From positions 831,309 to 895,308 of the forward strand of contig NZ_JANDBC010000001.1 in the NCBI RefSeq assembly GCF_024320785.1: a DNA stretch of 64,000 nucleotides. Reading direction: 5' to 3'. A program made the position numbers and the translations under genes. How positions within the stretch are numbered: the stretch's first letter is position 1; each line of letters begins with the position of its first letter. Of the stretch, positions 1 through 64,000 are shown in pieces. The notes beneath the pieces were generated by a model. The model had not been told where the DNA came from. It did no database searches and saw only the letters and a program-made list of their open reading frames with translations. This DNA comes from Gracilimonas sediminicola (GTDB taxonomy: Bacteria > Bacteroidota > Rhodothermia > Balneolales > Balneolaceae).

Positions 1-1204
1 CGTAGCCAACATTAAATTGGGGAATGGCTTTTTTCCAGAGGTGAGATTTAATGAATGCCGGGGAAGCATCTGTCCCCATCAGCTCACGAAATTCTTTCAG
101 AATCTCTTCTTCCACCTCTTCTGCCGGCTCGGTTAATATTCCCCGGTCGTGAGCTCCACCGGTCATCAGCGTAGCATGAAAATATCCGTCGGCCGTCAGT
201 TCGGGGAAGATGCTTGATTTCCAAATGGCACCCAGCAGCCTGATGCGCTCTTTTCTTGGCACCAAAAATCCGAAGCCTTCTGGTTTTGTATTGATATCAG
301 ATGCTTTGAAGAGTACTTGGGTAGAAAGCATTGGGGCATAATCAATGTCAACAAGTTCGGCAGAAAGCTCCGGTTCAAATCCAGTCAGCATATGCCCCAA
401 ACTATACGCAGGGATACAAGAAATAATATTTTTTGAAGTGTATTCATCTTCCTCCGTTACCACCCTGTATCCTGATTCGGTCTTCTCCAACGCCTTCACT
501 TCATCATAGATGATATGATCTGAAATTCTTTCGGTGATCGCGTCCGTCAGCTGCTGTATTCCTTCTTTGAAGGAAAGCACCATCGGTTTTACCGCTTTTC
601 TCTGTTTTTTTGAACGGATGGCTCCCCAGGCAATGGAGCCGTAATCCTGCTCATATTCCGCAAGTTTGGGCAGCACCGATTTTTTACTCATCCGATAGAT
701 ATTGCCGGCATAGATGCCCGAAAACACCGGGTCCACCAGGTAATCCACGGCTTCTTTGCCGATTCTCCGCTCCAGAAAATCCCCGATACTTTCATCCCCA
801 CCTGATCTTTCCCCGATAAACGGCTCTTTAAGCAGCCGAAGCTTTCCTTTAGGAGATAAAATCTTTGTAGAAATAAGAGAGCTTAAACTTGGCGACAATG
901 CTTCAAGCGCCCGATCTCTAACTATAAAGCGCGTTTTAAATGCTTCTGAAATTTGGATCAGGTCATCTGAAAGCTCTAACTGTTTAGCCAATTTTCGAAT
1001 TTGGCCGTTTCGATCGCGCAGGGAATTAGGCCCGAAATCCAATACCGAACCATGAGCTATTTTGGAGGTTATGGCGCCGCCGGTTTCAGCCTGCTTTTCG
1101 AATAGCTTGAACGGAATTCCTTTTTGGTGAAGAAACCAGGCCACAGAAAGCCCCGAAATGCCTCCACCCTGAATAATAACTTCCTGTGAAGTTAAATCAC
1201 TCAA
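1..1204 (-). CDS. hemG: protoporphyrinogen oxidase, HemY/HemG type (3' end missing)
   Basis: FAD-dependent oxidation of protoporphyrinogen IX to protoporphyrin IX, the step before iron insertion. The reverse strand reads open from a TTG at 1204-1202 to the left edge (401 codons). The N-terminus has the dinucleotide-binding pattern GGGISGL, then FEKQAETGGAI, and further on a region resembling the HemY substrate domain (VDPVFSGIYAGN, FLVPRKERIRLLGAIW). About 50-60 C-terminal residues should lie outside the window. The TTG overlaps the hemH stop in a TTGA arrangement, so the two are probably translationally coupled; no ATG lies upstream of the flavin motif. The next step, hemH, is the upstream gene. 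Family assignment is firm; the start codon is inferred. Confidence 0.9.
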   Translation of the reverse strand, partial: MSDLTSQEVIIQGGGISGLSVAWFLHQKGIPFKLFEKQAETGGAITSKIAHGSVLDFGPNSLRDRNGQIRKLAKQLELSDDLIQISEAFKTRFIVRDRALEALSPSLSSLISTKILSPKGKLRLLKEPFIGERSGGDESIGDFLERRIGKEAVDYLVDPVFSGIYAGNIYRMSKKSVLPKLAEYEQDYGSIAWGAIRSKKQRKAVKPMVLSFKEGIQQLTDAITERISDHIIYDEVKALEKTESGYRVVTEEDEYTSKNIISCIPAYSLGHMLTGFEPELSAELVDIDYAPMLSTQVLFKASDINTKPEGFGFLVPRKERIRLLGAIWKSSIFPELTADGYFHATLMTGGAHDRGILTEPAEEVEEEILKEFRELMGTDASPAFIKSHLWKKAIPQFNVGY

Positions 1205-2268
1205 GCCGCCTCAACCTTTTTCACCTTAAGCTTTTCTGCGCACCATTTTTCAAGTGTGTCTATCCAGAGGTCACTATCGTTTACACAAGGAATCAGGATT
1301 AAATCTTCTCCTCCGGCTTCCACAAAGTCTTCCTTACCGCGGATACCGATCTCCTCCAGCGTCTCGATACAGTCTGAAATAAAAGCCGGACAGCAAACCG
1401 CTACTTTCTTCACGCCTTCTTCCTCTGCAAGTCGTACCAGTTCGGCATCGGTGGCCGGAGTAAGCCAGGGGTCGATTCCCAATTTCGACTGAAAAGCCGT
1501 GCTATAAGTAAAGTCCCTGCTATCCAAATCCAGATACTCGGCAGCATTCTTCGTAGTCATTAAATCCTGATGGCGGTAACAAAAGGTATGCGCCGGTGAA
1601 TTGACGTTACAACAGTCTTCGCACTTCAGGCAATGGTCTCCGGTGATGTCCCGTTTCTTAATTTGCCGCTCTGGAACCCCGTGATAGGAAAACAGCAGGT
1701 GATCGATATCATGCTCATCAATATATGGACGAATACTTTCACCCAGCGCTTTCACATAATCCGGATCGTCATAGAAAGCATCCTTAAACTCTACCTGCAG
1801 GTTGGGATACTTACTCTGCCAAACTTCCTTGGCTTTTTCGATCACGGTTTCGGTGGTGGCCATCGCATATTGCGGATAAAGCGGAATCAGGAACACGCGA
1901 TCCAGATTGGGGTTCTTTTCCATCAATTCATCAAAACCTGCTTCTATGGATGGATTTCCATATCTCATTCCCATCGAAACAGGGACATCATCACCCAGCC
2001 GCTGCTTAAGCTTATCAATCACCCGCTGGGTAATTACGATCAGGGGCGAACCTTCATCCCACCAAATCAGTTCGTAGGCTTCACCCGATTCTTTGGGGCG
2101 AAAGGGTAAAATAAAGGCCTCTACAATGGTTTTACGAATGGGAGCCGGAAAGTCGATTACACGTTTGTCTGTTAAAAACTCTCTCAGATACACTTTTAAG
2201 TCTGCGGGTTCATAACTATCGGGTGATCCGAGGTTAACCAATAAAATTCCAGTGTTCGATTGTGCCAT
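1201..2268 (-). CDS. hemH: ferrochelatase
   Basis: Inserts Fe2+ into protoporphyrin IX to make protohaem. The 355 residues match the usual bacterial length. The catalytic histidine is in SYHGVPE (H196) and the conserved glutamate in SDCIETLEEIG (E302). Odd feature: a cysteine-rich stretch at 213-220 (C213, C216, C219, C220) plus C230, in the middle of the protein. Some bacterial ferrochelatases are known to carry a [2Fe-2S] cluster bound by internal cysteines, so this one may too (inference). It heads a two-gene operon with hemG, which overlaps its stop by 4 bases. The divergent SDR gene starts 63 bases away, leaving a short shared control region. Confidence 0.96.
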   Translation of the reverse strand: MAQSNTGILLVNLGSPDSYEPADLKVYLREFLTDKRVIDFPAPIRKTIVEAFILPFRPKESGEAYELIWWDEGSPLIVITQRVIDKLKQRLGDDVPVSMGMRYGNPSIEAGFDELMEKNPNLDRVFLIPLYPQYAMATTETVIEKAKEVWQSKYPNLQVEFKDAFYDDPDYVKALGESIRPYIDEHDIDHLLFSYHGVPERQIKKRDITGDHCLKCEDCCNVNSPAHTFCYRHQDLMTTKNAAEYLDLDSRDFTYSTAFQSKLGIDPWLTPATDAELVRLAEEEGVKKVAVCCPAFISDCIETLEEIGIRGKEDFVEAGGEDLILIPCVNDSDLWIDTLEKWCAEKLKVKKVEAA

Positions 2269-2331
2269 GCCTGAATTTGATCTATGTTTAGTGTACAGTT
2301 AAGCAATAACTTTATTTAATGTGAAGAAAGT

Positions 2332-3144
2332 ATGAATTCCGATAAAAACAGCTCTGTATTAATTGTTGGCTGCGGTTGGGTGGGTAAAAAATTAGGTGAA
2401 AAACTTATCAATGACGGATTCACCGTTTACGGAACTACCCGGTCTTCCTCTAATTTCTCCGAATTAAATGAAGCGGGCATCAAGCCGGTAAAATTAGAAC
2501 TACCTGCCAAATCCCTGTCTGAAATTCGTTTGCCTGAAGTTGATTCAGTGCTCATCTCCATTTCTCCGGGACGAGGCGAAAACCGTGATGAATACCCAAC
2601 TGTTATCGGACAACTTTCTCAGGTTCTGGCTGAAAGAAACGTACAGGTGCTGATGTATAGTTCCACGTCCGCCTATGGAAATGCAACTAATGAAGTTAAA
2701 GAAACAGATGCTGTGCCGGACCGCAACAGTGAGAATACCATGGTAGCCGCTGAAGGTGAGCTCCTTGAGCATATTCCTGAGGCCGTCATACTGCGCTTAT
2801 GCGGGTTGTATGGAGAAGACCGGCATCCTGCAAAATATATGGCCGGCCGAACCGACATTGCTGACGGTGATGCCCCGGTGAACCTGGTTCACCGTGATGA
2901 TGTCATCCAGGTTACCCAAAAAGTTATTTCTGAAAATATTCGCGGGGAAATATTTAATGTGTGTTCAGATTCGCATCCGAGTCGTGCGGAAATCTACACG
3001 GTAATTGCTGAACGACTGGGACTTAAAAAACCTACTTTTGTTGAAGGCGGAGCCGATGGAAAAATAGTTTCATCCAAGAAGCTGAAAGATCGATTTGACC
3101 TGGAATTTCTGCATCCGGATCCTATAGAATTCTTGGCTGGTTAG
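2332..3144 (+). CDS. NAD-dependent epimerase/dehydratase-like (SDR, YeeZ type)
   Basis: An extended short-chain dehydrogenase-like protein of 270 residues. The N-terminal Rossmann motif GCGWVGKKLGEKL (about residues 13-25) is followed by a TRSSSNF stretch where NADP-type enzymes hold phosphate. STSAYGN (about 108-114) resembles the family's active-site Ser/Tyr region, and HRDD (about 188-191) matches the conserved middle of YeeZ-like proteins. The substrate is unknown. The gene diverges from hemH and its stop overlaps, tail to tail, the stop of the CMD-family gene by 4 bases. I see no pathway context that would fix its role. Confidence 0.8.
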   Translation: MNSDKNSSVLIVGCGWVGKKLGEKLINDGFTVYGTTRSSSNFSELNEAGIKPVKLELPAKSLSEIRLPEVDSVLISISPGRGENRDEYPTVIGQLSQVLAERNVQVLMYSSTSAYGNATNEVKETDAVPDRNSENTMVAAEGELLEHIPEAVILRLCGLYGEDRHPAKYMAGRTDIADGDAPVNLVHRDDVIQVTQKVISENIRGEIFNVCSDSHPSRAEIYTVIAERLGLKKPTFVEGGADGKIVSSKKLKDRFDLEFLHPDPIEFLAG

Positions 3145-3509
3145 TCAGTTTTAAGGGTCCCCTCTTCCTCCAGAAAATCCAGCGTGTCGGCCGCATGCCG
3201 GAGATGTGGAATTACAATACTCCCGCCTACAATTAAGGCCACATTTAATGCATCAACAATTTCGGCTTTGGTTGAACCGGCTTTAGCACACTGCTCCAGG
3301 TGATAGTCGATACAGTCGTTGCATCGCAGCACCGATGAGGCCACCAGACCCAGCAGTTCTTTGGTTTGAGTGGAAAGGGCTCCGTCACGATAGGTATTGG
3401 TGTCCATATTGAAAAAGCGCTTGATGCCCAGGTGATCCAGGTCCATCACTTTCTTGTTCTGCTCGGCTCTTTTTTCTCTGAATAGTTCCAGTCTGTTTTT
3501 ATCTGACAT
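3141..3509 (-). CDS. carboxymuconolactone decarboxylase family protein (AhpD-like)
   Basis: A 122-residue alpha-helical protein of the CMD/AhpD fold. It carries the redox motif CxxCxxxH (C63, C66, H70; CNDCIDYH), typical of AhpD-like peroxidase-reducing proteins, and lacks the decarboxylase signature. A thiol-dependent antioxidant or alkylhydroperoxidase role is therefore more likely than ring-cleavage chemistry. No signal peptide is visible, so it should be cytoplasmic. It is monocistronic as far as can be seen and converges on the SDR gene with a 4-base overlap. Confidence 0.85.
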   Translation of the reverse strand: MSDKNRLELFREKRAEQNKKVMDLDHLGIKRFFNMDTNTYRDGALSTQTKELLGLVASSVLRCNDCIDYHLEQCAKAGSTKAEIVDALNVALIVGGSIVIPHLRHAADTLDFLEEEGTLKTD

Positions 3510-3588
3510 AGTCTGTTAATTTGATTTGCCTCTGATCATAAAACACAAAATAGGCATGTTCGTGATAAATAGTTGTGAGTATTGAGTA

Positions 3589-3634
3589 TTGAGTAGTGAG
3601 TGATGAGTATTTTTCCTCACTACTCACTACTCAA
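3589..3634. repeat. imperfect palindrome, REP-like
   Basis: Two 19-base arms (3589-3607 and 3616-3634) of GAGTAGTGAGT-type sequence pair with two mismatches around an 8-base T-rich loop. They lie in the 208-base gap between the CMD gene and the SGNH hydrolase gene. The flanks contain further degenerate copies (attgagtatt, ctcatgacac). It may be a spread intergenic repeat or a weak bidirectional terminator. Confidence 0.6.
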
Positions 3635-3717
3635 AACTCATGACACATGACTCATATTTTTATTCACCCTTCACTTAGCTATCTTTTCGTGTTTTTGAGA
3701 TTTAGTGGCAATCATTT

Positions 3718-5223
3718 ATGTTCTGGAATAATAAAGAAGCCAAGCACAAACTGGTCGTTATTGGAGACAGCCTTTCACAGGGGTTTAACAACGGTGGTAT
3801 TTACCGCACCGATGTTAATTTTCCTTCTTTCCTGCATCGCTGCATTGAACCAACACCCGATTTTGACCAACCCAGCTTTACCGCTCAGGCCGGCATCCCC
3901 TTAAACCTTGAAGTGTTGGTACGGGGAATGTCGGAAGAGTTCGGGGATGAAATTACCTGGAATGAATATCTGCCCGCCGCCACTCACATGCTGAAAACCC
4001 TGAAGCGGATTAAAAAATACTGGGAAGGCGGCTTAAAAGACCTCGCCGTAGAGCGAAGTTCACCTTATCACAATCAATCGGTGTGGGGGTTCAACATAAG
4101 CGACTCCTGGGTTGTGAATGAGCAAAACAGCCGGCATCACATTCAAACTAACCCCGAAAGGTTCACCGTTTTTGATATGCTCCCCGAGCATGCCAAATTC
4201 ACCACTGCCCGGCTGGTTTTGAATCCATCCCTGAAGAAGGACAACGAACTCGAAACCCGAAGCCAGTTTGATAATGCGAAGGTACTGGCTGATGATGGCG
4301 GTATTGAGAACCTGATTGTGTGTCTTGGCCACAATAACATGATTGCGGCTATTACCGACTTAAAAATGATCTGGACCGAAGATGATAACCTGGAAGTATT
4401 TCCCGGAAAACGAACCCACACGGTTTATCGCCCCGAACATTTTGAAATTCAGTACCGGAAACTTGCAGAAAAAGTCTCGAAGCTGGATGCTAAACGAGTC
4501 TTTGTGCCCACCCTTCCCTATGTAACCATTCCACCGGTTTGCCGGGGAGTGAATTCTGATCTGTCCAGCAAGCGGCTCGGGTATTTTGATTATTACACCC
4601 GCTTCTGGATTTGGGATGAAGATTTCGATCCTGAAAAGCATCCGCATTTAACAAAAGATCAGGCCATTCAGCTCGACCTAACCATGGATGAATACAATAA
4701 GATCATCCGGGAAGTAGCCGATGAATACGGATGGACGGTAGTGCCCATGGCTAAGAATGTTGCCGGGTTGGCTCGTCGGCGTTTAGGAGGGGAGCTGGTT
4801 CGGGATCTTCCAAAAGGACTGGCTGATGCCTTATTAAAACAAGAAAGCACCGCACACCTTGTGGATGAGGATGGCGACATAAAGCTCAGCACCGATTTTA
4901 TTCGTCTCGATAAGAACGGACAGCTTTACAAAGGTGGCATCTTCAGTTTAGATGGGCTTCACCCTACCACCATTGGATACGGGCTAATGGCGAATGTATA
5001 TCTAAAAACCATGGCTAAAGCCGGTGTTAAATTTCAGCACTCCATCGACTGGGATGAAGTTGTTCGCGAAGACACGCTGGTAAGTAACCCTCCCAAATTA
5101 TTGGCAGAGCTGCGGTATGTACTCCGCTTTCTGGCAATGGGAAATCAGGAAAAATTCCTCAATTTCGGCAAAAATATTCTCGGCCAGGCCATGGATTTGG
5201 TTTCTCCTCGTCAAAAAGAGTAA
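3718..5223 (+). CDS. SGNH/GDSL-type hydrolase
   Basis: A serine esterase/lipase-like hydrolase of 501 residues, long for the family. Block I is GDSLSQG (residues 16-22, nucleophile S18), block III resembles LGHNN near residue 205, and block V is DGLHPTTIGY near residue 412, supplying the Asp and His of the triad. No signal peptide or membrane segment is visible, so it appears cytoplasmic. The substrate is unknown. The coiled-coil lipoprotein gene follows immediately on the other strand, with no gap between stop codons. Confidence 0.82.
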   Translation: MFWNNKEAKHKLVVIGDSLSQGFNNGGIYRTDVNFPSFLHRCIEPTPDFDQPSFTAQAGIPLNLEVLVRGMSEEFGDEITWNEYLPAATHMLKTLKRIKKYWEGGLKDLAVERSSPYHNQSVWGFNISDSWVVNEQNSRHHIQTNPERFTVFDMLPEHAKFTTARLVLNPSLKKDNELETRSQFDNAKVLADDGGIENLIVCLGHNNMIAAITDLKMIWTEDDNLEVFPGKRTHTVYRPEHFEIQYRKLAEKVSKLDAKRVFVPTLPYVTIPPVCRGVNSDLSSKRLGYFDYYTRFWIWDEDFDPEKHPHLTKDQAIQLDLTMDEYNKIIREVADEYGWTVVPMAKNVAGLARRRLGGELVRDLPKGLADALLKQESTAHLVDEDGDIKLSTDFIRLDKNGQLYKGGIFSLDGLHPTTIGYGLMANVYLKTMAKAGVKFQHSIDWDEVVREDTLVSNPPKLLAELRYVLRFLAMGNQEKFLNFGKNILGQAMDLVSPRQKE

Positions 5224-5655
5224 CTATCCAACCTGGAGGTCTTCAAGTAGTCGGTTATATTTGGTCTTCAGGGTTTCCAGTCCGGCCTGCATTTCGTCTT
5301 TTACTTCCTTCCATTTATCCTTCCCGGATTCCTGAAGCTCGGCTAAATCCTCTTTGAAGGAATCCCGTTCGCCTTTAAGCTTCTCAAGTTTTTCCTCTGC
5401 TTTTTCACGAGCTTCTTCTGACTTTTCCTTCAACTGTTCTTCGGCTTCGGAAATATCCTCATTCATTTTCTCCAGCGTACGTTCTGCCTCTGCAATGAAT
5501 TCCTCTTTGGTTTGCTGGACATCATTCCTGGCTGATTCTACCGTATTTTCAACCTCTTTACCCACATTCTCAGCATTCTTGTTGGTCTTCTCAGAACAAG
5601 CTGTAAACAGTAGCATGGTTGCAGTGATTAAAAGAATTAGTCTGTTCGTAAACAT
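5224..5655 (-). CDS. coiled-coil lipoprotein of unknown function
   Basis: I do not recognise a named family. The 143 residues begin with a lipoprotein signal (LLFTAC, acylated C20). Almost all the rest is charged and helical, rich in Glu, Lys and Ala with heptad-like spacing (about residues 30-135), which predicts a long coiled coil in the periplasm. Such small lipoproteins often act as envelope spacers or stress proteins, but nothing here shows that directly. It is monocistronic and converges on the SGNH hydrolase gene. Confidence 0.75.
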   Translation of the reverse strand: MFTNRLILLITATMLLFTACSEKTNKNAENVGKEVENTVESARNDVQQTKEEFIAEAERTLEKMNEDISEAEEQLKEKSEEAREKAEEKLEKLKGERDSFKEDLAELQESGKDKWKEVKDEMQAGLETLKTKYNRLLEDLQVG

Positions 5656-5745
5656 CGTTTTCCTGTATTTGATTGCGGTTATTCACTTTAGTGAATTGAA
5701 ATTATCCTGACTTGTTCCGGGATTTAATGTATGAGAGAAATTAAT

Positions 5746-5809
5746 TTAGATTTATTCTACATAAGCTTTGATTTGGTTTGAAACTCTCCTTAACTTAGAA
5801 TCGATCTAA
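5746..5809 (+). promoter_or_regulatory. promoter with two operator-like palindromes for the imelysin/TonB operon
   Basis: A Bacteroidota-type promoter is visible: TTG at 5768-5770, 20-base spacer, TAACTTAG at 5791-5798 (consensus TAnnTTTG). The palindrome TTAGAATCGATCTAA (5795-5809) overlaps the downstream element. A second near-copy (TTAGA-N5-TCTAC) is at 5746-5760. A repressor bound at 5795-5809 would block the promoter. TTAG..CTAA half-sites resemble DtxR/IdeR-family operators, which suits an iron-uptake operon, but the regulator is inferred. Confidence 0.5.
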
Positions 5810-5837
5810 ATAAAAATAACAATCTATTTTTCAAGAC

Positions 5838-7055
5838 ATGTTCCGACTCAAATCCTTTTTAACACTATTCTTAGTTTCATCTATACTTATTTCCTGCGAC
5901 AACAATGACGATACAAAAATCGAAGTACCCTCATCTTATGAATTTACCCGAAACGGCGAATCGACTGTTTCATTCTCAGGCCAAACTACCCGAATTCAAA
6001 TGGGGCACGAATTACTTCCGGCCATGCTGGACTTCGAAAATTCCACCGAACAGCTTTTGTTACGAATGTACCGCAACCAATCAGAAAACGGTGGCGATGT
6101 AGATCCGTTTGAAAGCGCTGAGCTGAACACTGCTACCAAAAATATTAAAGGAAAAGTAGCGGCTTCCACCGATTTCTTTTCAAACAACACCGCCGTAAGT
6201 GCGGAAATCAAGAATCAGTTTGAAACATGGATATCTCTTCAGGTTGAGGAAGTATTCCCAAATAGAAATACGCTGGCTGCACCCGGCCAACCCGGACAAA
6301 TTGCCGATGGTTCTTCTACCCGTTACGTAAATGGGAAAGGATTAGAATACAATCAGTTGGTAGGCAAAAGCCTGATTGGTGCCCTGATGACCGACCAAAT
6401 GCTCAACAACTATGTGAGTGTTTCTGTATTAGATGCCGGCACTAACCGTGAAGACAACAACGACGGAAACCTGGCTGAAGGCAAAAATTACACCAATATG
6501 GAGCACAAGTGGGATGAAGCCTATGGCTACCTCTTCGGTACCTCTGCTGATCCTGCAAATCCACTGGCTACCCTGGGTGAAGACGACAGCTTTCTGAACA
6601 AGTACCTGGCGCGCCTGGATAATGATGATGATTTCTCCGGCATTGCTCAGGAAACTTTTGATGCTTTTGCATTAGGTCGTGCTGCAATTGTTGAAGGGCA
6701 ATATGATGTGCGCGATGAGCAAGCAGACATCATCCGAGAGAACATTTCCATCCTTATCGGAGTGCGTGCTGTTTATTATCTCCAGTCTGGAATGAATGCA
6801 TTAGACCAGGAAACACCTGATTACGGTGCTGCTTTTCACGATCTTTCAGAAGCATACGGATTTATATACAGCCTGCAGTTTACACGAGTGCCCGGCTCCG
6901 ACAGTCCATATTTCACAAAAACAGATGTGGACGCTTTCCTTGCTCAGCTTGAAGAAGGAAACGGACTTTGGGACGTAACTCCTGAAACACTCGACAACAT
7001 GTCTGCTGAAATTGCCGGCCAGTTTAGCTTCACTGTAGAAGAAGCTGCCAACTAA
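5838..7055 (+). CDS. DUF4856 domain lipoprotein
   Basis: A 405-residue secreted lipoprotein: signal peptide ending ILISC with acylated C20, then an acidic linker (DNNDDT), then the DUF4856 domain from the SYEFTRNGESTVSF stretch to near the C-terminus. DUF4856 proteins are commonly found beside imelysin proteins and TonB receptors in Bacteroidota, as here. A role in binding or handling a metal or its chelate on the periplasmic face is inferred from that context only. It is the first gene of a four-gene operon, and a hairpin with a T-run follows it, so it may be expressed above the downstream genes. Confidence 0.85.
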   Translation: MFRLKSFLTLFLVSSILISCDNNDDTKIEVPSSYEFTRNGESTVSFSGQTTRIQMGHELLPAMLDFENSTEQLLLRMYRNQSENGGDVDPFESAELNTATKNIKGKVAASTDFFSNNTAVSAEIKNQFETWISLQVEEVFPNRNTLAAPGQPGQIADGSSTRYVNGKGLEYNQLVGKSLIGALMTDQMLNNYVSVSVLDAGTNREDNNDGNLAEGKNYTNMEHKWDEAYGYLFGTSADPANPLATLGEDDSFLNKYLARLDNDDDFSGIAQETFDAFALGRAAIVEGQYDVRDEQADIIRENISILIGVRAVYYLQSGMNALDQETPDYGAAFHDLSEAYGFIYSLQFTRVPGSDSPYFTKTDVDAFLAQLEEGNGLWDVTPETLDNMSAEIAGQFSFTVEEAAN

Positions 7056-7075
7056 TAGTCGATTCTATTTTTCTC

Positions 7076-7112
7076 GCTGGCACCTGAACGATATCGGGTG
7101 TCAGCTTTTTTT
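7076..7112 (+). terminator. intra-operon hairpin with T-run
   Basis: GCTGGCACC (7076-7084) pairs with GGTGTCAGC (7097-7105), with one G-U pair, followed by seven T. It lies between the DUF4856 and imelysin genes, so it could act as a partial terminator or as an mRNA 3' stabiliser. Confidence 0.7.
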
Positions 7113-7132
7113 GCTTTAAAAAGATACATACC

Positions 7133-8245
7133 ATGAAGAAATTTTCGCTTTTATTACTCACTGTTTTATTGGTTTGGAGTTGTACCGATAACGGACCTTC
7201 CGGTCCCGATGCAGACGATTTTGACCGGGAAGCCATTTTGGTAAACTGGGCTGATAACATCATTATCCCGTCTTATACTAATTTTTCTGAAGCTACCGAA
7301 CAGCTGCATACCGATGCTGCTACCTTTTCAGAATTTCCTACAGCAAGTAACCTTCTCACACTTCGGACTTCCTGGGAATCAGCATACCTTGCTTTTCAAA
7401 CCGTTTCCATGTTTGAGATCGGCAAACCCATGGAACTTCGCTATCGGGATAACCTGAATATTTACCCGACCGACACCACCGAAATTGAGGATAACATTGA
7501 GTCCGGATCATACAACCTGGAACTGCCATCGCTCAACAACAGCCAGGGATTTCCTGCTTTAGATTATTTATTGAATGGATTGGCTGAAGAAGACACCGAG
7601 ATCCTGACTTTCTACACCACCCATCCTGAGGCTGAAAACTATCGGCAGTACCTGACCGACCTGACATCCCGCATCGACTCTCTTACCAATGAAGTACTTA
7701 CTGACTGGACTTCCGGCTACCGCGATGAATTTGTGAGCAATTCCGGAAATGGGGCCAATTCCTCACTCGATATGATGGTAAATGACTATATCTATTACTA
7801 CGAGAAACATCTGCGCGCCGGCAAAATCGGCATTCCCGCTGGTGTGTTTTCCGGTTCACCACTAAGTTCTCATGTGGAAGCTTATTACAGTGGTGATTTT
7901 TCTAAAGAGCTATTTAATGCTTCTCTTGATGCCACCCAAAACTTTTTCAACGGGGTACATGTCAACCAGCCCAACCAAAGCGGAGAAAGCCTTGACGACT
8001 ACCTTGATTATCTGAACACTATGAAGGAGGGAACTGATCTTACCACCCTCATAAACAACCAATTTGATGCAGCACGGCAGCAGGCCTCTTCACTCAATCC
8101 AAACTTCGCTGCTCAGATTGAATCGAACAATACAGCCATGCTTGCCACCTACGACGAACTGCAGATGAATGTGGTTTATATGAAAGTAGATATGCTGCAG
8201 GCATTGAATATAAACGTGGACTATGTAGATGCCGATGGTGATTAA
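7133..8245 (+). CDS. imelysin family lipoprotein
   Basis: A 370-residue lipoprotein (VLLVWSC, acylated C17) of the imelysin fold, a helical peptidase-like family used in iron uptake rather than proteolysis (EfeO/IrpA/ICMP relatives). A family landmark, FPALDYLLNG, falls at about residues 142-151. Likely job: periplasmic capture of ferric iron or another metal. The HTTM gene starts 3 bases after its stop, so translation is probably coupled. Placement next to DUF4856, HTTM and a receptor supports a single uptake unit. Confidence 0.88.
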   Translation: MKKFSLLLLTVLLVWSCTDNGPSGPDADDFDREAILVNWADNIIIPSYTNFSEATEQLHTDAATFSEFPTASNLLTLRTSWESAYLAFQTVSMFEIGKPMELRYRDNLNIYPTDTTEIEDNIESGSYNLELPSLNNSQGFPALDYLLNGLAEEDTEILTFYTTHPEAENYRQYLTDLTSRIDSLTNEVLTDWTSGYRDEFVSNSGNGANSSLDMMVNDYIYYYEKHLRAGKIGIPAGVFSGSPLSSHVEAYYSGDFSKELFNASLDATQNFFNGVHVNQPNQSGESLDDYLDYLNTMKEGTDLTTLINNQFDAARQQASSLNPNFAAQIESNNTAMLATYDELQMNVVYMKVDMLQALNINVDYVDADGD

Positions 8246-8248
8246 CCG

Positions 8249-9622
8249 GTGAGCGTTTCTTCAATCCGATCATATCTGACTACCTCAACCAATGCTGCTC
8301 CGCTGGCTGTTTTCCGAGTTTTTTTCGGTCTGCTTATGCTGATCAGCATTGTTCGGTTTGCAGCCAACGGCTGGATTGAAAAGCTCTATATAGAACCACA
8401 GTTTTTCTTTTCTTACTACGGATTTGAATGGGTTCAGCCTCTCGGAGACTGGACCTATCTTATTTTTATGATCTGTGGGCTGTCTTCCATTTTTGTGACA
8501 CTTGGATATAAATACCGGTTTTCGATCCTCGTCTTTTTTCTCAGCTTCACCTATATCGAGCTGATGGATAAGACTACCTACCTCAACCACTACTACTTCA
8601 TCAGTATCCTCAGCTTTTTGATGATTTTTCTCCCGGCTCATGCCTACTATTCCTTAGACGCCCGGAAGAATGAAACGCTGAGATCACAACAAGTACCGCG
8701 GTGGTCAATCGATTCGATCAAGCTTCTGCTTTTTATCGTGTACTTTTATGCGGGGCTGGCCAAACTCAATTCCGACTGGTTGTTTGAGGCTATGCCCTTA
8801 CAAATATGGCTGCCCTCCAAGTATTCCATCCCTTTGCTGGGCGACCTCCTTCAGCAAAGCTGGACACACTACGCATTTGCCTGGGCCGGGGCTATCTACG
8901 ACCTCAGCATTCCCTTTTTATTGCTGATTCGCAAAACACGGATTTTTGCATTTATTCTCGTGGTCATTTTTCATGTATTAACCCGGGTACTTTTCCCGAT
9001 TGGGATGTTCCCTTATATCATGATTGTTAGCACGCTCATATTTTTTGATGCCGGACTTCATAACCGAATACTGGACTATATTTCCAGATGGTTTAACATC
9101 ACAAAGTCCTTTTTTGATAACGGAAAAGCGTATTCATTCCCACAACAATGGGTTCGCAAAGCTTCGTTGGCAGTGGTTTCCGTTTTCTTTGTACTCCAGC
9201 TTCTCATTCCTTTCCGATACCTGCTTTATCCGGGCGAATTATTTTGGACGGAAGAAGGCTACCGGTTTTCCTGGAGAGTGATGCTGATGGAAAAAGTCGG
9301 ATATGCGAATTTCAAAGTTGTCAACCCTGATTCCGGCCAAAGCTTTTACGTGGACAACACCGAGTTTCTCACCCGCTTTCAGGAAAAACAAATGTCGTTT
9401 CAGCCCGACTTCATCCTTGAATACGCCCACTTACTGGAAGACCACTACCGGGATGAACTCGGAATTGATGATCCTGAAATCTACGTTGACAGCTACGTGG
9501 CTTTAAACGGGCGGGGAAGTCAGCGATATGTAAATCCGAACGTGGACCTTACCGAAATTGAACCCTCACTAAAACACCGAACCTGGTTACTCCCTTTTGA
9601 TGATGAAATTAAAGGCCTTTAG
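8249..9622 (+). CDS. HTTM domain membrane protein (vitamin K-dependent gamma-carboxylase-like)
   Basis: An integral membrane protein of 457 residues in the HTTM superfamily, which includes vitamin K-dependent gamma-glutamyl carboxylase. About eight hydrophobic segments fill residues 20-330. The central motif YFYAGLAKLNSDWL (about 168-181) is the most conserved part of the family. The C-terminal 120 residues are soluble. The GTG start is chosen because the domain begins at about residue 17 and the first in-frame ATG would cut into it. The gene overlaps the receptor gene by 23 bases. Whether it carboxylates glutamates in the acidic lipoproteins beside it is open. Confidence 0.85.
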   Translation: MSVSSIRSYLTTSTNAAPLAVFRVFFGLLMLISIVRFAANGWIEKLYIEPQFFFSYYGFEWVQPLGDWTYLIFMICGLSSIFVTLGYKYRFSILVFFLSFTYIELMDKTTYLNHYYFISILSFLMIFLPAHAYYSLDARKNETLRSQQVPRWSIDSIKLLLFIVYFYAGLAKLNSDWLFEAMPLQIWLPSKYSIPLLGDLLQQSWTHYAFAWAGAIYDLSIPFLLLIRKTRIFAFILVVIFHVLTRVLFPIGMFPYIMIVSTLIFFDAGLHNRILDYISRWFNITKSFFDNGKAYSFPQQWVRKASLAVVSVFFVLQLLIPFRYLLYPGELFWTEEGYRFSWRVMLMEKVGYANFKVVNPDSGQSFYVDNTEFLTRFQEKQMSFQPDFILEYAHLLEDHYRDELGIDDPEIYVDSYVALNGRGSQRYVNPNVDLTEIEPSLKHRTWLLPFDDEIKGL

Positions 9623-12086
9623 TTTTTTTGCCTTATGTGTACTGTTTGCCCTACCGGCGACAGCCCAAATTAATTTTTCCGGCTACGTAGTTGAGAAAGA
9701 AACCGGAGAACCCATCGAAGGTGTCGATATTTACAACAACGATGCCGGAAAGTCTTATGCCACAAATAAAGAAGGTTACTTCGAAATCAAGGATTTGCCC
9801 TATGGTAACCTCAACCTGTTTTTCTTCAAACTTGGGTATAAAATTATCAACCGAACTTTTGTGCCTGATGCCAACAATACGGCCATCACCATTGAGCTTG
9901 AGAAGCTTTCGGAGGAAATGTCCGAAATTGCTGTCATAGATCAGCGAGATAAAGTTTTTGCCATCAAACGGCTCCGGGAAGTTGAGGGTACTTCCATTTA
10001 TGCGGGAAAGAAGAACGAAGTTATTTCTCTTGACCAAATGGTGGCGAATACATCCGCCAATAACGCCCGTCAGATATACGGGCAAATATCCGGGCTCAAC
10101 ATTTTTGAGTCAAATGATGCCGGTCTTCAGCTAAATATCGGCGGTCGGGGCCTCGATCCCAACCGTTCATCCAATTTTAACATCCGACAGAATGGGTATG
10201 ATATCAGTGCCGATGTACTTGGTTATCCTGAAAGTTATTACACACCACCGGCTGAGGGCTTAGCTGAAATCCAGGTGATTCGCGGAGCTGCCTCCCTGCA
10301 ATACGGCACCCAGTTTGGAGGGTTGGTGAACTTCAAAATGAAGAAACCTGCCGATGACAAACGCGTTGAAGTGACCTCCCGGCAATCGGTCGGCTCCAAT
10401 GCTTTATTTACTTCCTTCAACAGCGTAAGCGGGACCTCCGGCAAAGTTGGTTATTACGGATATTACAATTACAAAAATGGGGATGGCTTTCGGCCAAACT
10501 CCGGGTTCGAGTCCAATAACTTATACCTTTATTCTGATGTTCAGGTATCTGAGAAAACCAACATCGCTCTCGACTTCACCTACCTGAACTACCTAGCCCA
10601 GCAGCCGGGGGGTTTGACTGACGCCCAGTTTTACCGGGACCCAACAGTCAGCAATCGTACCCGTAACTGGTTTGAGGTTGACTGGAAGCTGGCCTCCCTG
10701 AATGTTGAACACGAGTTTTCCTATAAAACCAAGCTCAGCTTTCTGGTGTACGGACTTGATGCTTCCCGAAAATCGGTGGGATTTCGTACCAATCGGGTTT
10801 CTCAGCAGGATGACCCTGATGCTCCCCGCGACCTCATCCTCGGCGATTTCAACAACTGGGGAACCGAAGCCCGTTTTCTGAACCGCTACCGAATCGGTAA
10901 TAAAAATGCCGTGTTTCTGATCGGAAGTAAATGGTATCAATCAAAAAATACCTCCGTTCAGGGACCCGGAACTACAAGCAGCAAAGCCGATTTCACCCTG
11001 GCCGATGAGCAATTCCCGAATTACCCGAATCAATCCGACTTCACCTTCCCGAACCGCAACCTTGCTGTTTTCGGAGAGAACATTTTTTACCTGCAGGATA
11101 ACCTTTCTATTACGCCGGGGTTCCGGTTTGAATACATCCGAACGCAGAGTCGCGGTACATTTAAGAGAGTGAACTTTGACCTGGCCGGAAATCCTATTCA
11201 AAATCAGACTTTTGAAGATGACCGTACGTTTGAGCGGCATTTTGTGTTACTGGGTGCCGGCGTCAGTTATCTGCCTGATAGCGAAACCGAACTTTATGGT
11301 AACTTCTCCCAAAACTATCGCTCTGTAACTTTTAATGATATTCGCATTGTAAACCCCACCTTTCAGGTTGACCCGGATATTACGGACGAAAGCGGGTTTA
11401 CCTCTGATGTTGGAATCCGGGGGAGAATCGGTGAGAGTGTTTCATACGACATCGGCGGTTTTGGCTTGCTTTATGATAACCGGATCGGGGAAGTGTTACG
11501 GGCAGAAACGCGAATCAATGCCGATGGAGAAAAAGAAGAAACGGGTCGTGTGGTGCGCTATCGTGGAAATATAGGGCAAGCCTTTATGTACGGGCTGGAA
11601 AGCCTGGTTGAAGTGAATCTATTGCCCCTGTTTGGTAATGAAAATCGGGATGTGAAACTAAGTGTATTTGCCAATACCGCCATCACAAAATCGGACTACA
11701 TCGACTCAGAGATTCCCGGGGTTGAAGGTAATCAGGTCGAATTTGTGCCGCTGCTGAATATGAAAACCGGACTCAACTTTGGCTATCAAAACCTGGTGGG
11801 CTCCATTCAGTACACCTATGTATCTGAGCAATACACCGATGCCTCTAATGCCGAGCAAAACTTTAATGACAATCAAAGCGGTATCCGTGGAGCTATTCCT
11901 GCTTATGATGTTTTGGATCTGTCTCTGTCCTGGACGTACAGAAACTTCACCATAGAGTCTGGAATAAATAACGTATTGGATTCATGGTATTTCACCCGTC
12001 GCGCAACCGGTTATCCGGGCCCCGGCATTATTCCATCTCCCCCAAGAACGTTCTATGCTACCCTTCAGCTTCAAATTGGGAAGTAA
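9600..12086 (+). CDS. TonB-dependent receptor, imelysin operon
   Basis: An outer-membrane, TonB-energised importer of about 828 residues. A signal peptide ends at PATAQ, then comes a carboxypeptidase-regulatory-like beta-sandwich (YVVEKETGEPIEGVDIYN), a plug domain (NIGGRGLDPNRS, IQVIRGAASLQYGTQFGG) and a 22-strand barrel ending in FYATLQLQIGK, with a C-terminal barrel-sorting strand. The plug resembles FecA-type receptors, so a ferric citrate-like or other ferric chelate is a reasonable guess. The start is taken at ATG 9600; a second ATG follows directly, and the overlap with the HTTM gene implies coupling. Confidence 0.92.
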   Translation: MMKLKAFSFFALCVLFALPATAQINFSGYVVEKETGEPIEGVDIYNNDAGKSYATNKEGYFEIKDLPYGNLNLFFFKLGYKIINRTFVPDANNTAITIELEKLSEEMSEIAVIDQRDKVFAIKRLREVEGTSIYAGKKNEVISLDQMVANTSANNARQIYGQISGLNIFESNDAGLQLNIGGRGLDPNRSSNFNIRQNGYDISADVLGYPESYYTPPAEGLAEIQVIRGAASLQYGTQFGGLVNFKMKKPADDKRVEVTSRQSVGSNALFTSFNSVSGTSGKVGYYGYYNYKNGDGFRPNSGFESNNLYLYSDVQVSEKTNIALDFTYLNYLAQQPGGLTDAQFYRDPTVSNRTRNWFEVDWKLASLNVEHEFSYKTKLSFLVYGLDASRKSVGFRTNRVSQQDDPDAPRDLILGDFNNWGTEARFLNRYRIGNKNAVFLIGSKWYQSKNTSVQGPGTTSSKADFTLADEQFPNYPNQSDFTFPNRNLAVFGENIFYLQDNLSITPGFRFEYIRTQSRGTFKRVNFDLAGNPIQNQTFEDDRTFERHFVLLGAGVSYLPDSETELYGNFSQNYRSVTFNDIRIVNPTFQVDPDITDESGFTSDVGIRGRIGESVSYDIGGFGLLYDNRIGEVLRAETRINADGEKEETGRVVRYRGNIGQAFMYGLESLVEVNLLPLFGNENRDVKLSVFANTAITKSDYIDSEIPGVEGNQVEFVPLLNMKTGLNFGYQNLVGSIQYTYVSEQYTDASNAEQNFNDNQSGIRGAIPAYDVLDLSLSWTYRNFTIESGINNVLDSWYFTRRATGYPGPGIIPSPPRTFYATLQLQIGK

Positions 12087-12087
12087 A

Positions 12088-12639
12088 TCATAGCCCATTC
12101 TTAGAATATTTCTTCCAGTTCAATGGGTTACATTCGATGTATTGCCGTATCCGATTCAGTGATCTGTAATTTCGGATGATATGATCATGGAATCGGGACT
12201 GCCAACAGAATTCATAACCTTTTCTGTTACACCATCTGGTCATTCCGGATTTATAGGACCTAATGATTGTCGATAAAGATCCGGGTTTGGGGGAGATTTC
12301 TGACATTCTATTTCGATTATTGGTCTGTAGGGACGTTGCTGGCAACGTCCCTACAGACGGCACCCCTTTTTCATTTGGCACAATTTGGATGATTCCATGA
12401 ACATGATTAGGCATCACTACAAATGCATCTAATTGTACATTGTCAGAATGGGCCGGAATCTGTTCCCAAAAATACCAGGCTGCACACCCTTGAACCGACA
12501 GCCCCATTTTTCCATCACGAATATCTCCGAAATAATGCTTTTGGTCTTTTGTACAGATGGTCACGAAATAAAAAGCTGACCTCCGGTAATCCCAGCTTTG
12601 TAATCGTATTGATTTTCGATATCTGTATTTTGAACTCAT
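12088..12639 (-). CDS. REP-associated tyrosine transposase (RAYT, Y1/HUH type)
   Basis: A single-strand transposase of the IS200-like family that handles REP palindromes. It has the HUH motif MPNHVHGI, a candidate catalytic tyrosine in IIRSYKSGMTRW, and the RAYT-type N-terminus (IRLQSWDYR..FYFVTICT). Start at 12639 (MSSKYRYRK) is preferred because family members begin close to this basic stretch; an upstream ATG at 12663 is possible. The gene is intact. It sits tail to tail with the receptor gene, 1 base between stop codons. A 36-base perfect palindrome lies inside the reading frame (12323-12358). Confidence 0.9.
   Translation of the reverse strand: MSSKYRYRKSIRLQSWDYRRSAFYFVTICTKDQKHYFGDIRDGKMGLSVQGCAAWYFWEQIPAHSDNVQLDAFVVMPNHVHGIIQIVPNEKGVPSVGTLPATSLQTNNRNRMSEISPKPGSLSTIIRSYKSGMTRWCNRKGYEFCWQSRFHDHIIRNYRSLNRIRQYIECNPLNWKKYSKNGL
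12323..12358. repeat. REP-like palindrome inside the RAYT gene
   Basis: Two perfect 17-base arms (12323-12339 and 12342-12358) with a TG loop; the core is GTAGGGACGTTGC. It reads through in frame in the transposase. GTAGGGACGTTGC-type palindromes are a common REP class linked to RAYTs, so this looks like a REP that inserted into, or was retained by, its own mobiliser. Confidence 0.88.
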
Positions 12640-12747
12640 CAACAGTAAGAGCCCATTCATCACAAAACCTTACAGAATTATTTCTGTGAGCCGGTTTCGC
12701 TTTTTCCTTATCTTCTTCATGCTTTTAAAAAATTCAATCAACTATTC

Positions 12748-13833
12748 ATGAAATTTATTCCTGTTCTTGTGGTAGCTATTGCGGCTATCTCATGCACTTC
12801 TACCCCTGATAAAAAACCATATAACCCGGAAGCTGACACCCTGAAATATGCTCAGGAAGTACATCTTCGCAATGTTCAACAGCTAACTTTTGGTGGTGAT
12901 AATGCCGAAGCTTACTGGAGCTACGACAGCGATAAGCTGATCTTTCAATCCAACAATCCCGAATGGGGCGTGGAATGTGACCAGATCTTTTACATGGATA
13001 TTTCTGAAAAAGAGCACGGCTTTGAACCGCCTATGATCAGTACAGGAAATGGCCGAACCACCTGTGCCTATTTTCTGCCCGGCGATTCTACCTTTGTGTA
13101 CTCATCCACTCACGCAGAGCAAATGGAATGCCCCGCTACCCCTGAGCGTGGAGCGGGCGGTGCGTACGTTTGGCCCATTTACGATAGCTACGACATATAC
13201 AAAGCCGACCTGAACGGAAACATCATCTCCAAACTTACTGATGAACCCGGTTATGATGCCGAACCGACCGTTTCTCCAAAAGGAGACAAAATTGTATTCA
13301 CTTCCACCCGAACCGGTGATCTGGAGTTATTCATAATGGATACCGATGGTTCAAATGTAATCCAGATTACGGATGAACTGGGTTATGACGGAGGGGCCTT
13401 CTTCTCCCCCGATGGCAGCCAACTGATTTTCCGGGCTTCCCGTCCCGAAACGGAGGAAGAGATTACCAAATACAAATCTCTGCTGGCAGATGGACTCGTT
13501 GAGCCGACCAACATGGAGCTTTTTATTGTGAATGTGGACGGAACCGGCCTTCGGCAGATTACCGATCTGGGCAATGCCAACTGGGCGCCCTATTTCCATC
13601 CTTCAGGCGAGAAAATTGTGTTCTCTTCCAATCATCAATCACAGCGTGGATTCCCATTCAATATTTTCATGATTAATGTGGATGGAACCGGACTTGAACA
13701 AGTCACCTTTGACGGGGCTTTTGACTCCTTCCCGATGTTTTCCCCCGATGGTGAAAAAATTGTGTTTTCATCCAACCGAAATAACGGCGGCGACCGGTCC
13801 ACCAACGTTTTTGTTGCTGATTGGGTAGATTAG
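12748..13833 (+). CDS. TolB-like/PD40 beta-propeller lipoprotein
   Basis: A 361-residue lipoprotein (AIAAISC, acylated C16) made of WD40-like PD40 repeats. At least five blades carry the pattern SPxGxKIVFxSxRxGxxELFIMxxDG (for example near residues 168-200, 212-225 and 285-330). TolB-type propellers bind partner proteins or peptidoglycan-associated lipoproteins. There is no peptidase domain, so a binding or scaffold role on the periplasmic side is most likely. It appears monocistronic, with a strong terminator 25 bases downstream. Confidence 0.85.
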   Translation: MKFIPVLVVAIAAISCTSTPDKKPYNPEADTLKYAQEVHLRNVQQLTFGGDNAEAYWSYDSDKLIFQSNNPEWGVECDQIFYMDISEKEHGFEPPMISTGNGRTTCAYFLPGDSTFVYSSTHAEQMECPATPERGAGGAYVWPIYDSYDIYKADLNGNIISKLTDEPGYDAEPTVSPKGDKIVFTSTRTGDLELFIMDTDGSNVIQITDELGYDGGAFFSPDGSQLIFRASRPETEEEITKYKSLLADGLVEPTNMELFIVNVDGTGLRQITDLGNANWAPYFHPSGEKIVFSSNHQSQRGFPFNIFMINVDGTGLEQVTFDGAFDSFPMFSPDGEKIVFSSNRNNGGDRSTNVFVADWVD

Positions 13834-13857
13834 AAAATCACTCTTTATAGGTATCTT

Positions 13858-13890
13858 AAAGCCCGATTTATAATCTAAATCGGGCTTTTT
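13858..13890 (+). terminator. rho-independent terminator
   Basis: GCCCGATTTA (13861-13870) pairs perfectly with TAAATCGGGC (13876-13885), flanked by A and T runs. It ends the propeller gene and works in both directions. Confidence 0.9.
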
Positions 13891-13951
13891 AACTTTGAAT
13901 CAACCACCCAATTAGTTACTATTTAGCATCCCCTAACAGTCCGAGGGTGTT

Positions 13952-14590
13952 ATGAAATTCAAAGCAAAATTCTCTTTCCTTCTTTTAGCCGGGCTTTTAT
14001 TTGTGGGATGCTCATCCTCTAAAGATTTACCGACCCGCACTGATTTTTCTTTCGAGTTTGACCAAAACACCTACCACATTATCAGTATATCTGCTCCCTC
14101 GGGTGAGGGATACAATTACCTGATTCAGTATGAGAATGACGAATCCGTGCTCCGGTCTATGGACACTAACCAGGACGGCATCATCGACCTTGTGCAGTAT
14201 GGTGATATTTCTCTGGAAGAAGCCAATACCATTTATACGTTTGGAATTCAGGTGGCCATAGAGCAGCAAAAGTTTAAAGCACGCAAAGACAAACGTATCT
14301 TCATCCACACCGAAGAAAATCTGGAATATACCCTTCAAACCTTCGGCTTTTACACCGACTTGCTGTACAACAAATTTGAGATTACCAACCTAACCACCGC
14401 CGATGAAGAACTTTTCTTTGATATGGACGCCGATGGAGAGCTGGATACTATCGAACAAAGTGACCGTACACTCGAAGATGCACAGGAGATCTATCAAAGA
14501 ATCCTTCAGATTGGAATAAACCGTGATATGGTAGTGTTCCGGTTTGATAAATTTATCGTCCTGATTATCCCGCAAGAAAAAGCTTCCTGA
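13952..14590 (+). CDS. lipoprotein with two EF-hand-like calcium loops
   Basis: I do not recognise a named family. The protein has 212 residues with a lipoprotein signal (LFVGC, acylated C20). Two internal copies of a DxDxDGxxD-type loop are visible (D71-D79, DTNQDGIID; D157-D165, DMDADGELD). Each is followed by a similar helix (LEEANTIY, LEDAQEIY), so the protein looks like an internal duplication of a calcium-binding unit. Possible roles include calcium-dependent envelope structure. It stands alone upstream of an ABC transporter gene. Confidence 0.7.
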   Translation: MKFKAKFSFLLLAGLLFVGCSSSKDLPTRTDFSFEFDQNTYHIISISAPSGEGYNYLIQYENDESVLRSMDTNQDGIIDLVQYGDISLEEANTIYTFGIQVAIEQQKFKARKDKRIFIHTEENLEYTLQTFGFYTDLLYNKFEITNLTTADEELFFDMDADGELDTIEQSDRTLEDAQEIYQRILQIGINRDMVVFRFDKFIVLIIPQEKAS

Positions 14591-14671
14591 TTTTTGACCG
14601 AAATTTATTCGGAGAATCCTTCCTGATTTACTTATACTCTCACCTGTTACTTTTACTCAATCAGGCAAAAC

Positions 14672-15562
14672 ATGAAGCTATCACTTTCCAATATTTCAAA
14701 AACATATAAAAACGGGGTTAAGGCACTGGATGATGTGTCTATAGAAATTGAGTCGGGGATGTTTGGACTGCTCGGGCCAAATGGCGCCGGCAAATCTACC
14801 CTGATGCGAACCATCGCCACCCTTCAGGCACCGGATACCGGAACCGCTTACCTGGATGACATCGACATCCTTAACGACAAAAACAGCCTTCGGGAAGTAC
14901 TGGGGTATTTACCTCAATCTTTTGGAGTGTATCCAAAGATGTCGGCCGAAGACCTGCTTCATTACTTTGCCCGGTTAAAAGGGATTGCTGACAAGAACCA
15001 ACGTACGCAAATGGTGAATACCGCACTTGAAGTCACCAACCTGCTGGAAGTGAGACGCAAGAGCGTGGCTGGTTACTCCGGAGGGATGAAACAGCGATTC
15101 GGAATTGCCCAGTTGCTTCTTAACGACCCCAAACTCATTATTGTGGATGAGCCTACCGCCGGACTCGATCCATCCGAACGACACCGGTTCCTGAACGTAC
15201 TTCGCGAAATCGGCACCAATCACATCGTGATTTTCTCTACCCATATTGTTGATGATGTGAAAGAACTTTGTACCGATATGTCGATCATGAACGGCGGCAG
15301 GATTCTGAGCCACCACACCCCGGAGCAAGCCGTTTCTGCCCTTGAAGGACAAATGTGGACCAAGAATATTGAGCGCGATGCTCTCGAAGAACATGAGGCT
15401 AAGTTTAATGTGATTTCATCCAGCTTCAACCAGGATAACACGCTGAACATCCGGGTTCACGACAACCAAAAACCTGATGATAGTTTTGAAGCCAAAAGCC
15501 CCGAGCTGGAAGACGTGTATTTCGTCACCCTCCGGGAAGAAAAAGAAGTCGTAGCCGCTTAA
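14672..15562 (+). CDS. ABC transporter ATP-binding protein
   Basis: A 296-residue ATPase subunit. Walker A is GPNGAGKS (about residues 34-41), the signature is YSGGMKQ (about 133-139), and Walker B with the D-loop is LIIVDEPTAGLD (about 155-166), followed by the H-loop FSTHIVDD. It is of the CcmA/gliding-export type that pairs with large permeases. The partner is the next gene, 18 bases downstream, which fuses a permease to a peptidase. The C-terminal 70 residues after the ATPase core are probably an interaction domain. Confidence 0.95.
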   Translation: MKLSLSNISKTYKNGVKALDDVSIEIESGMFGLLGPNGAGKSTLMRTIATLQAPDTGTAYLDDIDILNDKNSLREVLGYLPQSFGVYPKMSAEDLLHYFARLKGIADKNQRTQMVNTALEVTNLLEVRRKSVAGYSGGMKQRFGIAQLLLNDPKLIIVDEPTAGLDPSERHRFLNVLREIGTNHIVIFSTHIVDDVKELCTDMSIMNGGRILSHHTPEQAVSALEGQMWTKNIERDALEEHEAKFNVISSSFNQDNTLNIRVHDNQKPDDSFEAKSPELEDVYFVTLREEKEVVAA

Positions 15563-15580
15563 GCCTAAATATCTTTTATC

Positions 15581-18500
15581 ATGTTCTATAACATCTTCAC
15601 TTTTGAACTGCGGTACTGGCTGCGAAAGCCTTCTTTTTATGTGTATTCCGGCATCCTGTTTTTGCTGTCGTTATTTACCATGGCAACGGCTGCGGGTTTG
15701 TTTGAAAGCATCACCGTCAGTATCAACTCCATCACCATCGTAAACTCGGCTTCGTCTATTAATGGGCTGCTGAATGAGATGGCCATCATTGTGTACTTCC
15801 TGCTTCCGGCCATCATTGGCGGCACCATTTATAAAGACTATAAGCATGAAATGCACTCTGTACTGTATTCCTATCCGTTTACAAAATGGGAATACCTGTT
15901 GGCTAAATTTTTGGCGGGAATTTGTATTGCCACTCTGGTAGTGGTTGCTGCTGCTTTTGGTGTATTCCTGGGAAGCATTTTCCCGGGAACCAATCCCGAC
16001 CTGCTGGGGCCTTTTAAACTGATCAATTATACCCAGCCGTTTATCTACTACATCATCCCCAACCTGATTTTCTTCGGGGCCATTGTTTTTGCTGTTGTCA
16101 CCTTTACGCGCAACATCAATGTGGGCTTTATTACCATTTTGGCGCTTTTCCTGATCCAGATTTTTGCGGGAAACCTTACCCAGGATCTTGATAACAAAAT
16201 GCTGGCAGCCCTGCTCGATCCGTATGGCTTTCAGGCGAACGCCTATTACACCGAGTACTGGACTATTTACGAACGCAACCAAAACCCACTGCCCTGGGGT
16301 GAAGTTATTTTATACAACCGGCTGCTTTGGTCCGGTTTGGGAATAGCTATTTTTGGACTGGTTTACCGGTCTTTCAGTTTTAGCCAGGAAGCATTTTCAT
16401 TCAGCCTGTTTAGAAGCAAGAAAAGCGAACGGGTTACCAAGAAAAACTTCGGCAGTATCCTCACGGTCTCTCTCCCAAAAGTTGATTTTGATTTTTCATG
16501 GATCCAAAACCTGAAGCTGGCGTGGACGCTTTCTGATATTGACCTCAAATACATCATAAAAGGCTGGGCGTTCATTATTATTTCTCTGGTGGGATTGCTG
16601 ATCTCATTAAGCGTGATTCTGCTCGGGGCTGAAATTTTCGGAACCGACACCCTGCCGGTCACCTGGCAGATGCTGCAGCTTCCCGGCACCTTTTTCAACC
16701 TCTTCATTAATATTCTGACGTTCCTGTATGCCGGAATGCTGATCCACCGCAGCCGGACTTCTAACATCGATCAGCTGGTACATGTTACCCCAACCCCCAA
16801 CTGGACGATCCTGCTTTCCAAGTTTCTAGCACTGGTCAAAATGCAGGTTATTCTGCTTTCAATCATCATGATTGCCGGCATCGGTGTTCAGCTTTTCAAC
16901 GGCTACTACAACTTCGAAATCGGGCTGTACCTGTTTGATCTGTATGCTATTTCCTTAGTCCATGTTGTTATCTGGGGACTGCTCGCCACCCTGTTCCATT
17001 CCTTTTTTAAGAACTACTACATTGGGTTTATCCTCTTGCTGTTAATCTCCATCGGAATTTCATTCCTGGGTTCTATTGGTATCGAGCAAGACATCTTCAA
17101 ATACAACCAGGGGCCCGGCACTCAGTATTCCGATATGAATGGCTACGGTTCATCCCTTGCCGAATATTATGTATACAAAGCGTACTGGCTGTTACTGGGA
17201 ATCGCTTTTTATGTACTTTCCATTATACTCTTCCGTCGCGGATTGCCGGGAAGTCTTAAGGAGCGATTGCAAAATGCGAAACGGGAATTCACTCCTGCTC
17301 TTAAAGCAGCGTTCACACTTTCACTGGTTGGCTTCCTCTCCATCGGCAGCTGGATTTACTACGTGGATAACATCAAATACGAACGGCTTTCATCCAAAGA
17401 AAGAGAAAAACAGGCTGCACAGTGGGAAAAAAATTACGGGAAGTTTAAAGGCATTCCCCAGCCTCGTATCGTTTCGTCGACCATAAACCTGGACCTGGTT
17501 CCCGAAAGCAGAGACTTCAAAGCGGCCGGCACGTACATCCTCAAGAATAAGACCGACGTTGCCATCGACTCCATCCACATCGACCATAACAATTTCATCA
17601 GTTCATTCAGTTTTAACAAGCCTTATGAATTGGTATTGGAAGATGACTCGATGAATTATGACATCTACCGGCTTGAAGATGTCCTGATGCCCGGTGATAC
17701 CCTGCTTTTTTCATTCGCCATTTCGAACAAGCCGAATGAAATCCTGCGAAATAATTCACCGGTTCGCCATAATGGTACGTTCATCAACAATACCATCTTC
17801 CCGAGATTGGGCTATCAGGAGTCTATGGAGTTGTCCGGAACGGATGCCCGTGAACGATATGGACTTCCTCCCAAAGAACGCATGGCACCGCCCACCGACA
17901 GTGCCGCCCTGATGAATAACTACATCTCCGGCGATGCTGACTGGATTGAATTTGAAACAACCATCAGCACTTCTCCTGAGCAAATTGCCATTGCACCTGG
18001 ATATCTTCAGGATGAATGGGAAGAAAACGGCCGCCGCTATTTCCATTACAAAATGGACAGCACCATGGTCAATTTTTATTCCTTCATTTCCGCAGAGTTT
18101 GAGGTGGTTAAAGATACCTGGAATGATGTTGCCCTCGAAATCTACTACCACAAAGGCCACGATTATAACCTGGACCACATGATGAACGGCATGAAGAAGT
18201 CTCTGGACTACTATACTTCTGAGTACAGCCCATATCAGCATCAGCAGGTGCGGATAATTGAGTTTCCTCGAACCGGGGGAAGTTTCGCCCAGTCGTTTGC
18301 CAACACCATTCCTTATTCCGAAGCCATCGGTTTTATTGCCGAAGTGGATACCACCAGCGAAGAAGGCGTGAATTATCCGTTCAGTATAACGGCTCATGAA
18401 GTGGCACATCAGTGGTGGGCACACCAGGTAATTGGGGCCAATGTTCAGGGAGCTACCATGCTTTCGGAAAGTTTGTCGGAATACAGCTCGCTTAAAGTGC

Positions 18501-19249
18501 TGGAAAAGGAACATGGTGAAAATCAGATGCGGGTTTTCCTGAAAGACGCCCTGGACAGCTACCTTACCGGCCGTACGCTGGAGTCCAAAAAAGAACTGCC
18601 GCTGATCTATAATGAAAACCAGCAGTATATCCACTACAACAAAGGATCGTTGGTATTCTATGCCCTCAGTGATTATATCGGCGAAGAAAATCTGAATGCG
18701 GCGCTCAGCGATTACATTGACGAGGTTGCTTTTCAGGAGCCGCCATACACCACCTCATTGGAATTACTTGAGTACTTGAAAGCCGCCACGCCTGATTCGC
18801 TTCAGTACCTCATCAAAGATATGTTTGAAACCATCACGCTGTATGACAACCGGGTAGAGGATGCCACCTACACCGAACGGGACAGCGGCACCTATGAGGT
18901 AAACCTGACGCTTCAGGTTTCCAAATACCGAACGGGTGAAACCGGTAAGCGTATTTATCAGGATGAAGCCGGAGACAGCCTGGCCATCGAAATTGAAGAT
19001 CGCCGGCTTCCGGTCAAGTCACTTCCGCTCCAGGATTGGGTGGACGTAGGAGTTTTCGGTACCGATTCGCTCGGTAATGAAACAGTGCTTTATTTCAAAA
19101 AGCATAAATTCACCGAGATTCTGAATGAGCTGACCATCACGGTAGATGAGGAACCCTCCTCGGCTGGTATCGATCCCTATAACAAGCTGATTGATACTAT
19201 TTCGAATGACAACCGCCGGCCTCCTTCCCGTAAAGAGACAGAAGAATAG
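15581..19249 (+). CDS. ABC permease fused to an M1-family metallopeptidase
   Basis: A 1222-residue fusion. The N-terminal half has two sets of membrane segments (about residues 20-270 and 330-600) of the ABC-2 permease type. The C-terminal half (about 640-1170) is a zinc aminopeptidase domain with HEVAHQWW (H939, E940, H943) and a third ligand in SESLSEY (E963), one residue further than the usual spacing. The GAMEN exopeptidase motif is not obvious. Such fusions are known in Bacteroidota; the substrate is unknown, but peptide export coupled to trimming on the periplasmic side is plausible. Its 3' end is partly duplicated at 19538-19591. Confidence 0.93.
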   Translation: MFYNIFTFELRYWLRKPSFYVYSGILFLLSLFTMATAAGLFESITVSINSITIVNSASSINGLLNEMAIIVYFLLPAIIGGTIYKDYKHEMHSVLYSYPFTKWEYLLAKFLAGICIATLVVVAAAFGVFLGSIFPGTNPDLLGPFKLINYTQPFIYYIIPNLIFFGAIVFAVVTFTRNINVGFITILALFLIQIFAGNLTQDLDNKMLAALLDPYGFQANAYYTEYWTIYERNQNPLPWGEVILYNRLLWSGLGIAIFGLVYRSFSFSQEAFSFSLFRSKKSERVTKKNFGSILTVSLPKVDFDFSWIQNLKLAWTLSDIDLKYIIKGWAFIIISLVGLLISLSVILLGAEIFGTDTLPVTWQMLQLPGTFFNLFINILTFLYAGMLIHRSRTSNIDQLVHVTPTPNWTILLSKFLALVKMQVILLSIIMIAGIGVQLFNGYYNFEIGLYLFDLYAISLVHVVIWGLLATLFHSFFKNYYIGFILLLLISIGISFLGSIGIEQDIFKYNQGPGTQYSDMNGYGSSLAEYYVYKAYWLLLGIAFYVLSIILFRRGLPGSLKERLQNAKREFTPALKAAFTLSLVGFLSIGSWIYYVDNIKYERLSSKEREKQAAQWEKNYGKFKGIPQPRIVSSTINLDLVPESRDFKAAGTYILKNKTDVAIDSIHIDHNNFISSFSFNKPYELVLEDDSMNYDIYRLEDVLMPGDTLLFSFAISNKPNEILRNNSPVRHNGTFINNTIFPRLGYQESMELSGTDARERYGLPPKERMAPPTDSAALMNNYISGDADWIEFETTISTSPEQIAIAPGYLQDEWEENGRRYFHYKMDSTMVNFYSFISAEFEVVKDTWNDVALEIYYHKGHDYNLDHMMNGMKKSLDYYTSEYSPYQHQQVRIIEFPRTGGSFAQSFANTIPYSEAIGFIAEVDTTSEEGVNYPFSITAHEVAHQWWAHQVIGANVQGATMLSESLSEYSSLKVLEKEHGENQMRVFLKDALDSYLTGRTLESKKELPLIYNENQQYIHYNKGSLVFYALSDYIGEENLNAALSDYIDEVAFQEPPYTTSLELLEYLKAATPDSLQYLIKDMFETITLYDNRVEDATYTERDSGTYEVNLTLQVSKYRTGETGKRIYQDEAGDSLAIEIEDRRLPVKSLPLQDWVDVGVFGTDSLGNETVLYFKKHKFTEILNELTITVDEEPSSAGIDPYNKLIDTISNDNRRPPSRKETEE

Positions 19250-19303
19250 ATCATCTGAGAAATATAAAATCCTTTTAAAATCTCGCTTTCGCTCTCCTCT
19301 ATA

Positions 19304-19408
19304 TCTCCTCCTTCTCAAGGAGGAGACTTATTCGTGCTGAATTAATACTCCGTTTTATAATCTCAGCTTTGAATGTATAATCACGTCTTTCTCCTTATTA
19401 AGGAGAAA
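19304..19408. repeat. two short hairpins in a 389-base gene-free stretch
   Basis: The gap 19250-19638 has no gene. It holds a 10-base-arm hairpin (19304-19326, TCTCCTCCTT/AAGGAGGAGA) and a 9-base-arm hairpin (19388-19408, TTTCTCCTT/AAGGAGAAA) of related sequence. It also holds the relic at 19538-19591. The hairpins look like members of a REP-like family. Confidence 0.6.
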
Positions 19409-19537
19409 ACAAAAGAGGTCAAAAACCGGCCTTAGAGAAAAGTGCGTTAAGAAGTTCAAGCAAAAATGAACAATAAATTGGTTATGAACGCCTGTTTTTC
19501 TAAAGCTACGTCGTCCAAGCGGACGCTTGAACTATGT

Positions 19538-19591
19538 GACACCATTTCGAATGACAACCGCCGGTCTCCTTCACGGGAAGACAGCAATTAA
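19538..19591 (+). pseudogene. relic of the 3' end of a second permease/peptidase gene
   Basis: Read in frame, these 54 bases encode DTISNDNRR then S-P-S-R-E-D-S-N and a stop. The real gene ends DTISNDNRR then P-P-S-R-K-E-T-E-E and a stop (19193-19249). The nucleotide match covers about 40 bases. Nothing upstream of it continues the frame recognisably. It is best read as the leftover of a tandem paralogue lost by recombination. Confidence 0.8.
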
Positions 19592-19638
19592 GTAAGAAAT
19601 TCCGTTTCATGGTTGTCTAACCTGCTAAACCGACAGCC

Positions 19639-20118
19639 ATGAAACTTCTCTTATCGCTTTTACTGATTGTAAGCTCTGCCGTTTTCAGCGGACCTAAAGT
19701 CCATAACTTCAAGCTAAAAAACCTGGAAAACCGCACCACTTCCTACGAAGATGTGAAGGGAGAAGAGCTGACCGTAATCGACTTTTGGGCTACGTGGTGC
19801 AAGCCTTGTATCAAATCCATCCCCAAGTTTGTGGACATGTATGATGAGTTTGAATCACAGGGCGTACAATTTGTGGGCATCAGTGTTGACGGCCCCCGAA
19901 ACCTTTCCAAAGTTAAACCTTTTGCCAAATCCCTCGGCATAGACTATCCGGTATTACTGGATACCGACAACAATGTGATGGCACGCCTTCGGGTTCAGGC
20001 TGTACCCACCCTGCTTATCGTAAACAGCGAGGATGAAGTCGTGTATTTTCATGAAGGATACACCCCCGGTGAAGAGAAGATGATAGAAGCTGAAATCAAA
20101 AAACTACTAAACGAGTGA
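19639..20118 (+). CDS. TlpA-like thiol:disulfide redoxin
   Basis: A 159-residue thioredoxin-fold protein with an N-terminal signal peptide (about residues 1-17). The active site is WATWCKPC (C54, C57) and the cis-proline region is VQAVPTLLIV. The KPC pattern fits TlpA/ResA-type reductants of the periplasm. It is the first of a three-gene operon. Its stop overlaps the start of the next gene (TGATG), so the barrel protein is translated in step with it. Confidence 0.9.
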   Translation: MKLLLSLLLIVSSAVFSGPKVHNFKLKNLENRTTSYEDVKGEELTVIDFWATWCKPCIKSIPKFVDMYDEFESQGVQFVGISVDGPRNLSKVKPFAKSLGIDYPVLLDTDNNVMARLRVQAVPTLLIVNSEDEVVYFHEGYTPGEEKMIEAEIKKLLNE

Positions 20119-21623
20119 TGCTGCGGCTGCTAGTCATATCATCGGTAATCGGACTCCTTTACAGTTCGTCCGCTTTTGCCCAACTTTATGGCACCAATAC
20201 CTTCGAGTTTCAATATGGAAATCTGCCTTATGAAGAGAATACGGACCTGACAACATCGTACGATCAGCTCAATCTCTTTTATGATCAGGGAAAAATCAGT
20301 GCCTACGGACGGTTTGAACATTTTCTCACCCCCTTTAATGACCGCAACTACTTTCTTCTGACGCAAAAGCGACTGCAGTACGATGACGACCATTTTAAAG
20401 TGAGAATCGGGAATTTCTATAAAACCATCGGTCGCGGACTGTTACTTCGCAGTTATGACATCCCCGGATCCGTGTATGAAGACTCTTTTTATCGTACGCG
20501 ATATGCCTTCAACCGGGATCAGGAAGGCGTTGACATCAGCTACAAGAATGATTGGATTGAAGCCTCCGTAATCCGTGCCCGTCCTCTTTTCAATCCTCTT
20601 CCACCCAACTTTAAACCGGACAGTGCCCGGCGCCCCGATTTAATTGAAGCTATAGAGTCTGACTTTTATCTCACCGAAGACCTCAGTATTGGCGGAGCTT
20701 TCATGAGAAGCCGTTCCGACGGGCGTGACGATTACCGCGAACTGGCCTCATTAATGTACAACTACAACCTCCCTTTCAATCTGCAGGTTTACGGGGAATA
20801 TGCTTTTGATACCGATATCGCCCTTTTTCAATTTAAGGAGGAGGATTCCTACGCTCTTTATTCCGGGCTGAATTATTTCTATGGATCGTTTGGGCTCAGT
20901 GCCGAATACAAAAACTACAATCAATTTCGGCTGGGTTCGGGATACAACGATCCCCCCTCGCTCATTAAGGAACATACCTACCCGGTGCTGAACCGAAGTA
21001 CGCATGTGTTGAGCACCGCCAATGAATCCGGTTTTCAAGTGGAGGGCTTCTACAACTTTGAAGACGGCCATTCGGTTACGGCAAATATCACTACTGCTAA
21101 GAATGAGATTGCCCGAACCAACTATTACCGGGAGTATTTTTTGGAAGGATATTACCAGGCAAGCGACTTCCTGTCTTTCAAAGCCTTTGTGGACTATGCA
21201 ACCGATGAGCGCAAGGGAGAAGAAAATCGCATTTCGGCAGGGTTGATTTCGGAAAAAAGCTTCAACTATGAATGGAGCTTTGCTTTGGATGTTCAGTTCC
21301 AGACCTATTACAAAACCGCCTTCTCCCAAAACGTTGAGAATTATTACGCCTCCATCGCGTACAGCACAATACCCGATTTAACCGTCAGTCTTATATTCGA
21401 AGCCACCGATGACTTATTGCTTACCGACAATCCCAACACCTTTGATATTGAAGACGAAACGCGTACCTGGCTGGGCGGAAATGTGCGATACAAGATCAAC
21501 CAGTCTCACACGTTAGATGTTTTCGCGGGCAAACGACGCGGAGGACCTGCCTGCACATCCGGCATCTGTTATGAGATCCTGGATTTTGAAGGAGTTGAAT
21601 TAAGATTCACCACACGGTTTTAA
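20118..21623 (+). CDS. outer-membrane beta-barrel, DUF6029-like
   Basis: About 501 residues: a signal peptide ending SSAFAQ, then alternating short strands rich in Tyr, Phe and Asp through to a terminal FTTRF, typical of an outer-membrane barrel. The GNFYKTIGRGLLLRSYDIPG region (about residues 95-115) resembles the DUF6029 family, which has no known function. Start at ATG 20118 is chosen because it gives a TGATG overlap with the redoxin stop; a GTG one codon earlier is possible. It lies between two redoxins, so it may export or receive their partner. Confidence 0.7.
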   Translation: MLRLLVISSVIGLLYSSSAFAQLYGTNTFEFQYGNLPYEENTDLTTSYDQLNLFYDQGKISAYGRFEHFLTPFNDRNYFLLTQKRLQYDDDHFKVRIGNFYKTIGRGLLLRSYDIPGSVYEDSFYRTRYAFNRDQEGVDISYKNDWIEASVIRARPLFNPLPPNFKPDSARRPDLIEAIESDFYLTEDLSIGGAFMRSRSDGRDDYRELASLMYNYNLPFNLQVYGEYAFDTDIALFQFKEEDSYALYSGLNYFYGSFGLSAEYKNYNQFRLGSGYNDPPSLIKEHTYPVLNRSTHVLSTANESGFQVEGFYNFEDGHSVTANITTAKNEIARTNYYREYFLEGYYQASDFLSFKAFVDYATDERKGEENRISAGLISEKSFNYEWSFALDVQFQTYYKTAFSQNVENYYASIAYSTIPDLTVSLIFEATDDLLLTDNPNTFDIEDETRTWLGGNVRYKINQSHTLDVFAGKRRGGPACTSGICYEILDFEGVELRFTTRF

Positions 21624-21635
21624 ACAGGAAATACC

Positions 21636-22448
21636 ATGAAGCCATTTTTACTGCTCTTGCTTATCGTTCTTTTTTCACCTCCTGCTCTCGCTCAGGTAAA
21701 TACTGGTGATCCGGCCCCCGGCTTCACTTACACTTCCCTGGATGGGGACGAAATCTCCCTTGCTGATTTTGAAGGCAAAGTGGTCTATATCTTTTTTTAT
21801 GGAGCCGGTTGCCCGCACTGCCTCGATAATGGCCCCATCACGGAGAACGACATCTATCAACCCCACATGGAAGACACCGGCTTTGTTGCCCTGGGGCTGG
21901 ATACCTGGAACTTATCCCGATCGGCAAACCAAAGCTTTAAATCGGAAACCGGAATCACTTATACTTTACTGCTGAATGCCCGCCAAAGCCTGGAAGATTA
22001 CTACGGAAATACCTCCTCCTACGACCGGTCAGTTGTGATCTCTAAAGAGGGAGAAATTGCCTATAAGGGGACCGGATTTGTTGACACGGATACCGACCAG
22101 GTAATCGCTGTAATTGAGGAAGAATTGTCTAAAACCATTACCTCTGCCGGGCCAACCGATCAGTCTCCGGAGCGAATCAGCTTAGCTCAAAATTACCCGA
22201 ATCCGTTTAACCCGGTCACCACGATCTCATATGCTCTGGATAAGCCGGCTCAGGTTTCCCTCAAAATCTACAACATGCTGGGGGCTGAGGTAGCCACTTT
22301 GGTGAATGAGCGCCAATCGGCCGGACAAAAAACCGTAAGCTGGAATGCGTTGAGTTCATCAGGGAGTGCCGTTCCATCCGGGATGTACATTTACCAACTC
22401 CGTACAGAAGATCAGGTGCTTACCAAGAAGATGACGCTGATTAAGTAA
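21636..22448 (+). CDS. redoxin with type IX secretion sorting domain
   Basis: 270 residues: a signal peptide ending ALAQ, a thioredoxin-like domain with FYGAGCPHC (C59, C62) and, from about residue 180, a T9SS type A sorting domain (NYPNPFNPVTTI, ending in MTLIK). It should be exported across the outer membrane and kept at or released from the surface. The CPHC motif is DsbA-like, whereas the operon's first redoxin is CKPC. A surface oxidoreductase acting on secreted or outer-membrane thiols is a fair inference. Confidence 0.88.
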   Translation: MKPFLLLLLIVLFSPPALAQVNTGDPAPGFTYTSLDGDEISLADFEGKVVYIFFYGAGCPHCLDNGPITENDIYQPHMEDTGFVALGLDTWNLSRSANQSFKSETGITYTLLLNARQSLEDYYGNTSSYDRSVVISKEGEIAYKGTGFVDTDTDQVIAVIEEELSKTITSAGPTDQSPERISLAQNYPNPFNPVTTISYALDKPAQVSLKIYNMLGAEVATLVNERQSAGQKTVSWNALSSSGSAVPSGMYIYQLRTEDQVLTKKMTLIK

Positions 22449-22468
22449 CATCTGTTCAATTATAGCAT

Positions 22469-22656
22469 GTCATTGCGAGGTATTGCGCGACCGAAGTGCA
22501 GCAAATACCGTGCCTGTCCCGTACAACATTGTCGGGGGCAATCTCCCGATTTACATTATTAAGTGTAATTAGGGAGATCGCCTGCCTTTGCCGGTAGGCA
22601 GGCTTCGTCGCAAAAAACTATGCCCTGCTTAAACAAGTGAGCTCCTCTCGAATGAC
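22469..22656. mobile_element. MITE-like intergenic element
   Basis: A 188-base stretch bounded by near-complementary ends (GTCATTGCGAGG at 22469-22480 and CCTCTCGAATGAC at 22644-22656). Inside are a 17-position hairpin (22541-22578, ATCTCCC/GGGAGAT ends) and an 8-base perfect hairpin (22580-22603, GCCTGCCT/AGGCAGGC). There is no open frame. The end sequence resembles the CATTGCGAGG-type repeats found between genes in many bacteria. Confidence 0.65.
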
Positions 22657-22700
22657 GGGCTAGTTCGTTCCCGCTTGACAATTATTGTTCAAAGAGGGTA

Positions 22701-22774
22701 TCCATCCCGTCTTGCAAAATTAAGATAAGGTGTTATCTTAGGCATTAATAAGGGGATGGAATGCGAACACCTTA
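22701..22774. other. interleaved inverted repeats, pseudoknot-like
   Basis: TCCATCCC (22701-22708) is complementary to GGGATGGA (22753-22760), and TAAGGTGTT (22726-22734) to AACACCTTA (22766-22774). The order A-B-A'-B' is that of a pseudoknot or of alternative hairpins. A 5-base tetraloop hairpin (22777-22790) follows. It lies in the 457-base gene-free stretch just before the cassette array; function unknown. Confidence 0.5.
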
Positions 22775-22905
22775 GACGAACAATGGTTCGGAGTACATCC
22801 CAGAAATCACTTTATGCGAATAGTGAATCCGAATAGAGTGGATAAAAGTATGTTGGCTCTGTTCGACCTAACAAAACCCTGTTCGTATAATATTATGTTA
22901 GCCAC

Positions 22906-23481
22906 ATGACTGATATCATAAATCATCAACATTATTGGGAATACTTTTTAGCTATTGAAGATGATTTAGTTAAAACTAGTCGATTTGTAGATTTTTCGAC
23001 TGATAATTACCCCACCTACTCAATTGAATTTGCTAAAATAATTCTTTCAAGTGCATCGGAATTTGACGTAATAGCTAAATTGATTTGTAATAAAATCTCT
23101 CCAAATAAAAAAGCTGGTAACATTAATGACTATAGAGAAATAATCATCAATGAGTACCCAAAGTTTCCTACAATGGAAATCAATTTGACTAGATATGGAA
23201 TAAAGCTAAAACCATGGGCAAGTTGGGAAAATGATTCTAATCCCAGTTGGTGGACGAGTTATAACAATGTAAAGCACGAGAGAAACAAATTTTATCATGA
23301 AGCTACTTTAGGGAATGCACTTCAATCTTCCGCTGGTCTATTATGTGGTTTATTATATTTATTCAGAAACACGTTTGGACAAATCAGGCTAGAACCTGGA
23401 ACGCAACTATTTGAGTCTAGAAATTCGACAATTTTAGCAAGTGGTTTAATTTGTTGGGATTTTAAATTGCCTGATGATTAA
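22906..23481 (+). CDS. orphan cassette gene of unknown function
   Basis: I do not recognise this 191-residue protein. No signal peptide or membrane span is evident; it is probably a soluble, mostly helical protein. NVKHERNKFYHEATLGNAL (about residues 125-143) resembles helical regions of HEPN/AbiV-like proteins, but a catalytic RxxxxH motif is only weakly met (RNKFYH), so this is a guess. The gene is clearly more AT-rich than its neighbours, with A/T-ending codons, which fits recent transfer. It starts two bases after the cassette boundary and its stop is 12 bases before the attC. Confidence 0.75.
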   Translation: MTDIINHQHYWEYFLAIEDDLVKTSRFVDFSTDNYPTYSIEFAKIILSSASEFDVIAKLICNKISPNKKAGNINDYREIIINEYPKFPTMEINLTRYGIKLKPWASWENDSNPSWWTSYNNVKHERNKFYHEATLGNALQSSAGLLCGLLYLFRNTFGQIRLEPGTQLFESRNSTILASGLICWDFKLPDD

Positions 23482-23493
23482 TACTTAAAGTAT

Positions 23494-23574
23494 GGCTAAC
23501 AAGTGGACTCGTTTAGGGTTCAGAGCATTAATTTTAGCAACTCGACTCACCGTTTAAACGCAGGCTCGTTAGGT
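23494..23574 (+). other. attC recombination site
   Basis: 81 bases from GGCTAAC (R'' box) to GTTAGGT (R' box). The inner CGTTTA at about 23510 pairs with TAAACG in the CACCGTTTAAACGC stretch, giving the imperfect R/L palindrome of attC sites. The R' region (TTTAAACGCAGG..CGTTAGGTG) resembles VCR-type sites. Confidence 0.75.
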
Positions 23575-23611
23575 GTAAATACAATATTAACCATAAGTAT
23601 TTAATAGAAAA

Positions 23612-23880
23612 TTGAATTTCAATATTTCTCTTTTACAAAACTTTGACTTAGATGATTTTAGAAAAATATACCTATCTGCACTAGAGAATAACTGGGAATC
23701 ATTGGAAGGAAACAATGATAGAGGTAGTTGGGAGGATAATTTTAAAACTTATGCTCGTTACGGTGCTCTGCTCCGTAATGCCAACCGGAGGCTCTGCCTC
23801 AAACTATCTACCTGTTCTGAACGTTTTAGCCCTTTATTGAATCTTAATCCTAGTGCTGCTCAAACACCAGACCGTTATGT
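23612..23880 (+). pseudogene. truncated cassette gene fused to repeat sequence
   Basis: A TTG-initiated frame encodes about 50 plausible residues (FDLDDFRKIYLSALENNW). It then runs into a hairpin-rich stretch (cggtgctctgctccg, ggaggctctgcctc; 23759-23803) that codes for low-complexity junk and into a cassette boundary-like GTTATGT at 23874-23880. The frame stays open to 23965 but overlaps the next real gene. It is best read as the 5' end of a gene whose 3' end and attC were lost. Confidence 0.55.
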
Positions 23881-23898
23881 CGAAAAGAATCTAATTTT

Positions 23899-24474
23899 AT
23901 GCCGGAACCCGATCCAACAAAAATCTTGCCCTTTGCATCGTCGAAAGATCTCGGCCATTGGCTAAAACTGAATCACAACACGGAGAATGAGCTTTGGGTG
24001 AAAATATTCAAGAAGAAGACCGGGATTCCGAGCGTGACCTGGAATGATGTCGTGATTGAGGTGCTTTGCTGGGGCTGGATTGACGGTATCAGGAAGTCAT
24101 TGGATGACCAGGCTTATCTTCAACGGATTACTCCCAGGAAAGCCCGAAGCAACTGGTCAAAAAGGAACCGAGAACTTGCCGAGCGTTTGATAAGCGAAGG
24201 CCGCATGATGGAATCGGGGCTTAACCAAGTTCGTGCCGCCAAATCGGATGGCCGGTGGGAGAAGGCCTATGTGGCAAGCGAATTGGAAGTGCCGGCAGAT
24301 TTCCTGGAAGCACTCCATGGCAAGCCGAAAGCAAAACAGTTCTTTGAAACACTCAACAAATCAAGTCGTTATCACATCGCCTACGGATTGACATCAGCGA
24401 AGAAGCCCGAAACCAGACAGAGGCGATTTACAAAATTCATGGATATGCTGGCTCGTAAAGAAAAACCGGCTTGA
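23899..24474 (+). CDS. YdeI/OmpD-associated family protein
   Basis: A 191-residue cytoplasmic protein of the YdeI family (also called bacteriocin-protection proteins). Landmarks are LWVKIFKKKTGIPSVTWNDVV, WGWIDGIRKSLDDQAYLQRITPRKARSNWSKRN (about residues 55-90) and the C-terminal helical domain with TSAKKPETRQRRFTKFMDML. Biochemical function is not established. It begins 19 bases after the GTTATGT boundary and is followed by a degenerate attC, so it is probably a former cassette. GC content is close to the genome, unlike the first cassette gene. Confidence 0.88.
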   Translation: MPEPDPTKILPFASSKDLGHWLKLNHNTENELWVKIFKKKTGIPSVTWNDVVIEVLCWGWIDGIRKSLDDQAYLQRITPRKARSNWSKRNRELAERLISEGRMMESGLNQVRAAKSDGRWEKAYVASELEVPADFLEALHGKPKAKQFFETLNKSSRYHIAYGLTSAKKPETRQRRFTKFMDMLARKEKPA

Positions 24475-24481
24475 TCTCTCT

Positions 24482-24546
24482 CTGATGCTCTACAGCTGAG
24501 CATCTTCATTAGCTACGCACCGTTTAAACGCCGGGTTATTAGCCGC
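24482..24546 (+). other. degenerate attC-like site
   Basis: A 7-base hairpin GATGCTC/GAGCATC (24484-24503) is followed by CACCGTTTAAACGC (24518-24531), shared with the first attC, and GGGTTATTAGCC. The R' box does not fit GTTRRRY and no matching left box is clear, so this may be a decayed site. Confidence 0.5.
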
Positions 24547-24623
24547 CTTAACCCAACTGTGGCTATACTTATGAAAATTCCTTGGCGTTAATTAAATTGT
24601 TGTTGTTAACAAACCCGTCTGAG

Positions 24624-24804
24624 ATGATCACAAAAGAGAAAGTAAAAAAAGAAATAGATCGACTCTCTGACACGGAATTGGAAAAAGTATATCTGTATTT
24701 GTCTTCTCTCAATAAGACTAAAAAAAACCAAGCTAAATCTACGGTCGTTGAAACTTAAGGGGAAACTGGATAACCAAAATCTGCGATCTGTAGCCTACAA
24801 GTAG
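24624..24804 (+). pseudogene. frameshifted antitoxin-like small gene
   Basis: The first frame (24624-24758) encodes 44 residues, MITKEKVKKEIDRLSDTELE and on, like the helical start of small type II antitoxins (DUF2281-like). In the +1 frame from 24748 the sequence continues LKLKGKLDNQNLRSVAYK to a stop at 24804; tails of the form LKGxxDxxNIRxxAYE are common at the end of such antitoxins. One indel around 24745-24750 would join the two. No toxin gene follows. The other 24475-24875 sequence holds only attC remnants. Confidence 0.55.
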
Positions 24805-24875
24805 AGTACTTATCGATAAATCAGTACAGGAAATTTCACTTTCCAACATATAGCAGCTGCTAACAAGACCTTATC

Positions 24876-25346
24876 TCAAAGCCTTTCCGCCCTCTCCACA
24901 GCAACATACCCCAAAATCTCTTTCAGTTCATCCGCTTCCACAAAACCCGAAATATGAAACAGGTATTCCCCATCGGAGGATAAGAAAACAATAGCCGGTA
25001 CATTTTGTACGCCGAACTTCTGGGCTAATCGTAAAGGAGTGATTCTGTATTGCTGATAGGTTTTTTTATCCTCATTATCGTCCCGGTTTAGTCGGGTAAG
25101 TACAAAATCTTTGCTGAGTGCTGCGCTAAGCTCCGGGTACACTTCCTTCTTCATTTTCTTACACCAGCCACACCACGGTGCCCAAACATCTACCATGATG
25201 GGTTTGCCCTCTTCTTCCGCCAGCTTCAGAGCTTGTTCAAAGGAATGCCATTTCAGTTCTGTTGACTGACCATGAACATAATTTGGAATACCTACCCCAA
25301 TCAGGGTGAAAATAAACGACAGGTAAAACAGGTGTCTGAATTTCAT
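24876..25346 (-). CDS. periplasmic thioredoxin-family protein
   Basis: 156 residues: a signal peptide to about residue 26 (VHGQ), then a thioredoxin fold of the DUF255-like type with VWAPWCGWCKKM (C59, C62) and cis-proline in VQNVPAIVFL. Orthodox WCGWC spacing suggests a reductase acting on periplasmic partners. It starts 2 bases after the stop of the upstream TonB-dependent receptor, so it is co-transcribed and probably coupled. The receptor's plug carries its own CxxC pair, a candidate substrate. Confidence 0.9.
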   Translation of the reverse strand: MKFRHLFYLSFIFTLIGVGIPNYVHGQSTELKWHSFEQALKLAEEEGKPIMVDVWAPWCGWCKKMKKEVYPELSAALSKDFVLTRLNRDDNEDKKTYQQYRITPLRLAQKFGVQNVPAIVFLSSDGEYLFHISGFVEADELKEILGYVAVERAERL

Positions 25347-25348
25347 CT

Positions 25349-27580
25349 CTACCTCAGGTTTAATCTTGCACCAATTGAAAAGGTACGGCCGATGATAGGC
25401 CCCCAGGTATAAATCGTATCAAACTCCGGACCGAAGGGATTGCCGGCTCCCACTAACGGACTGCCCTGCGTGTAGTTGAAAATATTTTCCGCAGACAGGT
25501 ACGCCTCAAAACCGATTCCCTTTTCACTGTTCACGTTGGTGAATTCTTTGGTAATCTTTAAGTCGTGCGTGGAGTAAGCCGGTGACCTGGAAGACCTTCC
25601 AAAATCTTCAGCATAGTTAGCCGGCATGCGTTTTGGACCCACCAGGTTCCCGTTATAACCAAGGGAAAGATCCAGCGACCGAAACTTGTAGGTGGCTCCA
25701 AACACGCCGGTATATTCCGGAGCATAGGCCAGAGCCTGTCGTTGACCGTTCTCTTCCGTGTACACATCCATAATGGTGATACTGGCATTGTAGGTAACAG
25801 GCAGAGCCGTAAAATTCTGCTCCAGCCCAACCGAGAAGCCTTGTGTTACCGAGAACCCATCCAGGTTTTCGTACACAATCAGGTTCGGGTCCTGATCGTA
25901 ATCCGGGATAATTTTATTGGAGAAACGCGTATAAAATCCGTCCAGACTTACCGTCATTGGGTTTGTACCAAATGGGATGATTTGCTCGAGGCTCCCCGTT
26001 ATGCTTTTAGATTCCTCCGGCTCCAGATCCTCATTAAAAACCACTTCCCGGGAACCGGTCAAGGCAGCATGGTCTTCCGTAAATACATTCACCACCCGAA
26101 ATCCGGTTCCGGCACTGATTCTGAATGTCGTCAGTTCTGATGGGCTGAATTTAGAGGATAAACGGGGCGCAGTTACAAACCCATGCTCGGAGTGATGATC
26201 AACCCGGATACCGCCCAGAAAGCTAAAATCACCGGCTTTTAGTTCTCCCTGTGAGAATACTCCGGGAATCCATCTTTTGTCGGCTCCGGATGAAGTAGCC
26301 GGGGTGTTGTCGTTATAGGTTTCGTAGCGGATCGTGGTTCCTGCCAGCAGCTGGAAGTTGTCGCCAATGGGTTGATCCCAGGTAGCCTGACCAAATGCAA
26401 TGCCCTGCTGCGCATCGTACCAATCGGTTCCATAATAACTATCCTGATCATGATGCGTGACGGCACCGCTGATCCTGAGTTGTTCATTCAAGCCGGCCGG
26501 CCGGTATTCCGTCATAAACTCAAACCGGTTGGTATAAATAGACTCCCCATAAATCTGATCGGAGCCACGAAGGTCATCGCTGAACGCTTCTAATCCTCCC
26601 GTTCGGTTCTCGGTGTAGTACTTCGTTGCAACATTCAAACGCTGCTCCATATTCTCCCCAAGCAGTGTTCCTTTTCCAAATAGCGATACCCGCGATTGTT
26701 TAACCAGGTCGTTGAAGTTATCGCCGTTTTCATCAAAGTAATTTTCGAGATGCAAAATATTTCCACTTACAAAGCCTTCAAACCGACCAACCTTGGGAGA
26801 GTAGGCAACATTTATATTTCCCTCTTCGGTACTTTTGGCATACACATCCGCTGAAAAAGTGGGTGTAATGGCCGGGTTTTTGGTGATGATATTCACCACT
26901 CCGCCCAGTGCCTGTGTTCCATATAAAGTTGATTGGGGGCCTTTGATCACTTCCACCTGATCGATGATAGACGGGCTGATTCCATTCAACCCATACACCG
27001 AAGCCAAAGCACCCATAATGGGCATGCCGTCAATTAATACGGCTGTATTTGGTCCTTCCACTCCGTTAATCCGAATAGCGTTGGTTCCGCAAACACCACA
27101 GTTAAGCTGGGTTGAAAGTCCGTTTACACTGCTGATCAGATCCATGATATTGGAACTGGTTCTCCCCTGCTGAAGCTGGGCCGCTTTCACCACATTCACC
27201 TTCACCGGCGATTCCTTTACATACGTCTGCCTCATAGTACCGGTAACCACCATTTGATCCAGCTCTAAAAGTGATTCTTTCATCCTGATATCAACAGTCG
27301 TAGTCCCGCCGGATATCACACTTATTTTCTTAATTACCTTATCAAAACCAACAGCAGTGATTTGAAGCTTGTATTCTCCTGCTGGTATATTTTTTATTTC
27401 AAATGTCCCATCTACATCAGTGGGACTTCCTTTCTGTATTTCCGGGATGCCAACATTTGCCCCAACCACAGGCTCTCCCTCCGATGTAACTTTTCCGGTG
27501 ATTGTTCCACTGCCGGATTGCGCAAAAAGGATTCCATTAAAACAGAAATAGACGGCTAAAACCAGCGTCACTTTTTTCAT
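25349..27580 (-). CDS. TonB-dependent receptor with plug cysteine pair
   Basis: A 743-residue outer-membrane importer. It has a signal peptide to about residue 20, a carboxypeptidase-regulatory-like domain (ITGKVTSEGEPVVGANVGIP), and a plug with LNCGVCGTNAIRING (C161, C164) and VLIDGMPIMG. IKGPQSTLYGTQALGGVVNIIT closes the plug, and a barrel ends in the C-terminal strand FSIGARLNLR. It is related to BtuB/Cir-type receptors. The NCGVCG plug motif recurs in a subset of Bacteroidota receptors; what they carry is not clear to me. A promoter overlapped by a strong palindrome precedes it. Confidence 0.93.
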   Translation of the reverse strand: MKKVTLVLAVYFCFNGILFAQSGSGTITGKVTSEGEPVVGANVGIPEIQKGSPTDVDGTFEIKNIPAGEYKLQITAVGFDKVIKKISVISGGTTTVDIRMKESLLELDQMVVTGTMRQTYVKESPVKVNVVKAAQLQQGRTSSNIMDLISSVNGLSTQLNCGVCGTNAIRINGVEGPNTAVLIDGMPIMGALASVYGLNGISPSIIDQVEVIKGPQSTLYGTQALGGVVNIITKNPAITPTFSADVYAKSTEEGNINVAYSPKVGRFEGFVSGNILHLENYFDENGDNFNDLVKQSRVSLFGKGTLLGENMEQRLNVATKYYTENRTGGLEAFSDDLRGSDQIYGESIYTNRFEFMTEYRPAGLNEQLRISGAVTHHDQDSYYGTDWYDAQQGIAFGQATWDQPIGDNFQLLAGTTIRYETYNDNTPATSSGADKRWIPGVFSQGELKAGDFSFLGGIRVDHHSEHGFVTAPRLSSKFSPSELTTFRISAGTGFRVVNVFTEDHAALTGSREVVFNEDLEPEESKSITGSLEQIIPFGTNPMTVSLDGFYTRFSNKIIPDYDQDPNLIVYENLDGFSVTQGFSVGLEQNFTALPVTYNASITIMDVYTEENGQRQALAYAPEYTGVFGATYKFRSLDLSLGYNGNLVGPKRMPANYAEDFGRSSRSPAYSTHDLKITKEFTNVNSEKGIGFEAYLSAENIFNYTQGSPLVGAGNPFGPEFDTIYTWGPIIGRTFSIGARLNLR

Positions 27581-27602
27581 TTGTTATTCAGAACTATTTA
27601 AT

Positions 27603-27690
27603 TTTTTAGCTTAGGCTAAAAATAGGCATTGACAGTCCTGAATTGCAAGAAATATTTAAGTAAGATAATTATATTTTTAGCCGGGGCTAA
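27603..27690 (-). promoter_or_regulatory. promoter overlapped by metal-repressor-like operators
   Basis: On the minus strand: TTG at 27648-27646, 21-base spacer, TATTTTTA at 27624-27617. The palindrome 27603-27622 (perfect 8-base arms TTTTTAGC/GCTAAAAA, spacer TTAG) covers the downstream element. A second palindrome, TTAGCCGGGGCTAA, is at 27677-27690. Both share TTAGC-N4-GCTAA, the style of DtxR/MntR-family sites. A repressor here would switch off the receptor/thioredoxin pair when its metal is plentiful (inference). Confidence 0.65.
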
Positions 27691-27727
27691 TTACTTGATT
27701 GTTAGCCCTCTCGCCCTAGAGGGGATA

Positions 27728-28927
27728 CTAATATGACCATTTCAGCCTTATGAAAAATACGTTTGGTGTCTCCACAGAGTTGGAAAAAGCTTCTCCTTTC
27801 AGCAGCTGAGAAACCAGTAAAAGGTCGAGGTTTTCATCCAGGGAATAACTCACCTGTGGGAAAAGAATGAATAGTTTCTGAGTAAAGCTGCCCATAATTC
27901 CAAGATTGATATTGAGCAGGGGACTGGCCGGATACGAACCATTGATGAGGTAGCCGGTTCTTGAAATAAATAGGTTGTCAGCACTTGGGGGTTGAGTGAG
28001 TGTGGACAGACTTGCATTCCGGTTTTGATACCCACCATTGTATAAAACCTCTGCCTGTGCATAAATAGAGGTTTCAAACATATAATCGAACCCGAGCGTG
28101 GCAGAAAATGATCCCGTATTGTTAAAGAATTCATCTTCGGGATGAAAATAGGAGGCCTCCCCTTTAAACCCTGCATCTTTGATATAACCGGCCCAGCCAA
28201 TTCCCAGCGCTGCTTTGTCCTGGTAATGCCCGGCTATAAGCTGTAAATCATAGGTTTTATAATTAACCCGATACATGCCTGCGATTACCATCTCATCAAA
28301 TGAGTCAGCCAGCTTAACACCGGCTTCTATACTGGAAGCAAAATCTAAATTATATATGGCTGAAATGGCATCCACGCCGGGACGTTCTTCATAGTCAAAA
28401 TCCAAAAATGCATAATTGTTAAAAAGATCGTTGGGGTTCCATGCCAGGGTTTTCCCCCAGTTTATCCTTTGACGGCCGGCATATAGCTCAAAGTCTCCAT
28501 TATAATAGCTGATGTGAAACCGATCTATCTGTGAATGAATCAATGCCTGATCTGTATCGACCCAAACCCAGGACATATCTATGAGATTAGGATCTTTTTC
28601 TAAAAAGCTTGCCAAACCAACCGCATTCTGAACGGTATATCCATTGAGTAATCGTGTTCGAAGGTCGGCATTAAACTCCAGGTTTTCTGTAAAGGTCCAC
28701 TCGGTTTCAAATCTGTTATGAAGAATATTATCGTAGCGAAGCTCAGAAAAATCATTACTCGCGGAAACCTGTCCCAACTCCTTCACATATCCACTGATAT
28801 CTACGATTTCCTTCAGCTGTGCATTAGATTTATCAGGAAAAAGGAAAACCGTGATAAACACAAAAAGAACGCTGGCTCGAAAAAATAGCGCTCCGATATT
28901 CAATGTTCCTTTTTCAGTATTCAACAT
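27728..28927 (-). CDS. outer-membrane beta-barrel of the LolA/ABC locus (DUF1302-like)
   Basis: 399 residues with a signal peptide (hydrophobic VLFVFITVFLF, ending KSNAQ near residue 37) and regular amphipathic strands with aromatic caps ending in RLKWSY. LYAGRQRINWGKTLAWNPNDLF (about residues 152-173) resembles DUF1302/alginate-porin-like barrels. It is the last gene of an operon with an ABC ATPase, two LolC/E-like permeases and a LolA-like carrier, so it may be the outer-membrane end of that route. The first 12 codons come from a repeat also found at 37255-37281, so the true start may be slightly downstream. Confidence 0.72.
   Translation of the reverse strand: MLNTEKGTLNIGALFFRASVLFVFITVFLFPDKSNAQLKEIVDISGYVKELGQVSASNDFSELRYDNILHNRFETEWTFTENLEFNADLRTRLLNGYTVQNAVGLASFLEKDPNLIDMSWVWVDTDQALIHSQIDRFHISYYNGDFELYAGRQRINWGKTLAWNPNDLFNNYAFLDFDYEERPGVDAISAIYNLDFASSIEAGVKLADSFDEMVIAGMYRVNYKTYDLQLIAGHYQDKAALGIGWAGYIKDAGFKGEASYFHPEDEFFNNTGSFSATLGFDYMFETSIYAQAEVLYNGGYQNRNASLSTLTQPPSADNLFISRTGYLINGSYPASPLLNINLGIMGSFTQKLFILFPQVSYSLDENLDLLLVSQLLKGEAFSNSVETPNVFFIRLKWSY
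28899..28925. repeat. copy 1 of a 27-base dispersed repeat
   Basis: TTCAATGTTCCTT-type sequence matching 37255-37281 at about 23 of 27 positions. Here it forms the first codons of the barrel gene; at the other site it overlaps the last four bases of hisG. Confidence 0.6.
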
Positions 28928-29614
28928 TCATCCTCTTTTCTCATCAGAATCAATTTTCCCATCTACCAGGGTAACCACTCTTCGAGCCCGGTCAATCACG
29001 CGCTGGTCGTGAGTGGAAAATACAAAGGTCATATCCTCGCGCTTATTCAGATCCAGCATCATATCCAGTAATTCGGCCGTAGAAACGGAATCCAGGTTGG
29101 CGGTGGGCTCATCAGCGAGGACAAAGTCCGGCTTGGATGCCAATGCTCTTGCCACTGCAACTCTTTGTTGTTGCCCACCCGAAAGCTCGGAAGGTCGTTT
29201 GTGAATTTTATCTTCAAGTCCAACTTCTTTTAACAATGCCAGGCTTTTCTCGCGACATTCAGCGGATGGCCGTCCCTGCATTTGCATCACAAAAGATACA
29301 TTTTCAATCGCTGTCAACACCGGGATCAGGTTGTAAGCCTGAAACACAAACCCAATATGATTGAGCCTGAATTTGATGAGCTCGCTGTCTGACAGGGTGG
29401 TTAAATCGGTATCTTTAATAAACGTTTTGCCTTCTGTTGGTTCATCAAGTCCGCCAATTATATTCAGCAAAGTCGTTTTTCCTGAACCGGACGGCCCTAC
29501 GATAGCAGTAAACTCCCCCTTCTCAATTGTTAAATCTACTCCATTCAGTGCATGAACCGGTACTTTATCCGGGTTGTACACTTTCGTAAGGTTTTCGGTG
29601 GTTATGACAGACAT
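28928..29614 (-). CDS. ABC transporter ATPase, LolD/MacB type
   Basis: 228 residues. Walker A is GPSGSGKT (about 37-44), the Q-loop is FVFQAYNLIPVLTAIENV, the signature is LSGGQQQR (about 144-151), and Walker B is FVLADEPTANLD (about 161-172). This is the LolD/FtsE/MacB group, which powers mechanotransmission permeases rather than importers. The two permeases just upstream have the matching topology. It abuts the barrel gene with no gap, so all five genes look like one operon. Confidence 0.94.
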   Translation of the reverse strand: MSVITTENLTKVYNPDKVPVHALNGVDLTIEKGEFTAIVGPSGSGKTTLLNIIGGLDEPTEGKTFIKDTDLTTLSDSELIKFRLNHIGFVFQAYNLIPVLTAIENVSFVMQMQGRPSAECREKSLALLKEVGLEDKIHKRPSELSGGQQQRVAVARALASKPDFVLADEPTANLDSVSTAELLDMMLDLNKREDMTFVFSTHDQRVIDRARRVVTLVDGKIDSDEKRG

Positions 29615-29621
29615 AGCTTTA

Positions 29622-30845
29622 TTAATTGAATTTTCTAATGGCCTGAACCGGGTTTAGCTTAAGCGTTCGAACAGCGGGGTAGATCGCTGACAAAAGTGCC
29701 GCAACGGCAATCAGTAGAGTTATATTTAAATAATAGGCAGCGGACAGCTCAGGATAGATTATTGTACTAAAACCATACTCGCTTAATCCTTCTGAAAAAG
29801 CGCTTAAATCAATACCGGAATGTGAGAAATATGAGATGGTAAGCCAGCTGAACAGAAGGCCTAAAGGTGTCCCTGCCATCGTCAGGAAAAAAGTTTCGAA
29901 CATGATCATGCTAAACGTCCTGCTTTTATTCATCCCAATTGCGCGCAACATCCCAAGTTCTCTTGTTCGCTCAAGTACAGCCATCAGCATGGTATTTATG
30001 ATGCTGAACACCAAGCCAATTGTTATAAGCACCATCACCATGTATAAAGAGATATCCATCATATCAAAGATGTAGCGAAGGTCAGGAGCAATATCTCTCC
30101 AGGTTTTGATTTTCAACTCCGGAAACTGTTCGCGTAATTGCCGGGCATATTCATCGGCACGCGATAGGTCATCTGTATCTACCCGGATGTTATGAACAGC
30201 TTGCCCGCTTCCTATTAACCGGTTCAAATCATCCTTAAGTACAAATACTGTGCTCTCGTCATATTGATTGCTGAAGGAATCAAAAATCCCCGCCACCCGA
30301 AATGCCCCTCCGGTTATTTCTCCATTGATATCCTGAAAACTCAGCACCATCCGGGAGCGCATACCAATATCCAGCCGCTCGGCAAGTTTACGCCCAATCA
30401 CAATTGGGTTTCGGCGGTCTGAGGTAAGAAATGTACCCTCTGTCATGTATTGCTTGATAGCGAGCAAAGTATCTGTTGCCGGGCTCACTCCATTCACGGT
30501 AACCCCGTAACTGTTTCGTGTACTTTGGGCCAGTCCGGTTACCAAACTTTTGACAGAAATATCTGTTACATACGGTTCATTCTGCAGGGTTTCTTTTACC
30601 TCATCCGCTTTATCCACCTGGTACTTAGGATTGTAGAGGTCATCAAACCGGGGATGCATAATCTGAATATGCCCGACCGAAAGTTCGATCTGATTACTCA
30701 GAGAATCCTGCACCATACCATTTAAAAAACCGGCCGAGAAAATACCCGCCCAGGTTCCCAACAACACAGCTACTATAACCACGCTGCTTCTCATGGGGTT
30801 GCGCCAAATATTTTTCCATCCGAGCTTAATGATCTTCATCAACAT
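29622..30845 (-). CDS. LolC/E-like (MacB-type) permease 1
   Basis: 407 residues, FtsX-like topology: one N-terminal membrane helix (about 20-42), a periplasmic domain of about 230 residues, then three helices near 275-300, 325-350 and 375-395. The ERTRELGMLRAIGMNKSRTFSMI stretch (about 293-315) is the coupling helix typical of MacB/LolE permeases. It probably forms a heterodimer with the next permease. It lies 7 bases upstream of the ATPase gene and 1 base from the other permease. Confidence 0.92.
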   Translation of the reverse strand: MLMKIIKLGWKNIWRNPMRSSVVIVAVLLGTWAGIFSAGFLNGMVQDSLSNQIELSVGHIQIMHPRFDDLYNPKYQVDKADEVKETLQNEPYVTDISVKSLVTGLAQSTRNSYGVTVNGVSPATDTLLAIKQYMTEGTFLTSDRRNPIVIGRKLAERLDIGMRSRMVLSFQDINGEITGGAFRVAGIFDSFSNQYDESTVFVLKDDLNRLIGSGQAVHNIRVDTDDLSRADEYARQLREQFPELKIKTWRDIAPDLRYIFDMMDISLYMVMVLITIGLVFSIINTMLMAVLERTRELGMLRAIGMNKSRTFSMIMFETFFLTMAGTPLGLLFSWLTISYFSHSGIDLSAFSEGLSEYGFSTIIYPELSAAYYLNITLLIAVAALLSAIYPAVRTLKLNPVQAIRKFN

Positions 30846-30846
30846 A

Positions 30847-32070
30847 TTAGGACCTCAATGCTTTTACAGGATTCAACCTGCTCGCCCTTATCAGCGGGAT
30901 TATGGTAAAAATCAGGGTGATGATAAACACTATTACAGCTTGTGAGTAGAAAATGGATGGATCTGTAGCAAACTGTATAACCGGTTCCATACCATACCCT
31001 TCCATCACTTCGGTCATACTTTCCGGCAGTTGAATAGGATTGATATTGAAATACCATGAGATGGGAATAGAAATTAAAACCCCGACTCCCACCCCGATAA
31101 AGGTGATGACCAACATCTCGATAGCAAGAATAGACAGGATGGTAACCCTGGGGGTTCCCACGGCCAGCATCACACCTAATTCGTATGTTCGCTCACTTAT
31201 CATCATGAGTACGGTACCCAGGATACCAAAGCCTACTACCATATAGAGAATGAATATCATAATCAGTCCGCTGCCACGGTCTGCTTCAATGCTCTGCATC
31301 AGTTCCGGCATTAATTCCTGCCATCCCATTATTTCATAATCGCCGGCTGAAAGTTCCTTCTTCAGATTAGTTACAACTTCTTCTACCTGATGTGCGTCAT
31401 CAAGCATTAAAGCGATAGCTGTAACACGGTTATGGGAAGCAAAGAGGTTCTGAGCCGTCTCCAAAGGAAGCATCACCATGTTCTTATTCATTTCAGAACT
31501 TGGGAACCGGACTGAGCCTTTGATCTCGTATAGCCCTGTTGCACTTTGCCCCCGAAAACCCTGACCAATTAGAACCAGGCTATCCCCCGGTTGTACGCCA
31601 AGACGTTGCATCATCTCATTTCCTACCAATACCGACTTCTCATCATTTGAGTCAAAGTATGCGCCGGCTTGTAATCTTTCACGGGCATTGCTGAGGTGCT
31701 GCTCTTTGCTGACGTCAACCCCTAAAATCAATGCCGGCCGACTTTGGCTCTCTCCCGCAGCCAGTGCAAAAGACTGAAGCCGGGGCACAACATGGGCAAC
31801 CTCATCATTGTTGTTCAGCTTACTAATTAGGGAGTCGGAAAAAACCAGGGTGTTATCAAGAGTCTGGTCTTCCCAATATCTAGCCTGATGAATTTGTATG
31901 TAGCCGGTAAAGGTGCCAACGGTATTCTCTATCATGTCATCGTACTGACCTTCCTGCATGGCCCTCATCACGGCTGATAACATCACTGCCACCACAATAG
32001 ACAGAATCGTGATAAACGTGCGCCGACGATTCCGCCAGATATTTCTCCAAGCTAATCTGAGATTTAGCAT
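30847..32070 (-). CDS. LolC/E-like (MacB-type) permease 2
   Basis: 407 residues with the same layout as its neighbour: N-terminal helix after WRNIWRNRRRTFITILSIVV, large periplasmic domain, three C-terminal helices, and the coupling segment SERTYELGVMLAVGTPR (about 289-305). The two permeases are clearly related but divergent, as in LolC/LolE pairs. The operon places it after the LolA-like carrier, with a 96-base gap filled by a nested inverted repeat. Confidence 0.92.
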   Translation of the reverse strand: MLNLRLAWRNIWRNRRRTFITILSIVVAVMLSAVMRAMQEGQYDDMIENTVGTFTGYIQIHQARYWEDQTLDNTLVFSDSLISKLNNNDEVAHVVPRLQSFALAAGESQSRPALILGVDVSKEQHLSNARERLQAGAYFDSNDEKSVLVGNEMMQRLGVQPGDSLVLIGQGFRGQSATGLYEIKGSVRFPSSEMNKNMVMLPLETAQNLFASHNRVTAIALMLDDAHQVEEVVTNLKKELSAGDYEIMGWQELMPELMQSIEADRGSGLIMIFILYMVVGFGILGTVLMMISERTYELGVMLAVGTPRVTILSILAIEMLVITFIGVGVGVLISIPISWYFNINPIQLPESMTEVMEGYGMEPVIQFATDPSIFYSQAVIVFIITLIFTIIPLIRASRLNPVKALRS

Positions 32071-32083
32071 ATCATATTTTATT

Positions 32084-32168
32084 AGAACACAGATTTAACG
32101 GATGCTGCGAATTTTCACGGATTAAAACAATCCGTGATTATCTGCTCAATCTGTGTCAACAGTGTTCT
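32084..32168. repeat. nested inverted repeat between LolA-like and permease genes
   Basis: Three arm sets nest: AGAACAC (32084-32090)/GTGTTCT (32162-32168), ACACAGATT (32087-32095)/AATCTGTGT (32148-32156) and TCACGGATT (32115-32123)/AATCCGTGA (32129-32137). The style matches widespread ACACAGATT/CACGGATT intergenic repeats of Bacteroidota. It sits within an operon, so it could also alter expression of the downstream genes. Confidence 0.8.
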
Positions 32169-32919
32169 ATTCAAGACGTTTCATATTCTGTATGCTGAAA
32201 AATTGTTTTGAGATATCGATATTGAACTCCAGGTTTTGGTAGGTAACGATGGTTTTGTTACCCTCATCTTCCAGCGGTATCATTTCCAATTTAGTGGGGA
32301 TTAATCTTCCTCCTATCTCTTTCACTTCTGAACCCTTCATGATTCTTACTAAAAAATCATCTTCATCATAAAACTCAGATCGCAACTGCAAATATTCATC
32401 TTTAGAAATAAAGGTATGAACCTTTGCCCATACAATGGGCGCTTCCGGTTTCGGTATCATTTCAATTCTGTAACAATCGTACCCGTTTATAGTGGTATCC
32501 TGCAAAAGCTTGTGGGTATAATCGGTAACGATCGAAGATTCCCTCACCAAATCGTTGTTTGAAAAGTCTGAACCCATCCAGGACTGACTCATCATAGACG
32601 GGGGCATTTTAATAGTTCGGTTTACATCCGGCAGCCAATTCCAGATTTCATTCTCTCTCATTAGAAAAGCTGTACCCTCGTCTCTTGCAGGCGCTGTAAT
32701 CAAAATAAGGCTGAAATCTTCTCCTTTGCTCCAGCTCTTAAAGGAAACACTTCGCTCCCAATTCGGACGGACAATCTGCATGGTCATCTCAGCTTTTGAG
32801 CTTTCACCCTGCATCCTTTCGTTAGCTTGTTCAATAATTTGTGTAGCGTCCTGTGCCGGCAAACATTCACATAAAACAAATGCGGCTAATAAAAACAGTG
32901 ATAGTGACTTAAGCATCAT
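32167..32919 (-). CDS. LolA-like outer-membrane lipoprotein-sorting protein
   Basis: About 250 residues with a signal peptide ending CLPAQ. The mature part has the LolA half-barrel look: EQANERMQGESSKAEMTMQIVRPNW, WSKGEDFSLILITAPARDEGTAFL, WNWLPDVNRTIKMPPSMM, and a C-terminal NLEFNIDISKQFF. Such proteins carry lipids or lipoproteins across the periplasm. The start at 32919 (two consecutive ATGs) is chosen because AGGAGG sits 3 bases upstream; an ATG 19 codons earlier gives an unlikely Cys-rich leader. It is the promoter-proximal gene of the ABC/barrel operon. Confidence 0.85.
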   Translation of the reverse strand: MMLKSLSLFLLAAFVLCECLPAQDATQIIEQANERMQGESSKAEMTMQIVRPNWERSVSFKSWSKGEDFSLILITAPARDEGTAFLMRENEIWNWLPDVNRTIKMPPSMMSQSWMGSDFSNNDLVRESSIVTDYTHKLLQDTTINGYDCYRIEMIPKPEAPIVWAKVHTFISKDEYLQLRSEFYDEDDFLVRIMKGSEVKEIGGRLIPTKLEMIPLEDEGNKTIVTYQNLEFNIDISKQFFSIQNMKRLE

Positions 32920-33031
32920 AAACCTCCTGATTTTGCCCCTATTTAAGCAAATGATGGAACAAAACAAATTACACACCAGAGGTTAAGATGTGATGAAGAG
33001 AAAACTGTTTATACCCGACTTAATATGCAGC

Positions 33032-33643
33032 TTAAATCTTCACTTTTTCAGGGGAGTACACCATGTCGAGAAAGTTTTGCAAAATCATGGATCCCACGCT
33101 GCCTGATTTTTCAGGGTGAAATTGTACCCCAACGAAGTTGTCTTTGGCAACGATGGCGGAAAAATCATTAATATAGTTACAGGTTGCCAGGGTATATTCA
33201 CCTACCGGTGCGTAATAACTGTGCACAAAGTAGAGATAGTGCTTATCAATCAGATTTTTGAGAATAGCATGCTTTTGGGGATCATGAAGTTTATTCCACC
33301 CCATGTGTGGCACTTTTGCCTGAGTCTCGTTAAACTTCTTTAGGGAGCCGGGGATAATCCCGAGGCCAACCGTATCACCTTCCGTGGAGGACTCAAATAA
33401 TAGCTGCATTCCCACACAAATCCCCAAAACCGGTTTATCTGTAAGTTTCAGCCATTGATCCACTCCCTTTTCTTCGAGCGATTTCATAGCTGCACTGGCG
33501 TGTCCAACACCGGGAAATATCACTGCTTTTGCCTGTTCCAGTTCTTCAGGGGTTTCTGCAAAGAAAAATTGTGCGCCCAGTCTGTCGAGTGCATTTGCGA
33601 CAGAGGCAGTGTTTCCGGCCTTATACTTGATGATTCCTATCAT
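33032..33643 (-). CDS. hisH: imidazole glycerol phosphate synthase, glutamine amidotransferase subunit
   Basis: HisH hydrolyses glutamine and passes ammonia to HisF, producing imidazole glycerol phosphate and AICAR. 203 residues is the usual length. The class I glutaminase triad is visible: nucleophile Cys in GICVGMQLL (about residue 77) and the His/Glu pair in VQFHPEKSG (about 181-183). Last gene of the his cluster seen here; the partner hisF is not in the window. It begins 7 bases after hisB. Confidence 0.96.
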   Translation of the reverse strand: MIGIIKYKAGNTASVANALDRLGAQFFFAETPEELEQAKAVIFPGVGHASAAMKSLEEKGVDQWLKLTDKPVLGICVGMQLLFESSTEGDTVGLGIIPGSLKKFNETQAKVPHMGWNKLHDPQKHAILKNLIDKHYLYFVHSYYAPVGEYTLATCNYINDFSAIVAKDNFVGVQFHPEKSGSVGSMILQNFLDMVYSPEKVKI

Positions 33644-33650
33644 AAATAAT

Positions 33651-34535
33651 CTACAACGTCCCTTTCGAACTTGGGATCAGATTTTTGATGCGCCCGTTCT
33701 GTTCTATAGCCATCTTTAAAGCCCGGGCTAAACCCTTAAAGCATGCTTCAATTTTGTGGTGATCATTTTCACCTGAAAAGCTAACATGAATCGTTGCCTT
33801 CAAGTTCATTGCCAGGCTATAAAAAAAATGTTTTATCATCTCGGTAGGCATATCGCCTACATACTCTCTCTTGAAGTCGCCTTCAAACACTAAAAACGGA
33901 CGTCCGGACAGGTCTACCGCCACTGTAGCCTGTGCTTCATCCATCGGCAGAACAAAGCCATATCGCTCAATACCCTTCTTATTTCCAAGGGCTTTGGTGA
34001 TCACTTCACCCAATGCGATGGCCACATCTTCGATGGTATGATGTTCGTCCACTTCCAGATCCCCTTTACAAGTCAGCTTAAGGTCAATTAAACCATGGCG
34101 TGCAATTTGATCCAGCATGTGATCAAAAAAGTTCAATCCGGTGGATATATCGGCCTTTCCGGTTCCGTCCAGGTTTATATTGATGCTGATATCCGTTTCA
34201 TTGGTCTTTCGCTCAAGAGATGCCTTTCGGGCTTCCCGGGTAATGAACCTCACCACAGCTTCCCAGTTTTCAGAGGACAGCAGCTCGTTCTCTTCTTTAA
34301 GCAGTTGCAGCTGCTGTTCAGAACCGGAAATCACTAAATCAGCTTCTCCTTCTTTTTCATAGGAGATGTGCTCCTGATCCAACAATAAAGCCTGTTCTTC
34401 AACAATCTCTGCATCCTCTATCAATAAAGTATGGCCGGACTCGCAGATCTTTTTTAATGAGATAAGAGAATTCTTCCTGAAACTGAACTTCTCATCAGGA
34501 TCGGAAAGTGCATTTTTTGTGATAGCTATTAACAT
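33651..34535 (-). CDS. hisB: imidazoleglycerol-phosphate dehydratase with degenerate N-terminal domain
   Basis: The C-terminal 195 residues are a complete IGP dehydratase (Mn-binding motifs NFFDHMLDQIARHG and DEHHTIEDVAIALG, then HHKIEACFKGLARAL). The N-terminal 100 residues are extra. Their position and length suggest a shrunken remnant of the histidinol-phosphatase (HAD) domain found in bifunctional HisB, but the DxDxT nucleophile motif is absent and only about two thirds of the length is left. So this step's phosphatase is probably elsewhere. Start is the only ATG in reach. Confidence 0.94.
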   Translation of the reverse strand: MLIAITKNALSDPDEKFSFRKNSLISLKKICESGHTLLIEDAEIVEEQALLLDQEHISYEKEGEADLVISGSEQQLQLLKEENELLSSENWEAVVRFITREARKASLERKTNETDISININLDGTGKADISTGLNFFDHMLDQIARHGLIDLKLTCKGDLEVDEHHTIEDVAIALGEVITKALGNKKGIERYGFVLPMDEAQATVAVDLSGRPFLVFEGDFKREYVGDMPTEMIKHFFYSLAMNLKATIHVSFSGENDHHKIEACFKGLARALKMAIEQNGRIKNLIPSSKGTL

Positions 34536-34591
34536 GGGTCCAATTTTTAATCTGAATCTATAATAATCCGAATGCCGGTATCATCCGGCTT

Positions 34592-35647
34592 CTATTTAAT
34601 CTTATCTAAGGCTTCGAAAAACCGGTCGTTTTCTGCCTGAGTTCCAATGGTCAGCCTCAGACAGTCTTCGCAATGAGGTTCATTTCCCCGGTATCGAATG
34701 ATAACCCCTTCTTCAGCCATTTTTTTATACACATCCATGGCATTTTTAATCTTAAAGAGAATGAAGTTCGCATCGGTCGGGTACACATAGTCAACGGCCT
34801 CATACTTAATCAGCTTGTTGATGACCCGCTCCCTTTCTTTCAAAATGGACTTAATATTTGTAGTGATATTCCCCAGGTTGGAAAAGGCCTGTATTGCTTT
34901 TTTTGAGGTCAGCTTATTCACGTTATAGGGAGCCTTCACCTTCATCATGTATGATATTACCTCCGGGTTGGCCAGTGCAATTCCGAGCCTGATTCCCGCC
35001 AGGCCAAACGATTTAGACATGGTTTGCAACACTACGAGATTTGGAAAATCATTCAGGTTATTGGCCAGACTCCCCTGCCTGCTGAAGTCGATATAGGCTT
35101 CATCTACCACCACAATTCCGTTAAAACCTTCCAGCACCCTCACCACATCCGAAATATTCATGCTGTTTGCCGTTGGGTTGTTGGGCGAACAAATAAATAT
35201 GATTTTTGTTTCGGGCTGAACCGCATCCAGAATATTTTCCGGCTGAAGCTGAAATCCCTCGGTCAGCAGCACTTCATCTACCTGAACGTCATTGATGTTT
35301 GCCGATACTTTATACATTCCGTACGTTGGCGGGTTTACAATCACCCTGTCTTTTCCGGGGATACAAAACACCCGGAACAACAAATCAATGGCTTCATCGC
35401 TGCCTACTCCAACAAATACATTCTCTTTATGAACATCTCGGAAGGCTGCTATTTTTTCCCGCAACTCCTCCTGGTACGGCATCGGGTAACGGTTTAGCTC
35501 CAAATCGTCCTCAAAAGGAGCTCCCATACTGTTTTCGTTTGCATCCAGCAAAATTCCCCGGTCAAAATCATCCCGTGCACTTCGATAAGGCTTCAGGTTT
35601 CGGATGTTTTCCCGTACTAAGGCGTCAATATTTATTTGTTTGCTCAT
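34592..35647 (-). CDS. hisC: histidinol-phosphate aminotransferase
   Basis: A PLP-dependent class II aminotransferase of 351 residues that converts imidazole acetol phosphate to histidinol phosphate. Landmarks are DANENSMGAP near residue 34, ICSPNNPTANS (about 153-163), DEAYIDFS and the PLP lysine in SKSFGLAGIRLG (about 213-215). The C-terminal arginine region RYRGNEPHCEDCLRLTIG is typical. It lies 56 bases from hisB and 116 from hisD in the cluster. Confidence 0.96.
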   Translation of the reverse strand: MSKQINIDALVRENIRNLKPYRSARDDFDRGILLDANENSMGAPFEDDLELNRYPMPYQEELREKIAAFRDVHKENVFVGVGSDEAIDLLFRVFCIPGKDRVIVNPPTYGMYKVSANINDVQVDEVLLTEGFQLQPENILDAVQPETKIIFICSPNNPTANSMNISDVVRVLEGFNGIVVVDEAYIDFSRQGSLANNLNDFPNLVVLQTMSKSFGLAGIRLGIALANPEVISYMMKVKAPYNVNKLTSKKAIQAFSNLGNITTNIKSILKERERVINKLIKYEAVDYVYPTDANFILFKIKNAMDVYKKMAEEGVIIRYRGNEPHCEDCLRLTIGTQAENDRFFEALDKIK

Positions 35648-35763
35648 ATACTTAAAAAGTCATCCTAAGCATACATGCGAAGGATCTTTGCTCGAAATAT
35701 TTATCATTAATTTTCTTGCAAAACCTCTTCGCTTTCACTCAAAACGACACTAATTAGGTTTAC

Positions 35764-37050
35764 TTATTGTATGTCTTTTAACCGGATACTTACAGCATTT
35801 TTATGTGCCTGAAGCTCTTCCAATTCTGCGAGTTTTTCCACTGTGGGACCCAGATTTTTTAATCCTTCTTCACTCAGTACCTGCATGGTTACTGACTTTT
35901 GGAAGGCCGCAAGGTTTACCCCGCTGTACATCCGCGCATACCCATAGGTAGGCAGGGTGTGATTGGTTCCCGATGCATAATCACCTACGCTTTCCGGCGT
36001 AAACTGCCCCAGAAAAACAGAACCGGCATTGGTAATCTTTTCTGTATGACTTTCTGCTTCTCCCACATTCACAATTAAATGTTCAGGAGCATATTCATTT
36101 GAGAAGTCAAAGGCCTGATTCAGATCCTCTACCTTAAGTATAAAGCTATGTTCGAGGGCTTCTTTGGCAATGTCTTTTCGTGGAAGTTCCTGCAGCTGAT
36201 CTTCCAATTCCTGTTCCAGTTTTTTCAGATCAAAAGCAGCCGTGGCAACCAACACAACCTGGCTGTCTTGGCCATGCTCGGCCTGCGAAAGCAGATCTGC
36301 GGCAACATAAGCCGGATTTGCCTGCTCATCTGCTATTACCAATACTTCAGAAGGACCGGCCGGCATATCAATACTGATTTGAGCTTCCGAGTTTTGTAGA
36401 ATCATTTTTGCAGCCGTCACATACTGATTACCCGGCCCGAATATCTTATCCACTTTTGGGACCGATTCCGTACCGACAGCCATCGCTGCTACCGCCTGTG
36501 CTCCGCCGGCTTTCAGAATCGTTTCCACACCGGCTTTTTGTGCGATATAAATAATTTCAGGAGCTATGCTACCGTCTTTTCGGGGTGGAGTTGCCAGCAC
36601 TTTAGTAGAACAACCGGCAATCATAGCGGGGATGGTCAGCATCATAGCTGTTGATGGTAATACCGCCGTTCCACCCGGCACATAAAATCCTACCCGTTCG
36701 ATAGGTCTCGCCACCTTCATGCATCGTACGCCCGGCATGGTTTCAACTTCTAACGGAGCCGGAACCTGCGCTTTATGGAAGGCATAAATATTGTCGAATG
36801 CCGTATCAATAGCCTCTTTTGCTTCTTTTGATAACGATACTTCCTGCTTCATCGGGTTGAAACAGACCTCATCCAAATCTACCCCATCAAACTTATGGGT
36901 AAACCTTCTGACCGCTTCATCCCCATCGTTTTCAACTTCATTGATGATAGGCTGAACCGTACCAAAAATAGAGGCGAAGTCAATCTTCGGTCGCTTCAGC
37001 AGCTCCGTGAGTTGTACCGGTTCTAAATCACTATAGTTATAAGTTCTCAT
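35764..37050 (-). CDS. hisD: histidinol dehydrogenase
   Basis: NAD-dependent zinc enzyme for the last two oxidations of histidine synthesis. About 428 residues. Landmarks are [37 protein letters not shown], the zinc-ligand region [12 protein letters not shown] and the [10 protein letters not shown] motif near the C-terminus. The start at 37050 (MRTYNYSDL) is preferred because the family begins here; an in-frame ATG 22 codons upstream would add an unrelated leader. It is followed by hisC. The 227-base gap to hisG holds a dispersed repeat. Confidence 0.95.
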
Positions 37051-37254
37051 TTCAATTTCATTATAGTTGAAGTAAGTGCCTCCAGGTAACGAAACGACCT
37101 GTAATGGGACAAGCAATAGTGTTCATATATCTGGCTTGGTAACACATGTTTTTCTTTATTCTCATAGTCGTTTTTGAACGCAAAGTCTTCGCAAAGCTCG
37201 CTAAGTTTTGGACTAATGCACTTTATGAATCAAATCACCCTTCAATATTGAATG

Positions 37255-37281
37255 TTCAATGTTCCTTGTTCGATATTCTAC
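37255..37281. repeat. copy 2 of a 27-base dispersed repeat
   Basis: Matches 28899-28925 at about 23 of 27 positions. It lies in the hisD-hisG gap and touches the hisG stop. Confidence 0.6.
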
Positions 37282-38159
37282 AAGATCATGCTTTCAATGG
37301 GCAGCATTACGATATCCGAAGCGCCTGCTTCTTTGAGTTCTTCCATCACTGTCCAGAATTTGTCCAGGGGAATCACGGTATGAATAGCTACCATATCGTT
37401 ATCCGCCAACGGCATCACCGTAGGGCTTTTCATGGAAGGGATAATCTCCTTAATCCTTTCCACATTAGATGTGGATGCATTCATCATAATGTATCGGCTT
37501 TTCGCAGCCTTTTGATAGCCGTCCATCCTCACTAAAAACCGTTCAATCAGCTCCTTTTTGCCGGGTGAAAGTTCTTTGTTGGTTCGGATGAGCTGGGTTT
37601 GTGAGTGCAGAATAGTATCCAGCTCAACCAGTCCGTTTGCTTTCAGTGTGCCCCCGCTGGAAACCAAATCCACAATGGCGTCGGCTACTTTAAGCTGAGG
37701 CGCAATTTCTACAGCTCCGGATATTTCAACGATCTGAATATTTATATCTCGTTCTTCGAAAAAACGGCGGGTCAAATTTGGATAGCTCGTTGCTACTTTC
37801 TTCCCTTCAAAATCCTGTGGCGACTGAATTTCTCCGTCTTTAGGTGCTGCTAATGAAAGCCGGCACTTCCCGTATTGAAGATCCCGTATCGGGGTTACAT
37901 CTGCACCGGTTTCCTGGGTTTCATTCGCTCCCACAAAACCCAGATCGCACACGCCATCCTGTACATACTCGGGGATGTCGTCATCGCGAAGTAATAATAG
38001 CTCAACATCAAAATTTCGAGTTTTAACAATCAGGTTCCGCTTGTAGTTATCGAACTCTATACCGATACCCTCGAGTAAGTCGATGGTCTTATCAGTCAGG
38101 CGACCGCTTTTTTGAATAGCAATACGTAAAGAGGTAGAAGAATCTTTTGTTCTGTTCAT
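37278..38159 (-). CDS. hisG: ATP phosphoribosyltransferase, long form
   Basis: First committed step of histidine synthesis: ATP plus PRPP. At 293 residues this is the long form with a C-terminal ACT-like regulatory domain, so it should be feedback-inhibited by histidine and does not need HisZ. Landmarks are RIAIQKSGRL at the start, DLGFVGANE, the PRPP-loop region DAIVDLVSSGGTLKANGL (about 158-175) and the regulatory tail beginning MMNASTSNVERI. First structural gene after the histidine-rich leader, 59 bases downstream of the leader stop. Confidence 0.96.
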   Translation of the reverse strand: MNRTKDSSTSLRIAIQKSGRLTDKTIDLLEGIGIEFDNYKRNLIVKTRNFDVELLLLRDDDIPEYVQDGVCDLGFVGANETQETGADVTPIRDLQYGKCRLSLAAPKDGEIQSPQDFEGKKVATSYPNLTRRFFEERDINIQIVEISGAVEIAPQLKVADAIVDLVSSGGTLKANGLVELDTILHSQTQLIRTNKELSPGKKELIERFLVRMDGYQKAAKSRYIMMNASTSNVERIKEIIPSMKSPTVMPLADNDMVAIHTVIPLDKFWTVMEELKEAGASDIVMLPIESMIL

Positions 38160-38205
38160 GAAATTAGTAAGTAATAAGAATTAGAAAATAGGTAGATAAA
38201 AGGTC

Positions 38206-38266
38206 AAAAAAGGTGCAATTAATGCACATGGATATGATGATGTCCGCGATGGGCATGATGGACATC
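38206..38266 (-). promoter_or_regulatory. his attenuator: alternative hairpins and T-run
   Basis: On the minus strand, GATGTCC/GGACATC (38260-38266 with 38239-38245) forms a hairpin inside the leader codons. GTGCA/TGCAC (38223-38227 with 38213-38217, 5-base loop) forms a second over the leader stop and is followed by six T (38211-38206). The second is terminator-like but short. Ribosome position on the His codons could decide which forms. Confidence 0.55.
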
Positions 38267-38305
38267 GAGCGAAAGATGATGGATATGTAGGAGTGCGTCT
38301 TCCAT
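38219..38305 (-). CDS. hisL: histidine-rich leader peptide of the his operon
   Basis: A 28-codon frame begins at ATG 38305 and ends at TAA 38219. It has 11 histidines at positions 7, 9, 10, 16, 17, 19, 22, 23, 24, 26 and 28, including a run of three. It lies directly upstream of hisG on the same strand. Such a composition is the hallmark of transcription attenuation: ribosomes stall on His codons when charged tRNA-His is scarce. Its start lies only 5 bases past the promoter element, so it may be translated from a leaderless or near-leaderless mRNA. Naming by position and content; the peptide has no assumed cellular role. Confidence 0.85.
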   Translation of the reverse strand: MEDALLHIHHLSLDVHHAHRGHHHIHVH

Positions 38306-38310
38306 TGCTT

Positions 38311-38342
38311 CAAATATAGGCAAAGCTTTGTTATTGGGTCAA
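38311..38342 (-). promoter_or_regulatory. promoter of the his leader/operon
   Basis: TTG (38342-38340), a 21-base spacer, then TATATTTG (38318-38311), a perfect Bacteroidota-type element. The same spacing and box occur upstream of the tRNA-Leu gene in this window. Transcription should begin within a few bases of the leader ATG. Confidence 0.8.
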
Positions 38343-38494
38343 CTGTTTTTATTCGTCTTTATAATTTGATAATCAAACTGGATTGATCACTTATTTCGTT
38401 CAGTTCAGGCTCTCAGCTTTAGTAATCCTTTACGTGGTTCAACAGCTTTCATTTCTTTACCTTCCTTCAAAGTGAATTAACTAACCTGATATTT

Positions 38495-38911
38495 ATGAAA
38501 ATTGATGTAACCTGGCTTGGCAAAGACTTCCACATGGAAGCAGAAAATGAAACTGATGGAAAAATCCGCATTGATGGCAAAAATAATATTGGCGGACTCG
38601 AAGGTGGATTAAGCCCCATGCAATTGTTGCTGGCTGGTGTCGGCGGGTGCAGTGCTATTGACGTAATATCGATCCTCGAAAAGCAAAAACAAGACCTCAC
38701 CGATCTTAAAGTAGAAGTGGATGCCGACAAACAAAAGCTGGATGCCGGTTATTCTGAGTATAAGACCATACACCTGCATTTTATCCTGTCCGGGAATCTG
38801 GATCCCAAAAAAGTTCAGCGTGCCTTAGATTTGTCCATCACCAAATACTGCTCGGTTTCCAAAGCACTGGAGAAAGGCTCCGAAATTAGCTACGACTACG
38901 AAATCAAATAA
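38495..38911 (+). CDS. OsmC family protein
   Basis: A 138-residue peroxidase-like protein of the OsmC/Ohr superfamily. Landmarks are LSPMQLLLAGVGGCSAIDVISIL (about residues 46-68), with one conserved cysteine (C60), and the helical C-terminus SITKYCSVSKALEKG with a second (C125). Two separated cysteines fit a thiol peroxidase for organic hydroperoxides. Cytoplasmic, monocistronic, divergent from the his operon with a 335-base shared region containing the leader. Confidence 0.9.
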   Translation: MKIDVTWLGKDFHMEAENETDGKIRIDGKNNIGGLEGGLSPMQLLLAGVGGCSAIDVISILEKQKQDLTDLKVEVDADKQKLDAGYSEYKTIHLHFILSGNLDPKKVQRALDLSITKYCSVSKALEKGSEISYDYEIK

Positions 38912-38916
38912 TTAAA

Positions 38917-38989
38917 AATGAAAAATTAAAGATTAAAAATTACTCCTGAGTTCAGGTAATTTTTAATTCTACATTTTGAATTTTTCATT
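38917..38989. repeat. AT-rich nested inverted repeat
   Basis: AATGAAAAATT (38917-38927) pairs with AATTTTTCATT (38979-38989), and ATTAAAAATTA (38932-38942) with TAATTTTTAAT (38957-38967), with a CCTG/CAGG core. It lies 6 bases after the OsmC stop. It may act as a terminator or as a MITE-like repeat. Confidence 0.7.
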
Positions 38990-39072
38990 CCTAAACCGCT
39001 CAGAATTGCTTAAAAGCAGCATTTTGGCTATACTTGGAGATAGTTAATTACCAATAAATCAGATACTTACCT

Positions 39073-39243
39073 ATGGCTAAATGCGAGTTATACCAAGACG
39101 TTAAAGGCGAATGGAGATGGAGACGAGTCTCCAAAAGCGGAGATATTGAGGCCTTTTCAAGTCAAGGTTTTGAAAAAGAAGAAGACGCCCGCAAAGATGG
39201 TAAAGATTGCAACGAATGCACCAGTTACCTGCGGAAGTTTTAG
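39073..39243 (+). CDS. DUF1508/YegP-type small protein
   Basis: A 56-residue protein too short for most gene callers. The pattern YQDVKGEWRWRRVSKSGDI followed by FSSQGFEKEEDARKDGKDC is one YegP/DUF1508 repeat, a small beta-alpha module often present in one or two copies. Function is not known; the fold family is often stress-linked. No signal peptide. A strong terminator ends it 23 bases downstream, supporting a real transcript. Confidence 0.85.
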   Translation: MAKCELYQDVKGEWRWRRVSKSGDIEAFSSQGFEKEEDARKDGKDCNECTSYLRKF

Positions 39244-39265
39244 AACAACTTTTTTGTAGAACTTT

Positions 39266-39297
39266 AAAAGCCTCATCATTTGGTGAGGCTTTTTTTA
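39266..39297 (+). terminator. rho-independent terminator
   Basis: AAAAGCCTCA (39266-39275) pairs with TGAGGCTTTT (39284-39293), followed by a T-run. It terminates the DUF1508 gene and, in reverse, may serve the M28 peptidase gene. Confidence 0.9.
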
Positions 39298-39309
39298 TGC
39301 TCTGGAATT

Positions 39310-40203
39310 CTACTGCTCATCAAAAGCCACAATGGCATTCCGTATCATTCGAACAGTGCTTTTATAAAATTCCTGAGGAATGGTTTCGAAGTCATCCGTA
39401 TGGCGATGATAGTGTTCATGATCTGCCACCCCGAAGTACACAAACGGAACCCCTTTTTGATGGAATGGTCCGTGATCTGATGCATAGGTCCAGTCATCCA
39501 GTCCGCTGTCAGGGTTATCGTGGCCAAATAGTAAATTGATTTCACCGGTTTCCACATTCTCTAATACCGGTTTCAGTTCCGGATAATGAAAAGTACCAAC
39601 CGCATAGATCTCATTTGAATCATTTTGCGCAATCATATCCAGGTTGATGTTCAGTTTCACTTTTTCAAGGAAAACAGAATCCTCCACGAAAGCTCTTGCT
39701 CCCTGTAATCCCATCTCTTCGGCATCAAAAGCTGCAAACACCAAGGTGTGATTGGGCTGTGTCTGGCTAAAGTAATCGATGTAAGCCAGCAGAGCTGCCG
39801 TGCCCGAAGCGTCGTCATCCGCTCCGTTATAGATCAGGCTGTCACGAATACCAAGGTGATCATAATGAGCGGTAATCACCATCACTGAATCCGTCTTTCC
39901 TTTGATTTGGCCAATGACGTTCACTCCGGTCATCTCCTCGCCGCTTCTATTAGTAAAGGTGAACTCATGGGTAAAGGAATTCTGAAATGGCTGAGCTCCC
40001 TCCTCTTCAAATCGTTGCACCAGGTATTCCCGGGCCTTGCGGTTTCCTTCCGTTCCGGCACGCCGGCCTTCCATCTCATCGGAAGAAATCACCCGAAGAT
40101 CTTCAATAAGCTGTTCAGTATCTAACGTTGCTTGCTGTTGCTGAGTGGTACAGCCCAGGCTGATTACTAATAATGCAGCTAATAAAAGCAGTGATTTCTT
40201 CAT
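39310..40203 (-). CDS. M28-family metallopeptidase lipoprotein
   Basis: 297 residues with a lipoprotein signal (VISLGC, acylated C18). It has zinc aminopeptidase motifs of the M28 family: TAHYDHLG (about residues 115-122), NGADDDASGTAALL (about 131-144), AFDAEEMGLQG (about 161-171) and a C-terminal His in YHRHTDDFETIP. It probably trims peptides in the periplasm. Its 3' end faces the DUF1508 terminator, which can serve both. Upstream is an unrelated acetamidase gene. Confidence 0.92.
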   Translation of the reverse strand: MKKSLLLLAALLVISLGCTTQQQQATLDTEQLIEDLRVISSDEMEGRRAGTEGNRKAREYLVQRFEEEGAQPFQNSFTHEFTFTNRSGEEMTGVNVIGQIKGKTDSVMVITAHYDHLGIRDSLIYNGADDDASGTAALLAYIDYFSQTQPNHTLVFAAFDAEEMGLQGARAFVEDSVFLEKVKLNINLDMIAQNDSNEIYAVGTFHYPELKPVLENVETGEINLLFGHDNPDSGLDDWTYASDHGPFHQKGVPFVYFGVADHEHYHRHTDDFETIPQEFYKSTVRMIRNAIVAFDEQ

Positions 40204-40239
40204 CTAAATTTTGAGTTTTATGTTGAGTGTCTGTTTGTT

Positions 40240-41247
40240 TTACTTAAAAATATCCTTTGGAATATGCATAGAAACCAACATATGAGGCACATCCACCACC
40301 TCAGCTATTTTCAGGTCTCCGGCCAGCGAACATAGCGCATATGCATCCTGTCGATCCATGCCTTTCTCTTCCTCTAAGAAATCAATCATATATCGGGTAG
40401 CTTTCCTGGCCGCCTCATCAATGGTGGTTGCAAAAGCAGTAACCGCGTAATAGTCATCTGTCTCATATTGTGGCTCGCTGATTGTCCTTCCACCTTTAAT
40501 CACCTCCACTTCATAAATAATATTCATGGGTGCTTCTATAGCAGTACCACAAACTTCTCCGTGTCCCTGGGCGGCATGGGTATCTCCTATCGAGAATAAG
40601 GCCCCCTCCACTAACACCGGGAAATAAACTACGGAACCTTCGGTGATGTTCGGATCATCCATATTCCCACCATTTTCCCGGGGAGGAATGGTTGACAGCA
40701 TTTCTTCGGTATCAGGAGCAACTCCCATCACTCCCGGAAACGGCTTTAGCGGGATCTCGATATTCTCAGAAAATTTCGCTGTTTTTTTATCTTTACCCAG
40801 CTCAAACGTTTTCAGGTAGGGCTCAGTGAATTCATCAGCCAAAAATCCAAAACCGGGCACGATGGCGGTCCAGCCCCAATCGCCCATCTCAATTTTGTGA
40901 AGGGTTACTTTAAGGACGTCTCCGGGCTCGGCATTCTCCACATACACGGGGCCGGTTAGCGGATGAATGGGATCAAAACTCAAATTGGCTAAATCTTCTA
41001 AGGTAGAATTTACATCCAGCTGTTGATCAGAAGCTTCTTCAGTTCCAACTTTTATGACTGAACCTGATGGAACCGTCAACACCGGTTCAATGGCGCTGCT
41101 CCAGCGGTTATGTGTTTGATCGGATGTAAGCTCAAAATCAACTTCAGGAGCCTGAGTTGTTGACTCCTTTTCCATATCTACTTCCACACAACCTGTGTTG
41201 ACAAACATTAACAGTGCCGATAAAATATAAAATGATACCCTAAACAT
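40240..41247 (-). CDS. acetamidase/formamidase family lipoprotein
   Basis: 335 residues with a lipoprotein signal (NTGC, acylated C20) and the FmdA-type core: VYVENAEPGDVLKVTLH, GDWGWTAIVPGFGFLAD, YFPVLVEGALFSIGDTHAAQGHGEVCGTAIE (about residues 211-241). A lipid-anchored version of a normally cytoplasmic amidase family is unusual but seen in Bacteroidota. Substrate unknown; release of ammonia from short amides is the family reaction. 36 bases upstream of the M28 gene, so they may share a transcript. Confidence 0.88.
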   Translation of the reverse strand: MFRVSFYILSALLMFVNTGCVEVDMEKESTTQAPEVDFELTSDQTHNRWSSAIEPVLTVPSGSVIKVGTEEASDQQLDVNSTLEDLANLSFDPIHPLTGPVYVENAEPGDVLKVTLHKIEMGDWGWTAIVPGFGFLADEFTEPYLKTFELGKDKKTAKFSENIEIPLKPFPGVMGVAPDTEEMLSTIPPRENGGNMDDPNITEGSVVYFPVLVEGALFSIGDTHAAQGHGEVCGTAIEAPMNIIYEVEVIKGGRTISEPQYETDDYYAVTAFATTIDEAARKATRYMIDFLEEEKGMDRQDAYALCSLAGDLKIAEVVDVPHMLVSMHIPKDIFK

Positions 41248-41321
41248 AATTCTTCCTCATTTTTTTGGTGTGCAGAAATGTGAGGAGATCAGCTGAGTTT
41301 TACAAGTAAACAGACATAAAA

Positions 41322-41352
41322 AAACTCCTGTCTCTTTCGAAAGCAGGAGTTT
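41322..41352 (-). terminator. rho-independent terminator of gap
   Basis: AAACTCCTG (41322-41330) pairs with CAGGAGTTT (41344-41352) around an inner CTTT/AAAG stem. The T-run lies on the minus-strand side, so it ends gap. Confidence 0.88.
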
Positions 41353-41404
41353 CAATAAAATACCAAGTCCGGTGAAACGAGTTCACCAATACTTTCTTAA
41401 CAGA

Positions 41405-42403
41405 TTAAACGATCTTGGTAATTAAATCAGCGGTACGTGCAGAATAGCCGGCTTCATTATCATACCATCCGATAATTTTAACCAGTTTGCCATCTACTTT
41501 TGTAAGCTGACTGTCGTAAATATTTGAATGTGGGTTTCCAACAATGTCAGAAGAAACAAGTTCCACATCAGCATACTCGAGGATTCCTTTCATAGGTCCT
41601 TCGGCAGCAGCTTTAAATGCCGCATTTACTTCTTCGGCAGTGGTTTCTTTTTCTACTTCACATACAAAATCAGTCAAAGAACCGGTTAGGGTTGGAACTC
41701 GAACGGCTCCACCATCCAGTTTGCCATCCAGCTTAGGAAGCACAAGTCCAACTGCTTTAGCTGCACCTGTTGTAGTAGGTACAATGTTTGCAGCGGCTGC
41801 CCGGGCACGGCGAAGATCTTTATGCGGTCCATCTACCAACTGCTGATCACCGGTATAAGAGTGAATGGTGGTCATGAATCCTTTTACCAACCCAAAGTTG
41901 TCATCAAGTACCTTGGCCATAGGTGCCAGGCAGTTGGTGGTACAGCTTGCGTTGGAATAGATTTCGATGTCGTCAGAAATCTCTTCATCATTAACACCGA
42001 GAACGATGGTTTGAATATCGCCTGATGCCGGAGCTGAAATAACTACCTTTTTTGCTCCTGCTTCCAGGTGTTTTCCGGCACTTTTGACATCTCGGAAAAA
42101 CCCGGTCGACTCAACAACAACTTCTGCACCAAGATCTCCCCATTTCAGATTCGCGGGATCTCTCTCAGCGCTCACATCAAAGCTCATTCCATCGATGGTC
42201 ATTTTATCTCCATCTACAGAAACATCTCCAGGATACGTGCCCTGGGCTGAATCGTATTTGAAAAGATGAGCCAGAGTTTTAGTATCTGTCAGATCATTTA
42301 CTCCAACAATTTCAATTGTATCTTTATGATTAGTTAGGATTGAACGGGTCACCATTCTACCAATACGGCCAAACCCGTTAATTCCCACTTTAATTTTTGC
42401 CAT
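41405..42403 (-). CDS. gap: glyceraldehyde-3-phosphate dehydrogenase
   Basis: Glycolytic, phosphorylating, NAD-dependent enzyme of 332 residues. Catalytic C154 in SNASCTTNC and H181 in TTIHSYT are present. The NAD pocket VGVNDLTD (about residues 33-40) suits NAD rather than NADP, and the substrate-binding WYDNEAGYSARTADL is intact. The gene stands alone, with a terminator 52 bases downstream and pruA diverging 232 bases upstream. Confidence 0.98.
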   Translation of the reverse strand: MAKIKVGINGFGRIGRMVTRSILTNHKDTIEIVGVNDLTDTKTLAHLFKYDSAQGTYPGDVSVDGDKMTIDGMSFDVSAERDPANLKWGDLGAEVVVESTGFFRDVKSAGKHLEAGAKKVVISAPASGDIQTIVLGVNDEEISDDIEIYSNASCTTNCLAPMAKVLDDNFGLVKGFMTTIHSYTGDQQLVDGPHKDLRRARAAAANIVPTTTGAAKAVGLVLPKLDGKLDGGAVRVPTLTGSLTDFVCEVEKETTAEEVNAAFKAAAEGPMKGILEYADVELVSSDIVGNPHSNIYDSQLTKVDGKLVKIIGWYDNEAGYSARTADLITKIV

Positions 42404-42561
42404 TTCGAATCCTGTTTATAATTGAATTTTTTATTCTTCTAACTTCACTAAGTAAGAATGTAAAACAGACTTGTAAAGTTCTTGTGAATCGTTGAAAGCT
42501 ACCATTATCGCGCCCTATTTTCAATGTTTTCGACTACCTGGCGGGTATAATATCATCACCT

Positions 42562-42593
42562 TTGAATTGGGAGCGCTTTTCTGCGTATCTTTA
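42562..42593 (+). promoter_or_regulatory. pruA promoter
   Basis: TTG (42562-42564), a 21-base spacer and TATCTTTA (42586-42593), one mismatch from TAnnTTTG. It lies 42 bases before the pruA start. Spacing matches the his and tRNA promoters. Confidence 0.6.
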
Positions 42594-42635
42594 GAGTAAC
42601 AAAGCTTAAAATTCATCAAAAAATAATTCAAAACT

Positions 42636-44252
42636 ATGCCCGACCAGACCTTAAAAAAGTACAAAAATGAGACGTACTTAGATTTTTCTGATCCCACTAA
42701 CGATAAAGCTCAAAAAAAAGCACTTGAAGAAGTCCGGTCTGATTTTGGCCAGGAGTATGACCTCTACATCAATGGCGAATTTGTAAAAGGTGATGCCGGT
42801 ACTTTTGAAAGTAAGAACCCATCCAACCTTTCTGAGACTATTGGAACTTTCCAAATGGCCAGCAAAGACCAAGCCTTTGACGCATTAGACAAAGCCTGGG
42901 ATGCTTTCGAAAGCTGGCAATATGTTTCTGCTGAGAAAAGAGCAGAATACCTGTTTAAAGCAGCCGATGTAGTTCGCCGCCGAAGGCTGGAAATTAATGC
43001 CTGGATGATCAGCGAAGCTGGTAAAAGCTACCTCGAAGCCGATGCCGATACCTGCGAAGCCATCGACTTTATCGAGTATTACGCTCATGAAGCACTCCGT
43101 ATTGATGACGGAATGGATGTATTATCTGAAACCTGGGGCGATTACAACAAAACCATTTATATGCCTATTGGCGCCGGTGTATCAATTTCTCCTTGGAACT
43201 TCCCTTTCGCTATTTTTGTGGGAATGGCCGTTGCCCCAATCGCTGTAGGAAATACCGTTGTAGCTAAGCCTGCCCCTGATACTCCACGCATGGGTTCCAT
43301 CCTCACCGAGATTTTCGAGGAAGTGGGACTGCCAAAAGGCGTATTCAACTTTGTAACCGGTGGCGACATTGAAGTAGGCGAAAACCTTGCCAAGCATCCT
43401 AATACCCGGTTTATTTCTTTCACCGGATCTAAAGCCGTAGGTCTTCACCTGAATAAAATTGCAGCTGAAGTAGCTGACGGACAAAAATTCCTTAAGCGAA
43501 TGGTTTGTGAGCTGGGCGGTAAAAATGCAACGGTTGTGGATGCCGATGCCGATATTGAAAAAGCTTCAACCGAGATTGTGAAAGGTGCCTTTGGGTTCCA
43601 GGGACAGAAATGTTCAGCCAGTTCACGAGTAATTGCCCATCAGGACATTTATGATGAACTGCTGGAGAAAGTGGCTGAAAAAACTAAAGCCCTATCTATT
43701 GGTGATGCCAAAGAAAACCATATTGCAGGTCCTGTAATCAATCAAAAAGCCGTGGATAAAATCATGAGCTACATTGAGATTGGTAAAAAGGAAGGCCGAT
43801 TAGTAGCCGGTGGTAAACGTGCTGAAACTGAAAACGAAGGGTACTATATAGAACCTACCGTTTTTGCGGACATTAGCGAAGATGACCGAATTGCCCAGGA
43901 AGAAATCTTCGGACCTGTAACGGCCTTCATCAAAGCCAAAGACACCGACGATGCCCTTCGCATTGCCAACGGTGTTGATTACGGACTAACCGGAGCTTAC
44001 TTCTCACAAGATCCTAAGAAAATTGACCGGGCATTGAGAGAATACCGCGTAGGTAACCTGTACATCAACCGCAAGTGTACCGGAGCCCTTGTTGGAGCCC
44101 AGCCATTTGGTGGCTTCAAGCTAAGTGGTACCGATGCAAAAGCAGGTGGACGAGATTACCTCAAGTATTTCCTTGAGCCGAAATCAACCACACTGCGTCC
44201 GGCTGATGGTGTTGATTATGAACTCGAAGATTTTGAGTTCGCAAATAAGTAA
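42636..44252 (+). CDS. pruA: L-glutamate gamma-semialdehyde (delta-1-pyrroline-5-carboxylate) dehydrogenase
   Basis: NAD-dependent oxidation of glutamate semialdehyde to glutamate, the second step of proline breakdown. 538 residues, monofunctional, without a proline dehydrogenase domain. Aldehyde dehydrogenase landmarks are intact: SPWNFPFAIF, catalytic glutamate in VCELGGKN (about residue 291) and catalytic cysteine in FQGQKCSASSR (about 325). The partner putA/prodh gene is not in the window. A strong terminator closes the unit 25 bases downstream. Confidence 0.96.
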   Translation: MPDQTLKKYKNETYLDFSDPTNDKAQKKALEEVRSDFGQEYDLYINGEFVKGDAGTFESKNPSNLSETIGTFQMASKDQAFDALDKAWDAFESWQYVSAEKRAEYLFKAADVVRRRRLEINAWMISEAGKSYLEADADTCEAIDFIEYYAHEALRIDDGMDVLSETWGDYNKTIYMPIGAGVSISPWNFPFAIFVGMAVAPIAVGNTVVAKPAPDTPRMGSILTEIFEEVGLPKGVFNFVTGGDIEVGENLAKHPNTRFISFTGSKAVGLHLNKIAAEVADGQKFLKRMVCELGGKNATVVDADADIEKASTEIVKGAFGFQGQKCSASSRVIAHQDIYDELLEKVAEKTKALSIGDAKENHIAGPVINQKAVDKIMSYIEIGKKEGRLVAGGKRAETENEGYYIEPTVFADISEDDRIAQEEIFGPVTAFIKAKDTDDALRIANGVDYGLTGAYFSQDPKKIDRALREYRVGNLYINRKCTGALVGAQPFGGFKLSGTDAKAGGRDYLKYFLEPKSTTLRPADGVDYELEDFEFANK

Positions 44253-44276
44253 TCCACCACAACAATTGATAAAATT

Positions 44277-44311
44277 AAAGCCCCGCTCATCAATGATGTG
44301 CGGGGCTTTTC
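44277..44311 (+). terminator. rho-independent terminator of pruA
   Basis: AAAGCCCCGC (44277-44286) pairs with GCGGGGCTTT (44300-44309), with an inner CATC/GATG stem and a T-run. Confidence 0.92.
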
Positions 44312-44421
44312 TATATCTGTTATCAAAATGAGGAGTAGATTGAAATAAACCTGAATAAGATCGTTAATCCATAATCAAGGTGATCCCAAAGTATTACTAA
44401 TCAAGGCTCAAGAGTGTAGAA

Positions 44422-45117
44422 TTAGTCATCCAAATCTACATCATCGGGGGCATCATCGTCATCGGAAACCAGGTCGTCCACATCAGGTGTATCGTCCAGG
44501 TCAACGTCTTCATCTTCATCCGTAACAGGAGCAACTTCTTTCTTAGGCTTGGACTCGGCTTTAGCTCCGGCTCTCCTCAGGATTAGTGCAATGTCGTCCT
44601 GCTCATTATCCATGGCGATCATCATAGCCGTATCCCCATTCTTATCCCGCAGTTTTACGTTGGCGCCCTCGTCAATCAAATACTTCACCACATCTGTATT
44701 ACCTTCTTTTGCCGCAAGCATCAGTGCGGTGTGCCCCCATCGTTGCTGGGCATCAACATCAGCGCCGGCTTCCACCAATAATTTTACAGCTTCAATATTT
44801 CCTGTGCGGGAAGCTGCAATCAAAGCAAGGTTACCAATACCGGCCCCTTTTTCGAGGAAATATTCCAACAATTCCAGGTTGGCGTTTTCAGCTGCACGGT
44901 TTAAAGCTGTTCCTCCCATTTTGGTTTCTATATTCAGATCAGCTCCCTCTTCTACAAGAAACTTAGCTACTTCAGTATGATTTTTTTCAGAAGCCAAAAT
45001 GAGAGCAGAGGCACCACTCTTGTTGGTTTCATTGATGTCCGACTTGCCTTTTAAAAGCTTTTTCAGCTCTTCCAAATTACCGGCTTTAGCTGCCTCAAAA
45101 ATTTCAGATTGCTCCAT
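44422..45117 (-). CDS. ankyrin-repeat protein with acidic tail
   Basis: 231 residues with about five ankyrin repeats between residues 5 and 180 (patterns such as GNLEELKKLLKGKSDINETNKSGASALILA and WGHTALMLAAKEGNTDVVKYLIDEGANVKLRD). The last 40 residues are almost entirely Asp, Glu and Val. Ankyrin stacks bind proteins; the polyacidic end could bind basic partners or cations. No signal peptide. Its partner is unknown. It follows the fmt group on the same strand, 80 bases after fmt's stop. Confidence 0.9.
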   Translation of the reverse strand: MEQSEIFEAAKAGNLEELKKLLKGKSDINETNKSGASALILASEKNHTEVAKFLVEEGADLNIETKMGGTALNRAAENANLELLEYFLEKGAGIGNLALIAASRTGNIEAVKLLVEAGADVDAQQRWGHTALMLAAKEGNTDVVKYLIDEGANVKLRDKNGDTAMMIAMDNEQDDIALILRRAGAKAESKPKKEVAPVTDEDEDVDLDDTPDVDDLVSDDDDAPDDVDLDD

Positions 45118-45197
45118 AATATGCTATGATTTTAGCTTTGCAATTGGCGTGATGATAAAAAACCGAACGTATATCTCAAATTAATTCTTCAAGAAAA

Positions 45198-46112
45198 TTA
45201 ATTCAGCACTCCCTCAACGTCGTAGCCTCTTATTAATTCCTCTCCTGTCAGTCTTTTTGTGCCGGGAAGCTGTACTTCGGTCAATTCTACCGTACCATCC
45301 AGGCACCCGACAAGCAGCTTGTCATCCTTAACCAACAACTCTCCGGGATCAATATTTGCAGCTATCCCTAAACGCGACCGATACATATTGAACTTCTCTC
45401 CATTCCAATTAGCCCAGGCAGTTGGGAAAGGGCTCAGGCCTCTGATTTTATTATGAACATCTGCTGCCGGTTTATTGAAGTCGATGTGGCAGTCGTCTCT
45501 GAAGAGCTTAGGCGCCGGGGTAGCTATGGAGTGATCCTGGGCTGATAAGGTATAATCCTCAGAATCAATTTTGTGAATGCTCTCCAGCAGCAACTCGCTC
45601 CCCATGTCCCTGAGCCGGTTGTACAATTCACCGGTCGTTTCATTATCTCCGATTTTTGTCTTTTGCTGAAGGATGATATTGCCGGTGTCCACTTTTTCAT
45701 CCAAAAAGAAAACAGTGCAGCCGGTCTCTTCCTCTCCATTAATAATAGCCCAGTGAATAGGAGCCGCGCCCCGGTATTTGGGCAACAGGGAAGCGTGTAA
45801 GTTTATAGAGCCTTTTTTCGGGATATTTAGAACGGAAGTAGGCAAAATGCGAAATGCTACAACCACAAAAAGGTCGGCTTCCAGTGCTTTCAATTGTGTT
45901 CCGAATTGCGGTGATGAAAGGTCATCAACCTCAATTAAAGGAAGTCCCAATTCCAGCGCTTTTGCCTTAACAAGTGTCGGGGACTTCTTCGACCCCCGCC
46001 CTCGCCTTTTGTCCACATTGCTTACCACTGCCTTTATGGTATGTTCGGAATGATGAATTTGCTCCAGGCTTGGAATGGCAAATTCAGGTGAACCCATAAA
46101 AACAATATTCAT
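45198..46112 (-). CDS. fmt: methionyl-tRNA formyltransferase
   Basis: Formylates initiator Met-tRNA with 10-formyl-THF. 304 residues. The active region is NLHASLLPKYRGAAPIHWAI (about residues 104-123), with the SLLPKYRG loop and a conserved Asn/His/Asp set; a C-terminal OB-like domain follows. It is coupled to def, which ends 2 bases before it, so formylation and deformylation are made together. Confidence 0.97.
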   Translation of the reverse strand: MNIVFMGSPEFAIPSLEQIHHSEHTIKAVVSNVDKRRGRGSKKSPTLVKAKALELGLPLIEVDDLSSPQFGTQLKALEADLFVVVAFRILPTSVLNIPKKGSINLHASLLPKYRGAAPIHWAIINGEEETGCTVFFLDEKVDTGNIILQQKTKIGDNETTGELYNRLRDMGSELLLESIHKIDSEDYTLSAQDHSIATPAPKLFRDDCHIDFNKPAADVHNKIRGLSPFPTAWANWNGEKFNMYRSRLGIAANIDPGELLVKDDKLLVGCLDGTVELTEVQLPGTKRLTGEELIRGYDVEGVLN

Positions 46113-46114
46113 CG

Positions 46115-46678
46115 CTATGCTTCTTCCTGTTTGGGGACTACCGGGTATTTTACCTTTTTATTGCCTTCATCAATCTCTTTAAGCTCTTTTTTGTGCATTC
46201 TTTTTTTGAAGGCACTCAGGTAATCCAGAAATAGCACTCCTTCAAGATGATCATATTCATGCTGAATTACTCTTGAAGTCCACCCGCCGGCTTCCAGCCT
46301 ATGCTTATTAAAATCCCGGTCAAAAAACTCGATGATCACCGTTTCGGGGCGAAACACTTTATCGTTCACTTCCGGGATGCTCAGGCAACCTTCTTCGAGT
46401 GGCACCTTATTTCCTCTTTTTTCCAGGATCAACGGATTGATAAAAACCATAGGGCCGTAAGGAACTTCACCATCCTCGATCATAGAGTCGGTATCCATCA
46501 CAAACAATTTGATAGACCGGCCAATTTGCGGAGCAGCCAATCCAACGCCATCAGCGTTATACATGGTCTCCAGCATATTATCGATCAGAGTTTGCAGTTC
46601 CGGACTGTCTTCTTCTATTTCATCTGCTTGTTTCCGTAAAACCGGATCATCGTACGTTACAATTGGTAATATGGGCAT
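46115..46678 (-). CDS. def: peptide deformylase
   Basis: Removes the N-formyl group from nascent proteins, using Fe2+ or another divalent metal. All three family motifs are present: GVGLAAPQIG (about residues 45-54), EEGCLSIPEV (cysteine ligand, about 97) and QHEYDHLEGVLF (HExxH). 187 residues is normal. It lies between ruvX and fmt, with 8 and 2 bases between genes, in one translation-linked operon. Confidence 0.98.
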   Translation of the reverse strand: MPILPIVTYDDPVLRKQADEIEEDSPELQTLIDNMLETMYNADGVGLAAPQIGRSIKLFVMDTDSMIEDGEVPYGPMVFINPLILEKRGNKVPLEEGCLSIPEVNDKVFRPETVIIEFFDRDFNKHRLEAGGWTSRVIQHEYDHLEGVLFLDYLSAFKKRMHKKELKEIDEGNKKVKYPVVPKQEEA

Positions 46679-46686
46679 ATGTTATA

Positions 46687-47109
46687 TTAAGAATTCGAAT
46701 CTAAGTAGTTTTGTAAAATGATGGCAGCAGCAATACGGTCAACCCGTCCCTTTTCACGTCTCTTTTTTTGGGGAACTCCAGCCTCAATCATAAGGCTACG
46801 CGCCTGGTTCGATGTGTATCGCTCATCAACTTTTGCAATGTCTATATTTGGGAAAGAATGGCGCAGTTTTTTTATAAAATTATTAACCATTTGTGTGGCC
46901 GACCCTTCTTCTCCTTTAAGAGACAAAGGCCAACCAACAACAAATTTTTCTACAGAAGCGTTTTCTGTGATTTTCTGAATTTCAGATAACGCTTCCTCAG
47001 GGGAAAAGGTGCCGACCGGTGAAGCTATGGTTTTGAGTAGGTCGGTTTGAGCAATACCCACTCTCTTTTTTCCAACATCAATACCGACAAGCCGTGCATA
47101 TTCCTGCAA
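46687..47109 (-). CDS. ruvX: RuvX/YqgF-type Holliday junction resolvase
   Basis: 140 residues with the RNase H-like fold. GIDVGKKRVGIAQTD (about residues 9-23) carries the first catalytic Asp; KVDERYTSNQAR (about 98-109) and the late GRVDRIAAAIILQNYL supply the others. The family is linked to 16S rRNA 5' end processing and to junction resolution. It leads the ruvX-def-fmt group, with the HU gene 19 bases upstream. Confidence 0.95.
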   Translation of the reverse strand: MQEYARLVGIDVGKKRVGIAQTDLLKTIASPVGTFSPEEALSEIQKITENASVEKFVVGWPLSLKGEEGSATQMVNNFIKKLRHSFPNIDIAKVDERYTSNQARSLMIEAGVPQKKRREKGRVDRIAAAIILQNYLDSNS

Positions 47110-47128
47110 CTATCTGTTTACCCCTGAA

Positions 47129-47452
47129 TTATTTATCCTTCTTTACGTCCTCTAAAGGCTGTCGCAGAAACTTCTTCATCAACTTACTGGGCTTGAAGTG
47201 TGTTTTGCGATGTGCGGGCACGTAAATAACTTCGTTTGTCTTAGGATTTCTGGCTTTTGGTTTAGCCTTTGTTTCTTTTACTTCAAATACTCCAAAGTCA
47301 CGAATTTCGATTCTGCACTCTGTATCAGCAGACATCATAATTTCTCGTAAAGCTACAATCACAGCATCAACCCATGGTTCTGCTTGAATCATAGGTTCAT
47401 CCATTGCTTCTGCAACCCGACGTACAACGTCTCGTTTTGTGTAAGTCATCAT
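47129..47452 (-). CDS. HU/IHF family DNA-binding protein
   Basis: 107 residues of histone-like fold. The DNA-intercalating arm region RNPKTNEVIYVPAHRKTHFKPSKLMK (about residues 68-93) and the body GVFEVKETKAKPKARNP are typical; the tail is longer than in classical HU (90). It probably bends and compacts DNA. The start carries two consecutive ATGs (47452 and 47449). It is the first gene of the group that runs through ruvX, def and fmt, 168 bases from the Rel/SpoT stop. Confidence 0.92.
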   Translation of the reverse strand: MMTYTKRDVVRRVAEAMDEPMIQAEPWVDAVIVALREIMMSADTECRIEIRDFGVFEVKETKAKPKARNPKTNEVIYVPAHRKTHFKPSKLMKKFLRQPLEDVKKDK

Positions 47453-47620
47453 AGTTTTTATAGATTATGTTAAGTGCCTTTTATTTACTTGTGGCACGTT
47501 TGTCCTTCCATAATTATTCGCAACTTTGTTTTCCTTAAGCTGTTTGACCTATAGCGAATAATCTTTCAGTATTGTAAAGATAACTTTAATAAAAATCTAC
47601 CTAAACTGCATTAGAAAGGG

Positions 47621-49867
47621 TTACTCGTAGCGTAGAACGTTTTTAACACCTTCTACTTTTTCAAGTCGTTTCATGATCTTGCCGAGATGAGAGATACCGT
47701 CAACGTAAAGAGTGATAATTCCCTCGAACATTCCGCTGTCGCTGCTAACGTTGATACTTTTCATATTAGTCTCCAGCGATTTCGACAATACGTCCGTGAT
47801 ATCATTGATCATGCCCACCCTGTCGCCACCTATAACCTTGATGGCCCCAAGGAACTTGGTATCGATATTCTTGGCCCAGTTTACATCTACAATGCGTTCA
47901 GCTTCCGTCTTTAACAGATGCTGAGCATTATTACACATGGTCCGGTGTATTTTAACATCCCCGGTTCGGCTTATAAATCCAATTACATCATCGCCGGGAA
48001 TTGGGTTACAGCAATTTGCGTACGAATATTTGATATTGCTGAGCTCGCCGTTGATGAAGAGCGACTTCCCGTCACCTACCGACCGGGCTTCACTGATATA
48101 TTTATCCTGAATTTCCTCTTCAGTGATAGGATTGACTTCCACCTGCTCGTTATCTTCAATACGGCCCGTACTCTTAAACTTCTTCACTTCCCGGAACAGC
48201 TCGTTTACGTCAAACACTCCCGAACCGATATCAAAAAACAGCTCCTGGGTCGATTCATACTTAAACCTTTTTGCAAACCGATTCAGCTCCTGTTCCGAAA
48301 TTTCAATGTTTCCACGGGCTGCTCTCTTGTTCCAAATTTCCCGTCCCTCTTCTGCAACTTTGCGCTGCTTCTGCTTAATAAACTGTCGGATTCGTGACTT
48401 CGCCTTATGGGTAACCACATCATCAATCCAATCCGGATTTAGATTGATCTTATTTCCGGTGATAATCTCAACCTGATCCCCATTCTGAAGTTTCTGACGA
48501 AGCGGCACCATCTTCCCGTTCACCTTGGCGGCCATAGCACGTTCACCGATTTCACTGTGAATTTCAAAAGCAAAGTCGATAGGTGTTGCATCCCGGGGCA
48601 GGGTTCTCAGTTCGCCGTCGGGTGTAAAAACATAGATCTCATCCTTATACAGGTTCAGCTGAAAATCTTTTACGAAATCGGTAGCTGCATCGGGACGTGG
48701 ATTATCAAGTACATCCCGAACCCAATTCACGAATTTATCGAGAGTGTCGGACCCTTGTTGGGCTCCTTCCTTATACTTCCAGTGGGCAGCAAGACCTTTT
48801 TCAGCAATGTCATCCATCCTGCGGGTTCTGATTTGAACCTCAACTTTCCGGCCTTTATTGGTAATTACCGTGGTGTGTAGTGATTGATATCCGTTCGCTT
48901 TGGGCACGGAAATAAAATCCCGAAATCGTTCAGGAATTGGCGTGTACCAATCGGTGATGATGGAATACACCCTCCAGCAATCTTCTTTTGTATGCTGACC
49001 TTCCAGAATAATCCGAATAGCAAAAAGGTCATAAATTTCTTCGAAGGGTTTTTGCTGCCGCTGCATCTTCCGATAGATAGAGAAGATGTGTTTGGGCCGC
49101 CCTTTAATTTCAAATTTGAAATTCATTTTAGTCAGCTCATTCTGAATGGGCTGCATAAACTCATTAATAAATTCTTCCCGGTCCTCTCTTTTCTCCCGAA
49201 GCTTTCGGGCTACAAACTTGAAGGAAGTCGGATCTATGGTTTTGAAACACAGATCTTCCAGCTCGTTCTTAATCCGGAACAACCCAAAACGATGAGCAAG
49301 CGGGGCATACAAGTCCATGGTTTCCGAAGCAATCTTAATCTGCTTTTCCCGCTTCAGGTGTTGGATGGTTCGCATGTTGTGCATGCGATCGGCAAATTTA
49401 ATCAGCACCACCCTGATATCCTCCGCCATGGAAAGCAGCAGCTTCATAAACGCCTCGGCCTGCTTGCTGTCACGGCTTTTAAACACCCCGGTAATTTTAG
49501 TAACTCCATCAATAATGATAGCCACTTCATCCCCAAACCAGTGCCGGATATCATCCAGGGTTACATCGGTGTCTTCAACGGTATCATGCAAAAGAGAGGC
49601 AATAACCGAAATATCATCAATATTGATTTCGCTGGCTACAATTTTGGCCACTTCCACCGGGTGGTAGTAGTACGGCTCCCCGGATGCCCGCTTCATGTCC
49701 TCGTGCGACATATAGCAAAGCTTAAAAGCCTTCGTCACGGCTTCCTCATCCAGCGAGTCAATGTGATCACGGCACACCGAAAGCAACTGCTTCAGATCTT
49801 CTCTCTGAGCCTTCTTTAATTTATAACCCTCAAGGTCATATTTATCTATGGAAGCAGTATCACTCAT
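47621..49867 (-). CDS. rel: bifunctional (p)ppGpp synthetase/hydrolase (long Rel/SpoT)
   Basis: 748 residues with the full long-RSH layout: hydrolase HD domain with an intact HDTVEDTD (H94, D95), synthetase domain (RPKHIFSIYRKMQRQ, YDLFAIRII; about residues 255-290), TGS domain (VFTPDGELRTLPRDATPIDFAFEIHSEIG), a zinc-finger/CC region (YANCCNPIPGDDVIGF) and a C-terminal ACT domain. An intact HD domain means it can both make and degrade the alarmone. A second RSH could exist elsewhere. A TACATTTG box at 49892-49899 is a candidate promoter element. Confidence 0.96.
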   Translation of the reverse strand: MSDTASIDKYDLEGYKLKKAQREDLKQLLSVCRDHIDSLDEEAVTKAFKLCYMSHEDMKRASGEPYYYHPVEVAKIVASEINIDDISVIASLLHDTVEDTDVTLDDIRHWFGDEVAIIIDGVTKITGVFKSRDSKQAEAFMKLLLSMAEDIRVVLIKFADRMHNMRTIQHLKREKQIKIASETMDLYAPLAHRFGLFRIKNELEDLCFKTIDPTSFKFVARKLREKREDREEFINEFMQPIQNELTKMNFKFEIKGRPKHIFSIYRKMQRQQKPFEEIYDLFAIRIILEGQHTKEDCWRVYSIITDWYTPIPERFRDFISVPKANGYQSLHTTVITNKGRKVEVQIRTRRMDDIAEKGLAAHWKYKEGAQQGSDTLDKFVNWVRDVLDNPRPDAATDFVKDFQLNLYKDEIYVFTPDGELRTLPRDATPIDFAFEIHSEIGERAMAAKVNGKMVPLRQKLQNGDQVEIITGNKINLNPDWIDDVVTHKAKSRIRQFIKQKQRKVAEEGREIWNKRAARGNIEISEQELNRFAKRFKYESTQELFFDIGSGVFDVNELFREVKKFKSTGRIEDNEQVEVNPITEEEIQDKYISEARSVGDGKSLFINGELSNIKYSYANCCNPIPGDDVIGFISRTGDVKIHRTMCNNAQHLLKTEAERIVDVNWAKNIDTKFLGAIKVIGGDRVGMINDITDVLSKSLETNMKSINVSSDSGMFEGIITLYVDGISHLGKIMKRLEKVEGVKNVLRYE

Positions 49868-49942
49868 AAACTAATCCAGCCTAACTCCCTTCAAATGTAG
49901 GTATAACCCTCGTTTAAAGCACTTACTTATATTTTTCTGTAC

Positions 49943-49973
49943 AAAAAAAGCGGATATGGAGTTCACATCCGCT
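49943..49973 (-). terminator. rho-independent terminator of the outer-membrane protein gene
   Basis: AGCGGAT (49949-49955) pairs with ATCCGCT (49967-49973); on the minus strand seven T follow. It lies 23 bases after the 49997 stop. Confidence 0.88.
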
Positions 49974-49996
49974 GTAATACAATTAAGTGATTTTGA

Positions 49997-50566
49997 TTAA
50001 AAACTTAAAGACACGCCAAACATAATTCTGCCGTTTTGAGCATCAGCCAGAGTAGGCTCGGCCAGCTCCTTGTTAGAATATCGGTATTCAACAAAAGGCT
50101 TTAACACTGGTATCACCGTTACCTTGGCGCCAACCGACAGATTCCAGTACAGGTTACTTTCGTTTCCATCTTCCGGACGGTTCCCCGGCAGGCCATTGTA
50201 GTCCTTAACTGCTTTCTCATAATTCTCGGTTCCAAGTCCTAAGCCTACGTAGGGTTCAAGAAGTCCAACCGAAACACCACCAACTGCAGCTACTCCTACA
50301 TCATAATTGGTCAGGTCTTCAGAATAAGAGAAGCTCTGGTTGTTGGGATCTACGTTATTCTCTTCACTGAAATAGCTTCCATGCAATCTAAGCGATAGGT
50401 TCACCACCGGCAGTTTTTCAAGAATTCCTTTTTCGATTCGAAGGCCAAATCCATTCTTAGGCTTTTCATCACGAAGCTCATAGGAAGCTCCGATCTCAAG
50501 CTGGGCAAAAGTGCTTGCTGAAAAAATAACGGCCATTAAAATAGTAAGGGGTATAAAACGTCTCAT
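49997..50566 (-). CDS. small outer-membrane beta-barrel protein
   Basis: 189 residues: a signal peptide to about residue 21 (STFAQ), then roughly eight amphipathic strands (LEIGASYELRD, VNLSLRLHGSYF, GVSVGLLEPYVGLGLGTENYE, VTVIPVLKPFVEYRYS) ending in IMFGVSLSF with a terminal Phe. This is the OmpX/OmpW-like small-barrel layout; no specific function. A good promoter precedes it (TTG-N19-TAACTTTG) and a terminator follows, so it is a single-gene unit. Confidence 0.82.
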   Translation of the reverse strand: MRRFIPLTILMAVIFSASTFAQLEIGASYELRDEKPKNGFGLRIEKGILEKLPVVNLSLRLHGSYFSEENNVDPNNQSFSYSEDLTNYDVGVAAVGGVSVGLLEPYVGLGLGTENYEKAVKDYNGLPGNRPEDGNESNLYWNLSVGAKVTVIPVLKPFVEYRYSNKELAEPTLADAQNGRIMFGVSLSF

Positions 50567-50592
50567 AGCTTCTCTTTTAGTTGTTATTTGCT

Positions 50593-50622
50593 CAAAGTTA
50601 CGAAACGAAGATGTGGATTCAA
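50593..50622 (-). promoter_or_regulatory. promoter of the small barrel gene
   Basis: TTG (50622-50620), a 19-base spacer and TAACTTTG (50600-50593), a match to TAnnTTTG. Confidence 0.65.
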
Positions 50623-50640
50623 TATTTGTTTAAATCTTTA

Positions 50641-50672
50641 TTGAAGTAGTGAAAGGTAAAGCCGTATATTTG
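50641..50672 (+). promoter_or_regulatory. promoter of tRNA-Leu
   Basis: TTG (50641-50643), a 21-base spacer and TATATTTG (50665-50672), 14 bases before the mature tRNA 5' end. Same box and spacing as the his promoter. Confidence 0.8.
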
Positions 50673-50686
50673 GCGCCTACCGGAAA

Positions 50687-50774
50687 GCCGCTGTGGTGGA
50701 ATTGGTAGACACGTTGGACTTAAAATCCAATGGGTATTAAAATGCCCGTATCGGTTCGAGTCCGATCAGCGGTA
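50687..50774 (+). tRNA. tRNA-Leu (UAA)
   Basis: A 7-bp acceptor stem (GCCGCTG with CAGCGGT, one G-U pair), a D-loop with GGTGGAATTGGTAGAC, an anticodon stem TTGGA/TCCAA around loop CTTAAAA giving anticodon UAA, a long variable arm typical of leucine, and a T-arm with GGTTCGAGTCC. CCA is not encoded. A hairpin terminator follows 2 bases later. Confidence 0.97.
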
Positions 50775-50775
50775 C

Positions 50776-50813
50776 AAAGCCTGCTTCTCAGAACAGAGAG
50801 GCAGGCTTTTTTT
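50776..50813 (+). terminator. rho-independent terminator after tRNA-Leu
   Basis: AAAGCCTGC (50776-50784) pairs with GCAGGCTTT (50801-50809), followed by a T-run. Confidence 0.93.
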
Positions 50814-50957
50814 ATTCTACACTGCGTGTACACTTCATAAATTGACTATTTACTCTATTTAACCACTAAATTTTTTTATTAGAAAATTTCGTTTAATATT
50901 AATTCATGTTATTATTTGGCCTGTTGCTTATAAGGCAATGAAAATTAATGGAACGAG

Positions 50958-51344
50958 ATGGACAAGAAACAGAATAAAACAGTTATGATCGTTGAAGACG
51001 ATCTGATTCTGAATCTTCTGTATGAAAGCTACCTGGAAAAATTGGGTTATGACGCGGAAGGGGAACTCGTATATGGTAAAACAGCCATCGAAGTAGCACA
51101 GAAGATTAAGCCCGACCTCATCTTAATGGATATTTCTCTTGAAGGGGAAATTGATGGCATCACAGCCATGAAAGAAATTCGCAAGTTTTCGGATGTACCC
51201 GTTATCTATATCACCGGGAATTCTGATCCTCACCATGTTCAAAGAGCCAAAGAAACCGAGTATCTCGATTACCTGGTGAAACCCATTGAATTTAACGACC
51301 TTAAAGAATCTATAGAGAGAAATTACAAGAAGATCCATAAATAG
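50958..51344 (+). CDS. single-domain response regulator (receiver only)
   Basis: 128 residues, CheY-like, without an output domain. Acidic pocket residues are in VEDD (12-15), the phosphoacceptor is D58 in LILMDISLEG, and the conserved Thr/Lys switch lies in YITGNSD and LVKPIEF. It may pass phosphate or bind a partner directly. The next gene on the same strand is an M1 peptidase 54 bases away, and no histidine kinase is adjacent. Confidence 0.9.
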   Translation: MDKKQNKTVMIVEDDLILNLLYESYLEKLGYDAEGELVYGKTAIEVAQKIKPDLILMDISLEGEIDGITAMKEIRKFSDVPVIYITGNSDPHHVQRAKETEYLDYLVKPIEFNDLKESIERNYKKIHK

Positions 51345-51397
51345 ATTCACTTCACTACTACCACCTTCCTTCCTGACTAACCTAATTCTACCTAATC

Positions 51398-53407
51398 ATG
51401 AAATCATCGCTTTCAGGATTCCTGATCTTTATAATCGCCGCTTTTACTGCGTGTTCATCAACAAAAACCACTACTTCGCCTGCTACTTCTGACGCTACTG
51501 AACAGAGCTTCAAACCTGAACGCCCCATCCCCTACGAGATCGAAGAACCCTGGGATTTTAAACAAGCTGTTGCAGATGGTTTCCGATCCTATAACGGAAC
51601 TCCCGGCCCCAACTATTTCACCAACACCTATTCCTACAAAATTGATACCGAACTGGTGCCGGCCGATACCATGCTTTACGGTGAAGCGGATATCACCTAC
51701 ACCAATAATTCGCCTGATACTTTAAATTATATTCTTTTTGAACTGGCTCAGAATCTCCACAAAGAGGGAGTGCCCCGTAAGGAAATTGTAGAGATTACCG
51801 GTGGCATGAATATCACAAGGGTTTCTATTGGTGGTGAAGACATTGCCGGCATGAAGCGAAGTCGCCCAACTTATGTGGTGCAGGGCACAAACCTGGTTGT
51901 CTATCCTAACGAAAGGATTTTCCCGGGACAGACTACCGAACTCGAAATTGACTGGAATTTCAAAGTTCCGCAAGCAGGTGCAAGCGGACGCATGGGTTAC
52001 AGCCGAAATAATCTGTACTTCATTGCTTATTGGTTTCCGCATGTTGCTACTTATGATGACGTTCACGGATGGTTTGGTGACGACTTTACCGGAAATGCCG
52101 AGTTTTATCACGATTTTGGAGACTACGAAATTAGTATAACCGCTCCAGAACAATGGCTGGTTATGAGTACCGGTGAATTTTTGAATCCGGAAGAAGTATT
52201 GGTTCCTGCTGTCCTCGATAGATATAATTCTGGACAAGAGTCTGATAGTGTCATTTCAGTTGTTGAAATCAATGATTTTGGAAGTTCAACAGTATCCGGT
52301 GAAGACGGAACTTTAACCTGGCGCTTTAAGGCTGAAAAAGTTCGTGATGTTGCCTTCAGTGCTACCTCTCAATCACAGTGGGATGCCATGCGAACTCCGG
52401 TTGGAGATGTGGACGGTGACGGCAGCGAAGACTATTCCCTCATTAATGCTTTTTGGAGAGAATCAGCCCCGCTTTGGGAAGATGCCGCAGACTACACGGC
52501 TCACTCTATTTCATTTTTATCTGATTATACCGGCATTCCGTATCCGTGGCCGCACATGACTTCCGTTGAAGGAGCCGGCATTATAGGCGGCGGGATGGAA
52601 TTCCCGATGATGACGGTAATGGGCAGCTACAACAACCCGAACCCGAATATTCCCTTATCACAAAAAAAGCAGGCGCTGTATAATGTAACCGCCCACGAAA
52701 TTGCCCACATGTGGATCCCGATGATTGTGAGCAACAACGAACGCCGGCACGCCTGGATGGATGAAGGAGCTACCACTTTTCATGAAGCCCACGCCCGCTG
52801 GGATAAATTTCCGGACAGCTTTAGCAGGCTGGATGAATTCAACAGTTACCTGCCCATTGCAGGCAGCTACCTGGAAGGCGAAATCATGAGATGGTCCGAC
52901 TACCACTATCCCGGCCCGGCTTACGGCGTCGCTTCGTATCCAAAACCTGCTACTGTTTTAATTGCCTTACAGGGTGTGTTAGGTGATGATTTGTTTAAAG
53001 AAGCATGGACAAGTTTCATGGACCGCTGGGCATATAAACATCCCACACCTTATGATATGTTTAACACCTTTGAGGATGTTTCAGGCAGAGAACTTGACTG
53101 GTTTTGGCGATCCTGGTATTTCGAAACATGGACCCTGGATCAGACCATTGCTGATGTTACTCAAAGAGAGGATGAGGCTACCATAACCATCAAAGATTTA
53201 GGCAAAGTTGTGATGCCCGTTGATCTAACCATTACTTTTGAAGACGGCTCCGAAACAACCACTCGCATTGGCGTTGAAGACTGGATGATGGGCAAACGCA
53301 CTACCTCCGTCACCATTGATGCACCGGCTATAATTTCCCGGGTAGAAATTGATGCCGATCATTACTTCCCGGATACAAACCGCGAGAACAACATTTGGGT
53401 AAGATAG
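51398..53407 (+). CDS. M1-family aminopeptidase lipoprotein
   Basis: 669 residues with a lipoprotein signal (AAFTAC, acylated C19). The zinc site HEIAHMW (H433, E434, H437) plus E456 has the standard spacing. GGGMEFP (about residues 393-399) replaces the usual GAMEN exopeptidase motif, so the substrate may differ. The N-terminal beta domain and C-terminal repeat domain of M1 enzymes are both recognisable by length. Probably a periplasmic or surface peptidase. Confidence 0.93.
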   Translation: MKSSLSGFLIFIIAAFTACSSTKTTTSPATSDATEQSFKPERPIPYEIEEPWDFKQAVADGFRSYNGTPGPNYFTNTYSYKIDTELVPADTMLYGEADITYTNNSPDTLNYILFELAQNLHKEGVPRKEIVEITGGMNITRVSIGGEDIAGMKRSRPTYVVQGTNLVVYPNERIFPGQTTELEIDWNFKVPQAGASGRMGYSRNNLYFIAYWFPHVATYDDVHGWFGDDFTGNAEFYHDFGDYEISITAPEQWLVMSTGEFLNPEEVLVPAVLDRYNSGQESDSVISVVEINDFGSSTVSGEDGTLTWRFKAEKVRDVAFSATSQSQWDAMRTPVGDVDGDGSEDYSLINAFWRESAPLWEDAADYTAHSISFLSDYTGIPYPWPHMTSVEGAGIIGGGMEFPMMTVMGSYNNPNPNIPLSQKKQALYNVTAHEIAHMWIPMIVSNNERRHAWMDEGATTFHEAHARWDKFPDSFSRLDEFNSYLPIAGSYLEGEIMRWSDYHYPGPAYGVASYPKPATVLIALQGVLGDDLFKEAWTSFMDRWAYKHPTPYDMFNTFEDVSGRELDWFWRSWYFETWTLDQTIADVTQREDEATITIKDLGKVVMPVDLTITFEDGSETTTRIGVEDWMMGKRTTSVTIDAPAIISRVEIDADHYFPDTNRENNIWVR

Positions 53408-53446
53408 ACCGCTTAAAAAACTGCATACCTGTTATTTGAAAATCAG

Positions 53447-53474
53447 AAAGCCCTTGTTACCAAAGGGCTTTTTT
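53447..53474 (+). terminator. rho-independent terminator of the M1 peptidase gene
   Basis: AAAGCCCTT (53447-53455) pairs with AAGGGCTTT (53463-53471), followed by T. Confidence 0.9.
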
Positions 53475-53559
53475 ATTGGCGATTATTTTTACCAAATTTG
53501 AGTTCTTACAATATCGCTAAGTGCTATATTCAGGGCGTTAAGGTTCACAACTATTCCAC

Positions 53560-55287
53560 ATGAAAATATTACGCAACAGGGCTTTTCGCTGGATTTTATT
53601 GATGCTCGGGCTCTCGGCTATCATTGCCCTCACAGGCATGAACGTTCTTTCTCTGTATGACTTGAGAGACCGCATGGTTGAAAGCGAAGAAGAACGTCGA
53701 ATTGATCAGCTGGATGAGATCAACGATACAATAAGGAACCAAATTCTTGAGCCTTTGCGAGGACTATACCGGATAGAGCTTGAGCCTATCGAAAGCTCCC
53801 TTCAGCAAACCGGACAGCTGCCGGAGAATATTCAGGATGTATTGACCCGCTCATCCAAAAGCCCGTTTTTTAACAGTATTTATTTCACCCCTGAAAATGT
53901 TGACCCCTGCAATCCTGATAACTCTATTTACAGGTTTGATCCTGAGAACCAACAAATCACCCCTACTAATGACTTTCCGGATTTAGTTTGTGATGGTGTT
54001 GGGCTGGCACGGACCAAAACCAAAATTCAGCTTAACGATTTCAATTACCGTTGGAATAATAACTTTGAGTTTGATACCCATCGCAGCCTGAACATCGGGC
54101 TCATCAATCTTTCTGAAAGCCGGATGATCGGCTACATCACCCTCACGTTAAATGAGGATTATATCGTAAATGAGGTTCTTCCCCCAATTCTTACCAATTA
54201 TTTTGGCAAAAGTGAGGAAACCGGGATTGTGGTCTGGGTTCGCGACTGGACCAATAACAGGGTTTTGGCTACTAACGATACAAACATTGAATACGACCGG
54301 AACCTTCGGGATCATGTGATGGGGTTCTCCGGCTCCGGCTTCTTCGACAACTGGTCGTTGAACCTTGCTTTTCTGGATGCGCCGGTTACCAATGCCTATA
54401 ACGAAACCCTTATCAAAAACCTGATTGTACTTGGTGTGGCTGTGTTGTTCTTATTAGGGGCACTGATCTTCATGTTTGTGACCGCACAACGCGAACGACA
54501 TTTAGCACAGCGACAGGCCAGCTTTCTTGCCAATGTAACCCATGAACTGAAAACACCTTTGGCGGTGATGCAGGCTGCAGGCGAAAATATTTCCGATGGC
54601 AGGGTCACCGAACCCAAACGTCTGAAGCAGTATGGCGAGCATATTTATAATGAGTCTATCCGGTTGAGAAGTATGATCGAGAAACTTCTGGATGTAGCCC
54701 GTGTTGACTCCGGCCAGAATATGATCAAAGCCGCTCCTTACAGCATTCACAACCTGATGAATAAATTCCTGAACGAAAACCGGGAGTACATTGAGAACAA
54801 AGGCTTTGAAGTGAAGTTTAAATCTTCGGCTGAAGACGCTTTGTGTATGATCGACAGCGACAGCTTCGAAACCATCGTTCATAACCTCACTGAGAACGCC
54901 ATCAAATACAGCAAGGATGAGAAATGCATCGAGTACCAAATTTCATCCAACAAAGATAATGTCTTTTTCAGCATCTCGGATCATGGAATGGGAATTCCTA
55001 AAAAAGAACAAAAAAACATCTTCAAAAAGTTTTACCGCGTTGACGACTCCGATTCGAAGAGCACCAAAATTAAAGGGCATGGATTGGGGTTAAGTATCGT
55101 ACGGAATATGGTTAGCCTGAATGGCGGAAAAATTGAAGTAAAAAGTAGTTCCGGCAAAGGCACAACATTTATTGTAAGATTTCCTAAATTGAATAAAGAT
55201 GATGTTTCGAAAGAACAGCTGCAAAACATACAGACTGGTTCCTCGCCAACAGAAAATTTAAATAAGCACACGAAATATGTCGGATAA
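53560..55287 (+). CDS. membrane sensor histidine kinase
   Basis: 575 residues. Two membrane helices (about 11-30 and 287-308) bracket a 255-residue periplasmic sensor of unknown ligand; the domain has two cysteines near residues 117 and 144 that may be bridged. The cytoplasmic part has the H-box NVTHELKTPL (H328), N-box TENAIKYS, G1 DHGMGIP and G2 GHGLGLS. It phosphorylates the OmpR-type regulator encoded by the next gene, which overlaps it by 11 bases. Confidence 0.95.
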   Translation: MKILRNRAFRWILLMLGLSAIIALTGMNVLSLYDLRDRMVESEEERRIDQLDEINDTIRNQILEPLRGLYRIELEPIESSLQQTGQLPENIQDVLTRSSKSPFFNSIYFTPENVDPCNPDNSIYRFDPENQQITPTNDFPDLVCDGVGLARTKTKIQLNDFNYRWNNNFEFDTHRSLNIGLINLSESRMIGYITLTLNEDYIVNEVLPPILTNYFGKSEETGIVVWVRDWTNNRVLATNDTNIEYDRNLRDHVMGFSGSGFFDNWSLNLAFLDAPVTNAYNETLIKNLIVLGVAVLFLLGALIFMFVTAQRERHLAQRQASFLANVTHELKTPLAVMQAAGENISDGRVTEPKRLKQYGEHIYNESIRLRSMIEKLLDVARVDSGQNMIKAAPYSIHNLMNKFLNENREYIENKGFEVKFKSSAEDALCMIDSDSFETIVHNLTENAIKYSKDEKCIEYQISSNKDNVFFSISDHGMGIPKKEQKNIFKKFYRVDDSDSKSTKIKGHGLGLSIVRNMVSLNGGKIEVKSSSGKGTTFIVRFPKLNKDDVSKEQLQNIQTGSSPTENLNKHTKYVG

Positions 55288-55981
55288 ACGCATGAAAGTG
55301 CTCGTTGTGGAAGACGAGCCAAGCCTTGTTTTTACACTTCGGGATACATTGGAAAGTGAAGGGTACGATGTTTTAGTAAGTGAAGAGGGAACGCAAGCCG
55401 TGGAAATGGTAAAAGAGCATAAGCCGGACATCATGATTCTGGACATTATGCTTCCCGGTAAAAGTGGCTATGATATTCTGGAGGAAATCCGCGACAACAA
55501 ATTTACTTTCCCCGTCATCATGCTGACAGCCAAAGACCAAGAGCCTGATAAAGTAAAAGGACTGAATCTTGGTGCCGACGACTACCTGACCAAACCGTTT
55601 GGTGTGAAGGAACTCCTTGCACGGATTGAAGCCCGACTGCGGCGTGCCGGCACGTATTCCACTTCCGGCGAAGTGGACATCCTTCAATTGGGCCCGATTA
55701 AAATTGACCTGCATGAGTCTGTGGTACATCGTCCGGATGGAGATGAAATTGAGCTGACATCCCGGGAAGTGGAGCTGATCCGCTACCTGTTAAAAAGCGC
55801 AAACGAACCGGTATCACGAGATGAGCTGCTGGAAAAAGTATGGCGCTATGAGTTCAGCACAAATACCCGAACGGTGGATGTTCACATTTCAAAGCTGAGA
55901 GCCAAAATTGAAGTACACCCTGACGATCCGCGTTACCTGATTACCTTACACGGTGTGGGCTATATGCTTCGAAACGGATAA
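55277..55981 (+). CDS. OmpR/PhoB-type response regulator
   Basis: 234 residues: receiver domain with phosphoacceptor D56 (ILDIMLPGKSG), KDQEPDKVKGLNLGADDYLTKPF, and a C-terminal winged helix with SREVELIRYLL, VWRYEFSTNTRTVDVHISKLRAK. The overlap with the kinase gene makes them a clear pair. An internal ATG at 55292 is a possible alternative start. Targets are unknown. Confidence 0.96.
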   Translation: MSDKRMKVLVVEDEPSLVFTLRDTLESEGYDVLVSEEGTQAVEMVKEHKPDIMILDIMLPGKSGYDILEEIRDNKFTFPVIMLTAKDQEPDKVKGLNLGADDYLTKPFGVKELLARIEARLRRAGTYSTSGEVDILQLGPIKIDLHESVVHRPDGDEIELTSREVELIRYLLKSANEPVSRDELLEKVWRYEFSTNTRTVDVHISKLRAKIEVHPDDPRYLITLHGVGYMLRNG

Positions 55982-56545
55982 TCAGACCAGCTGATCCATT
56001 TCTTTTTGCTTCACAGATTCTACGAACTTCACAAAGTTTTCCACTTGTGATTCGAGTAAGTTTTGCTGGAAGTCATCGTTGATTCCCTCTGTTTCCGAGA
56101 ACTCTTTTTCTACACGGGAGATAAAAACCCGCTCCGGAAACTGAAGTGCATTTCTGTAGTTTGCCACCATCTGAAATTGCTCTACGGCACGCAATCCACC
56201 AAAAGCACCGTTTGCCTCACCTATAAAAGCCATGGGCATCTTCTCAAAGGCTTCCGGAAATGGCAGGTAGTCTATAAACATTTTTAAAATACCGGGAAAA
56301 CTGCCGTTATATTCCGGGATCACAAATACCAATCCGTCTGCTTCCAGCACCGGCTTTCTGAACTCCTCGATAGCAGGAAGCTTTTTACCATACCTTCCGC
56401 CTACAATTTCTTCCAAGGGGAAATCCTGCAGGCTGATTACTTCCACATCCGCTCCCTTTTCTGCATACAATCCCTGTACATATCGGGAAACTTTAAGGGC
56501 ATTAGAATTTGGACGATCGGTACTGCTGATTATTTTTAGATTCAT
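55982..56545 (-). CDS. NADPH-dependent FMN reductase family protein
   Basis: About 187 residues of flavodoxin-like fold. The FMN phosphate loop is STDRPNSNALKVSRY (about residues 6-20) and the flavin-stacking region is VIPEYNGSFPGILKMFIDYL (about 79-98). It reduces flavin or quinones with NADPH. The start at 56545 (MNLKIISST) matches the family; an ATG 9 codons upstream is less likely. It converges on the response regulator gene, with no gap. Confidence 0.9.
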   Translation of the reverse strand: MNLKIISSTDRPNSNALKVSRYVQGLYAEKGADVEVISLQDFPLEEIVGGRYGKKLPAIEEFRKPVLEADGLVFVIPEYNGSFPGILKMFIDYLPFPEAFEKMPMAFIGEANGAFGGLRAVEQFQMVANYRNALQFPERVFISRVEKEFSETEGINDDFQQNLLESQVENFVKFVESVKQKEMDQLV

Positions 56546-56716
56546 TAATCCTGTTTTAAGCTTACTGTGCATTCTCCTTCAACATACCAATTACTTTAAA
56601 AAAACATTCCAATTCATTTTTCTGTGATCAGTGAATTTTTAAGTCTTCACCGTTTTTTGAGTTTATCGGTAATGATTTGCACTTTTACTACCAATTAGCA
56701 GCAAAACCGAATCGGT

Positions 56717-57253
56717 ATGAAGATATCTGTTGGAAATATAAGCATTGAATGCATGCAAGGTGATATTGCTTCCCGGGACGAAGTGGAGGCCGTTGTAAAT
56801 GCCGCCAATGCCCAGCTTACAACCGGAGGCGGGGTGGCCGGAGCCATTCACCGTGCGGCCGGACCAGGATTAGCTAAGGAATGCCGCACCAAAGCACCCA
56901 TCGCTCCGGGCGAAGCCGTGATATCCGGAGCCCATGATCTCCCCAATGACTATGTGATTCACTGCCTTGGCCCTGTTTATGGACGGGATGAACCAAGTGA
57001 TCAACTTTTGGCTTCCTGCTATAGAAATGCACTAAGACTGGCCGAAAAACACAAGATTTCTTCCATTGCCTTTCCCGCTATTTCGACCGGGGCTTTTGGA
57101 TACCCGATGAGAGAAGCAGCTACAATTGCATTTAACAACATAAAAGAAATGGCCCCGGAATTGGAACAGGTAAAAACCATCCGGTTTGTATTATTTGATG
57201 AGGATGATTTAGCTCTCCATCAGCAAATCATGAAAAAAATATTCAATACCTGA
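56717..57253 (+). CDS. macro-domain protein (ADP-ribose/O-acetyl-ADP-ribose binding)
   Basis: 178 residues, single macro domain. The ADP-ribose pocket is VVNAANAQLTTGGGVAGAIHRAAG (about residues 27-50) with Asn and Gly-rich loop, and the second loop is AISTGAFGYP (about 119-128). Likely hydrolyses O-acetyl-ADP-ribose or ADP-ribosylated groups (MacroD-like). The stop codon is part of a 50-base palindrome. It seems to be a single-gene unit. Confidence 0.95.
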   Translation: MKISVGNISIECMQGDIASRDEVEAVVNAANAQLTTGGGVAGAIHRAAGPGLAKECRTKAPIAPGEAVISGAHDLPNDYVIHCLGPVYGRDEPSDQLLASCYRNALRLAEKHKISSIAFPAISTGAFGYPMREAATIAFNNIKEMAPELEQVKTIRFVLFDEDDLALHQQIMKKIFNT

Positions 57254-57300
57254 CACCCACCGTAGAGATACAAGATTTTGTGTCTCTACGGTGGGTGTCA
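57251..57300. repeat. large REP-like palindrome overlapping a stop codon
   Basis: 23-base arms (57251-57273 and 57278-57300) with one G-T mismatch and a 4-base loop; the core is GTAGAGA..ACAA / TTGT..TCTCTAC. It begins exactly at the macro-domain stop codon. GTAGAGA-type palindromes are a REP class of Bacteroidota. Confidence 0.85.
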
Positions 57301-57355
57301 CGGATGAGCTGTATTATTAAATCAGTGTAGACCGGCTTAAAACATGTCATCCGTG
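57299..57355. repeat. CACGGATGA inverted repeat
   Basis: CACGGATGA (57299-57307) pairs with TCATCCGTG (57347-57355). It overlaps the end of the preceding palindrome and resembles the CACGGATT repeat at 32115-32137. Confidence 0.7.
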
Positions 57356-57360
57356 TTCTA

Positions 57361-58731
57361 TTATTTTTCCGGCTTTTGGTTTTTTATCTCCTGCCATTTT
57401 TTCCACAGCAAGGCTTCTCTGCCCTGGGTGCCGGCCTCGTACCATTTCTTGTCTTTTAAATCGTCCGGCAGATACTGTTGATCAACCCAATTATTCGGGT
57501 GGCTGTGTGGATATTTATAGTTCTCGGAAGCATTCTCAACACCCAGATATTTTGCCCCTTTCTTATTGGCCGTTTTGTCTTTCAGATAGGGTGGAATATC
57601 CTTAACTCCCCGATCGCTGATTTCCCGGTTCACCTCAAAAATAGCTTTGGTGCTGTTACTCTTCGGGCACTGACTCAAATACAAACACGCATGCGACAGA
57701 AAATACATCCCCTCCGGCATGCCACACTTCATAAAAGCCTCCTGGCAGGAGTTGACAATGGTGATGGCATTCGGCTCGGCAAGCCCCACATCCTCACTGG
57801 CAAAAATGAACATGCGCCTGAAAATAAAATTCGGATCATCTCCGCCTTCCAGCATGGCATTCATCCAGTACAAGGATGCATCGGGATCAGAACCGCGCAT
57901 GGATTTGATAAAGGCAGAGGCATAATGATAATGCTCGTCCCCGGTTCGGTCGTAGCGCACATTTCGCCGCTGGATACTCTCTTTGGCTACTTCCAGGCTG
58001 ATGGTAATCTTGCCGTCATCTTCCGGGGTACTGGAAAGGACGGCAACCTCCAGCGCATTAAGCGCATTTCGGATATCGCCCCCGGCCATTTCTGCCAAGT
58101 GATTGAAGGCATCTTCGGTTACTTCGATGTTCTTATCTCCCAGGCCGCGTTCACTATCCTCCAGAGCCCGGTTCAGCATCAGGCGAACGTCTTTAGTCGT
58201 CAACGGATGGAGCTCAAATAACTGGCATCGGGAGAGCAACGGATTTACCAGTGAATAAAAGGGATTTTCTGTAGTTGCCCCCACAAGAGTGATAATCCCG
58301 GATTCCAGATGTGGTAGCAGGGCGTCCTGCTGGGCTTTGTTCCAGCGGTGAATTTCGTCCACAAAAAGGATGGTCTTCCGTCCATTGAGTTTCCTCAGTT
58401 TCTCGGCTTTATCAACCACATTTCGAAGCTCCTTTATGCCATCCAAAACCGCATTGATCACTTCAAACTGTGCCTTTATCTCTCTCGAAATTACGTGAGC
58501 AAGCGTGGTCTTACCCGAACTGGGCGGACCGTAAAAAATCAACGAACCAATAATGCCGGTATCAATCATCCGCTGCAGCATTTTGCCTTCACCAACCAAA
58601 TGCTCCTGCCCGGCAAATTCATCCAGCGACTGCGGACGCATCCGGGTAGCTAACGGCTGGTTATACTGCGGATTTTCTTTTTGGGAAGAAGATTGAAAAC
58701 CACCAGACTTTTTTTCTTCGAAGAGATCCAT
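57361..58731 (-). CDS. rarA: replication-associated recombination protein A (AAA+ ATPase)
   Basis: About 456 residues, MgsA/WRNIP1 family, acting at stalled forks. Walker A is GPPSSGKTT, Walker B is [11 protein letters not shown], sensor 1 is [11 protein letters not shown], and the C-terminal tetramer domain has [11 protein letters not shown] and [16 protein letters not shown]. Start at 58731 (MDLFEEK) is preferred; 25 extra codons upstream look like untranslated sequence. It lies between repeats, transcribed away from the photolyase. Confidence 0.96.
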
Positions 58732-58810
58732 GGATGAAGTTCGGGATGAATTAAAAGGGTATGTGTAAGATATGTGTTTTAAAGGAAAGAAGTGTTCAGA
58801 ATTCACAATT

Positions 58811-58849
58811 CAGAACTCAGGAGTCAGAATTCTGAGTTCTGGCTCCTGA
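58811..58849. repeat. alternative hairpins between rarA and photolyase
   Basis: CAGAACTCAG (58811-58820) pairs with CTGAGTTCTG (58832-58841); alternatively TCAGGAG (58817-58823) pairs with CTCCTGA (58843-58849). The style is like the 3589-3634 palindrome. Confidence 0.65.
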
Positions 58850-58858
58850 TTTCTTCTG

Positions 58859-60337
58859 CTACAATAATGATTTCTGATTCCCAAACTTATCCAAATACTG
58901 CTTCAGCTTCACCTTTTTACGGGTTGAATCGCTCGTCATATATCGAAGCTTACCGAAGATAGGGCGTTCCTGCCAGGCGCGGTCAAAGCGACCAAAGCAC
59001 CAGAAAATTCCGGAATAGCTATTGGGGTCCCGGCCATCCAGCGCATATTTATTATTGAGCTCAATCATGTAATCCAGTGCCGTGCGGTAATCCGGTGTCC
59101 ATTCTATGATTTTCTTTCCCCACAGCATCCGAAGATAATTATGCATCACCCCGGTTTCACGGAGTTCGGTTTGGGCTGCATTCCAGATTTCATCATGCGT
59201 TTGGGACTGCTCAAATTCCTCCAAAGAATAGATCCATTCCCGTTCGTCCCCCTCATGTTTCGAGGTGGTTTTTTTAACCCAATTCGGTAAACTTTCAAAT
59301 TGATCATAATCCGGGCGGTGATGCGCATAATGAAAGCCAACTTCCCGCCAGGTAATCACTTCATCCAAAAAACTTTCGATGTTTGGGTCTCCGTTAAAAA
59401 AGCCCGAGTTCTTTCCGTTGTTAGGGGTGATGGAATCCAGGTCCCACCCTTCCGGCTGGTGATCAAGCACCGTTTTCACGATTTCATACTCGCTGATTTT
59501 TCCAAAGTGCAGCCACGGACTCAATCCACTGGAAGCCTTTGCATCCGGGTCGTTACGTTTATCGTCATATTGATGGAGATTATGCGCTACAAAATGCCCC
59601 AATTTCCCTAAAGCAGCCTGCCGGGTTCCGTCTGAATCAGCCGGTTTAACCGAATGGTCAATAGCCAGTTCTGATACCGTTTGCTCAATATTTTCCAGCT
59701 TCTCATCTGCGGGGGGATATTTCTTGAGGAAGGCATCCGGTAACTCCACATTCTCCTGAATCTCCAAATCATCCACCGGATTTTGTCTGGGAGGATGAGT
59801 ATAGGCTTCCAGAAAATGCTCCTGCATTACTTTTCGGAAAAGGTAGGCTGAATAGGGGTCCTTGTCGGTAATTCCCAGCGGAATGATGCCGTTGGAATCG
59901 ATGGTGACGTACGGGACATCAACCTTATCAGCTACTTTCTCGTTATGTGTCCGGATGATGAAAACCGGGTATTCATCCGAAACAATGGCAGCGGCATGAT
60001 CAGCCAACTTGTAAAAAAGCCCGTTACCGGCTTTGGGCTCCGGCTCCAGGTAGCTGTAGTAGTTCAGGTTATGCTGCCTTGCATAATCGAGGTTTTCCTT
60101 CATCCCTTGCATGATGAAGGTATGCAGGCGGTCGGATGCCCAGGGATAATCCACATTCAATCCCTCGTAAATTAGCAGGGGCTTTTCATATTTGTTGGAA
60201 AGCGCGACGGCATACTCAAGGGCGTAGTTGTACTGAAACCGGCGGTTGACCTGCATCCAATACAAGATATACTCTCCCTCCGGGTTCACTTCCTTGTCGT
60301 TGCGCTTAAACTTTCGATAGCTGTTGATGTTTTTCAT
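58859..60337 (-). CDS. class II cyclobutane pyrimidine dimer photolyase
   Basis: 492 residues; repairs CPD lesions with FADH- and light. The class II hallmarks are at the C-terminus: LRMLWGKKIIEW, ALDGRDPNSYSGIFWCFGRFDRAW. WMQVNRRFQYNYAL (about residues 27-40) marks the N-terminal antenna domain. No membrane segment. It is the first of a light-repair block that ends with the FeS photolyase; two membrane-protein genes lie between them. Confidence 0.95.
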   Translation of the reverse strand: MKNINSYRKFKRNDKEVNPEGEYILYWMQVNRRFQYNYALEYAVALSNKYEKPLLIYEGLNVDYPWASDRLHTFIMQGMKENLDYARQHNLNYYSYLEPEPKAGNGLFYKLADHAAAIVSDEYPVFIIRTHNEKVADKVDVPYVTIDSNGIIPLGITDKDPYSAYLFRKVMQEHFLEAYTHPPRQNPVDDLEIQENVELPDAFLKKYPPADEKLENIEQTVSELAIDHSVKPADSDGTRQAALGKLGHFVAHNLHQYDDKRNDPDAKASSGLSPWLHFGKISEYEIVKTVLDHQPEGWDLDSITPNNGKNSGFFNGDPNIESFLDEVITWREVGFHYAHHRPDYDQFESLPNWVKKTTSKHEGDEREWIYSLEEFEQSQTHDEIWNAAQTELRETGVMHNYLRMLWGKKIIEWTPDYRTALDYMIELNNKYALDGRDPNSYSGIFWCFGRFDRAWQERPIFGKLRYMTSDSTRKKVKLKQYLDKFGNQKSLL

Positions 60338-60380
60338 AATCGGTTTGCTTTCTGTTCGGGCAAACCAAATTCAGGATCAA

Positions 60381-61076
60381 CTAATTCCGTTGTTTTAGCA
60401 CACTTTGGCTGTAAGGCTTTACATCCATTTTAACGGTGTACCCGGGAAGATCAGGATTTGAAACCATTAATGTAATAAGTGTATCGGACAGTATGTTTTC
60501 AACCGAATATTGGAATTCAAGGCCTTCCAAATTCAGGTCTTCCACGGTAAACGACTCGGTAACACCACCCTCCAGAATTTCATATTGAGCGGTAGCAAAT
60601 CCTACTTCGGCAAGTTCCGTTCTCATCTTGTCTTGCACCTTGCTTACAGCTGCACTCGCCGTGGTATTTGCATATACCTTAAGTTTTATAATTTCAGCAG
60701 GTACAACTGACAACGAACCGATACAAATGAGAACACCCGCATACCAGTACCAGGGTTTAGTACGGTGCTCATTCTCTTTTGCTTTTTTATATCCCATCAA
60801 TAACAGATAAGGGCCCAGCATCAAATAAATCACCACATTCAGATAGATGGATACTGTTTCCCATGTTAGTGAAAAGCCCGCCGGGTCATCTCCCCGAAAA
60901 ATATCAATCGCATCTGCAGAAGCTAATCCAATCAAAACCGTAGTGGGATTTGGATTAAACAGGTAATGAACATTCCCGGGCAGGAAATCGTCAATGAGCC
61001 ATGCCAGCGCCGGCACAAGAATGATCAGGAGCACTACAATCAGCCATTCATTGAATCTTCTAATTGAGAACTTCAT
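60381..61076 (-). CDS. membrane protein of unknown function 1
   Basis: 231 residues, not recognised. Three hydrophobic segments are visible (about 11-28, 71-95 and 109-130), followed by a soluble 95-residue domain that probably lies outside the cytoplasm. Its start overlaps the end of the next gene by 17 bases, so the two are translated together and may form a complex. It lies 43 bases upstream of the class II photolyase start, which suggests shared transcription. Confidence 0.7.
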   Translation of the reverse strand: MKFSIRRFNEWLIVVLLIILVPALAWLIDDFLPGNVHYLFNPNPTTVLIGLASADAIDIFRGDDPAGFSLTWETVSIYLNVVIYLMLGPYLLLMGYKKAKENEHRTKPWYWYAGVLICIGSLSVVPAEIIKLKVYANTTASAAVSKVQDKMRTELAEVGFATAQYEILEGGVTESFTVEDLNLEGLEFQYSVENILSDTLITLMVSNPDLPGYTVKMDVKPYSQSVLKQRN

Positions 61077-61734
61077 AGCGTACCCCCTCTTCGTTCAACG
61101 TGAACATCATTTCATACTTTCCTTTTTGTCCGTCGTAGTTCTCATATTCCGGATCTTCTCCTAACGAAATTTCACCAACCACCAACACTTTAATCTCATC
61201 GGCTTCCTCATCAATTTCATAGAAGTGATTGATACCCTCACTTTCATCCGGTTCCAGATTAGTACCCATTTTAGTGTTTCGCAGATCGAAATCAGAAACA
61301 TATACTCCTTCTTCCCCTAATTTTTCAGGCATCAATTCCCGGAACGTTTCAACCACCGATTCCCAGTCGTTTTGATGATACTGGCCGAGTATATAAATCA
61401 ACTTCTCCTGAACATCCGCTTTGCTTACCCCGGTGTCGATAATCTTCCGTATTTCAAGAAGAATGTTTTTTTGAAAATCCCGCCTTCCATAGTCGTGTGC
61501 AAAAGCAATGGCATTAAATAGAACCACCAAAACTACCAGCCCGTAAACCACCCGGTAGGCATTTTGAGATTCGAATGTGTTTTTACTCAGGCTGACCATT
61601 CTTCCCAGGAATATGATGCCGATGAGCAGAGCGATGAACAGTGCCATCCAGGCTTTCCCGAAATAAAGCGGAATGAAAAAGCCGATGGCCCCGAGTACAA
61701 CCGCCCCGATTAGCAATTTTGTTTCCTTTTCCAT
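61060..61734 (-). CDS. membrane protein of unknown function 2
   Basis: 224 residues, not recognised. Three hydrophobic segments in the first 80 residues (about 7-25, 28-46 and 60-79), then a soluble domain of about 145 residues with mixed alpha/beta character (YHQNDWESVVETFRELMPEKL). It looks like a homologue of its neighbour in layout, not clearly in sequence. It lies 69 bases from the FeS photolyase stop. Confidence 0.7.
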   Translation of the reverse strand: MEKETKLLIGAVVLGAIGFFIPLYFGKAWMALFIALLIGIIFLGRMVSLSKNTFESQNAYRVVYGLVVLVVLFNAIAFAHDYGRRDFQKNILLEIRKIIDTGVSKADVQEKLIYILGQYHQNDWESVVETFRELMPEKLGEEGVYVSDFDLRNTKMGTNLEPDESEGINHFYEIDEEADEIKVLVVGEISLGEDPEYENYDGQKGKYEMMFTLNEEGVRYEVLN

Positions 61735-61803
61735 AAAACCCCGTTTTTTAGTGTGTCATAGAATAAGCGGAAATTCAGTGATTTTTGCAAAAGAAGTGGT
61801 CGG

Positions 61804-63363
61804 CTAATGTAGCCTATCAATGAATTCCTCCGAGCTTTCCCAAATGGCCTTTTTATCCTCCTCCGATTTCTTATCAAACATATTCACCATAAAATTAGCC
61901 CGGCCGTTTTGAGTGAAAGTCTCCCGTTGCTTGTCGATAAAATTCCAGTAGAGATAATTAAAAGGACAGGCATCATCCCCCGTTTTCTTGCTGATCTTAT
62001 ATTCGCAATGCTTGCAGTAGTCGCTCATTTTGTTGATGTAATTCCCGCTGCTCACATACGGCTTGGATGCTAAAACTCCTCCATCCGCAAAGGTTGACAT
62101 CCCCAGCACATTGGGCAGCACCACCCATTCGTAAGCATCTACATAGGCCAGGTGAAACCACCGGTTCAGTTCTCTCGGGTCGGTTTCAGTAAGATTACTG
62201 AAATTGCTAAGTACCATCAGCCGGGGAATGTGATGGGAAAAACCTTTTTCTATCACCGGCTTCAGGCACTCGCTCATACAGTTCATCTTGGTCTCTCCCG
62301 TCCAATACATCTCCGGCAGCTTTTTGGTGAAATTGAAGTGATTAACATCCCGAACTTCCGGCATCATTCCTTCATAGTAAATTCGTACATATTCCCGCCA
62401 GCCTATAATCTGTCGAATAAAACCTTCAACTGAATTTAACCGGGCACTCCCCTTTTCATAGGCCTCTTCTGCTTTATCGCAGGCTTCTTTGGGGAGAATA
62501 AGTCCGTTGTTCATATATAAAGACAAGTGCGAATGAAACAGATCGTATTCACCATGAGCCATCGCATCCTCGTACGGCCCGAATTCATCCAGCCGTTCAT
62601 CAATGAATTCGTTGAGACGGTATAAAGCCTGCCGGCGGGTAACCGCATATGTAAAGTCTTCGCTCTTTCCGAAATGATCAGGAAACCAATCTTCCACCAT
62701 ATCGATCACTTCCCGGGTTACATCATCCACTTCCGTCTCCGCTATCTCAGGAATCCGGTGACCTTTGGGAAGTTTCTCGCGATTCTCTTCATCATAATTC
62801 CATTCGCCGCCTTCGGGCTGATCACCATTCATCAAGTAGCCGGTCTTTCGGCGCATTTCGCGGTAGAAATATTCCATCACCCAGCCATCGGCTACTTTCT
62901 CCTTGTATTCCTCGGCATCTGCAAGGAAAAAGTTGTTGGGGATTTCCTGCACCCGTTCTTCATACGCCGATTGAACCTGCCGAAGTCGCTCTCTTGAATC
63001 CCATTCGGAAGGAGTCATATAGGTCAATTCCAACCCGGGATTTTGTGAAAGGATATCCTTCAGCCCCTCATCATAATGTTTTTCTGTGGAATGATAGAGC
63101 ACCGGAAATCCGGCATCGGCACATTCAAGGGCAAAGTGCCGCATGCTGCTCAGCAGGTAAATCAATTTCTTTTTATGATAGGGCAGGGAATTCCCCTTCT
63201 TAGCTGACTCTATAAATATCAGCAAGGGTTTTTCTTCACGAACCCGGCTTGGCCAGGCATCCAGATTCAGCTGATCATGCAAAATAAACACAGCCTTTTG
63301 ATGGTTTCGCAGATCTTCCTGCTTTATAGATGAATCTATGTGAGTTAAATATGTACGGCTCAT
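61804..63363 (-). CDS. iron-sulphur bacterial cryptochrome/(6-4) photolyase (PhrB type)
   Basis: 519 residues of the FeS-BCP family. Four cysteines are placed like those of the known [4Fe-4S] cluster: one in KMNCMSECLKP, then CKHC, and a fourth 13 residues later in DDACPFNYLYW. The FAD pocket is recognisable (RQIIGWREYVRIYYEGMMP). The N-terminal Rossmann-like antenna domain begins KAVFILHDQLNL. It likely repairs (6-4) photoproducts, complementing the class II enzyme, or acts as a light sensor. Confidence 0.95.
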   Translation of the reverse strand: MSRTYLTHIDSSIKQEDLRNHQKAVFILHDQLNLDAWPSRVREEKPLLIFIESAKKGNSLPYHKKKLIYLLSSMRHFALECADAGFPVLYHSTEKHYDEGLKDILSQNPGLELTYMTPSEWDSRERLRQVQSAYEERVQEIPNNFFLADAEEYKEKVADGWVMEYFYREMRRKTGYLMNGDQPEGGEWNYDEENREKLPKGHRIPEIAETEVDDVTREVIDMVEDWFPDHFGKSEDFTYAVTRRQALYRLNEFIDERLDEFGPYEDAMAHGEYDLFHSHLSLYMNNGLILPKEACDKAEEAYEKGSARLNSVEGFIRQIIGWREYVRIYYEGMMPEVRDVNHFNFTKKLPEMYWTGETKMNCMSECLKPVIEKGFSHHIPRLMVLSNFSNLTETDPRELNRWFHLAYVDAYEWVVLPNVLGMSTFADGGVLASKPYVSSGNYINKMSDYCKHCEYKISKKTGDDACPFNYLYWNFIDKQRETFTQNGRANFMVNMFDKKSEEDKKAIWESSEEFIDRLH

Positions 63364-63436
63364 GCCTTAGAAATTGATAATTGCATGCAGAACGTTCCTT
63401 ACTCGAATCTTAACGCGCTTTAAAGTATCATTCGCT

Positions 63437-63931
63437 ATGGACAACAAAAGAATCATCGGAATAATGGGACCCGGTTCAGGGGCAACGGATAAAGATCTTG
63501 AAACAGCTTTTGAACTTGGTAAGCTACTGGCTGAAAACGACTACTATGTATTAACCGGCGGGCGGGCTTCGGGTGTAATGGAAGCCGCTATGAAAGGAGC
63601 AAAATCGGCCGGTGGAACCACCATAGGAGTCCTGCCTTCCGAGAATGGAGAGGATCAATCCGAATTTGTAGATATCCCCATTAAAACAGGAATGGGTAGT
63701 GCACGTAATAACATCAATGTACTTACGGCTGATGTAGTGATCGGGGTTGGTATTGGCCCGGGCACCGCCTCGGAAATTGCTCTGGCTATCAAAGCTCAAA
63801 AACCCATCCTTTTACTGAACCAAAGTCCGGAGTCGATTTCCTTCTTCCAGAAATTCGGATATGAACAGTTGAGTATATCCGAGTCATTGGAAGAAGTTTT
63901 GGGGATTGTAGATTCTTTTAAGTCTTCCTAA
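63437..63931 (+). CDS. TIGR00725 family SLOG-fold protein
   Basis: About 164 residues. The nucleotide-binding SLOG pattern is clear: IIGIMGPGSGATDKD, GKLLAENDYYVLTGGRASGVMEAAMKGAKSAGGTTIGVLP, and GIGPGTASEIALAIKAQKPILLL. Family function is unknown; related LOG proteins act on nucleotide phosphates. The start at 63437 (MDNKRIIG) is preferred; a start 21 codons upstream gives an unlikely leader. It diverges from the FeS photolyase. Nothing further is visible to the window end. Confidence 0.88.
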   Translation: MDNKRIIGIMGPGSGATDKDLETAFELGKLLAENDYYVLTGGRASGVMEAAMKGAKSAGGTTIGVLPSENGEDQSEFVDIPIKTGMGSARNNINVLTADVVIGVGIGPGTASEIALAIKAQKPILLLNQSPESISFFQKFGYEQLSISESLEEVLGIVDSFKSS

Positions 63932-64000
63932 AAAAATTGAAATCTTGAACTTTAATTAAATACTATTATATTAGTATTAACTAATTCAGACTTAGACCTA

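Follow-up and report, generated by a model that had tools for sequence, protein, structure and literature searches.

A conserved histidine-rich leader frame ahead of hisG in the Balneolaceae that mostly lacks an intrinsic terminator

Introduction

The usual account of amino-acid attenuation gives it a fixed set of parts, in which leader codons are combined with an antiterminator and an intrinsic terminator. A histidine-rich frame placed directly ahead of hisG in Gracilimonas sediminicola raises the question of whether leader-peptide sensing can be kept when the terminator is missing, and of what would then act in its place. Within the phylum, leader-peptide attenuation at amino-acid operons has been described for Flavobacterium psychrophilum and other Flavobacteriaceae, with a conserved 5′ element at hisG in F. 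psychrophilum and its relatives (PMC9723704), and short open reading frames ‘reminiscent of leader peptides’ are reported for Bacteroides thetaiotaomicron (PMC7366714). A published his gene survey with Balneolota among its taxa uses the word ‘attenuation’ once, in its general introduction, and ‘leader’ never (PMC8305728). No account of Balneolota leader peptides was found in the literature searched, which lay mostly outside the subscription journals.

Results

The window, i.e., the whole stretch of 64,000 nucleotides analyzed, carries on its minus strand the genes hisGDCBH, in that order, followed by a LolA-like gene; a divergent OsmC-like gene lies upstream of the his leader. hisG (ATP phosphoribosyltransferase; Pfam HisG and HisG_C) occupies positions 37278..38159, with its start at 38159, and its product is 90% identical to HisG of Gracilimonas amylolytica. 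The lineage guess of the earlier note agrees with the Balneolaceae placement. It is followed by hisD (histidinol dehydrogenase; 35764..37116, start position approximate) and, beyond a hisC-type aminotransferase (34592..35647), by hisB (imidazoleglycerol-phosphate dehydratase; 33651..34535), both hisD and hisB being assigned by Pfam, and by a hisH-type glutamine amidotransferase (33032..33643; Pfam GATase). Pfam gives the fold class only for the aminotransferase, and hisC and hisH are named by context. Between the box TATATTTG and hisG, on the operon strand, lies a frame of 28 codons, 11 of them for His (38219..38305, minus strand; ATG at 38305, TAA at 38219), which encodes the peptide MEDALLHIHHLSLDVHHAHRGHHHIHVH; the earlier note had described this arrangement correctly. 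The window holds one other His-rich short frame, at 40264-40335 on the plus strand, within an open reading frame of the opposite strand and probably there by chance.

hisG was found in 87 of the 92 Balneolaceae genomes searched. Two genomes with partial genes only (G027 and G050) were left out, and the remaining 85 provided 86 loci, G077 contributing two; the family set of 80 leaders excludes L082, L084 and L085 (no tblastn match in the piece), L083 (divergent HisG, no leader) and L059 and L060 (upstream sequence too short). The frame itself was counted in the 81 regions that extend 250 bases or more upstream, L083 among them, as 10-45 codons with at least five His and at least 20% His, within 250 nt 5′ of hisG. 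Such a frame, for which the earlier note had proposed a search in relatives, is present in sense orientation in 75 of the 81 regions and in antisense orientation in none; like all family counts given here, these refer to related genomes, some near-identical, and not to independent events. The same definition is satisfied by 0.25% of shuffled regions. Six regions do not qualify, namely three leaders of Fodinibius type that have four His as called (L013, L019, L034), two leaders with five His in 31 residues (L040 and L042) and L083. As called, the 80 leaders encode 16-45 residues, with a median of 24 codons and eight His, and begin with GTG (41), ATG (34) or TTG (5), some of these starts being wrong because the caller chooses the start that maximizes His density. 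Non-His residues and the start codon vary; the His content and the position ahead of hisG are kept. Among 47 related pairs of leaders, which are not independent, third codon positions vary most (283, vs. 188 and 163 for the others), and His is conserved in 81% of the comparisons vs. 70% for other residues. By these comparisons, the His leader frame ahead of hisG is a conserved feature of the Balneolaceae and not a product of chance, and since it occurs in 75 of 81 regions in sense and in 0 of 81 in antisense, His-responsive control of hisGDCBH by the leader is very likely.

A divergent HisG (41-45% identity) is found in four members of the family (G036, G082, G089 and G090); the upstream region was examined for one of these, L083 of G082, and lacks a His leader, so that hisG and leader may have been replaced together.

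Beyond the family, a frame with at least seven His was recognized by eye in 9 of the 19 loci fetched from other Balneolales families (L168-L186, counted irrespective of whether hisG heads its operon there). Loss of the frame with retention of the hairpins in close relatives, the pattern that the earlier note had named as contrary to its model, was not seen within the Balneolaceae, where it is the frame that is kept and the U-run that mostly is not; it is in the other Balneolales families that about half of the fetched loci are without the frame. Outside the class, a short His frame precedes hisG at 30 of 39 loci, again by eye (among L208-L257); these 30 leaders, two with only three His and one (L217) entered one codon too late, make up our outgroup. 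Given this count and the Flavobacterium precedent (PMC9723704), the rarity that the earlier note had suggested for leader control of his genes in the lineage is not supported. The Balneolaceae leaders share gene, phylum and a short His frame with the other Bacteroidota His leaders (PMC9723704), and from the shared position, a common origin is likely.

The box TATATTTG (38311..38318, minus strand) matches the Bacteroidota sigma-A −7 box, and a −33-like element, TTGACC, lies at 38337..38342 on the same strand; a scan for sigma-70-type promoters found one, where shuffles led to an expectation of 2.2, and thus no enrichment. In the family, the best TAnnTTTG-like box begins 12-13 nt 5′ of the called start in 50 of the 80 leaders (27 perfect), about four being expected if boxes were evenly placed over the 39 offsets scanned, and six further leaders (L006, L034, L046, L056, L072 and L076) fit this spacing with an upstream in-frame start. 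Counting perfect boxes only, 4 of 54 open reading frames of the window have one within 120 bases upstream, at distances of 32, 34, 62 and 100, and none at 12-13. Since the −7 box of F. psychrophilum extends from −12 to −5 (PMC9723704), a box beginning 12-13 nt from the start predicts a 5′ untranslated region of 0-1 nt. If the Flavobacterium box coordinate applies here, +1 in the window would be position 38306, one base before the A of the ATG at 38305. Thus, the His leader is predicted to be leaderless, its RNA starting with the start codon itself or with the preceding base. For the phylum, leaderless mRNAs are reported to be rare and Shine-Dalgarno sequences to be absent; leaderless mRNAs make up 5.5% in F. 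psychrophilum (PMC9723704), and about 3.7% of the 5′ untranslated regions of B. thetaiotaomicron are shorter than 10 nt (PMC7366714).

Two hairpins can be drawn in the leader RNA. P2 (GAUGUCC..GGACAUC; 38239..38266, minus strand) lies inside the frame and folds with −9.8 kcal/mol (z −1.78; equalled by 9 of 200 shuffles), and P3 (GUGCA-UUAAU-UGCAC; 38213..38227, minus strand), with a 5-bp stem and −6.1 kcal/mol (z −2.64; 3 of 200 shuffles as good), has the leader stop TAA in its loop and is followed on its 3′ side by six T (38206..38211, minus strand), mostly not kept in the family. The fold of the leader as a whole is no better than that of shuffles (z −0.65; 56 of 200). The earlier note had called the two hairpins mutually placed; they do not overlap and both are present in the minimum-energy fold, so they are not mutually exclusive alternatives. 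A mutually exclusive antiterminator was not found, no helix competing with P3 in the minimum-energy fold of the window with an early-stalled ribosome. P2 was rejected as an independently selected element, being no better than synonymous-codon resampling of the window leader (p 0.88), and in-frame folding of this type beats resampling (p ≤ 0.05) in just 7 of the 80 family leaders.

The helix around the stop codon fares differently. Scored as the best helix enclosing the stop codon against shuffles of its downstream side, it reaches p ≤ 0.05 in 32 of 84 leaders (4.2 expected) and p ≤ 0.1 in 45 (8.4 expected), the 84 comprising the 80 of the family and four of other Balneolales families, some near-identical. 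A separate duplex test on 67 of the 80 family leaders gave p < 0.05 in 22 (3.4 expected). The arms change together, as GUGCA:UGCAC, UGUGC:GCACA, ACGCA:UGCGU, AUGCGC:GCGCAU and CAUUGC:GCAAUG, and the ACGCA:UGCGU pair is also found in L185, L186 and L154, of another family. By this comparison, the hairpin over the leader stop codon is real and covaries, which bears out the covariation that the earlier note had proposed to look for. A helix of the kind searched is absent in 23 of the 84 leaders, including most Fodinibius types, the g19 group, and L067, L071 and L073. Different hairpins are found in the Fodinibius types, with GGCGGU..ACCGUC surrounding the end of the leader and GUAGC..GCUAC 3′ of the stop, and L067, L071 and L073 have CUGUGC:GCACAG arms that lie outside the reach of the search. 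RNAalifold, applied to aligned leader-to-hisG regions, returned no structure for the Gracilimonas/Balneola (22 sequences) or Rhodohalobacter (28) sets, in our opinion because the loops vary, and hairpins for the Fodinibius set (12; covariation term 0.05, i.e., no support) and the g19 set (5; −2.16); pairing was thereafter scored by position instead of by alignment. In the g19 leaders (L041-L043, L050 and L053) a long helix, which in L041 has 12 bp (GGGGAUUUGUGC:GCGCAAAUCCCC), extends over the end of the leader and the sequence that follows it; it is the strongest candidate in the family for a switch helix. In the outgroup, such a stop-enclosing helix was scored in only 3 of 30 leaders (L210, L221 and L237), all three also without a terminator. 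These leaders, of family bins f38 (L210, L221) and f22 (L237), carry the stop codon in a hairpin loop, the loop-stop hairpins there being ATTCCTC-TTGA-GAGGAAT and ATCGCC-GATA-GGCGAT, and are possibly parallel changes.

The contrast between the Balneolaceae and the rest of the phylum concerns the terminator. Between leader and hisG, a stem of 6 bp or longer with a T-run is present in 5 of the 80 Balneolaceae leaders and in 23 of the 30 His leaders elsewhere in the phylum (e.g., AAACCCGTTTGAG..CAAACGGGTTT), with L244 resembling a 24th that is clipped at the edge of the scored region. In the outgroup, hairpin and T-run mostly lie about 20-50 nt past the leader stop, and several leaders have an in-frame arm, CTCAAGCG, able to pair with the terminator, one G-U included. 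Closer to the family, a hairpin with a T-run was seen by eye in family bin f10 of the same class, outside the Balneolales (L189-L192 and L198; such as GGCATTCCGGTC..GGATGCC), and in L179 and L184, which belong to a different family of the Balneolales. With a terminating ribosome modeled as blocking the RNA through the 12th base after the stop codon, the median energy of the remaining fold is −0.05 kcal/mol for the Balneolaceae vs. −21.3 for the outgroup, with values of −8 or lower in 6 of 80 vs. 28 of 30, for stretches of unequal length (family mean 75 nt, outgroup up to 120 nt). This energy is not specific for terminators, since the terminator-less L210 and L221 score −18. In the window, the remaining fold is 0.0 kcal/mol and no intrinsic terminator is predicted to form. 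The attenuator layout claimed in the earlier note is borne out only in part: the frame, the hairpin over the stop and the six T are there, but neither the terminator nor the sense of switching is supported (see Discussion). Across the sequences compared, Balneolaceae His leaders mostly lack an intrinsic terminator, and the hairpin seems to have been lost here.

The trpE leader of the same genome (L261; G000:C3, minus strand, about 3160-3020) encodes MKKQIVQINAWWWPVVTNNSGSRT, with three Trp codons, and unlike the his leader has both a terminator (AACCCAC..GTGGGTT with a T-run) and an in-frame pairing arm, AACAGTGGGT; its box, TATATTCG, lies 15 nt before the ATG, and the fold remaining with a ribosome at its stop is −26.0 kcal/mol, as in the outgroup. 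This textbook leader leads us to reject a genome-wide lack of intrinsic attenuators; the cell uses one, apparently not at hisG. A Phe-rich frame was not found in the approximately 110 nt upstream of the likely start of pheA, and TIGR00118 (ilvB) and TIGR00973 (leuA) had no match above cut-off in the whole genome (assembly 97% complete), so that there is no ilv or leu leader for comparison; branched-chain amino-acid synthesis may be absent from the genome. Imperfect inverted repeats, e.g., CGTTATTCGTGAATCG..CGATTCACGAATAACG, lie between the trp terminator and trpE (L261, about 3010-2945), and a similar-looking repeat lies between genes of the window (about 32090-32170), possibly a dispersed element.

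In the Balneolaceae, the stretch between leader and hisG is poor in G. In the window it spans 59 nt (38160..38218, minus strand) with G at 0.034, C at 0.22 and T at 0.54, and its minimum free energy is 0; a G content as low as this also occurs upstream of 1 of 32 other genes of the window (minimum 0.033). In 49 named family loci, the 60 nt 5′ of hisG have mean G 0.052 and C 0.266, vs. 0.157 and 0.203 for 91 other genes of those loci, and G ≤ 0.083 with C ≥ 0.2 is found upstream of 45 of 49 hisG genes vs. 11 of 91 others. From leader stop to hisG, the median G is 0.063 in the 80 family leaders vs. 0.168 in the 30 of the outgroup. G-poverty as a general mark of terminator-less leaders is unsupported, the terminator-less outgroup leaders L210, L221, L237 and L248 not being visibly G-poor. 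On average, 19.3 of 75 nt of the stretch are paired when a ribosome stalls early vs. 10.8 when it stands at the stop. Rho loads on G-poor, C-containing, unstructured RNA; by textbook standards the window stretch would make a poor rut site, having more U (0.54) than C (0.22), and the lack of G could just as well favor hisG translation. The genome has a rho gene that scores above cut-off, on C3; a second Rho-like gene (L259; G000:C1:1574122-1575225) reaches 406.8 bits, short of the rho cut-off (509).

Among the closest known systems is the hisL-type attenuator of the Escherichia coli his operon (RF00514), which likewise has a leader rich in His codons right before hisG; here, in contrast, there is no strong intrinsic terminator or demonstrable antiterminator, and the stop codon sits in the loop of a short helix. 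No Rfam model, His_leader (RF00514) included, matched the window leader at the gathering threshold, nor up to E 5 on the leader strand; the search gave one chance match (sR28, 10.4 bits, opposite strand), and eight other sources had no match either.

Discussion

We favor, tentatively and at somewhat less than even chances, the view that the leader is a His-tRNA-sensing attenuator of hisGDCBH whose intrinsic terminator has been lost, with Rho (most likely) or translation acting instead. To what sequence comparison provides, namely the frame and its conservation, the box spacing, the covarying stop helix, the G-poor stretch, the missing terminator and rho, the following scheme adds what we infer for the transcription start, for stalling, for Rho as the terminating agent and for the direction of control. 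The RNA would begin at the leader ATG or one base before it, and ribosomes would load on its 5′ end. Under a shortage of charged His-tRNA, stalling of a ribosome would occur early in the frame, and the end of the frame would pair across its own stop codon with downstream RNA (P3 in the window, longer in some genera); with this helix formed, transcription would read on into hisG. When histidine is ample, ribosomes would reach the stop codon and unfold the helix, exposing 50-120 nt of C-containing, G-poor, mostly unstructured RNA, on which Rho would load to terminate transcription before or early in hisG. The scheme has the right sign, because stalling would give the helix and readthrough, and finished translation an open helix and access for Rho. 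In its strongest form, a leaderless His frame would gate a Rho-type terminator through the stop-codon helix throughout the family, with tRNA sensing kept and the trp attenuator left classical; this we regard as possible and rather doubtful.

Comparable wiring is known from other genes. At corA, translation of the upstream frame corL lowers expression and goes with Rho termination, and another structure hides the pyrimidine-rich rut site; the same scheme has been proposed for mgtA and mgtL (PMC11552253). The signal there is Mg2+ and not an amino acid, and Rho was demonstrated there for corA (PMC11552253), whereas its part at hisG is proposed. In the window, the stretch after the his leader is G-poor and unstructured yet U-rich, and the covarying helix hides few bases on average.

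The best of the competing explanations, one we hold unlikely, is post-transcriptional: the ribosome on the leader would set hisG translation or mRNA decay, e.g., by ribosomes moving in from the 5′ end, transcription being constant. The G-poor, unstructured stretch up to the hisG start would suit initiation without a Shine-Dalgarno sequence, and the predicted leaderless start recalls the polycysteine leaders of mycobacteria, likewise leaderless one-amino-acid frames, for another amino acid and in another phylum, which reportedly (the work is Canestrari's, of 2020) attenuate operonic genes. Attenuators acting on the ribosome-binding site are known (PMC9413887). However, the window was folded as far as the hisG start codon, and in neither ribosome state does a structure involve the bases just ahead of it; simple sequestration of the start site is not seen in this fold.

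The Rho scheme must also be weighed against a classical intrinsic attenuator, with P3 and the six T as terminator and P2 in the alternative structure, which we consider improbable. A scan of 801 bp gave a single terminator-like site, P3 with its six T, where 0.5 were expected, and sites with a 5-bp stem and a T-run, the class to which P3 belongs, occur in 10 of the 80 Balneolaceae leaders, in excess of mononucleotide shuffles (2.3, sd 1.3). Yet P3 is weak, as its energy and short stem indicate, the T-run after it is not conserved in most relatives, and P2 and P3 are compatible with one another. A ribosome at the stop codon covers P3 and, in the window, leaves no fold behind; P3 would form when ribosomes lag or stall, and termination would therefore fall in His starvation, which is the wrong sign. 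P3 also takes in the last two sense codons of the frame, and from the known footprints of ribosome and RNA polymerase, these codons would be hidden when the U-run is transcribed, because a ribosome near the polymerase would cover them. On this geometry and on its poor conservation we rejected P3 as the regulated terminator, which it probably is not.

That the peptide itself acts, by binding metal or otherwise, or that the frame is incidental, is very improbable: 11 His in 28 residues would suit metal binding, of which His-rich peptides could be capable, but length, non-His residues and start codon vary while place and His content stay, short His-run frames with terminators occupy the same site elsewhere in the phylum, and antisense His-rich frames number 0 of 81.

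What the Balneolaceae present, then, is a sensor, the His codons at hisG, kept across the family with the terminator hairpin mostly absent; in the window's own genome the textbook trp attenuator serves as an internal control for the comparison. The family thus lets one ask whether Rho or translation can take over from an intrinsic terminator in leader-peptide sensing.
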